From positions 1 to 33,135 of the forward strand of contig CAJMOW010000007.1 of assembly GCA_905215145.1 (NCBI GenBank): 33,135 nt of DNA, read 5' to 3'. The stretch's first letter is position 1, and each line of letters starts with the position of its first letter. Made by a program: the position numbers and the translations under genes. Under the pieces are notes generated by a model. The model worked only from the letters and a program-made list of their open reading frames with translations. It made no database searches and was not told where the DNA came from. The stretch comes from an uncultured bacterium (GTDB taxonomy: Bacteria > Bacillota_I > Bacilli_A > RF39 > UBA660). Shown here piece by piece: positions 1 through 33,135 of this stretch.

Positions 1-16
1 AAACTAAAGAATAACT

Positions 17-256
17 ATGATAATACTTAGTGGGAACTATCCTAGACATCACAATGCTATAATGTTAGAACTTACAGACTTCGATGATAATAAGATTTCC
101 TATCTAGCTAGAATGTCTAGAGGACATCATGTTGATACTCTATTAGTCCCTAGAGAATATAAAGATACATTTGAATCTACAGAACTATACAAGATGTTAC
201 TACCTAATATTAGCATGGGTGGTGTACAGTTTGCTACAATATATTATTATGATTGA
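17..256 (+). CDS. Small hypothetical protein (79 aa)
   Basis: A 79-residue mixed-charge protein that I do not recognise. It has no signal peptide, membrane segment or cysteine motif, and the composition (SGNYPRHH, LVPREYKDTF) is that of a soluble protein. The ATG lies 16 bases from the window edge, so the upstream context is missing. The TGA stop overlaps the start of the next gene by 8 bases (ATG at 249), which points to a translationally coupled pair. It probably belongs to a plus-strand unit entering from the left and ending at the hairpin near 491-523. Its function is unknown. Confidence 0.6.
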   Translation: MIILSGNYPRHHNAIMLELTDFDDNKISYLARMSRGHHVDTLLVPREYKDTFESTELYKMLLPNISMGGVQFATIYYYD

Positions 257-443
257 CGTTAGAAGAACATTAGAGAACTTACATCAAATACTTCCAGATT
301 TAACCTTAGAAGAATTATTTAAAGTTCTTGACAATATAGTAGAAGTTCCGCAATTTAACTTAGGACAGACAACTATACGTAGAGATGCTAGTAATTGGAA
401 CCCATATGACTCTGGCACATTTATATCTAGTGCCAGTAAATAA
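249..443 (+). CDS. Small hypothetical protein (64 aa)
   Basis: I chose the ATG at 249, which gives a 64-residue product beginning MIDVRRTLENLHQ. A longer form from the ATG at 171 would add a 26-residue hydrophobic leader that lies wholly inside the preceding gene in another frame and reads like a shadow. The first half is predicted helical (LHQILPDLTLEELFKVLDNI); the end is polar and Ser-rich. I recognise no domain. It overlaps the 17-256 gene by 8 bases and is the last gene before the bidirectional terminator. Confidence 0.55.
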   Translation: MIDVRRTLENLHQILPDLTLEELFKVLDNIVEVPQFNLGQTTIRRDASNWNPYDSGTFISSASK

Positions 444-490
444 TTGTATGTAACATTCTCAATAAACATAGCAATAATTATAACAATAAA

Positions 491-523
491 AGCCCAACTT
501 AGCTTAATTGCTAGGCTGGGCTT
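491..523. terminator. Bidirectional intrinsic terminator
   Basis: An inverted repeat, AGCCCAACTTAGC / GCTAGGCTGGGCT, with a 7-base loop and only one mismatch and one wobble. It is preceded by AATAAA and followed by TTTATTTATT, so it can act on both strands. It lies between the plus-strand genes ending at 443 and the minus-strand holin-like gene ending at 527, as expected for a shared terminator between convergent units. Confidence 0.8.
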
Positions 524-526
524 TAT

Positions 527-775
527 TTATTCTTTCTTATCTTCATCCTTATGTATAAATCCTTTCTTCCATATACCAGTTACACTATCAATTCCTAATA
601 ATCCCATCACACATAATAGAAAGGTATCTATCATCAGTGGAGCTTGTACGCACATAACAGTACAATAAATTAATACTATTACTGCTACAAACCATCCTAT
701 CACCCCACATACTCTCTTACTACTAATTCCAGAGTGTGAGGTAAACATTTGCTTTAGGAATGTAGTAAATTTCAT
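527..775 (-). CDS. Holin-like small membrane protein (82 aa)
   Basis: An 82-residue protein with two hydrophobic segments (about residues 24-44 and 48-66) and a charged Lys/Asp/Glu tail (KKGFIHKDEDKKE). The segment SSKRVCGVIGWFVAVIVLIY followed by a second helix ending in GLLGIDSVTGIWKK matches, from memory, a small membrane family common next to lysins in Bacteroidota phages. Two helices, this length and a polar C-terminus fit a class II holin, which would permeabilise the inner membrane for the lysin. No promoter is visible directly upstream on the minus strand, so it may be transcribed by readthrough from the lysis block to its right. The holin role is inferred from context. Confidence 0.65.
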   Translation of the reverse strand: MKFTTFLKQMFTSHSGISSKRVCGVIGWFVAVIVLIYCTVMCVQAPLMIDTFLLCVMGLLGIDSVTGIWKKGFIHKDEDKKE

Positions 776-805
776 TCTATCAATTCTGATATTAATAATT
801 ATTTA

Positions 806-813
806 TATCTTTG
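806..813 (+). promoter_or_regulatory. Bacteroidota-type -7 element TATCTTTG
   Basis: TATCTTTG matches the Bacteroidota primary sigma -7 consensus TAnnTTTG and lies 29 bases before the ATG at 843. The -33 region (about 782-788, AATTCTG) is a poor match to TTTG, so the promoter may be weak. It would give the 843-1163 gene its own start inside an otherwise minus-strand block. Confidence 0.5.
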
Positions 814-842
814 TAGTTATTAACATTTAAATTTATAAGATT

Positions 843-1163
843 ATGCTAACAGCTGAAATTATCCCGTCTGTAAAAGTCAAACATGCTAAAGATACTACAG
901 ACAATTCTAAAGTCTGGTTTGATTATTGGGCGAAACATGTTAAAGAGGATATATCTGCTTATAAATTCTGGCATTGTGAATGTTGTAACAGAGATGTACC
1001 TATTAATGAAATGGTAGGTGCTCATGTTATTAAAGCTGATAATTCAGACGATACTGTTTACATTTATCCTACGTGTGACACTTGCAACAAGACTTACAAA
1101 GGAGATAAGGCAGATACTAAGACATTCTCTGTACCCATAACCGAACTTATTCCAGTTCCTTAA
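843..1163 (+). CDS. Zinc-finger (HNH-like treble clef) small protein
   Basis: A 106-residue protein. The centre carries CECC (CxxC), then GAHVIK, then PTCDTCN (CxxC-N), with spacing typical of an HNH-type treble clef: a zinc knuckle, a His-bearing strand and a second CxxC followed by Asn. The usual second catalytic His/Asn pair is not evident, so it may bind zinc and nucleic acid without nuclease activity. It is the only plus-strand gene inside the minus-strand block at 527-6189 and has its own -7 element. Its last 17 bases overlap the convergent gene that ends at 1147. The zinc-binding call is good; the function is unknown. Confidence 0.65.
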   Translation: MLTAEIIPSVKVKHAKDTTDNSKVWFDYWAKHVKEDISAYKFWHCECCNRDVPINEMVGAHVIKADNSDDTVYIYPTCDTCNKTYKGDKADTKTFSVPITELIPVP

Positions 1164-1401
1164 CTCTAGGCAGTTCTCGTAACATTGCAACAATCTCTGT
1201 AAATATAGGAGATACTTTAATTGTATCTCCTTCCTTCATTACTATGGAATACTCTCCATTGTACTCTGTAACTATGCAATACTTACCCTGTAAGTAACAA
1301 GTAAGCACTAATCTTTCAACTCTACCAGTAGTAGTTACTGCAACATTACCTGCATAGTCTTTATCTTCCGATATTTTATAATTTAGTAATTCATTATCCA
1401 T
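1147..1401 (-). CDS. Small hypothetical protein (84 aa)
   Basis: An 84-residue soluble, beta-rich-looking protein (VAVTTTGRVERLVLTCYLQG, YCIVTEYNGEYSIVMKEGD) ending in a short helix. I do not recognise the family. The start context is AATTAATATGG, the AT-only leader seen before other genes here. It lies 19 bases after the 1421-1597 gene on the same strand, so it is probably part of the minus-strand operon. Its 3' end overlaps the convergent zinc-finger gene by 17 bases. Confidence 0.6.
   Translation of the reverse strand: MDNELLNYKISEDKDYAGNVAVTTTGRVERLVLTCYLQGKYCIVTEYNGEYSIVMKEGDTIKVSPIFTEIVAMLRELPRVKELE
1207..1231 (+). terminator. Hairpin, possible terminator for the 843 gene
   Basis: AGGAGATAC and GTATCTCCT form a perfect 9-bp stem with the 7-base loop TTTAATT, followed on the plus strand by TCCTTCATT. 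It lies 43 bases after the stop of the 843-1163 gene, inside the opposing gene 1147-1401. The U-tract is only moderate, so the terminator call is tentative. Confidence 0.4.
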
Positions 1402-1420
1402 ATTAATTCTTATTTTATAA

Positions 1421-1597
1421 TTAGAAACTCATATCTGTAACTCCATCTGTAACTTCCCATTCTCCTTTACAATTAAACAATTCTTTTATCTCTTCGTCAG
1501 TACGTATAATGTTAGCTTCATTAAGAACTTGGAATTTACCATAATCCTCATAAATTAGTTCTGATAGTTCAGAAGATGTTTTACCATTTGTCATCAT
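1421..1597 (-). CDS. Small acidic hypothetical protein (58 aa)
   Basis: A complete 58-codon frame that starts ATG ATG at 1597 and stops TAA at 1421. The product begins MMTNGKTSSELSELIYEDYG and ends TDGVTDMSF. It is acidic and helical in the middle (RTDEEIKELF). It overlaps the end of the upstream metallopeptidase-like frame by 17 bases, a typical phage coupling arrangement, and fills the otherwise empty stretch between that gene and the 1401 gene. I do not recognise the family. Confidence 0.6.
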   Translation of the reverse strand: MMTNGKTSSELSELIYEDYGKFQVLNEANIIRTDEEIKELFNCKGEWEVTDGVTDMSF

Positions 1598-2462
1598 ATA
1601 ATGTTCCTCCTATTAATGGGGCGGCTATCGCAGGTGAGTGCTTACTAAGCCACTTAGTAAAAGCTATAATATCTCTTTCATCCACACTGTTAAGCCACTC
1701 TGTCATATTATTATTTATTCCAGTATCTTTAACATAGTTTCTTCTCGCATATTCCCACATGGCTGGTGTAATGTCTTGATTACCTTCATTTAGACCATAA
1801 TAATTCTTGATTTGGGTTCCTCTAGCTGTCTGCTCAGTAGCTCTGCTCTGACGGAAATAATCACGTCCTTCTGGTCTTTTAAAGTATTGTCTAACATTAT
1901 ATGCCAATTCAGCTTCTTGCTCCTTGCTTGGTCTGTACATGTAATGCACTAGTTCGTGAGCACCTACATCTTGAGCTTGTGCGTCAGTAAGTTTATCCAT
2001 TACATCTTTATTTACAGAATATGATTGTCTATATAAACCAATACCAGGCTGTTCTCCTAACGTGGCAGATGTTTCTATCTTAGGAGTACTATTTAATATG
2101 TCTGTTCTCAGATTTGGAGAATACCTAGGTATATCACCATACTTCTCTAATCTATCAAACCCACCGTTCCATAACCGATATTTTACTAATTTAAAACCAT
2201 CTCCTTGCCAGTTGGGATGTGCATAATCTGGTAACAATTTAGCAAGTTCCTCATTACTTAATGCACTAAATTCACTCAGAGGTCTAGGAGCAACTCCAGA
2301 CATATCAAGTAAAAGAGAATGATTGGCTGGAGTGGTTAGTTGCCTAGACCCCTTCTTAAACAGCCTACCATTCTTCAAGTTATCTCTAAAGCTAAAGATT
2401 ACTTGATTATTGGAATATCCATTATCATATACATTATTAAATATTACACCATCTGCATTCAT
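1581..2462 (-). CDS. HExxH zinc-metallopeptidase-like protein, C-terminal part of a split gene
   Basis: The first ATG in this frame gives 293 residues. The key motif is HELVH at residues 169-173 (DVGAHELVHYMYRP), followed by EQEAELAYN, whose Glu could be the third zinc ligand. This is the layout of gluzincin-type metallopeptidases. The frame stays open for 134 more codons upstream of this ATG, to 2864, with protein-like composition but no ATG, GTG or TTG. It overlaps the end of the large glucosaminidase gene in the -1 frame. The true product is therefore probably the C-terminal part of that protein, joined by frameshifting, or a fragment of a broken gene. By context it would be a virion or lysis peptidase. 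The motif is clear; the activity is inferred. Confidence 0.6.
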   Translation of the reverse strand: MNADGVIFNNVYDNGYSNNQVIFSFRDNLKNGRLFKKGSRQLTTPANHSLLLDMSGVAPRPLSEFSALSNEELAKLLPDYAHPNWQGDGFKLVKYRLWNGGFDRLEKYGDIPRYSPNLRTDILNSTPKIETSATLGEQPGIGLYRQSYSVNKDVMDKLTDAQAQDVGAHELVHYMYRPSKEQEAELAYNVRQYFKRPEGRDYFRQSRATEQTARGTQIKNYYGLNEGNQDITPAMWEYARRNYVKDTGINNNMTEWLNSVDERDIIAFTKWLSKHSPAIAAPLIGGTLYDDKW

Positions 2463-2864
2463 CTTATCTGCTGCTCGTTCTAATGCTGCTCTATTAGGTA
2501 CATCACCTACAGTAACTATTGGTCTCTCTAATTCTAAGTCACCTTCTACTCTATAAGGTCTCTTGGCAAATCTCTCTCTAGCCTTAGCTGCTTTCTCTGC
2601 CTTACCTGGAATAGAATGATTAGCTGCTGTTCTTGGATTGCCGAATTTACCTTGATACCATATACCAGCTTCGGGAGCACCTTCATAAACAGCATCCCAT
2701 CTCTCTGGATTATATAATGTTAACTTAGTAGGAGCATCAGTATCATGTACTACATGTATGGATTGTCTAGGTCCCCAACCTACATTATTAGGTAATGGTT
2801 CAACTGAAGGAGTTCCTTTGTCTATAGTCTTACTAATTACTCTAGCTCTAGCCCATTTGTTACA
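2463..2864 (-). other. Start-less coding extension upstream of the metallopeptidase frame
   Basis: This stretch is open in the same frame as the 1581-2462 gene for 134 codons, from just after a TAG at 2865-2867. It reads like real protein (KWARARVISKTIDKG, HVVHDTDAPTKLTLYNPE, AGIWYQGKFGNPRTAANHS). It has no usual start codon and overlaps the last 28 bases of the 2837-5506 gene. It is best explained as coding sequence reached by a -1 shift from that gene, or as the result of an indel. No classical X XXY YYZ slippery heptamer is present in the overlap. Confidence 0.6.
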
Positions 2865-5506
2865 CTAGCCGCTAAATCCTCCACTGGTTTAAGTCTAGGC
2901 CCAAACTTATTAAAACCATGCAGTCCTATATATGAACCAGGATTAGTAAATTCTGCAAGGACGGGATTCATTCCAGCATTAGTCATCATGTCTCCCCATG
3001 TATTATATTTACCTTTACTAAGTTCCCTAGTAGCTTCATCAACTGTTGTACTACCTATAGCTTCACTCAATACTGGAAGAGGCCCAAACATTGTACCTGC
3101 TAATAATGTACTAATATAAGGTGCAGCTTCTCTCCTACCTTTATCTACAGCACCAGCCAGATTAATATTTCTAGGAGTAACTGTTACTTCTGGTAGAGTT
3201 ACATTATTCATACCATTCTCATTAGTAACTGGCAATACCATATTACCTCTCTTATCATAACCTCCCATATATTTAATAGGTTGAGCTGGATTTTGATATT
3301 TAATAATTCCACCACTTCTGTAGCTATTATATACCTTCTTCAATGTATCAGCATAATTCCTAGCTTCTGCATATCTTCTCTTACCTTTATTAGAACCAGT
3401 TAGCTTAGCTACAAACTTATTAATATCATCGTTCTCCTCAAAGTCATATAGTCTCTTTAAGAACTGTACCTTATCTGCTGCATACTCATCCATAGAGTTA
3501 TAAGACCTAAATTTCTGCTTAATGGCTTCACCTTTAGCATTCTTATCATTACCAGTTACATAATCACCTTTCCATTTAGCTCCAGTAGTCAGATTACCGA
3601 AATTGAATTTACCTTGTGCAGAACGTCCCCAAGCACTTTCTAAAGCATCTTGTGATACCAGCATTCTAATTGCATTATCATTAGTGATACCTGCTCTCTT
3701 ATAAGCATTGGTAAGGTCAGCCATCCATTTACTTCTGTCCTTATAAGGACTACTCCAAGTTGAGTTGGCAGTATTATCAACTACTACTTTACTAGCTACT
3801 GGCTTATTGACTACTGGCTCTGCTATAGGCTTACTAGCTACTACTGGAGTTTCTTCTACTGTATCAGACTTGCTGTCTTCTCTTTCTGGTACTACTAATG
3901 CCTGCTCTGTATTATATGTAGTAGGTATGTAATACTCACTGAATGGATTGATAGGATTAGTAATGTCAGTGTAATCTATTGTAGGATTGTTTACTGGAAC
4001 ATAACTAACGAATCTCATTCCCACTTGTCCTTTACGAATACGTCTCTTGTAAGTAGGTCTGCTAGACTTAACAAACTTCTTACGCATATCTCGTTTACCA
4101 TTAAGTTTCTCTGCATCTTTGACTGCTGGAGATTTCTTAAATGTAAATTTACCTCCTACTTTCATAGCCTGTCTAACAGATCTACCTTCAATCCATATAG
4201 GATTAGATTGCTGTAATATAAATGGAGTTCCTACCTTATCCATTAAAGCTGCTTGTTTAGTAAGCCTTACTTGATCCGGAGCATTTGGAGATTCATTCCA
4301 TCTCTTAGCATAATCAGCAGGATTGAATTTCCACATGTCTTGAGAAGTCTGCTTTAGTTTGCCCTTATCCATTTGAAGTTTAATCACATGACCACCTACA
4401 TCATCTATAGGTCCTACATAATTAGTTCCAGGATTTCTGAAGACCATAAACTCGGTATCTCCTGTACGCATTATCATGTCTCCTTCTTTACCTATAACTT
4501 TACCTACAGGGTTATTTCCGGCATATTCTGCAAATTCAGAGCTACTAAATTTAAGAGGTCGTCCTTGTGGTACTACAGAGCGCATTTCATATCGTCTGTT
4601 ATATATTCCAGGATATAACTGCTCATATCTATCACCATGACTAAATCCTCTCTTAGCTTCATTATTACTAATAGGTTTAATATTACTGGTAGCTTTATTA
4701 AAGAATACTCTCTTAATAATTGGATTCTCTCCGAATATGTACTGAGCTACTAAGTTTCTGCCCTCTAAATTACCTCCACCAAGTATAGAAGCTCCAGCAT
4801 AATCAGATGGGTTACCTTTAATTTCTGACAAAGTAACGGAAGCATTTCCTTTAGTTCTCTTAGCTGTCTTATATGCGGCAACTTTAAGAGGGAGTTTCTC
4901 CACACCTTGTAGAAATGGAGCTAATCTATTAGTAACAGCCATACCTATATTACTTACAGTTCTGGCTTCTTTATTAAATATCCAATGGTTCTTATTAATA
5001 GGATTCCAAGCTAAATCAGCATCTCCCTTAATAAACTTGGACAATAAATTCTTTTGATCTAATCTATAACCTGCTGCACCTCCTATAATAGCACCTGGAT
5101 TTGTATACTGAGCAATTTCTGATGGAATACCAGTAGTTCTTTCTACCATATTACCCCATCCCCCAGTTAACTTATCAATACCAAATCCATAACCAGCACC
5201 CTTAGCTAAAGCTATTGGAGTGGTTATTAGTGCTGCACCAGCTGCTGAAGGAAGTATTGTTCGCTCTATACCTACTAAGGGATTAGTCTCATTACTCATG
5301 GAAGCTTTGAATCTTTCTTTAGCTCCTTTAATAGGATGTAGATAATCTTTATTTCTCTCAGCGGGAGTTCTAGTATCATTAGACGGAGTACCACCAAGGT
5401 CGACAAGTTCGTATTTCCTAGGTGTTACCCTAAGTCTTTCAAATACCTTTGGCTTAGCTACTGCCGTATTGTCAACCTTGGCGGTATCCTCTTTTACCTT
5501 AGACAT
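2837..5506 (-). CDS. Large virion/lysis protein with glucosaminidase domain
   Basis: An 889-residue protein. Residues about 590-735 look like a glucosaminidase/lysozyme-fold domain (Pfam Glucosaminidase type): SQDALESAWGRSAQGKFNFGN has the conserved LES-WGRS core with candidate catalytic Glu623, followed by an FRSYNSMDEYAADK segment typical of the family. This would cleave the glycan backbone of peptidoglycan. The N-terminal ~430 residues are Gly/Ala-rich, with weakly hydrophobic stretches near 84-105 and 138-148. A basic linker (about 470-510) and a Val/Pro/Thr-rich hinge (about 540-590) precede the enzyme. VTPR motifs at 27-30 and 776-779, each followed by TNPG (135-138 and 854-857), suggest an internally duplicated module. 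The C-terminus stops within 28 bases of overlap with the -1 frame that continues as the HELVH protein. It is probably a virion-associated or endolysin-like lysin. Confidence 0.7.
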   Translation of the reverse strand: MSKVKEDTAKVDNTAVAKPKVFERLRVTPRKYELVDLGGTPSNDTRTPAERNKDYLHPIKGAKERFKASMSNETNPLVGIERTILPSAAGAALITTPIALAKGAGYGFGIDKLTGGWGNMVERTTGIPSEIAQYTNPGAIIGGAAGYRLDQKNLLSKFIKGDADLAWNPINKNHWIFNKEARTVSNIGMAVTNRLAPFLQGVEKLPLKVAAYKTAKRTKGNASVTLSEIKGNPSDYAGASILGGGNLEGRNLVAQYIFGENPIIKRVFFNKATSNIKPISNNEAKRGFSHGDRYEQLYPGIYNRRYEMRSVVPQGRPLKFSSSEFAEYAGNNPVGKVIGKEGDMIMRTGDTEFMVFRNPGTNYVGPIDDVGGHVIKLQMDKGKLKQTSQDMWKFNPADYAKRWNESPNAPDQVRLTKQAALMDKVGTPFILQQSNPIWIEGRSVRQAMKVGGKFTFKKSPAVKDAEKLNGKRDMRKKFVKSSRPTYKRRIRKGQVGMRFVSYVPVNNPTIDYTDITNPINPFSEYYIPTTYNTEQALVVPEREDSKSDTVEETPVVASKPIAEPVVNKPVASKVVVDNTANSTWSSPYKDRSKWMADLTNAYKRAGITNDNAIRMLVSQDALESAWGRSAQGKFNFGNLTTGAKWKGDYVTGNDKNAKGEAIKQKFRSYNSMDEYAADKVQFLKRLYDFEENDDINKFVAKLTGSNKGKRRYAEARNYADTLKKVYNSYRSGGIIKYQNPAQPIKYMGGYDKRGNMVLPVTNENGMNNVTLPEVTVTPRNINLAGAVDKGRREAAPYISTLLAGTMFGPLPVLSEAIGSTTVDEATRELSKGKYNTWGDMMTNAGMNPVLAEFTNPGSYIGLHGFNKFGPRLKPVEDLAASVTNGLELE

Positions 5507-5524
5507 AAATACAATCTTTAATAA

Positions 5525-5902
5525 TTATAAGTAATTAATCCATCTATATTGAAACACCTTTCTGTTGTAATTAGGATCAGCCCCTGCTGCTCTAGATTCT
5601 TTCTCAAAAGATATAGCTCTATAAGCTTTATGACTATCAGCCATAATTAGCAGTCTAATTAACCACTCAATCACATACCATAAATAATAGAATATGATTC
5701 CCATCTCAATAATTTGTTTAGTGTGAGTTACTTCATGTCGTACCGTTGAATCAGTCATTCTATCTATTGCTGATTCATTTCTAGTAAATAGAATACCACA
5801 GATATTCATATACTGATATCCTTTTACTGGAAGTAACGGATTTATGAAGAACAATAGTTTCCTTTGCTTATCGTACTTAAATTTCATAACTAGTGCTTCC
5901 AT
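5525..5902 (-). CDS. HExxH membrane-associated putative metallopeptidase
   Basis: A product of 125 residues from the first ATG (5902), or 120 from the second ATG at 5887 (MKFKYDKQRK), which sits 2 bases after the stop of the upstream gene and may be the real start. RHEVTHTKQIIEMG carries HExxH. It is followed by a hydrophobic helix, GIIFYYLWYVIEWLIRLL, and then KAYRAISFEKESRAAG, where a Glu can complete the zinc site. This HExxH / WY-rich helix / ISFEkEa layout recalls a small family that I know from Bacteroidota phages and genomes. It lies in the minus-strand lysis block, so envelope proteolysis is possible, but the function is unproven. Confidence 0.6.
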   Translation of the reverse strand: MEALVMKFKYDKQRKLLFFINPLLPVKGYQYMNICGILFTRNESAIDRMTDSTVRHEVTHTKQIIEMGIIFYYLWYVIEWLIRLLIMADSHKAYRAISFEKESRAAGADPNYNRKVFQYRWINYL

Positions 5903-6189
5903 TTAGCTGCATTGCGTGCGAAGTTGGCCCTCTTCTTTTGTAAAGGAGTAGCATTAGGATTATTAAGTACAGAACGTGCATGTTCTTGTACACTTTGTCC
6001 AGCTCTCTTAGCTGATGCTGTAAATTTACCTCTATTCTTCTTCTTAATATGTATCTTATTACCTTTCTTATCTTTGTTGACTAGCTTATTACCACTAGCA
6101 AACATAGGGATTCTATCTAAGTCTGCATTAATAAATTTGTCCCTTAGAGAATCACCCAATAGTCTTAATTGCTCTGCGTTGAATTCCAT
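5890..6189 (-). CDS. Small basic crAss-like conserved protein (99 aa)
   Basis: A 99-residue, strongly basic protein. The C-terminal half (NRGKFTASAKRAGQSVQEHA, then TPLQKKRANFARNAAKWKH) matches a short motif that I recall as recurrent in crAss-like phages, both as a small stand-alone protein and as a tail on others. Its function is unknown; the basic charge would suit binding nucleic acid or an acidic virion surface. It is the first gene of the minus-strand operon, starts in the context TTTAATTATGG, and lies 35 bases downstream of the -7 element at 6224-6231. Its TAG stop overlaps the longer form of the next gene. Confidence 0.65.
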   Translation of the reverse strand: MEFNAEQLRLLGDSLRDKFINADLDRIPMFASGNKLVNKDKKGNKIHIKKKNRGKFTASAKRAGQSVQEHARSVLNNPNATPLQKKRANFARNAAKWKH

Positions 6190-6212
6190 AATTAAATTAC
6201 ACTTTAAATCAC

Positions 6213-6243
6213 TTTGTTGTGTACAAATTTAGGGCTATATTTG
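6213..6243 (+). promoter_or_regulatory. Plus-strand promoter of the 6350 unit
   Basis: TTTG at 6213-6216, a 19-base spacer and TATATTTG at 6236-6243 match the Bacteroidota consensus TTTG-N19-21-TAnnTTTG. Transcription would start near 6250, leaving a leader of about 100 bases before the ATG at 6350. It overlaps the opposing promoter. Confidence 0.65.
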
Positions 6244-6255
6244 CAAATAATCAAA
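6224..6255 (-). promoter_or_regulatory. Minus-strand promoter of the lysis block
   Basis: On the minus strand, TTTG (6252-6255), a 20-base spacer and TAAATTTG (6224-6231) match the Bacteroidota consensus. Transcription would start near 6217, about 28 bases before the ATG at 6189. The site shares 20 bases with the plus-strand promoter at 6213-6243. Confidence 0.65.
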
Positions 6256-6349
6256 TGAATTAGATGAATTAATGATTAGTAGGGTTAATGTTAATAAGTA
6301 CTAAGGAATTTAATGAATTATTAACTATCAACTTCTAATTGGCAGATTA

Positions 6350-7108
6350 ATGTTATTGGGCAAGCTTAAACTGTTGTATGAGTGGATAGATAAGCTTAAT
6401 ACTAATGTTAAAACTATCATAATAATTGGTTTGGCGTTCGTATTACTGCAAATACATATATCTAACCACACAAAAGCTATTCTAGAAGATTATACTAAAG
6501 TAGAGGCTTATGATAAAGCAGCTGCTGAAGAATACACTAAGATGATTACTCCAATCATTAATGATTATGTGGATGCAATTCTGAAAGGAGACAAAGATGC
6601 ATCTAATGTATTATTACTAAATTATCATAATACGCTAAATAGCACTCATGGCTTGTCTTATCGTTATTTAACTGCCTTGACAGAAAAAAGAAGAGGTTAT
6701 GATACTAAAGCTCGTATTAAATTATGGACTGATTTGGAGTATATGAACTACGGTGAGGAGATAGAGCTTATAAATGATAATCAGTTCTTACGTATGGATA
6801 GTATTCAATCCTACTTTAGAACCTTTCCCAATTTGTGTACTTTATTAGAGGAATGTGATGCTAAATCAGCAGCCCTCTATCCACTGATGGGATTAAAGGA
6901 CCCTAAAGGAATGATAGTTATACTGTATAAGAATAAGAAGCAATATCACTTAGGATATTACAATTCAGTTATAGCTCCTTATGCACAACGCATATCTATC
7001 TTACTAGATTATAACTCAGTTAAGGAGAAATTTAAAGAGTATTATGGAAGTGGACAAAAGGAATGGTCAGGTGTGCTTCAACAACTTAACCCACACCTAT
7101 TGGAATGA
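6350..7108 (+). CDS. N-terminally membrane-anchored hypothetical protein
   Basis: A 252-residue protein with one N-terminal membrane segment (about residues 22-38, VKTIIIIGLAFVLLQIHI) preceded by lysines, so it is probably inserted as a signal anchor. The rest is a soluble, mostly helical domain with many Tyr and Lys residues. I do not recognise the family. It heads the plus-strand unit behind the promoter at 6213-6243 after a long leader. Its last 65 bases overlap the nuclease gene in another frame. Being first in this unit, opposite the lysis block, a role at the envelope is possible but is only a guess. Confidence 0.6.
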   Translation: MLLGKLKLLYEWIDKLNTNVKTIIIIGLAFVLLQIHISNHTKAILEDYTKVEAYDKAAAEEYTKMITPIINDYVDAILKGDKDASNVLLLNYHNTLNSTHGLSYRYLTALTEKRRGYDTKARIKLWTDLEYMNYGEEIELINDNQFLRMDSIQSYFRTFPNLCTLLEECDAKSAALYPLMGLKDPKGMIVILYKNKKQYHLGYYNSVIAPYAQRISILLDYNSVKEKFKEYYGSGQKEWSGVLQQLNPHLLE

Positions 7109-7946
7109 GAATGATGGTAGAAGACATACTTCAGTAACAACATTGATTGGTCAGTATTGTCAAGAGTTTAACTCAGATTTCTGGTCACAGTATAAAGCAT
7201 TGCAGAAACTATTAAGTCCTGCGCAGTTCTCTATGGAGAAGAAACATCTACTGGATACTAAGAAATTCGATAAGAAGTATTTTATAGATACATATGATTT
7301 AGACGAAACAGAATTTAATTCTGTACAGCAAGACATACTGGATGAATGGCAAAGAACCAATAAAGCATCAACCGATAGAGGTACTTCTATTCATTCTGAT
7401 TTAGAGCATATGTATACAGGTAAAAAGAAATGTACAGTTAAGCAGTATGGAGTGGGAGGTGAATTTCAAGTTAGTGCAGATTATTATGAATTAGATATTG
7501 AAAGAGGCGTTTATCCAGAGTATCTAATTTATTACAAATCTGACGATGGAGTAGTACGATTGGCAGGACAAATTGATTTATTAATTAAGGATGGTAATGA
7601 TATCTATATCGTAGATTATAAGACCAACAAGAAACTGGATGAGAAGTCATTCTTCGATACTAAAACTAAGAAGAGCCAAATGATGAAGTATCCTATCAAT
7701 AATCTAATGGATTGTAATAAAGTACATTATACTTTACAATTATCTTTATATGCATGGATGCTTCAGCAAATAAATCCAGACTTTATAGTTAAGAAACTTA
7801 TATTAGTACATTATGATCATTCAGGCAATGTTACTGAACACGAAGTAGAGTATTTAAAGGATGATGTTGAAAGACTCCTTAAATATCACAGAAAGCGGTG
7901 TGTATTAGAGGAACTTAGGGATAAAAGGAAGCCTATAGAGTTCTAA
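7044..7946 (+). CDS. PD-(D/E)XK superfamily nuclease (RecB/Cas4-like)
   Basis: A 300-residue protein with the ordered motifs of RecB-type PD-(D/E)XK nucleases: GTSIHSDLEH with His117, AGQIDLL with Asp178, IVDYKTNK with Asp191 and Lys193, and the QxxxY motif YTLQLSLYAW with Gln232. The Asp178 / Asp191-x-Lys193 triad would bind the metal and cut DNA. I recall such a nuclease near terL in crAss-like phages, where it may process replication or packaging intermediates. I kept the ATG at 7044 even though it overlaps the previous gene by 65 bases, because CFNNLTHTYWNE followed by SVTTLIGQY is the usual N-terminus of this group. Confidence 0.85.
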   Translation: MEVDKRNGQVCFNNLTHTYWNENDGRRHTSVTTLIGQYCQEFNSDFWSQYKALQKLLSPAQFSMEKKHLLDTKKFDKKYFIDTYDLDETEFNSVQQDILDEWQRTNKASTDRGTSIHSDLEHMYTGKKKCTVKQYGVGGEFQVSADYYELDIERGVYPEYLIYYKSDDGVVRLAGQIDLLIKDGNDIYIVDYKTNKKLDEKSFFDTKTKKSQMMKYPINNLMDCNKVHYTLQLSLYAWMLQQINPDFIVKKLILVHYDHSGNVTEHEVEYLKDDVERLLKYHRKRCVLEELRDKRKPIEF

Positions 7947-8031
7947 TGAGTTAATGTAATTTAGAGTATCCTTCAGACTGAGTTCTGAGATATTAAATAG
8001 TAGAAGACCATATTTAAACTCATTAGAATCT

Positions 8032-8301
8032 ATGGGATTAGCTAATATTGTTAATGGACATTTAAATGAGCTACTAGGAAGTAATGCTGATATAGCTAGA
8101 GCTCGAATGAGAATTTGTAAAGAATGTCCTATTAGAAAGGATTCATTTTTAGGATACTTATGTAGTAGTAAGTTATGGCTGAATCCTAAAACTGGAGATG
8201 TATCAACTGAAGAGAAAGATGGTTATAAACGTGGATGCGGATGCAGACTCAGTGCTAAAGTTAGAGACTTAGATTCTGTATGCCCCGCAGGTAAATGGTA
8301 A
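8032..8301 (+). CDS. Cys-rich small protein, putative zinc binder (89 aa)
   Basis: An 89-residue protein with cysteines arranged CKEC, CSS, CGC and CPAGKW, which gives at least six candidate zinc ligands. The N-terminal third is a helix (GLANIVNGHLNELLG). I recall a similar short protein ending in CPxGKW in crAss-like phages, but I know no function for it. It stands 85 bases after the nuclease gene (I see no promoter or clear hairpin in that gap) and 10 bases before the next gene, so it is probably co-transcribed with its neighbours. Confidence 0.6.
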   Translation: MGLANIVNGHLNELLGSNADIARARMRICKECPIRKDSFLGYLCSSKLWLNPKTGDVSTEEKDGYKRGCGCRLSAKVRDLDSVCPAGKW

Positions 8302-8311
8302 TGATTTAATT

Positions 8312-8860
8312 ATGAGTAACAACGGAACAATGGATTTAATGTTTGGTGGCAAAGGAATTAGCTTTGCTGGTGCAGATGGATTTGAAGATTTAAAGAAGGA
8401 AGCTGCTGTGGAAGCACATAATAAGGCAGTAGATGCTTACACTAAAGCTTTAAATGAGAATATTAAAGACGAGCTTGCTAAAGCTGAGGAAGTTACAGAG
8501 AAGATGAATTCAATGGAAATTATGCCTATTAATTCATACATCTTAGTAAAACCTTATGCTAAAAATCCATATCAGAAGATTGAAGTAACTAAAGGTGGGC
8601 TTATTATTCCAGAATATGATGGAGCATTTAAGAATCCAGATACTGGAGAGAAGGATACAGAATATCAATTATCAGTAGTTGCTAATGTAATAGAAGTAAG
8701 TCCTTTATGTAAGTTTGTTAAGCCGGGTGACGATATTTATTACAGACGTTCATCTGGAGTACCTGTACCATTCTTCAGACAGGGATTTGAAGTAGTAGCT
8801 GAACAGCAAGTTCAAGTGGTTATTAATGAGGGATTAAAGGAGAGATTTAGTAAATTGTAA
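8312..8860 (+). CDS. GroES-fold-like protein, putative co-chaperonin
   Basis: A 182-residue protein. Residues 1-68 form a helical, Glu/Lys-rich extension starting with a Gly-rich patch. From Met71, the pattern IMPINSYILVKPY, TKGGLIIPE, VVANVIEVSP, VKPGDDIYYRR, then a hydrophobic strand ending VQVVINEGL follows the order of a GroES/Cpn10 beta-barrel (LNDRVLVKP, GGIIIP, GxVVAVG, VKVGDxVLY, ILAVI). The segment YDGAFKNPDTGEK would be the position of the mobile loop. If correct, it may work with the host GroEL in folding virion proteins, as gp31 does in T4. The N-terminal extension is not found in GroES. It starts in the ATTAATTATGAG context. Confidence 0.6.
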   Translation: MSNNGTMDLMFGGKGISFAGADGFEDLKKEAAVEAHNKAVDAYTKALNENIKDELAKAEEVTEKMNSMEIMPINSYILVKPYAKNPYQKIEVTKGGLIIPEYDGAFKNPDTGEKDTEYQLSVVANVIEVSPLCKFVKPGDDIYYRRSSGVPVPFFRQGFEVVAEQQVQVVINEGLKERFSKL

Positions 8861-8862
8861 TT

Positions 8863-9090
8863 ATGGAAGAGAAAGTGTTTTATTTACCAGGAGAGGTGGT
8901 AACTCTTAGGCAGGATATTCCTTATAAGCCTAAGATGATTGTAGTTAAAAAGGAAACTATGACGTTTAGACCATCCAAAGATGAGAAGAGAGATGATTAC
9001 TTTATAGGTATTAGATGCAGATGGTTCTCCACTGAAGGTGTTCTTCAAGAGGCTGTCTTTAATACCAAAGACTTATTAAAAGTAGAATAA
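8863..9090 (+). CDS. DUF2158-like small protein (75 aa)
   Basis: A 75-residue protein with the pattern YLPGEVVTLRQD, PKMIVVKKE, IRCRWFSTEG, VFNTKDLLKVE. This resembles the DUF2158/YodC-type barrel (a G-D/E-V-V-L opening, P-x-M-x-V, a C-R/x-W-F core and a closing F-x-x-x-x-L). The molecular function of that family is unknown. It starts 2 bases after the previous stop in the recurrent TAATTATGG junction and ends 2 bases before the next start, so it lies inside a tight operon. Confidence 0.6.
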   Translation: MEEKVFYLPGEVVTLRQDIPYKPKMIVVKKETMTFRPSKDEKRDDYFIGIRCRWFSTEGVLQEAVFNTKDLLKVE

Positions 9091-9092
9091 CA

Positions 9093-9941
9093 ATGTCAGT
9101 CAATAATAAAGAGAGGGTTCTTAGCCCTCTCTTTTACAAAGACGGAGGTACTTTAAATAAGGATGGTAAAGAATTTGCTTCTTATTTATATGCTATCTCT
9201 GGAGCTAAGAACGATGAAGAGTTGCAAAAGTTCTTATTAGATACTGGTATGGAAGAGATTAATAAATTATATACGGATTGGAAGAGTAATAAATCTAAAG
9301 TAATGGAAGCTAAAGACGGAGCTAGAATAGACTACATTAAGAGACTTCAAGGTAGATGTCCAGAAGGATATGAGGTTGAGAAATATATGGCTGGAGGTTG
9401 TGTTAAGTGTAGAAAGAAGGCTATGGCTGAAAGTAATAAAGTAATTGACGTATTCAAAGATAAATGCGGAGGAAAGGCTAAGAAGAGAATTAAGAAGAAT
9501 GAGGATGGTAATACCATCACTAAGAATGATACAATTCATACTAAGAAGGGAATTTACAACCTAAGTAACAAGAAGACTCCTTATAAGAAGATGACTCCAT
9601 CTGATTATAGGAAATTGTCACCTTCTGAACAAACTAGAGTGGATATGAAAGACCAGGGTAGTGGAAGGGCACAATCTGAAGCAGCAACTGCACGTAGTAA
9701 TAAAATAGGTAAAAAGTTAAATGGAGGCACATTAGTTGCATTCAAGTGTGGTGGTAAAGCTAAGAAACGTATTAAGAAGAATATGGGCGGTACAGTTAGC
9801 AATAAATGGAGTATTCCATCAAATGCTAAAGGTGACGCCATTCGTCATATAAACGGAGGTCCTGGCTCAGCAGATAGTACAAGAGAGATGAAGTTTAATG
9901 GATTTCAGAAGAAAGCCTTAGCTGGCAAATCGTATAAATAA
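9093..9941 (+). CDS. Basic protein with duplicated CGGKAKKRIKKN motif
   Basis: A 282-residue protein. Residues 1-70 are mixed helical (FASYLYAISGAKNDEELQKF). A Cys pair, GGCVKC, lies near residue 105. Two copies of CGGKAKKRIKKN start at Cys125 and Cys219, and the C-terminal half is Lys/Gly/Ser-rich and likely disordered. The high charge suggests contact with DNA, RNA or the capsid interior. Its place a few genes before terL suggests a virion or packaging role, but I do not recognise a family. A terminator-like hairpin lies within codons 6-14, coding ERVLSPLF, which is unusual. The ATG at 9093 follows the previous stop by 2 bases and is the natural start. Confidence 0.65.
   Translation: MSVNNKERVLSPLFYKDGGTLNKDGKEFASYLYAISGAKNDEELQKFLLDTGMEEINKLYTDWKSNKSKVMEAKDGARIDYIKRLQGRCPEGYEVEKYMAGGCVKCRKKAMAESNKVIDVFKDKCGGKAKKRIKKNEDGNTITKNDTIHTKKGIYNLSNKKTPYKKMTPSDYRKLSPSEQTRVDMKDQGSGRAQSEAATARSNKIGKKLNGGTLVAFKCGGKAKKRIKKNMGGTVSNKWSIPSNAKGDAIRHINGGPGSADSTREMKFNGFQKKALAGKSYK
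9108..9134 (+). terminator. Terminator-like hairpin inside the 5' coding region
   Basis: AAAGAGAGGG and CCCTCTCTTT form a perfect 10-bp stem around the 7-base loop TTCTTAG, followed by one more T. It starts 15 bases after the ATG of the 9093 gene and is the strongest GC-rich hairpin of this region. It could act as an attenuator or partial terminator for the unit that begins at 6350, or it could control initiation of the 9093 gene. Confidence 0.5.
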
Positions 9942-9944
9942 TTT

Positions 9945-10523
9945 ATGAAGGTATTCCTATTTGATAATGCTAATAATAAAGTGATTATAAATGAGCCAGA
10001 GGTTCTTCTTATTAAGGAATTCGCTGCTCTATGGACTAATGAGAGGAATAAGACCAAAGAAGACCCTAAAGGCATTTATAAATCTAGAGCTTATAGAGAG
10101 CTTACTTACATATGGCTAATGATAGACTGGGCGTCTCCCTATTCTGATTATGCAGAACAAGACAGACACCAAGCCTGTTTACAAGATGCTAATTTAAGTG
10201 AAGATGAATGGGCAGACCCAGTCTTCAGAGCTGCATGTAGGAAATATAGAGATATGCAAAATGAATCCAGAGCACTTAAACTTATCAAAGCCGCTCAAGG
10301 AGTAGTTGATAAAATTACTGATTATTTCGATACTATAGATTTAAGTGAAAGAGATCCCATTACTGGAAGACCTATTTGGAAGACTAATGATGTGATGAAG
10401 GAGATGCAATCGGTTTCTAAAGTGGTGGATGAACTCAAGTCACTAGAATACATGTATAAGAAAGAACAGGAAGAGGAAACTGGAGTCAGAGGTGAAGGTG
10501 ATATAGGGCATTTCGATAGATAA
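9945..10523 (+). CDS. Conserved gene before terL; candidate small terminase or virion protein
   Basis: A 192-residue, largely helical, acidic protein (KEFAALWTNERNKTKEDPKG, RELTYIWLMIDWASPYSDYA, then helices up to KSLEYMYKKEQEEETG). It lies directly upstream of the large terminase with only 2 bases between stop and start, the place where many phages keep the small terminase subunit. I see no clear helix-turn-helix, so the small-terminase idea is only positional. It may instead be a structural protein. The start at 9945 follows the previous stop by 3 bases. Confidence 0.6.
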   Translation: MKVFLFDNANNKVIINEPEVLLIKEFAALWTNERNKTKEDPKGIYKSRAYRELTYIWLMIDWASPYSDYAEQDRHQACLQDANLSEDEWADPVFRAACRKYRDMQNESRALKLIKAAQGVVDKITDYFDTIDLSERDPITGRPIWKTNDVMKEMQSVSKVVDELKSLEYMYKKEQEEETGVRGEGDIGHFDR

Positions 10524-10525
10524 TT

Positions 10526-12784
10526 ATGGCTGGACGTGGAAGACCTAAGAAGAAAGTAGAAGTTCCAGAAACAGTTCAAGAATTGATAAATAGAGTAGAA
10601 CCCGAATTAGTAGAGGCTATACCTTACGTAGAACCAATTAATAAGGAATCAACAGTTAAAACTAAGTTTGAATGGGATGTTACTGCTAACGAGGAGATTA
10701 CATATTTCGATCCTACTTTATCTTATGAACTGACTGGTTACCGACCAGTAGACGAGGAGAGAGGGTTAGACTTTGATCCTGCATGGTTTACTGAAGCTAG
10801 AGAGATTAAATTAAGAGATGGTAAGTATTGTTCCTATCCTAAGGGATCTAAGAAGTATAATGACTTTTGGGTAGAGGAATTTAGAAGGTGTAATCAAGGA
10901 TATGAATCACATGGATATAGGATTACAGGTGATAATTACTTCTTCTTAAACTATTACAGACTCAAGAATACTGACGTGTCTCAAGCCGGTTCTGGTCGTG
11001 AAACCACATTTCCAGCATTCTTTAGTAAGCAATATGAATACTTCCATTACATAGAATTATGTGAGAAGTTAAGTAAGGATGTGTGTGCCCTTAAAGCTCG
11101 CGGAGTCGGATTTTCAGAGATTGCAGCATCACTTGGAGTTAGACTATATACTACTGTTAGGGGTTCTCATACTGTATATGTAGCGTTTACAGAGAAATTC
11201 GTTACTGACGTGCTCCGTAAATGTTGGGAACAGCTTGAGTATTTGAATGCAGATACTGAAGGTGGTATGAGACATTTAAGACAGAAATATAATTCTGACA
11301 TGCATAAGAAGGCTTCCCTTCTTACTAAAGATAGAGAAGAATTTGGATTTATGTCAGATATTGTAGGATTTGTAGTAGATGTTCCTCGTAAGCTTCGTGG
11401 AGACCGTGTAGATAGACTATTCTTTGAAGAATCTGGTTCTAATCCAATCTTAGTAAAGACCTACTTACAGAGCACAGCTCTTGTGGAGATTCTGGGTAAT
11501 AAATTCGGAACTAGATTCGTATGGGGAACTGGTGGTGATCAGGGTCCAGCATTAGATGGACTTAGTAAGATGTTTTATAATCCTGGAGGTTACAATTTCC
11601 TACCATATAAGCATAACCATACTAAAGATGGTTCTTATGCTCTGACTTCTTTCTTTATTCCTGCATATACATTCGTAGCTAGAGATGGGTATGTAGATAA
11701 TAGAGGAGTTACTAATACTGAGAAGGCTAAGAAATTTTATCTAGAACAGAGAGAGTCTCTATTAGCTAATCCTAAAGAACACTTAATAGCATGTGCTGAG
11801 TTCTGTTTCACTCCAGATGATGCATTGGCTCTAGAAGGAGATAATCAGTTCAACACAGTATTATTATCAGAACAATTAGCTAATATTAAGCTTCATAAAA
11901 TGGGACCACATATTGACGTAGGTCAATTGGAATATAACTTTACTAATAATCAACATACTGAAGAAGCTATAGATAGCGTTAGGTTTGTTAGTAATTCAAA
12001 TGGTAAAGTTAAAATACTTGAGCATCCTATTAGAGGAGAACATGGATCGGTTCCTAGAAATTTATACGTAGCTGGTATTGACGGTATTGATATGGGTGGT
12101 GAAGATACTTCTGATAAGACTCAAGACCCGTCCGATTTCTGTGTAGTAGTTATGAAGAGAGCTTATGGTCTTGACGAGCCTAAAATTGTATGCTACTATA
12201 GAGATAGACCTAGAACCCTTAGAGAAGCTCATATGACATGCTTAAAGATATTGCAATACTATGACTGTCAAGCAGTACTGGAATCTACAAGAATGTCGAC
12301 CCTGCAATTCTTCAGAGAGAAACATAAGGAGAATAGACATTTGATGAGGCGTCCTAGAGCTACACAGTCTGATATACAAGGGGGACGTAGTAAACAGTTT
12401 GGAGCACCTGCCACTGAAGTAGTTATTAGGCATCAATTGGATTTAATTGCACAGCATATTGAAGATTACTGCCATAATATATGGTTTGAAGAAATACTAG
12501 AAGAAGCTATTAAATATAGTTACGAGAATAAACGTAAGTTCGATATTATAGCAGCTTGGGGAATGTGTATGTTAGGAGATGAAGAACTAATGGGAGTAGT
12601 TCCCAGGGAAGTTGACAGCCCTAATAATAAACTACGACCATTTGGGTATTGGGTAGATGAAAGAGGTATTAGGCATAAAGGAGTAATTCCTGAAAGAGAA
12701 GCTATAGTACCTAAGTTTAACTTATGGCCAACACAGTACGATGACCCTACAAGGATTAGAAGTAGCAATCAAAGATTTATTTAG
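10526..12784 (+). CDS. terL: Terminase large subunit
   Basis: A 752-residue ATPase-nuclease motor for packaging DNA into the procapsid. The ATPase domain has a variant Walker A, KARGVGFSE (residues 190-198), lacking the usual GKS/T Lys; a Walker B, VDRLFFEES (295-303) with the Glu301/Glu302 pair; and a coupling segment, WGTGGDQG. The nuclease domain has GIDGIDMGG (Asp519, Asp522), AVLESTR (Glu586) and KFDIIAAWG (Asp673), the three acidic positions of an RNase H-like terminase nuclease. A Lys-rich N-terminus (GRGRPKKKVE) may contact DNA. The start follows the upstream stop in the TAATTATGG junction. The last 44 bases overlap the next gene. Large size and position before portal fit crAss-like phages. 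Confidence 0.93.
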   Translation: MAGRGRPKKKVEVPETVQELINRVEPELVEAIPYVEPINKESTVKTKFEWDVTANEEITYFDPTLSYELTGYRPVDEERGLDFDPAWFTEAREIKLRDGKYCSYPKGSKKYNDFWVEEFRRCNQGYESHGYRITGDNYFFLNYYRLKNTDVSQAGSGRETTFPAFFSKQYEYFHYIELCEKLSKDVCALKARGVGFSEIAASLGVRLYTTVRGSHTVYVAFTEKFVTDVLRKCWEQLEYLNADTEGGMRHLRQKYNSDMHKKASLLTKDREEFGFMSDIVGFVVDVPRKLRGDRVDRLFFEESGSNPILVKTYLQSTALVEILGNKFGTRFVWGTGGDQGPALDGLSKMFYNPGGYNFLPYKHNHTKDGSYALTSFFIPAYTFVARDGYVDNRGVTNTEKAKKFYLEQRESLLANPKEHLIACAEFCFTPDDALALEGDNQFNTVLLSEQLANIKLHKMGPHIDVGQLEYNFTNNQHTEEAIDSVRFVSNSNGKVKILEHPIRGEHGSVPRNLYVAGIDGIDMGGEDTSDKTQDPSDFCVVVMKRAYGLDEPKIVCYYRDRPRTLREAHMTCLKILQYYDCQAVLESTRMSTLQFFREKHKENRHLMRRPRATQSDIQGGRSKQFGAPATEVVIRHQLDLIAQHIEDYCHNIWFEEILEEAIKYSYENKRKFDIIAAWGMCMLGDEELMGVVPREVDSPNNKLRPFGYWVDERGIRHKGVIPEREAIVPKFNLWPTQYDDPTRIRSSNQRFI

Positions 12785-13046
12785 AGAAGTATACTGTAAG
12801 GAATATGTTGGAAAGTTAAAACTAGAAGAGTTATTAACTACTGAAGGTACACATAGAGGATATAAACTTACTCTTGGAATGAACAATGTAGATAAGCCTA
12901 TTATTATATCATTTGAAGGTGATTCTAAATCATACCTTAAATTCCTTAAACAAGAACTTAGAGATAGACGACTAGGAGACACGTTATACTTCTTAGGATA
13001 TAAACAATATAATAAATTAGAAAGTTGTAATGAGTGTACACAATAG
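12741..13046 (+). CDS. Small conserved gene between terL and portal (101 aa)
   Basis: A 101-residue protein with an alpha-beta look: an N-terminal helix (LEVAIKDLFREVYCKEYVGK), strands (YKLTLGMNN, KPIIISFEGD) and a final helix-strand (YLKFLKQELRDRRLG, LYFLGYKQY). I do not recognise the family. It overlaps terL by 44 bases and portal by 17, so it is firmly inside the packaging operon and probably translationally coupled. Its role could be assembly or connector-related, inferred from position only. Confidence 0.65.
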   Translation: MTLQGLEVAIKDLFREVYCKEYVGKLKLEELLTTEGTHRGYKLTLGMNNVDKPIIISFEGDSKSYLKFLKQELRDRRLGDTLYFLGYKQYNKLESCNECTQ

Positions 13047-15231
13047 AGGTGATGAATACTTAATGGAGCATATTGATAAGGCAGTATCCGAATTAGTATA
13101 TCCTAAGTATAAATTACAGAAAGCATACAATTACTATAATGGATATAGGGATGCTGAGCAGTACAGATACCTAGAGGAGAATTTTGGAATAGGTAATCCT
13201 ACTTCTATTGAATTTACACCTCTTATCAGAAAGCATGTAGATGCTTTACTAAATGAATATCTAGGTACACCACTACTCCCTAAAGTATCATGCAAGGATA
13301 AAGAAACTATATCTAAGATAACTAGAGATAAAGAGTTGAAGATAACTGAAGAAGTATATGGATATTTACAAAGACATTTAAATAACCAAATTCTTAGGTT
13401 TCTTAACGGTCAGGATATAACTGATAAAGCAGTAGAACAGCAAATAAACAAACTAGTTGAAGAAATCAATAATAATTTTATTAGTGACTATGAAATAGCT
13501 GCGCAAAATGTTATTGAATATATAATTCAGTCTAGAGATATTAATCTGCTTACTAAACTTAAGAATTTACTTTTAGATCTATTGGTAGCAGGAATGTCTT
13601 TCTATCAAGTACGTCCCACTAAGGAGCGTAATAATGTAGAGATAGAAGCATTAGATCCCCGTAATGTCTTTGTAGATAGAAATCCAGATTCAGTATACGT
13701 TAAGGATAGTTATAGAGTTGTAATTAGAAGATGGCTTACTAAGCAACAGATATTGAATAAATATGGTAGTAAACTGGATGATTCTAGTATAAACGAACTA
13801 GAGGAAATGTTCGAAGGTTATTATGATAGCAGTTATATATATGTTCGTGCTATGAATAATGCCACAACTGGAGCACCTATTACTGACGGATTAGAGGCTG
13901 GAAAGGAAGTTATACCCGGATTTCCTACTGACTATTACGAGACATATAACTATAAGTTAATTCCTGTATTTGAAGTAGAATGGATTGATGTTGATAAGGA
14001 AGGTGATGATTTCATAGAGAATAGATATGAAGGTGTTAAAATTGGACAATCTATATACATATTAACAGGCAAATCTCCTGATGTTATTAGAACTAAAGAT
14101 AATCCTTCTAAATGTGGATTATCAGTAAATGGGTTATTCTTTGTTAATAGAAGCAATGAACCATATTCTCTTGTTTTGGCATGTTCACATCTTCAAGATA
14201 AATACGACTTGATTACATTCTTCAAGGATAACATAATAGCTAACAGTGGAACTGCTGGAGATTGGATCGACTTTAGTATGCTTCCTACAGCTTTAGGTGA
14301 TGATTTAACAGAGAGACTTCAGAAGTTCATTGCTTATAAGAAGACTGGTATAGCTCCTATAGACACCAGTCAGGAAGGCAGAGCATTTAATAACAATACT
14401 TCATTTGCTGGCTTTGATGATTCATTAAAAGCTGATACTATTCAAGCTTTTGAACTTGCTCTTGATAGAATTGAGAACACTTGCTCTTCAATTACTGGAG
14501 TATTTAGAGAAAGGTTAGACGGTATTGAAACTAGAGCTGCTGTTAATAATGTTAAAGTAGGAATGAGAAACTCATACATTATTACTAAAGGATACTATCA
14601 ACAGATGGATACTCTATCTGAAGATATATTGATAGATTCTCTAAATATAGCTAAGAAGGTATGGAAGCGTAAACCTCTTACAGGAATTCTAATACTAGGA
14701 GATAAATTACAGAAGGTGTTTACTGCACTACCTGAACATTTTACTTTTACTGATTATGATGTTCATGTTACTAGTAGTTCTAAGATAATGGAAGAGATAG
14801 ATAAGATTCAGCAAGTAATGATGGAGTTCATTAAGGCTGGTCAGCTAGATCCTGACATTGCTATGGAATGTATGACTGCCAGAAGCATGACAGAGTTAAA
14901 ATCTAAACTGAGTGTAGCATTTCAAAAGAGGAGAGATGAAGTACAGAATACTCAACAGTTACAGCAGCAACTTGAAGAGTTACAGAAGCAACTTGATAGA
15001 GCTAGTCAAGAGAAGGAGAAGTTGATGAACAAGATTGAGTCTCTTAATGAAGCTAAACTTGCTCTCGATAAACAGAAGATTGAGTATGATTATGAGATTG
15101 GAATTATTAAGGCTCAAGCTGACAGAGATTATAAACAGAGTACTTCTGAAAATGACACCAAACGTACAGATATAGAAGTAGCCCAACAATATGATGGGAA
15201 TCAGCGAAATAACGAAATAAAGAATATATAA
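13030..15231 (+). CDS. Portal protein
   Basis: A 733-residue protein placed directly after terL. Its features match portal proteins of crAss-like and P22/T7-type phages: an N-terminal helical segment with AYNYYNGYRDAEQYRYLEEN; a core with RNVFVDRNPDS; VFEVEWIDVDKEGD; and a stem/crown-like helical C-terminus. Residues about 636-710 form a Gln/Glu/Lys-rich coiled coil (QQLQQQLEELQKQLDRASQE), probably the portal barrel extending into the capsid. A dodecamer of this protein would form the DNA channel and dock the terminase. The stop TAA shares its last base with the start of the next gene (TAATG). Confidence 0.88.
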   Translation: MSVHNRGDEYLMEHIDKAVSELVYPKYKLQKAYNYYNGYRDAEQYRYLEENFGIGNPTSIEFTPLIRKHVDALLNEYLGTPLLPKVSCKDKETISKITRDKELKITEEVYGYLQRHLNNQILRFLNGQDITDKAVEQQINKLVEEINNNFISDYEIAAQNVIEYIIQSRDINLLTKLKNLLLDLLVAGMSFYQVRPTKERNNVEIEALDPRNVFVDRNPDSVYVKDSYRVVIRRWLTKQQILNKYGSKLDDSSINELEEMFEGYYDSSYIYVRAMNNATTGAPITDGLEAGKEVIPGFPTDYYETYNYKLIPVFEVEWIDVDKEGDDFIENRYEGVKIGQSIYILTGKSPDVIRTKDNPSKCGLSVNGLFFVNRSNEPYSLVLACSHLQDKYDLITFFKDNIIANSGTAGDWIDFSMLPTALGDDLTERLQKFIAYKKTGIAPIDTSQEGRAFNNNTSFAGFDDSLKADTIQAFELALDRIENTCSSITGVFRERLDGIETRAAVNNVKVGMRNSYIITKGYYQQMDTLSEDILIDSLNIAKKVWKRKPLTGILILGDKLQKVFTALPEHFTFTDYDVHVTSSSKIMEEIDKIQQVMMEFIKAGQLDPDIAMECMTARSMTELKSKLSVAFQKRRDEVQNTQQLQQQLEELQKQLDRASQEKEKLMNKIESLNEAKLALDKQKIEYDYEIGIIKAQADRDYKQSTSENDTKRTDIEVAQQYDGNQRNNEIKNI

Positions 15232-15983
15232 TGGACTTACATATTAAAGTTTGTACTAACGATAACTGTAAGGTAATCATATTGGACGAAACGGCAGTAG
15301 GAGACAAAGGTTATCTTTCCGAGTCTTCTACTTCGACTATTAAGTACAGATTCAAATACTCTGATACAGTGTCAATTGATGTCTTACAACATAACAAAGT
15401 AGATAATCCTGAAATTCAATTGCCAGTATTTACATTACACGATGATGCTAATAAGTCGGTAACACTACCAGTTGGATTTGATGGATGGTTTAATGTATAT
15501 CATATTGTATTGCCAACTAAGGAATGGTTTGATAGAGAGTTAGCCAAACCTGTAGGCTCGGCAATTAATATGTATAAAACTGTATACTATTCAGATGGAA
15601 TATACATTTATAAGTACTTCAATGAAGCTATTAGCACTGTTACAGTAGACGAGATAGTAGAGAGAAACATAGACGACACTACTATCTCTAGAACTTACAA
15701 TAACTACGTGTCTATTTGCTTCCTTAATAAATGTTATCTATCTTTGTGCCAGCAGATATTTAATAATAGGGGATTTAGTAAATGTTGGAGTAAGGACACC
15801 ACAATTGCTGAATTAGCTTATAAAAGAGATTTAGTCTGGATGGCTATTAACGTAATTAAGTATATGGTTCAATTTAATCAGTTAGCTGAGGCAGAGAGAA
15901 TCATAGAACAAATAGGAGGATGTAATGGACTGTGTAAATCCGAGTTTAGAAAGTGGCCAGAAAGAGGTTGTGGATGCTCTTAA
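15231..15983 (+). CDS. Putative connector/tail structural protein after portal
   Basis: A 250-residue protein. The N-terminal half looks beta-rich (STIKYRFKYSDTVSIDVLQH, LPVGFDGWFNVYHIVLP). The C-terminal half is helical with several Cys (ISICFLNKCYLSLCQQIF-like helix, then GGCNGLCKSE and a Cys-rich end, RGCGCS). I do not have a firm family name. Immediate coupling to portal (TAATG) and co-orientation with the fibres suggest a head-tail connector or a protein that joins fibres to the portal vertex. The last 59 bases overlap the next gene. Confidence 0.6.
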   Translation: MDLHIKVCTNDNCKVIILDETAVGDKGYLSESSTSTIKYRFKYSDTVSIDVLQHNKVDNPEIQLPVFTLHDDANKSVTLPVGFDGWFNVYHIVLPTKEWFDRELAKPVGSAINMYKTVYYSDGIYIYKYFNEAISTVTVDEIVERNIDDTTISRTYNNYVSICFLNKCYLSLCQQIFNNRGFSKCWSKDTTIAELAYKRDLVWMAINVIKYMVQFNQLAEAERIIEQIGGCNGLCKSEFRKWPERGCGCS

Positions 15984-16167
15984 GAAGAAAGTCATTTGTG
16001 AGTATACCGACTTACTCAGATATATTGAAAGGGGCCACAGATATGATTATCAGCTAATTCTAGAACAGATTAGCTTAATAGGACTGCTAGAAGATAACGA
16101 ACTTAGTAGGTCTGAATTTGTAGAACAATTTTATCTTAATCATAAATGGCAGATAACACTATTTTAG
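15925..16167 (+). CDS. Small helical protein (80 aa)
   Basis: An 80-residue, helix-rich, charged protein (KEVVDALKKKVICEYTDLLR, YDYQLILEQISLIGLLEDNE). It overlaps the previous gene by 59 bases and the next by 22, an unusually compressed junction in which three reading frames are used in turn. I recognise no family. It could be a small connector or chaperone for the fibre proteins that follow. Confidence 0.55.
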   Translation: MDCVNPSLESGQKEVVDALKKKVICEYTDLLRYIERGHRYDYQLILEQISLIGLLEDNELSRSEFVEQFYLNHKWQITLF

Positions 16168-17927
16168 TACCAGGTAGTTCTGGAAGTGAGTGTGCTAATC
16201 CAACAAACGAGGTTATAGACACATCACAATTTTTAACTATAGATGGGCATCTGGGGGAATTTAAAACAGAGTCGGATAAAGATATAGCTAGGATAAATAT
16301 ACGTGCAGTAGGCGTAGACGACGTATATGACAAGGCATCGGCTGACAATAGAATACAGCAAGCTGTCAAACAGTCAATGGATACCCACTTAGCTACAGAC
16401 GATCCGCATAATATTCTTCCTCAGATAGAAGGTAAATTTGAGGGATTGGTAAAGCAGGATGGAACTACGCCATTTACTGCACCTCAAACTGGTGTTAATC
16501 CAGTAAGTGACTTTCATTTAACTACTAAGAGATTTGTGACTGATTTATTGAACAGTCATTTAGCTAAAACAGACCCGCATAATATAATTCCTTTAGTAGA
16601 AGAAATACTTAAGGTATATGTTACTGTTGACCAGATATATAAGAAGGCTGAATTGTACACTAAAAGTGAAGTTGACAAATTAGTTAACAATTGCATAAAG
16701 AGTGATGGCAGCGTAGCTTTCTTAAGACCTCAATTAGGAGTTACACCTAAAGCTGATAACCATTTATCTACTAAGAAATATGTAGATGATGTAATGTTTA
16801 ACCATTTGGTTGATGCTGATCCACATGGATTCTTAAGCTTACTAAATCAGAGACTTAATAATTACTTCAAGAAATCAGAAACTTATTCTAGAGCTGAAAC
16901 ATATTCTAGAAATCAAATTGATGCAATTATTAATCAATTAGTAGCAGATGCTGCTAAAGGGGCTATAGAAGAGCATGTAAATCAATACGATCCTCATGGT
17001 ACTCTTAAAGAGATTTACAGTAAGCATTATGTACAGCGTGATGGCACAGTTCCGTTTACAGCACCTCAGAAAGGTGTTGAAGGAACAGAAGAGGACGACC
17101 TAGTAGTTATGAGTCAGCTGAATAAGCTGAAAGAAGAAATAGGAGAATCAGTAGATAAACTACAACCTATTTGGATTACTAGTGGTCCAGTGCAAACTAC
17201 TGTAGGATTTGTAGAAGATGAAACTGAATTATCAAGAGAAGTAACATTCCAAGAAATTATGGATGCAATATTCTATGGTCAAGCAGTAGATGTTAAATCT
17301 CCTCCTACATGTATCATGGGTGATACAGTAAAAGTGGAAATGTATATTCGTGGACTTCTTACTATTCAGTATGCTGAACTTTATCAAAATGGAGAATTAA
17401 TTGGAACCTTTACTTCGGATGATTTTGAAACCGGAATGCATGTAGTTAATTCGTTACCAATTTACGAAGATACTGAATTTAAATTTGTAGTAACACTATT
17501 AAATGGAGTTCAGTACGAAGCATCTTCTATTACTAAAGTTAGCTTGCATGTGTTTGTAGGATTGTTACCTAAATGGTATGTAGCCTCTAACGTAACCTTT
17601 GAATATCTTCAGGAATTAGTTAATGACGACCCTATTAACAATAAGTTTGAATCCTTTGGAGACGATGTTACAGAAATCAAACACAAGTATGAATTCTCAT
17701 CACCTAAAGAACTCAAACATTTATTTGTTGCAATACCTAAAGATTACAACAATTTAATTGGGGTTGTTACTCCTGCTCAAGAATTTGGAATTGAAGCATT
17801 TGATGTTATCAGTGATATTCCATTTAAAGTTCCAGGAGCTCCAGAAGATGTTATATATAAACTCTATGTATATAGAGAAGCGTTAGCAATGTTAAACTCA
17901 GAAGTAACATTTAAATTCGAAGAATAA
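16146..17927 (+). CDS. Head/tail fibre protein with DPH repeats
   Basis: A 593-residue fibre-like protein. Residues about 75-330 hold four DPH units (HLATDDPHNI, HLAKTDPHNI, HLVDADPHGF, HVNQYDPHGT) alternating with three units of the type DGTTPFTAPQTGV / DGSVAFLRPQLGV / DGTVPFTAPQKGV, each followed by a helix. This is the pattern of trimeric phage fibre shafts. The C-terminal ~230 residues are a different, beta-rich region (ITSGPVQTTVGFVEDETELS onwards). In crAss-like phages a fibre gene near portal can encode a capsid-attached head fibre; by position this may be such a protein, but that is inference. Its stop overlaps the next start (TAATG). Confidence 0.75.
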   Translation: MADNTILVPGSSGSECANPTNEVIDTSQFLTIDGHLGEFKTESDKDIARINIRAVGVDDVYDKASADNRIQQAVKQSMDTHLATDDPHNILPQIEGKFEGLVKQDGTTPFTAPQTGVNPVSDFHLTTKRFVTDLLNSHLAKTDPHNIIPLVEEILKVYVTVDQIYKKAELYTKSEVDKLVNNCIKSDGSVAFLRPQLGVTPKADNHLSTKKYVDDVMFNHLVDADPHGFLSLLNQRLNNYFKKSETYSRAETYSRNQIDAIINQLVADAAKGAIEEHVNQYDPHGTLKEIYSKHYVQRDGTVPFTAPQKGVEGTEEDDLVVMSQLNKLKEEIGESVDKLQPIWITSGPVQTTVGFVEDETELSREVTFQEIMDAIFYGQAVDVKSPPTCIMGDTVKVEMYIRGLLTIQYAELYQNGELIGTFTSDDFETGMHVVNSLPIYEDTEFKFVVTLLNGVQYEASSITKVSLHVFVGLLPKWYVASNVTFEYLQELVNDDPINNKFESFGDDVTEIKHKYEFSSPKELKHLFVAIPKDYNNLIGVVTPAQEFGIEAFDVISDIPFKVPGAPEDVIYKLYVYREALAMLNSEVTFKFEE

Positions 17928-20900
17928 TGGGAAAGTATTCCGAACTAATTGGTAGCTTCAAACGTATGGGTAGTTTCCCTATGGAAGCCAACTTCATATT
18001 TGAGAATGAAACTGCCCTAAAGGACTTTTACAGCTCCCCAGAAGAAGCTGCAACTCTTCATAAGGGATTGCTTAAACTAGTAGCTGACTCAGCCACAGGA
18101 GAGCAATCCCTGTGGTGGGTTACTAAGAAGCAGACGAATGATGAGTTAGAATTTACTAAACTTATTGATTCTACTTCAGTAGAAAGTCTAGAGGAGCTAG
18201 CAGAGAAGTTAGAGAAAGAGATTTATGACAGACAAGTAGCTGATGATGCAATTTATGGAAGTTCTGACCATACAGTTGTTCCGGAAGATCTTAATAGCTT
18301 GCTTAAAATAGCAGAAGCAATTGCTGAGTTAAGAGAGGCTATAAAAGAAGATGGAGGTAAGGTAGACACTATTAAAGAAGAACTTAAAGCTACGGTAGGT
18401 ACTGAACTTGATGACATTAGAGAGTATCTGAAGACTCTTGATTATCAGTCACTTACAGCTGTTTCAAAAGAATTACATAGATTCTTAGCAACTAGAGAAC
18501 CTGATACTGATTCTATTGACACATTTCCAGAATTACTTGATTTCTTAGCTGGATTCAAGGATACTGATGTGTTGCAAGATGTACTAGATACACTGGTTGC
18601 AGATATAATGGGAGATCCTCTTCCAACTGAACCTTTTAGAACTCTTAGAGGAATAGAGGACTTTGTTAGAGAATTTAAAGCACAATCTGAGAATACAGAT
18701 GCTAATTTACAAACTGAACTAGACCAGACACAAGTTGGTGTGGGACTTAGTGGTGATGGAGCATATAATCCTGATAAGGAAACTTATTATTTGAAAGATG
18801 CTACATCAGTAATGAATGCACTTAAAATTCTCGACAGTCTTATTAACGAAGCTATTAATAACTGCAACTTAGAAGTAGAAGATACTAACACAGTTGATTT
18901 AACTATTAATAAGCAGACTACTAAAACTGTATTATCAGCTGACGTTAAAATCTCTACTAACGATGGTAATGGTATTCAAGCTAAGAATGACGGACTATTC
19001 TACAAACTAGAAACTGAATATGAGAATGGAATCTTAACTGTAAAGGTTAATGATAACATTATTAGTAGACATACTATAGGATTATCTACTATTGTAGAAA
19101 GTGCTAAATACGACCCAGACCAGGAAGCTATTATAATGGTGTTCAAACTCCTTGATGGAAGTAAACAAGAATTAGTAATTCCTGTAGGAACACTTATTAG
19201 GGAATGGGAAGTTGATAATAGCCATCCTACTAAGGTTGTAGTTCTTGAAAAGGAAGATGTATTAGGAGGAGGTACTGACAAACTGTCAGCAGACGTTAGA
19301 TTGTATGTTGATAAGTATCAAATACTTGAGAAGAGGGATAACACTCTCTATGTAAAGGGTACTACAGATAACCTAACTCATAATGATGAAGCTCTTGATG
19401 TAGTTATTGATAGAATTATATCTAGTGGTTCTGATACAAATGACGCATTACAGGCTGAAATTGACAGAGCTAAAGCAGCTGAACAAGCATTAGATAATAA
19501 AATTACTGCTGAAACTACTAGAGCTGATAAAGTTGAAACTCAACTTAGAAACGATTTAGATGCAGAGATTAAGCGTGCCACTGGAGTGGAAACTGATTTG
19601 CAGAAGCAAATTGATAATCTCCAAGATTCAACTAGTACAGATATTTCTGAATTAGAAGCTGCACTTAAAGCGGAAGTAGAAAGATCTACTGAGAAGGATG
19701 CAGCTCATGATACTGCGATATCTGAAGAGGTAGCAAGAGCTACAGAAGCAGAGAATCAGCTAAGAAGAGACTTAACTACAACTAATGAGAAGGTTACTGC
19801 TAACACTGCTAATATAGAGAAGAATGCAGATGCTATAGCTAAGGAAACTGAACGTGCTACAGCAGCAGAATCTAGCTTATCAGACGGACTTAGAGCTGAA
19901 ATAGAAAGAGCAACTACTAAGGAAACTGAACTAGAAGGTGCAATAACTACTCATATTAACGATACTAACAACCCGCACAACGTAACTAAAGAGCAGGTAG
20001 GTTTAGGGAAAGTCGACAATACTACAGATTTAGAGAAACCTATCTCAGTAGCAACGCAGGCTGCCTTAGATACTAAAGCTGATAAAACTTATGTTGATGC
20101 ACAATTAGATACTAAGGCTCCTATTGATTCTCCAGTATTTAAGGGCAATCCTCAAGTAGAAAATCCTCCAGCACCAAATGATAGCTCTAATAGAATCCCA
20201 TCTACAGCATGGGTGAATGAAACTATTAAAAATTCAGTCAGTGATGGTTTGGAGGCACATATAAAAGATTTTAATAATCCACACAAAGTAACAGCAGAAC
20301 AAACTGGTGCATATACTAAGGAGCAAGTTGATGGACTTCTTGATACTAAAGCGGACTTAGTAGATGGCAAGATACCAGCAGATCAGCTTCCCGATGATGT
20401 TAAGGATTCTGTTCACTATGATGGAACATGGGATGCTGCTACCAACTCACCTGCATTAGTTCCCGGAGATAAAGATTCTACTGGTAAATATTACCTAGTT
20501 ACATCTAATGGTGTCTTTGACGGAATACAATACAATAAGGGGGACCTCATTATTAATGCAGATGGTCAATGGATTAAAATAGACAACACTGACTTAGTAA
20601 CCTCTGTCAATGGTAAAATAGGTGATGTAGTAATCAGAATAGCTGATATTGAAAACCTACAGAATATCTTAGATAGTAAGGCTAATAGTAGTGATGTTTA
20701 TACTAAGCAAGAAATTGATAATAAGCTTACTGATTTATTAAATCAACATACTCAAGATATTGAGAATATTCAACAGAGTATTACTAATATTGAAGGGGAT
20801 ATTACTAACCTTACTAACAATAAGGCGGATTTAATAGATGGTAAGATTCCTACTAATCAGCTTCCAGACTCTATCATTGGAGGAATGAAGTATATGGGCA

Positions 20901-23605
20901 CCTGGAGTGCTAAAGATAATGACCCACAACTTAACAATGGAGATCCAACTCAAGACGGCTGGTACTACATAGTATCAGAAGCTGGTGAGAGATTTGGAGA
21001 GGTCTTTGACGTTAAAGATTGGGTTGTTAACTCTAAAGGTACTTGGGGTAAAATTGACAATGTAGATTCTGTAGTTTCAGTAAATGGCAAGAAGGGAATA
21101 GTAATCATAGAAATAGGTGACATTCCCGGATTGAAGGATGCAATAGACAAGGGAGGTACAGGATTAGAAGACCATATAACTGATTACAATAATCCTCATA
21201 GAGTTACTGCTGAACAGGTAGGGTCTTATACTAAAGAGGAAACAAATAATCTGTTAAGTAATAAGGCGGATTTAGTAAATGGTATTATACCTGAAAACCA
21301 GATTCCAACTAACATTAGAGAGTCAGTCCATTATGAAGGTACTTGGGATGCAGAGACTAATGCACCAGCTCTTAAACCTCAACAACCTGAAGCTAACGGA
21401 TTCTACTACTTAGTAACTGTTGCTGGTAGATTCAACGGAGTTGATTATGAGCCAGGAGACTTAATTTTAAATGCGGGTGGTCAGTGGGTAAAGATTGATA
21501 ATTCTGATTTAGTTACTTCAGTTAATGGAATGATAGGAGATGTTATTATTAACATACAAGACATTCCAGGACTTGAAGATAAATTGAATGGAGCTGAAGG
21601 AGACTTTAGTGAAATCAATAAAGCCATAGAAGAAATCAGAAATAATATTATTAATCTTACTAATAATAAAGCTGATCTAGAAGATGGCGTAGTTCCTGAG
21701 AATCAATTGCCAGAAACAATCAAAGGTTGTCTTAAATATCATGGTTCATGGAATGCTGCTGATAATGATCCTATGTTATCCAACGATGATGTTGATAAAG
21801 AAGGATGGTATTATATAGTATCTAGTGCTGGAACTAGATTTAACAACTCGTTTGCTGTAGGTGACTGGGTAGTTAATTCCGGAGGTACTTGGACTAGAGT
21901 TAATAATGCTGATGCAGTAATTTCTGTAAACGGACAATCTGGAATTGTTAATATCGAAATTGATGATATTCCTGGATTAAAGGATGCTCTTGATAGTACT
22001 GATAAACTTATAGATGATCACATTAGGGACTTTAACAATCCTCATAAGGTTACTAAAGACCAGATAGGATTAGGCAAAGTAGAGAATTATTCTCCCGCTG
22101 AAATGCCTATTAGTAATGCAGTCCAAACTGAGATTACTAGAATTGATAAAGAACTCTTAGGTGCAGCTACTGATTTAACAGCACATATTAAGGATACAAA
22201 TAATCCTCATCAGACTACCAAGGAACAGGTTGGACTTGGTAAGGTAGATAATACAAGTGACTTAGAGAAGCCGATTTCAGTACCACAGCAAAATGAATTT
22301 AATAGAGTGGACAGAGAGCTTGATAAGAAAGCCTTACAAACTGACTTAGCAGCGCATGTCTCTGATTTCAATAATCCACATCATGTTACTAAGGAACAAG
22401 TTGGATTGGGTAAAGTGGATAACACTTCAGACCTTGAGAAACCAATCTCTATTGCAGTTCAAGAAGCTCTTAATAATATTAAGATTGATGCTACTGGATA
22501 TGCTACTAAAGAGGAACTTACTAATCACATTAATGATAAGAATAATCCTCATAATGTAACTAAGGAGCAGATAGGACTTGGTAATGTAGATAACACGTCA
22601 GATATGAATAAGCCTATTTCTACAGCTACTCAAATGGCTTTAGATAAGAAAGCAGATGTTCATCACAGTCATACAATGACTGATATTACTGACTTAGAAA
22701 ATCTACCTATCATTAAGGGATTTGTAACTGTGTTATCTGAACTTCCCGAATCTGCAACTGGAGGTGATAAATACATTATGTCTACACAGGTAGGTTCTGG
22801 CAGCACTAGATACACTCTACTTGAATTTGATGGAGCTACAGGAACCTGGAAACAGAAGTTATTAACCACAGGAGGAATTGCAGCTGTAATTGATGGAGAT
22901 GTATGGGAGCTTACTAGTAAAGGTATTAAGAGAGTACTCGATGCTGACGACTATAAGTATTTCTATGATAAAGTATGGGGAGAAACTAAAGACTTAGTTC
23001 AATCTATAGAATGGGACGATACTGTTAGTAATAAGATAAGATTAAAGGTTACTACCAAGAAATCTTATGCAGATCCTAATACTGATGAAGCTACTAAACC
23101 AACAGTTACTCCTAAAGTAACATATATTGATATTGAGAAGGAAAGATTTATGTCTTCTGCCTACTCAAGACCTGCTACTCAGGAGGATGTTAATAATGGT
23201 TATGCTAGTAAAGTTGGCGTTCCAGTTCTTGTGATTGAGCTTACTACTGGTGATGAGATAGTTATCGACTTAACTGATACGATGAACATCTATGACCCGA
23301 TAGATACATCTTCTATTAATATGGAAGTATCTAATTGGACTGGTACTGCTGCTACATCATATAAAATCTCTGCAACTCTTAAAATTGCTGAGAACTCTGA
23401 TGCAGTCAAACTAGTAGATAATGGTACTTCTGGTGTATATGCTAGACTAGATAAGAAGAATACAAACTCAATTCAAATGGTTGATGATGGTTCTTTATCT
23501 GCTAATCTAGTAATTGATACTGCTAAGAATAATCTTTCTGACATATTATTAACTATAGGAGCTGCTGGATTATCCGCCCAATTTATAGTAGGAGAATATG
23601 ACTAA
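17927..23605 (+). CDS. Giant repetitive tail fibre protein (1892 aa)
   Basis: The longest gene of the window. The order is an N-terminal region with helices (to about residue 270), a beta-rich region (about 310-490), a long coiled coil rich in AEIERATxxE repeats (about 505-680), then seven NNPH units starting near residues 681, 782, 1088, 1368, 1425, 1481 and 1538. Most follow the pattern NNPHxVTKEQVGLGKVDNT. Between them are four modules beginning KADLxDGxxPxxQLP, arranged as two alternating types. The C-terminal ~330 residues form a distinct domain that recurs in the next gene. NNPH repeats are typical of trimeric phage fibre shafts. It is probably the main tail fibre, reaching towards the host surface. 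It overlaps the next gene by 8 bases. Confidence 0.82.
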   Translation: MGKYSELIGSFKRMGSFPMEANFIFENETALKDFYSSPEEAATLHKGLLKLVADSATGEQSLWWVTKKQTNDELEFTKLIDSTSVESLEELAEKLEKEIYDRQVADDAIYGSSDHTVVPEDLNSLLKIAEAIAELREAIKEDGGKVDTIKEELKATVGTELDDIREYLKTLDYQSLTAVSKELHRFLATREPDTDSIDTFPELLDFLAGFKDTDVLQDVLDTLVADIMGDPLPTEPFRTLRGIEDFVREFKAQSENTDANLQTELDQTQVGVGLSGDGAYNPDKETYYLKDATSVMNALKILDSLINEAINNCNLEVEDTNTVDLTINKQTTKTVLSADVKISTNDGNGIQAKNDGLFYKLETEYENGILTVKVNDNIISRHTIGLSTIVESAKYDPDQEAIIMVFKLLDGSKQELVIPVGTLIREWEVDNSHPTKVVVLEKEDVLGGGTDKLSADVRLYVDKYQILEKRDNTLYVKGTTDNLTHNDEALDVVIDRIISSGSDTNDALQAEIDRAKAAEQALDNKITAETTRADKVETQLRNDLDAEIKRATGVETDLQKQIDNLQDSTSTDISELEAALKAEVERSTEKDAAHDTAISEEVARATEAENQLRRDLTTTNEKVTANTANIEKNADAIAKETERATAAESSLSDGLRAEIERATTKETELEGAITTHINDTNNPHNVTKEQVGLGKVDNTTDLEKPISVATQAALDTKADKTYVDAQLDTKAPIDSPVFKGNPQVENPPAPNDSSNRIPSTAWVNETIKNSVSDGLEAHIKDFNNPHKVTAEQTGAYTKEQVDGLLDTKADLVDGKIPADQLPDDVKDSVHYDGTWDAATNSPALVPGDKDSTGKYYLVTSNGVFDGIQYNKGDLIINADGQWIKIDNTDLVTSVNGKIGDVVIRIADIENLQNILDSKANSSDVYTKQEIDNKLTDLLNQHTQDIENIQQSITNIEGDITNLTNNKADLIDGKIPTNQLPDSIIGGMKYMGTWSAKDNDPQLNNGDPTQDGWYYIVSEAGERFGEVFDVKDWVVNSKGTWGKIDNVDSVVSVNGKKGIVIIEIGDIPGLKDAIDKGGTGLEDHITDYNNPHRVTAEQVGSYTKEETNNLLSNKADLVNGIIPENQIPTNIRESVHYEGTWDAETNAPALKPQQPEANGFYYLVTVAGRFNGVDYEPGDLILNAGGQWVKIDNSDLVTSVNGMIGDVIINIQDIPGLEDKLNGAEGDFSEINKAIEEIRNNIINLTNNKADLEDGVVPENQLPETIKGCLKYHGSWNAADNDPMLSNDDVDKEGWYYIVSSAGTRFNNSFAVGDWVVNSGGTWTRVNNADAVISVNGQSGIVNIEIDDIPGLKDALDSTDKLIDDHIRDFNNPHKVTKDQIGLGKVENYSPAEMPISNAVQTEITRIDKELLGAATDLTAHIKDTNNPHQTTKEQVGLGKVDNTSDLEKPISVPQQNEFNRVDRELDKKALQTDLAAHVSDFNNPHHVTKEQVGLGKVDNTSDLEKPISIAVQEALNNIKIDATGYATKEELTNHINDKNNPHNVTKEQIGLGNVDNTSDMNKPISTATQMALDKKADVHHSHTMTDITDLENLPIIKGFVTVLSELPESATGGDKYIMSTQVGSGSTRYTLLEFDGATGTWKQKLLTTGGIAAVIDGDVWELTSKGIKRVLDADDYKYFYDKVWGETKDLVQSIEWDDTVSNKIRLKVTTKKSYADPNTDEATKPTVTPKVTYIDIEKERFMSSAYSRPATQEDVNNGYASKVGVPVLVIELTTGDEIVIDLTDTMNIYDPIDTSSINMEVSNWTGTAATSYKISATLKIAENSDAVKLVDNGTSGVYARLDKKNTNSIQMVDDGSLSANLVIDTAKNNLSDILLTIGAAGLSAQFIVGEYD
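19960..22605 (+). repeat. NNPH and KADL repeat region within the giant fibre gene
   Basis: Seven NNPH-type units and four longer modules lie here. The longer modules start near 20351, 20824, 21265 and 21671; the first and third (VHYDGTWDA / VHYEGTWDA) are closest to each other, as are the second and fourth (KYMGTWSA / KYHGSWNA). The array therefore looks like a duplicated pair (A-B-A-B). Copies differ at many codons, so the duplication is not recent. Confidence 0.75.
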
Positions 23606-24983
23606 ACCATTGAAACAAGCACCAAGACCACAGAATATGAGCCAATTAGATTATTTATGGACCTATTTTGGCTCATATGAAGTGTCTGATTCCTTGGATA
23701 CTCCAAACTCTATACCAACTTCAGAAGCCGTTAAACAATTTGTGACGGCTTCTGAGGTAGGCATAGTAGAATTAGGCACTGAGGAGTTAAGTAATAATAA
23801 AATCAAGATATTTGGTTTAGATGCTAATGGACAAGAACTAACATCTGTTCAGATAGATAAAGATGTTAAAGTTGTTGGATTCACTAGACATAAACTAACA
23901 CAAGAAGATGTAGATAATGGAATTCCTGGAATTGTAGGAGAAGAATGGTTAAAGCTTACAAATTCTGATGGTTCTGAATTCTTCGTAAGCTTAGAATCCT
24001 TTAATATAAAGGGTCATGAGACTGATACTACTATTACTGAGGTGATAGATAGTGTAGTAAGTTCTACAGTTAAGATTAATAATCCTACTCTTACCAGAAC
24101 AGTAGATATTAAAGCTACTCCTCATGGTATATACGCTGATCTAGTTATTAATCCTGACACCAAGTCAAAGGTCTTAGTAGTTAAGGGTAAGAACGGAATT
24201 GAATGTCAGTTTAACTGGCAGGATACTAATACAGCTGTAGGTCTTCAAGCACTTACGTTTGCTGCTTATCAACTCATAACTCCAGACCCTGGTACCATTT
24301 ACTTCATCACTGATGAGAAGGCTATCTATTTCCAAGGAGCGAAATATTCTGCTGTAGGATTGGACCCTAATCAATATGCTACTAAGGATGACTTAAAGTT
24401 TGCTGTTAAGGAAGAAACTGATAGAGCAGAAGCCGCTGAGGAAGCTTTAGAAGAGAAGATTGAAACTATTGAACTGGGATTGTCTAAGATGGTTAAGTGG
24501 ATAGATATCAAGACTGAAGAGAATCCTAATAGAAAGGCTATAGTATTGGGTAATCATGATACTTTATTAGGAACTACTACAGACGGTAATACTTATAATT
24601 TAGCTATGATTTCTAAATGGAATATAGCTGATTTTGGTACTACTAAACTTCCACTTAATTTTAATGGACTTAATAAGAGACCTACATACAATGATAAATA
24701 TGTAATCCCAGTATTAGATAACGTACCTACAACAGAATTACCTAGTCGTAAAGCCCTTACACTAGAGAATGGAGACATGATTATAGGTAAGAATACCAAA
24801 GGTGGTTCTGGCAATCTTATTATGGTTAACAGGTGGGATGTAGTTGATATAGGTACCCCTTCTATGCCACTAAATTTAAATACCCCAATAGATAAAAGAC
24901 CTACAGTTCAAACCAGTGGACAATCTGGTGAACAAGCTAATGAGATTGCATATTTGAGTGATTTAAGTTGGACAGACGTATAA
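23598..24983 (+). CDS. Fibre/appendage protein sharing a domain with the giant fibre
   Basis: A 461-residue protein. Residues about 95-205 (VGFTRHKLTQEDVDNGIPGI to GIECQFNW) match the C-terminal domain of the preceding 1892-residue fibre (TQEDVNNGYASKVG, then GLSAQF) in order and spacing. A short coiled coil follows (about 270-300, EETDRAEAAEEALEEKIE). The C-terminal third contains a duplicated unit: RKAIVLGNHDTLLGTTTDG and RKALTLENGDMIIGKNTKGG, each followed by W-NI/DV and KRPT. It is probably a fibre segment that assembles with its neighbours. It overlaps the upstream gene by 8 bases. Confidence 0.7.
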   Translation: MTKPLKQAPRPQNMSQLDYLWTYFGSYEVSDSLDTPNSIPTSEAVKQFVTASEVGIVELGTEELSNNKIKIFGLDANGQELTSVQIDKDVKVVGFTRHKLTQEDVDNGIPGIVGEEWLKLTNSDGSEFFVSLESFNIKGHETDTTITEVIDSVVSSTVKINNPTLTRTVDIKATPHGIYADLVINPDTKSKVLVVKGKNGIECQFNWQDTNTAVGLQALTFAAYQLITPDPGTIYFITDEKAIYFQGAKYSAVGLDPNQYATKDDLKFAVKEETDRAEAAEEALEEKIETIELGLSKMVKWIDIKTEENPNRKAIVLGNHDTLLGTTTDGNTYNLAMISKWNIADFGTTKLPLNFNGLNKRPTYNDKYVIPVLDNVPTTELPSRKALTLENGDMIIGKNTKGGSGNLIMVNRWDVVDIGTPSMPLNLNTPIDKRPTVQTSGQSGEQANEIAYLSDLSWTDV

Positions 24984-24985
24984 TT

Positions 24986-26203
24986 ATGGCTAAATTCTTC
25001 TTTAGAGGTTTAAAAGAAAAGTACAGTGCAGAATTGCACGCTAACGGATTCTATGTAGCTACTGATACACATGAGCTTATTGCTGGTGGTGTAACTGTAG
25101 GTATTAATCCAGAACAGATGCAAACTATTTTAGATTTCATGGCTAGCAAAGGTCAACCTAATGGACTAGCTACTCTTGACGAGAATGGTAAAGTACCAGT
25201 ATCTCAATTAAATGGAGAACTTGCTAGAGTAGTAGGTTTGGAATCTTTTGTAGCTAATAGAGCAGCTCTAGATAGTATTGAAGCAGAAGTGGGAGATAAA
25301 TATTATACTGAAGCAGAGAAGAAGATTTACACTAAGACAGTAGATGGTTGGGATGAAGGTCAAGAGCCTCATAGTGATACTATCTACAATCACAGACTTC
25401 CGGACTCAGAAGGTAGAACTAATGTAATCTATAGATGGGATGGTCAGACGATGGTAGAAATTTCTGCTTCTATTGCTCTAGGTGAAGTAGAAGGAACTGC
25501 TTATGAAGGTAGTAAAGGTAAAGCTAATGCTGATAAAATTACTAAACTGCAATCTGACCTAACTTATGTAGCTAATACATTAATTCCTGAAATGAATACT
25601 AATACGGCTAAAGCTTTAGCTCAAAAAGTAGACTGGGATGCAGCTAAGAAAGTAATTAGTTTACCAGCAGACGGTTCTATTTCAGCATTAAGACCGGGTC
25701 AAGAAGGTGTAGAGAGTCCTGAAGGTGGAGTTCTTGTTGCCCAAAGACAATATGATTCTGATGTAGTTACAGAGATTGGTACTACTAAGAATAAGTTAAC
25801 TCTTAATTCAATTGATGGTAAAGTTAAGGTTGATTATCCTGGTGGTTCTAAGACCGTAGCATATGCAGAAGATGTTGCTACTAATGAAGCATTTGATGAA
25901 CTAAACACAAAGGTTGGAGATCCAGGTAATGGTAGTACAGTTCCTCCCACTGGAATCTTTAAACTGATTCATGATGATGAGGTTACTGTAGCTGAAGCTC
26001 TTAATGATTTGAATGAAAGAGTTGGAGAGACTCCAGTAGTGGATCAAATTCAAACGGCAGTTGACGCTCTGAAAGGCGGAGTATCTACCGAATATGATAC
26101 ATTAAAGAAGATTGAAGACCTACTTAAACAAGGAGATACTGATACTTTAGCAGCAGCTAAAGAGTATACAGATGCTTCATTTGAGTGGTTTGATGTAGAG
26201 TAA
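24986..26203 (+). CDS. Fibre/appendage protein (405 aa)
   Basis: I chose the ATG at 24986 (MAKFFFRGLKEKYS) over 24968. It sits 2 bases after the previous stop in the recurring TAATTATGG junction, and six upstream residues would only come from overlap. The N-terminus reads FFFRGLKEKYSAELHANGFYVATDTHELIAGG, which resembles an N-terminal docking segment of fibre proteins. Next comes GLATLDENGKVPVSQLNG, a common fibre motif, then mixed helical and beta segments. The C-terminus ends FEWFDVE, recalling the LSWTDV end of the preceding protein. It is followed by a strong hairpin. It is probably part of a tail fibre; the partner is unknown. Confidence 0.7.
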   Translation: MAKFFFRGLKEKYSAELHANGFYVATDTHELIAGGVTVGINPEQMQTILDFMASKGQPNGLATLDENGKVPVSQLNGELARVVGLESFVANRAALDSIEAEVGDKYYTEAEKKIYTKTVDGWDEGQEPHSDTIYNHRLPDSEGRTNVIYRWDGQTMVEISASIALGEVEGTAYEGSKGKANADKITKLQSDLTYVANTLIPEMNTNTAKALAQKVDWDAAKKVISLPADGSISALRPGQEGVESPEGGVLVAQRQYDSDVVTEIGTTKNKLTLNSIDGKVKVDYPGGSKTVAYAEDVATNEAFDELNTKVGDPGNGSTVPPTGIFKLIHDDEVTVAEALNDLNERVGETPVVDQIQTAVDALKGGVSTEYDTLKKIEDLLKQGDTDTLAAAKEYTDASFEWFDVE

Positions 26204-26207
26204 AATA

Positions 26208-26238
26208 ATAAAGGAGGAGCTGAATACTTCTCCTTTAT
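26208..26238 (+). terminator. Intergenic hairpin before the SGNH fibre gene
   Basis: ATAAAGGAGGAG pairs with CTTCTCCTTTAT over 12 bp (one wobble) around a 7-base loop. It lies directly after the 26203 stop and 13 bases before the next ATG. The following sequence (ATAATCT) is a poor U-tract, so it could be a weak terminator, a processing site or an mRNA-stability hairpin. Confidence 0.45.
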
Positions 26239-26251
26239 ATAATCTAGTGAT

Positions 26252-28852
26252 ATGGCAATTAATAAGAAATTAATTCACTTTAAGAATAAAGAAGCTTTTG
26301 ATAGAGAGCTTCAAGCTGGAAACATAATGGACACTTCTATCTGTTGGATTCCAGACGCCAAATTTATTTACACCAGAGGAACTTATTGGTATTGCTCATC
26401 TAAATCTGATGCTGAAATTCAGCAATTGATATCTGACATAGAGACTCAGCTTAGCAATAAAGTTGATAAGGTAGAAGGTAAAGGACTTTCTACTAATGAC
26501 TTTACTGATGATTTATTAAATCTACTAAAGAAAGTAAGTAAGCCTCTTAACTATAAAGGTTCAGTTCCTACATATAATGACTTGCCCACTGAAGGTAATT
26601 TGGAAGGAGATGTATGGAATGTTACTAAAACAGATGTTAATTATGCATGGACTGGTACTGACTGGGATCCATTTGGTTCGTCAGCAGTAAATATTGTAGA
26701 TGACCTTACTACTGGAGGAGCGACTGCTGCATTATCTGCTGAACAGGGTAAAGTACTCAAAGGATTAGTTGATACTAAAGTAGATAAAGTATCTGGTAAA
26801 CAATTATCAACTAATGATTACACCACTGCTGAGAAGGACAAATTAGCAGGATTATCTAATTACAATGATGTAGACTTAAAAGCAAGTATTAAACTTAATT
26901 CCGATAACATAGCATCTATGGATGCAGCTTATAAGGCTGCTGATGAAGTTCTTCAGGATAATATAGATGCAGAGAAAGTTGCTCGTACTGCTGCTGACAG
27001 TAAATTACAGAACGATATTAGTGCAGAAGAGACTAGGGCTGTGTTAGCTGAATCTGAGAATTTGGCTGTTATTAAGGCAGAGACAGAAAGAGCTAAAGCA
27101 GCAGAAGACGAAATCAGAGCTGTTGCTGGAGGCAGTAGTACTGCCGATGGTGGGGATATTCCTATCTGTCCTTTATATAGACAAGCTAATATAATGTATA
27201 CTAAAGTATCAGAAAATATCAAAGATACAGCTACTCTTGCAGCATACATTATGTGTTATAACAAGCCTTACATAGGCAAGCCTATCAATAGAATTAAAAT
27301 GATGCTTGCCACTCCAGGTAGATGTAGAATCTCCATCTTCAATGAACATATCTTTGATGCTAATCCTACTTTAGAAGCTTCATTAGTTAAAGATTTAGTG
27401 AATGTCGTATGTACATCCACTGGTTATAAATATTGGGATTTAGATGAAGATGTAGTAGTAGAAGAGGGGCAATTCATTGGTGCTTGGTACACAGCTGATT
27501 GTGCTAGATACACTTACAATAATGATTTAACCTACCAGACTGCATATCCTTCTGGATGGATTGGGATAACCAACTTAACAACAGAAGCGATACATAAAGA
27601 AGATTGGGAGAATAGACGTTCTCCAGGATATTTAAATGTAGGATTGTATCGTAGAGGTGATGGTTCAGACTTTGAATGGGGCAAGCTAGATGAATCAGCA
27701 AATACTCGAAGCAGTGTTGATAATGCTTATTATCCCAGGGGACAGGAAAAGTTAGTAGGTAAAACCATCTACAAACTAAGATTGAAGGTTTTAACAGTAG
27801 GCTATTTGACTATTAACCTAATTAATAACTACGGTAAAGCTAATGCTAAAGTTCTTAAATCTTGGAAACTGTACATTAGGCAATTAGGAGTCCAGACAGT
27901 GAGACTTCCAGAGGACATTACTTTAGAAGCCGGGCAGGGCATCGGAGTATATGCAGAAGGTGATACCTGTGCTTTTGCTTATGGAGGAACGCCATTCGGA
28001 ACTAAATACGCATTAAATGGATGGTACCAATATACAGCACATAATTATGCTACAACTCCTGGAGGAAACACTAACCAGCCTTTAGGAATTGCTCTTATCG
28101 AAAGAGGTGGTAAACTATCATCCTTAGAAGATAAAACTATATCTATTCAAGGAGACTCAATTAGCACATTTGCAGGAACTATTACTGATGGTAATGCAAC
28201 TTACTACAGTGCATCTCACAAGTTTGTTAATAGTATTGATGCTACATGGTGGGGATTACTTATTAATGAGTGCAGAATGAGACTTATCAGAAACGATGCA
28301 TGGTCTGGCTCTAGAATCAGTGGTACTGGAGATAATGCTATGTGTAGTGTAGCCAGATGTTCCAATATAAGGCATATTAATTCGACAGTGGATACATATC
28401 AATATGGAGCTCCTGAAATCATAGTCGTAATGGCTGGAACTAATGACGTGTCTGGTAATGTAGAAATGGGAACAGCTGATGGAGCCGTTACTACCTATAT
28501 GGGAGCATTTAAAACTATGCTTGCTAATCTAAAATCGCAATGCAGAAATGCCAAAATAGTAGTATTCCAATTGTATAGAGGTAATGTTTTAGACTATGCT
28601 AATAGTGGTGGTAAGCACCAATATGAATATCAAGAAGCTATGGCAAATTTATGTAGAAGATATGGAGTTTACTATATAGGCCCGGAACATTTTGACTTAA
28701 GCTTTCCAAACCTACAGTATTGTACTTGTGATAACAGTTTAAGTGATTATGGACCTCCTACTTCCACTAGTACAGATTATCTACATCCTAACATGCAAGG
28801 TATGGAAAGAGTTTATGCTGGAGTTAGGGCTTATTTAGAGAGTTTATATTAA
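26252..28852 (+). CDS. Tail fibre with C-terminal SGNH hydrolase (esterase) domain
   Basis: An 866-residue protein. An N-terminal docking segment (LIHFKNKEAFDRELQAG ... DAKFIYTRGTYW) is shared with the 29803 gene. It is followed by an AALSAEQGKVLKG-type fibre segment, a coiled coil (about 220-290), beta-rich domains, and an SGNH hydrolase from about residue 630. Catalytic blocks are visible: GDSIS with nucleophile Ser636, a Gly block (SGSRISG), GTND with Asn731, and DYLHPN with Asp842 and His845. SGNH enzymes on phage fibres typically remove O-acetyl or other ester groups from surface polysaccharides, which would suit penetration of Bacteroides capsule. The full set of catalytic residues argues that it is active. 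Confidence 0.83.
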   Translation: MAINKKLIHFKNKEAFDRELQAGNIMDTSICWIPDAKFIYTRGTYWYCSSKSDAEIQQLISDIETQLSNKVDKVEGKGLSTNDFTDDLLNLLKKVSKPLNYKGSVPTYNDLPTEGNLEGDVWNVTKTDVNYAWTGTDWDPFGSSAVNIVDDLTTGGATAALSAEQGKVLKGLVDTKVDKVSGKQLSTNDYTTAEKDKLAGLSNYNDVDLKASIKLNSDNIASMDAAYKAADEVLQDNIDAEKVARTAADSKLQNDISAEETRAVLAESENLAVIKAETERAKAAEDEIRAVAGGSSTADGGDIPICPLYRQANIMYTKVSENIKDTATLAAYIMCYNKPYIGKPINRIKMMLATPGRCRISIFNEHIFDANPTLEASLVKDLVNVVCTSTGYKYWDLDEDVVVEEGQFIGAWYTADCARYTYNNDLTYQTAYPSGWIGITNLTTEAIHKEDWENRRSPGYLNVGLYRRGDGSDFEWGKLDESANTRSSVDNAYYPRGQEKLVGKTIYKLRLKVLTVGYLTINLINNYGKANAKVLKSWKLYIRQLGVQTVRLPEDITLEAGQGIGVYAEGDTCAFAYGGTPFGTKYALNGWYQYTAHNYATTPGGNTNQPLGIALIERGGKLSSLEDKTISIQGDSISTFAGTITDGNATYYSASHKFVNSIDATWWGLLINECRMRLIRNDAWSGSRISGTGDNAMCSVARCSNIRHINSTVDTYQYGAPEIIVVMAGTNDVSGNVEMGTADGAVTTYMGAFKTMLANLKSQCRNAKIVVFQLYRGNVLDYANSGGKHQYEYQEAMANLCRRYGVYYIGPEHFDLSFPNLQYCTCDNSLSDYGPPTSTSTDYLHPNMQGMERVYAGVRAYLESLY

Positions 28853-28869
28853 TAAATATGTTATAAATA

Positions 28870-28886
28870 GGGGGGGGCATTGCCCC
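28870..28886 (+). repeat. G8 tract within a short intergenic hairpin
   Basis: Eight consecutive G (28870-28877) are followed by CATTGCCCC, so the last four G plus C can pair with GCCCC around a 3-base loop. It is followed by TTCCTCC. The tract lies 35 bases upstream of the ATG at 28912 in an otherwise AT-rich spacer. Such G-tracts are prone to slippage and could vary expression of the downstream gene. Confidence 0.55.
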
Positions 28887-28911
28887 TTCCTCCTGTAATT
28901 ACTAAGTAATT

Positions 28912-29325
28912 ATGGGACAAATAACTGGTAAAGACAATAATAGAGTTCCTACCGTGAAAGAATGTAATGATGCTTATGGTGGCAATTATATGACAGAAAG
29001 TGAGGTAGCTGAAGCAATAAGTGATGCAACAGCTAATTTTTTGACCTCATCCGATTTCCAAATGTCATTCGGTGCTGCCAGTGGATATATTAAGTTCCCA
29101 AATGGATTTATGATACAGGCAGGTCACGGTGGAAGACAAATTACAGACAGACAAAGTTTGAGTTTTTATACTCCATTTCCAACCAAATGTGTTGCTGTAG
29201 TAGTATCAGGAGAACGAAGTGGGGATGGAGCTAATGGTTATAACTATGTATATAATGTAACCAGATACGGTTTTGAAGTTTCCTTTGATAAATCACCTGG
29301 TTATTATATAGCAATTGGATATTAA
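28912..29325 (+). CDS. Short fibre-tip protein with gp53-like C-terminal knob
   Basis: A 137-residue protein. The N-terminus, MGQITGKDNNRVPTVKECND, is a docking segment shared with the next gene. The C-terminal ~80 residues (GYIKFPNGFMIQAGHGG, FYTPFPTKCVAVVVSG, YGFEVSFDKSPGYYIAIGY) resemble the gp53-like C-terminal fibre domain, which ends in a characteristic YxIAIGY and forms the receptor-contacting tip of many phage fibres. It is probably a separately encoded tip or adaptor on a fibre. It starts in the TAATTATGGG context after the G8 hairpin. Confidence 0.7.
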   Translation: MGQITGKDNNRVPTVKECNDAYGGNYMTESEVAEAISDATANFLTSSDFQMSFGAASGYIKFPNGFMIQAGHGGRQITDRQSLSFYTPFPTKCVAVVVSGERSGDGANGYNYVYNVTRYGFEVSFDKSPGYYIAIGY

Positions 29326-29328
29326 AAT

Positions 29329-29750
29329 ATGGGATATATTACTAATTTGAGTTCAAATAGAACCCCCACAGTCCAAGCTTGTAATGAAGCATATGGTTTC
29401 GATGCAGGTTCTATATCGGGGGGGGGATTACTTTAGGACCACATGATTCTAATAGGTTCATGATTAATGTATATTATAATTCACCTGTAGATTTAAGAAC
29501 TATTTTAAAAGATACAGACCCAATTGATTGTGTATATGCATTTATAATTGTTGCTGAAGAAGTTTATCATACTGTCTGGCTGTATAGAGGGTCAGATGGT
29601 AAGTTTAAGCCTAATGGCTCTTGTTATAAAGATAACGATGGATATAGATTACATCTGCATATACAATGGCACAGCGATGGTACAGCAAGTTACGAACATA
29701 TATATTTGCAGCCTGACGGCTATACTATTGAGGCAAATTGGGTAGAATAA
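29329..29750 (+). pseudogene. Fibre-tip paralogue split by a nine-G tract (out of frame here)
   Basis: The ATG at 29329 opens MGYITNLSSNRTPTVQACNE, clearly paralogous to the start of the 28912 gene. The frame enters nine G (29418-29426) and stops at a TAG at 29434-29436 after 35 codons. The rest continues in another frame (ATG at 29460) for 96 residues to 29750. One extra G, or two fewer, would join the halves into a 140-residue protein (SGGGITLGPHDSNRF across the junction), nearly the same size as its 137-residue neighbour. The C-terminal part (WLYRGSDGKF, HLHIQWHSDGTASYEHIYLQ) looks beta-rich, unlike the neighbour's. It is probably a phase-variable tip gene in the off state; a sequencing error in the homopolymer is possible. 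Confidence 0.7.
29418..29426 (+). repeat. G9 homopolymer tract in coding sequence
   Basis: Nine consecutive G inside a short fibre-tip gene of an AT-rich genome. Ten or seven G restores one continuous frame. The tract would encode a Gly linker between the docking segment and the binding domain, so length changes of three would be tolerated and other changes would switch the gene off. Confidence 0.75.
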
Positions 29751-29773
29751 GACACTAGTACTTCCATGGTGTC
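29751..29773 (+). terminator. Intergenic hairpin after the split tip gene
   Basis: GACACTA pairs with TGGTGTC (7 bp, one wobble) around a 9-base loop, directly after the stop at 29750, followed by TATAATT. It is a weak terminator or processing hairpin, in the same position relative to its gene as the hairpin at 26208-26238. Confidence 0.35.
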
Positions 29774-29802
29774 TATAATTAACAACTTAAACATTTATAA
29801 CT

Positions 29803-31743
29803 ATGGCGGCAGAAGACCCTAGGTTTCTATTGCATTTCAAGACTTTAGCTAAGTTTAATGAGAAACTAGCTGATGGTACAGTGAGTGCAGACAAGCATCT
29901 AGTATTTATTAAGGATGCTAAGCAAGTATGGTTCAAAGGAACATATTATGCAGATAATGTTAAGATGGATGGTATTACTGACTTCTATAATGGCTGGAGT
30001 ATCACTCAGAGCAGTGCTACTACTCTAACTATAACTCTTACTGGCAAGAGATGGAATGCTAACACAAGAGCGTGGGAGGCTATTAGTAAACCTCTATCTG
30101 TTAACTCTGTTACTCAGTCTGTAGCAGGACTTATGAGTGCAGCAGATAAAGTTAAATTGGATGGATTGAATATTAATAACGTTAGTAATATATCATTCTC
30201 ATCAGATGCAGCTAAAGTAACAGCAACTATCAGCAAAGATAATGGTAATGCGGCTGATACTTCTACAACTGTGAATTTACCAGTAGCATCCTCTACTAGT
30301 GCAGGTTCTATGAGTGCTACTGACAAGATAGAATTAGATAGAATTAGTACTGCTAACTTTGCTCTTGGAGCAGTAACTCCTACTACATCTACTGTGAGAA
30401 TAGCTGCTAGTAAGACTACTATCTCTAGTGGAGCTAGTGCAGCCAACAACATTACTCTTCCAGCAGCTACTCAGTCAGTGGCAGGTGTAATGACAGCAGC
30501 AGATAAAGTTAAATTGGATGTTACACTTCCCAATTTAATCGATAGCAACAAAACTAATATAGATAATTACACTGTTAATGGCTTTAAAATTTCTACTAAC
30601 CCTGTATTAGATGGAGCTGATATCAAAATAACTGGATACACCAAACCTTCTACTACTGGAGCTTTAGCGGCCGCTGATAGTGTCAATGGTGCTCTTGGTA
30701 AGTTAGAGAAGAAATTGGATGATGAAGTAACTAACAGAACTAATGCTGTTTCAAATCTTACCAATACAGTAAATAGTAATAAGAGTACTATTGACAATTA
30801 TACTATTAACGGTGCTAAAATCTCTACTAACCCTAAAATAACTGTAACAGTAGGAGGATCTGGTAATGCTGTAACCACAGCTTCATTTAGTGGGACTGTG
30901 CTGACTCTTACTAAGGGAGCTACGTACAATAACTACTCTCATCCAACTGGTTCTGGGGCTAGTAAATCTACTGGTTTGTATAAGTTTAGTACGGATAGCA
31001 CTAGTCATATTAGCGGAGTTACAGCAGTAACTAAGTCTGATATAACTGCCTTAGGTATTCCTAGCTCTGATACTAATACTACTTATTCCTTCTCAAGTGG
31101 AACTGGTAGCTTTACTGTAACTCCTAGTGGAGGTTCTGCTCAAACGGTATCAATAGGTAAACCCTCTACAGCAGGTACAGCAGATAAGGTAGCTAATACA
31201 TTAACCTTTACTGGTTATCAATCTAAATCGTATAATGGATCTGCTGCTGTAAGCGTAGCTATTCCTAGTAAAGTTAGTGACCTAACTAATGATAGTGGGT
31301 ATATTACTAGTTACACAGATACTAAGAATACTGCTGGCTCAACTAACAGTTCGAGTAAATTATATTTAATTGGAGCTACATCCCAAGCTTCTAGTCCTGT
31401 TACTTATTCTAATTCAGGAGTATATACACAAAGTGGTGCTGTTTATGCATCTGCTGGGTTCTATGATACTTCAGACATGAGAGTAAAGGATAACATAGAA
31501 TCCATAGATGTATCTAAAGCTGATAAAATACGATTAGTAGAATTTGATAGAACAGACAGAGAACATCATGGCTACGGAGTTATAGCTCAAGAACTTGAAA
31601 CCGTATACCCATCAATGGTTAATACCGATGAGAATGGCTTTAAGACAGTTAACTATAGTGAAATATATGCAGTTAAAATAAAGTATCTTGAAGATAAAAT
31701 TGCAGCTTTAGAAGCCGTAGTCGATAAATTAATAAGTAAATAA
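29803..31743 (+). CDS. Tail fibre with C-terminal S74 intramolecular chaperone
   Basis: A 646-residue protein. The N-terminal docking segment (FLLHFKTLAKFNEKLADGTV ... FIKDAKQVWFKGTYY) matches that of the SGNH fibre. Next come three units of the type SVAGLMSAADKVKLDG, then two copies of IDNYTxNGxKISTNP, a Ser/Thr/Gly-rich shaft, and a C-terminal peptidase S74 / endosialidase chaperone domain: TSDMRVKDNIESI, then HHGYGVIAQELETVYPSMV, NYSEIYAVKIKYL and a terminal coiled coil. In this family the chaperone drives trimerisation and is cut off at a conserved Ser; here the candidate is Ser557, which would release about 90 residues. It is preceded by a short leader with a hairpin. Confidence 0.83.
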   Translation: MAAEDPRFLLHFKTLAKFNEKLADGTVSADKHLVFIKDAKQVWFKGTYYADNVKMDGITDFYNGWSITQSSATTLTITLTGKRWNANTRAWEAISKPLSVNSVTQSVAGLMSAADKVKLDGLNINNVSNISFSSDAAKVTATISKDNGNAADTSTTVNLPVASSTSAGSMSATDKIELDRISTANFALGAVTPTTSTVRIAASKTTISSGASAANNITLPAATQSVAGVMTAADKVKLDVTLPNLIDSNKTNIDNYTVNGFKISTNPVLDGADIKITGYTKPSTTGALAAADSVNGALGKLEKKLDDEVTNRTNAVSNLTNTVNSNKSTIDNYTINGAKISTNPKITVTVGGSGNAVTTASFSGTVLTLTKGATYNNYSHPTGSGASKSTGLYKFSTDSTSHISGVTAVTKSDITALGIPSSDTNTTYSFSSGTGSFTVTPSGGSAQTVSIGKPSTAGTADKVANTLTFTGYQSKSYNGSAAVSVAIPSKVSDLTNDSGYITSYTDTKNTAGSTNSSSKLYLIGATSQASSPVTYSNSGVYTQSGAVYASAGFYDTSDMRVKDNIESIDVSKADKIRLVEFDRTDREHHGYGVIAQELETVYPSMVNTDENGFKTVNYSEIYAVKIKYLEDKIAALEAVVDKLISK

Positions 31744-31745
31744 TT

Positions 31746-33135
31746 ATGGCAAATAAAGTAGCATCTAAACGATGGATTTATTCAAACTTCTCTGTAGGAA
31801 GCTCTAGTAATGAATGTGCTACTAAAACTGAAATTCTGGGATTTGGATTATATATAACTAATGATTCTAGTTATGCATCTAATCAACTAGTAAGGGAGGA
31901 AGATATTTACCTTCCAGCTTGGACATATTCTTTCTCAGTTTCTAATTGGGATAAAAATGTTGGAGAATCTGGTGGAACTACTTCCTCTATTAGTATATCT
32001 TCAAGCAAATCCAGACTAGGAACAACTGAAAGTGTAGGATGGAGTATAGATTCTTCTACAGTACCTAGCTGGATTACTTGGAATTCGTCAAGTATGACGT
32101 TTACAGTAGCATCAAATAGTAGTACCTCGTCCAGAACTGCTAATATCCATTTCAAGCAGGATGAATCCGGTAAGAGAGATTACGCTAGAGTTACTCAGTC
32201 TGGACATACTCAAGTTACTACCTATAATTATATCTTCTGGACATCAGCCAGTGGTGGTACAACTGCTAGTGGTTCATTTGGACAGTCTGGAAGTAGTATT
32301 CAGCCTGAAATATATAGTTACAGAGAAACAATAGTAGATGGTACAGTAACTTCACGTGATGCAGTAAGTTTTAGTTATACTGATATACCTAGCTGGATTA
32401 CTGGAAATGCTGTTAGTACAGGTTACAACCCTCCTAACTCTCCTACGTATTATGCTAAAATGACAGCATCTGAGAATACTTCAGTAGATGCTAGAGCTCA
32501 TGATGTAGTTATAACTCAGAGTGGTTCTGATAAAGAGATTACCATTTCGGTAAGCCAACCTGGTAAAGCTAATGATACTTATGTATTTACTATATCGCCA
32601 AATACATATGATGTTCCATATAGTGGTGCTTCTTTCATACCAAGAACAGTATCTACTAAGAATGGTAGTAAGATAGGTTATAGTTTAACTTCTGGAGAGA
32701 CCGATTGGGTAGTTGTAACCATAGATAGTAAAGTAGCTGTAGAGATACTGAAAAACACTACTTCTAGTACTAGAAGTACTACTCTAGTATTTACACAGAA
32801 TGAATCTGGTAAGACTCAATCTATAAAGATAACTCAATCTGGACATACTCAAGTTACTACCTATAATTATGTCTTTTGGACATCAACTAGTGGTGGTACA
32901 TCAACTAGTGGTTCATTTGGACAATCTGGAAGTAGTATTCAGCCCCAAATTTATAGCTACAGAGAAACAATAGTAGATGGTACAGTAACTTCACGTGATG
33001 CAATAAGTTTTAGCTATACTGACAAACCTAGTTGGATTACTGGAGAAGCTGTTAGTACAGGTTATAATCCTCCTAACTCCCCTACGTATTATGCTAAAAT
33101 GACAGCATCTGAGAATACTTCAGTAGATGCTAGAG
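31746..33135 (+). CDS. BACON-domain repeat protein, 3' end outside the window
   Basis: An open frame from the ATG at 31746 (TAATTATGGCAA junction) through the last base: 463 codons with no stop, so partial. After an N-terminal region (MANKVASKRWIYSNFSVGSS), Ig-like BACON units follow, each with W-I in the middle (VPSWITWNSS, IPSWITGNAV, KPSWITGEAV) and a final T-Q-S-G or S-Q-P-G strand (ARVTQSG, ISVSQPG, IKITQSG). Long BACON-repeat tail proteins are a known mark of crAss-like phages. These domains are linked to carbohydrate or mucin binding, so a role in holding the phage near the host is plausible. Units repeat with a 213-residue period at high DNA identity. Confidence 0.82.
   Translation, partial: MANKVASKRWIYSNFSVGSSSNECATKTEILGFGLYITNDSSYASNQLVREEDIYLPAWTYSFSVSNWDKNVGESGGTTSSISISSSKSRLGTTESVGWSIDSSTVPSWITWNSSSMTFTVASNSSTSSRTANIHFKQDESGKRDYARVTQSGHTQVTTYNYIFWTSASGGTTASGSFGQSGSSIQPEIYSYRETIVDGTVTSRDAVSFSYTDIPSWITGNAVSTGYNPPNSPTYYAKMTASENTSVDARAHDVVITQSGSDKEITISVSQPGKANDTYVFTISPNTYDVPYSGASFIPRTVSTKNGSKIGYSLTSGETDWVVVTIDSKVAVEILKNTTSSTRSTTLVFTQNESGKTQSIKITQSGHTQVTTYNYVFWTSTSGGTSTSGSFGQSGSSIQPQIYSYRETIVDGTVTSRDAISFSYTDKPSWITGEAVSTGYNPPNSPTYYAKMTASENTSVDAR
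32193..32496 (+). repeat. BACON tandem repeat, copy 1 (639-base period)
   Basis: This segment recurs at 32832-33135, exactly 639 bases (213 codons) later. By eye about 24 of 304 positions differ, so identity is near 92%. The period covers two BACON-like units. The match runs to the window end, so the full repeat length is not visible. Confidence 0.85.
32832..33135 (+). repeat. BACON tandem repeat, copy 2 (639-base period)
   Basis: Second copy of the 32193-32496 segment, cut off by the window end. Differences are scattered single bases plus a small cluster around 32885-32912 (ATCAACTAGT and TCAACTAGT replacing ATCAGCCAGT and ACTGCTAGT). This suggests fairly recent duplication or ongoing homogenisation. 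Confidence 0.85.

What the first reader, a model, noticed from the sequence alone, without database searches (positions are those of the whole stretch)
29329..29750. Phase-variable fibre-tip gene controlled by a nine-G tract
Two adjacent short genes share an N-terminal docking segment (MGxIT...NRxPTVxxCNxAYG) but have different C-terminal domains. The second is broken exactly at a G9 homopolymer; ten or seven G would give a 140-residue protein matching its 137-residue neighbour in size. A run of nine G in AT-rich phage DNA, located between the docking part and the putative binding part, is what a contingency locus for receptor switching would look like. Slippage would turn one tip on or off and so change which Bacteroides surface types the phage binds.
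Basis: partly seen in the sequence, partly recalled or inferred. Interest (0 to 1): 0.85.

Follow-up and report, generated by a model that had tools for sequence, protein, structure and literature searches.

The report
Phage tail-tip gene split by G-tract
A gut phage carries a small tail-tip gene whose two halves are put in or out of register by the length of a run of G bases, and close relatives show the gene in different registers, so it looks like a reversible on/off switch for a surface-binding part.

Summary
G9 at 29418-29426 separates a 30-residue N-terminal segment, shared in motif with the neighbouring tip gene, from a body in another frame. G9 and a G8 at 28870 are the only runs of 7 or more of any base in the 33-kb window.

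Of 67 protein clusters matching the body, 22 are docked in frame through a Gly2, Gly3 or Gly4 linker; most of the others show the tract in one of the two other frames. The window's state is scattered on the body tree (7 rows, 7 changes), and one cluster has an identical body in another tract state.

The layout recurs. MT835470.1 has two tip genes with G9 right after a docking segment, one out of frame and one in frame, and no other G or C run of 7 or more in 117 kb. MT839382.1 has C9 at the same place.

Best reading: a slipped-strand contingency locus switching a phage tail tip on and off. Read-level switching, virion incorporation and receptor change are not shown; the host is not established.

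The parts
29329..29436 (+). Docking half of gene B, as read in the window: 35 residues, ending MGYIT...SISGGGLL then TAG
29363..29367 (+). C5 run inside the docking segment; 3 of 67 relative clusters read as if this run had changed and the body frame was regained at the G tract
29418..29426 (+). G9 tract, the frame-deciding element
29427..29750 (+). Body of gene B in another frame than the docking half; first ATG at 29460 (96 aa); novel predicted beta-rich fold
28912..29325 (+). Gene A: intact 137-aa tip protein with the same docking motif and no internal tract; Gp53-like_C / R-pyocin fibre-tip relative
28870..28877 (+). G8 tract in the gap before gene A, in the left arm of a predicted hairpin (28869-28891)
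28892..28916 (+). Second predicted hairpin, holding the start codon of gene A (28912-28914) in its right arm
26252..28852 (+). Upstream fibre protein, 866 aa, with a C-terminal GDSL/SGNH hydrolase domain
29803..31743 (+). Downstream 646-aa fibre protein with a Peptidase_S74 chaperone domain

Best explanation
Gene B is a phage-borne contingency locus. A short N-terminal segment, inferred to attach the tip to the fibre, is joined to a receptor-facing body through a run of G that encodes a glycine linker. Slippage of the run during DNA replication changes its length. In one frame class the docked tip is made (139-141 aa in most relatives); in the other two the docking segment ends at or just after the tract and the body is cut off from it. 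Gene A, beside it, carries the same docking motif without a tract and stays on. Shown here: the tract, the broken frame, all three frame states among relatives, repeated change of state on the body tree, and recurrence of the layout in other phages. Inferred: slippage as the cause, docking by the N-terminal segment, a binding role for the body, and a benefit from switching.
For: (1) Tract against background. (2) Frame states of 67 body clusters, 979 member sequences: docked in frame 22 clusters (666 members; linker Gly2 in 5, Gly3 in 16, Gly4 in 1); frame entered from an internal ATG upstream of the tract 11 clusters, plus 3 similar ones classed as other; body starting at the internal M-I-N or later 23 clusters; docking start with C-run change and body frame regained 3 (8); docked but linker region deleted or recombined 5 (5). 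(3) P0003 and P0004 have identical bodies and differ by one glycine in the linker; the window's body is identical to that of P0001, which is in another tract state. (4) Tree of 35 rows: the window's state, 7 rows, needs 7 changes; starred branches alone force 3. (5) Same-database comparison: gene A, without a tract, has 34 of 41 rows full length with the MGQI start (1177 of 1184 members). (6) MT835470.1: the docking motif used occurs twice in six frames of 117 kb, each time followed by G9, once out of frame and once in frame; no other G or C run of 7 or more. (7) MT839382.1: a docking segment 59% identical to that of the second MT835470 tip is followed by C9 at the same place. (8) A fibre-type gene in a portal relative is broken at a G8 between N-terminal part and body.
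Against: No read-level data, so variation inside one phage population is not shown. The frame states of relatives are read from predicted proteins, not from DNA: none of my DNA scans found a body relative. Some undocked rows may be 5'-truncated contigs. 17 of the 23 body-start clusters (75 of 127 members) also carry shortened or altered bodies, as expected if some off copies are decaying rather than waiting. The docked and internal-ATG labels are somewhat clustered on the tree (24 and 4 of 500 shuffles as low), so some states are inherited for a while. The docking segment is poorly modelled (pLDDT about 41-52 in the first four ten-residue blocks), so docking is not supported by the model. The body matches no known fold or family. 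9 of the 12 tracts of G8 or longer found in 25 records are not in fibre-type genes.
Confidence: 0.74

Rival explanations
1. Decaying gene: the tip is being lost, and G-run indels are only the commonest first hit. Off copies do not come back.
For: 17 of 23 body-start clusters carry deletions or altered ends; one docked cluster, P0065, is also cut short.
Against: Six body-start clusters (52 members) and the window keep an intact 96-97-codon body, several within 2-6 residues of a docked relative. The window's state is scattered over the tree. A long G run kept at the same place in several unrelated tips, in genomes otherwise almost free of long runs, is not expected of neutral decay.
Confidence: 0.13
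2. Programmed slippage of RNA polymerase or ribosome at the tract makes a fixed small share of docked tip from an out-of-frame gene.
For: A G9 run is a plausible slippery site; a poly-A frameshift in a Campylobacter phage methyltransferase gene was explained this way by its authors (PMC2853527, passages).
Against: 22 of 67 clusters read docked in frame from DNA with two, three or four glycines, so relatives need no recoding; a conserved out-of-frame arrangement, the mark of programmed recoding, is absent.
Confidence: 0.08
3. Assembly or sequencing error in the window: the real gene is uninterrupted.
For: One consensus sequence only; homopolymers are error-prone.
Against: The same and the third frame state recur in clusters with up to 78 members, in several body lineages, and an out-of-frame G9 tip occurs in an independent record.
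Confidence: 0.05

Closest known systems
Homopolymeric-tract contingency loci of Campylobacter and Helicobacter (PMC8355987, abstract in the search listing; PMC2823697, passages)
   Same: G or C run inside a coding region, length change shifts the frame, surface-exposed product, on and off states both found.
   Different: Carried by a phage and acting on its tail tip. The tract lies between an attachment segment and a body and itself encodes the linker.
Invertible tail-fibre segments of phages Mu and P1 (recalled; mentioned in passages and reference list of PMC6286511)
   Same: Reversible change of the phage's own adhesion part in a minority of particles.
   Different: Those use a site-specific recombinase and inverted repeats and exchange one tip for another. 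Here no well-matched inverted repeats were found and the change is on/off.
Diversity-generating retroelements on gut-phage fibres (PMC8008677 and PMC12386605, passages)
   Same: Targets the binding end of a tail protein in gut phages.
   Different: Those change residues by reverse transcription; here only frame and linker length change.
Poly-A frameshifted methyltransferase gene of Campylobacter phage CPt10 (PMC2853527, passages)
   Same: Phage gene broken at a homopolymer.
   Different: Poly-A, not a structural tip, and read by its authors as possible transcriptional slippage.
Gp53-like C-terminal tail-fibre domain (PF21882) and R-type pyocin fibre tips
   Same: Gene A passes the Pfam cut-off (44.7 against 24.9 bits) and its model matches R1 pyocin fibre 6cxb at E 1.7e-4.
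   Different: The body of gene B does not match either.

Membership tests
Homopolymer contingency locus | Run length stands out from the genome background | tested here: met
Homopolymer contingency locus | Length change moves the downstream coding part in and out of frame | tested here: met
   Three frame states among relatives, read from proteins
Homopolymer contingency locus | Near-identical genes occur in different states | tested here: met
   Window body identical to P0001; 7 changes for 7 rows
Homopolymer contingency locus | Mixed and reversible states within one clone | not testable with these tools
   Needs raw reads or passaged stocks
Homopolymer contingency locus | State changes a phenotype | not testable with these tools
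   No isolate
Programmed recoding site | Out-of-frame arrangement conserved among relatives | tested here: not met
   22 of 67 clusters are in frame
Invertible fibre cassette (Mu/P1 type) | Well-matched inverted repeats flanking alternative tip segments | tested here: not met
   Within 26200-31800 only imperfect pairs, 74-93% complementary and 14-27 nt; recombinase gene not searched for
Diversity-generating retroelement | Reverse transcriptase with template and variable repeats | not tested
   No search aimed at this was made
Gp53-like_C tail-fibre protein (gene A) | Pfam PF21882 match above cut-off | tested here: met
Gp53-like_C tail-fibre protein (body of gene B) | Pfam or PHROG match of the 96-aa body, or of intact relatives | tested here: not met

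The most novel reading that the evidence does not exclude
A general phage strategy: gut phages keep a modular set of small tail tips, each with a common docking segment, a G or C run that encodes the linker, and an exchangeable body. Slippage gives every stock a mix of on and off tips, and recombination between docking segments swaps bodies. The genomes otherwise avoid long runs, so the tracts are kept by selection.
Probability: 0.45. Interest if true: 0.85.

Novelty: new variant of a known kind. Interest (0 to 1): 0.72.

Why it matters
Phase variation by homopolymer slippage is well described for bacterial surfaces, including phage receptors. Here the phage side would use the same device on its own adhesion part, with no recombinase or reverse transcriptase. 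That offers a testable account of how gut phages follow hosts that keep changing their surface, and warns that out-of-frame small tail genes in metagenomes may be switches rather than assembly errors. None of my ten literature searches listed a homopolymer-switched phage tail tip; the library holds open-licence papers only.

Tried and rejected
DNA relatives of the body: none in viral contigs with the single protein or the alignment A1, none in genome contigs, none in annotated phages. Gene A: none in viral contigs; in phages only one weak Salmonella phage hit, E 8e-3. The 461-aa tail protein gave none. The second MT835470 tip gave none in viral contigs. The portal gave 47 loci and 4 MAG loci; gene A's protein matched in none of the 25 records searched (which had no positive control).

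A DNA pattern for docking followed by a G run gave 52 viral contigs; on reading the frames I judged none to carry this docking family. A second pattern gave 2 contigs, neither convincing. The motif regular expression run over the loci held then matched only in L001.

Rejected: inverted-repeat switching; known RNA element near the tips, no Rfam match to E 1 in 26200-31800; intrinsic terminator at the G8 hairpin, none called by the consensus scan. The structure of the body relative gave no usable match in PDB or BFVD, best E 0.08 and 0.026; the PDB sequence search gave only chance-level hits for the body and two weak fibre hits for gene A, E 0.037 and 0.18.

Full report
What is there. The window is AT-rich phage DNA (35.5% GC). 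Its terminase and portal match PHROG families, and the nearest annotated record is MT835470.1, a human faecal phage, 79.8% identical over 40% of the first 25 kb. The portal's named relatives are distant, crAss-like and Flavobacterium phages at mostly below 30% identity (20 of 76 records listed). In the tail region an 866-aa fibre protein with an SGNH-type hydrolase end is followed by gene A (137 aa), gene B (broken), a 646-aa fibre protein with an S74 chaperone domain, and a further fibre-type gene that runs off the window.

The break. Gene B starts at 29329 and reads a 30-residue segment that shares a motif with the start of gene A. It then enters G9 (29418-29426) and stops two codons after the tract. 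The body lies in another frame. G9 and the G8 at 28870 are the only runs of 7 or more of any base in the window. Simulation makes the contrast clear: all 400 simulated windows had an A or T run of 7 or more, the real one has none, and a G or C run of 9 or more arose in 2 of 400. So long runs are rare in this genome and the two exceptions sit within 550 bases of each other at the tip genes.

Relatives of the body. A search of 5.8 billion proteins gave 67 clusters with 979 member sequences; I read all 67. Twenty-two clusters (666 members) start with a docking segment and pass through Gly2 (5 clusters), Gly3 (16) or Gly4 (1) into the body; 18 of these are 136-141 aa long. Eleven clusters (136 members) start at an ATG in a different frame upstream of the tract and enter the body through it; three more (37) are similar. 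Twenty-three (127) start inside the body, as the window's does. Three (8) keep the docking start, leave the frame at the C run and regain the body frame at the G run. Five (5) have the linker region deleted or recombined. The docking segments differ too: most are like the window's, P0003, P0004 and P0044 carry one like that of gene A, and P0025 carries a third kind. The out-of-frame starts of P0024, P0027, P0029 and P0059 look like other docking segments read in the wrong frame; that is my reading of the letters.

Change of state. On a tree of 35 rows (34 of the 67 clusters and the window; I left out 33 clusters, mainly shortened or recombined ones), the window's state needs 7 changes for 7 rows, no fewer than shuffled labels; well-supported branches alone force 3. 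The docked and internal-ATG states are more clustered than shuffled labels (24 and 4 of 500 as low), so states can persist. Most inner branches are weak (3 of 29 starred). The window's body is identical to that of P0001, which is in another tract state.

A comparison in the same database. Gene A has the docking motif and no tract. Of 44 rows found with it, 3 are gene-B proteins with an A-like docking segment. Of the other 41, 34 are full length (129-137 aa) and start MGQI (1177 of 1184 members); the 7 others have one member each. The two searches had different length limits (75-240 aa against 53-168 aa), so very short A fragments would have been missed.

The layout recurs. MT835470.1 carries two tip genes on the other strand from its tail operon. 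In both a docking segment is followed at once by G9. In the first the body (112-aa open frame) is out of frame; in the second it is in frame (164 aa). In its 117 kb the motif searched for occurs only at these two places, and the only other runs of 7 or more are a T7 and a T8. MT839382.1, a contig that reads as TAG-recoded, ends in a gene whose docking segment is 59% identical over the 39-column alignment to that of the second tip and is followed by C9 at the same place; the frame is open to the contig's end, 27 codons on. In a portal relative (L055) a gene beginning MASISKITIGGTTYDIKDATAR is broken at G8, and a 394-aa repetitive fibre-like frame continues in another frame with TAG read as a residue; the gene before it has an N-terminus like that of the window's 866-aa fibre protein (likeness judged by eye).

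Counter-examples. Not every docking-motif gene has a tract. By my regular expression the window has three such genes (A, B, and the gene at 31746) and one has a tract; MT839382.1 has two on the coding strand and one has a tract. Among 25 relatives' records searched for G8, 9 have matches. I count 12 distinct tracts: 3 are the fibre-type cases above (two in MT835470, one in L055), and the rest are intergenic or in genes I could not assign. MT835539.1 has a G9 that appears intergenic.

Structure. A model of P0015, a natural uninterrupted relative, has a confident beta-rich body (ten-residue blocks 83-93) and a poorly defined docking segment and linker (41-52 in the first four blocks); it matches nothing in the PDB or BFVD. 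The gene A model (mean pLDDT 69) matches the R1-pyocin fibre tip at E 1.7e-4, in line with its Pfam domain. A in the virion tip is thus a fair inference; B in the virion rests on position, the shared docking motif and the S74 neighbour.

How it most likely works. The run is long enough to slip during replication. A stock would then hold phages with the docked tip and phages without, while gene A stays on. This fits the repeated, scattered changes of state, the linker-length changes in multiples of one glycine in docked forms, and the absence of long runs elsewhere. Slippage rate and benefit are inferred. The off copies with damaged bodies (17 of 23 body-start clusters) show that some off states last long enough to decay.

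What is new. Bacterial contingency loci of this kind are well known, and phages are known to vary their fibres by inversion or reverse transcription. In my ten searches of an open-licence library I saw no report of a phage tail tip switched by a homopolymer. I read passages of nine papers and otherwise listings. I rate it a new variant of a known kind.

Noticed in passing
window 28869-28916: Two stacked predicted hairpins in the gap before gene A, the second holding A's start codon (-27.7 kcal/mol, z -4.4, 0 of 200 shuffles as stable); no Rfam match. The G8 tract forms part of the first stem.
   Followed up: partly
L084, L087, L091, L092, L099, L100, L104, L105, L107, L110, L111, L113, L116, L118, L120, L121, L123, L125, L126, L128: 20 of the 52 pattern hits share an unrelated short protein ending in a motif like NKPLTPRPENV followed by G10-G14, apparently in frame in some and out of frame in others: another possible contingency tract in viral contigs.
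   Followed up: no
L057, L058, L059, L061, L070: Apparently intergenic G8-G10 tracts in portal relatives, several followed by a similar stretch (AGTATAGCTTAAC or near it in L059 and L061).
   Followed up: no
P0031, P0033, P0034, P0038, P0046, P0055: Bodies with internal deletions, several apparently between short direct repeats, almost all in undocked rows.
   Followed up: partly
P0003, P0004, P0043, P0044, P0063, P0104: Chimeras of gene A and gene B (A-like docking on B body, or A body running into B), suggesting recombination between the neighbouring tip genes; some single-member rows may be assembly chimeras.
   Followed up: partly
L129 (MT839382.1) and L055: Both read as TAG-recoded: an 873-codon frame opens in L129 when TAG is read, and long frames open in L055.
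   Followed up: partly
window and MT835470.1: Scarcity of A or T runs of 7 or more (none in the window, two T runs in 117 kb) against 400 of 400 simulated windows having one.
   Followed up: partly
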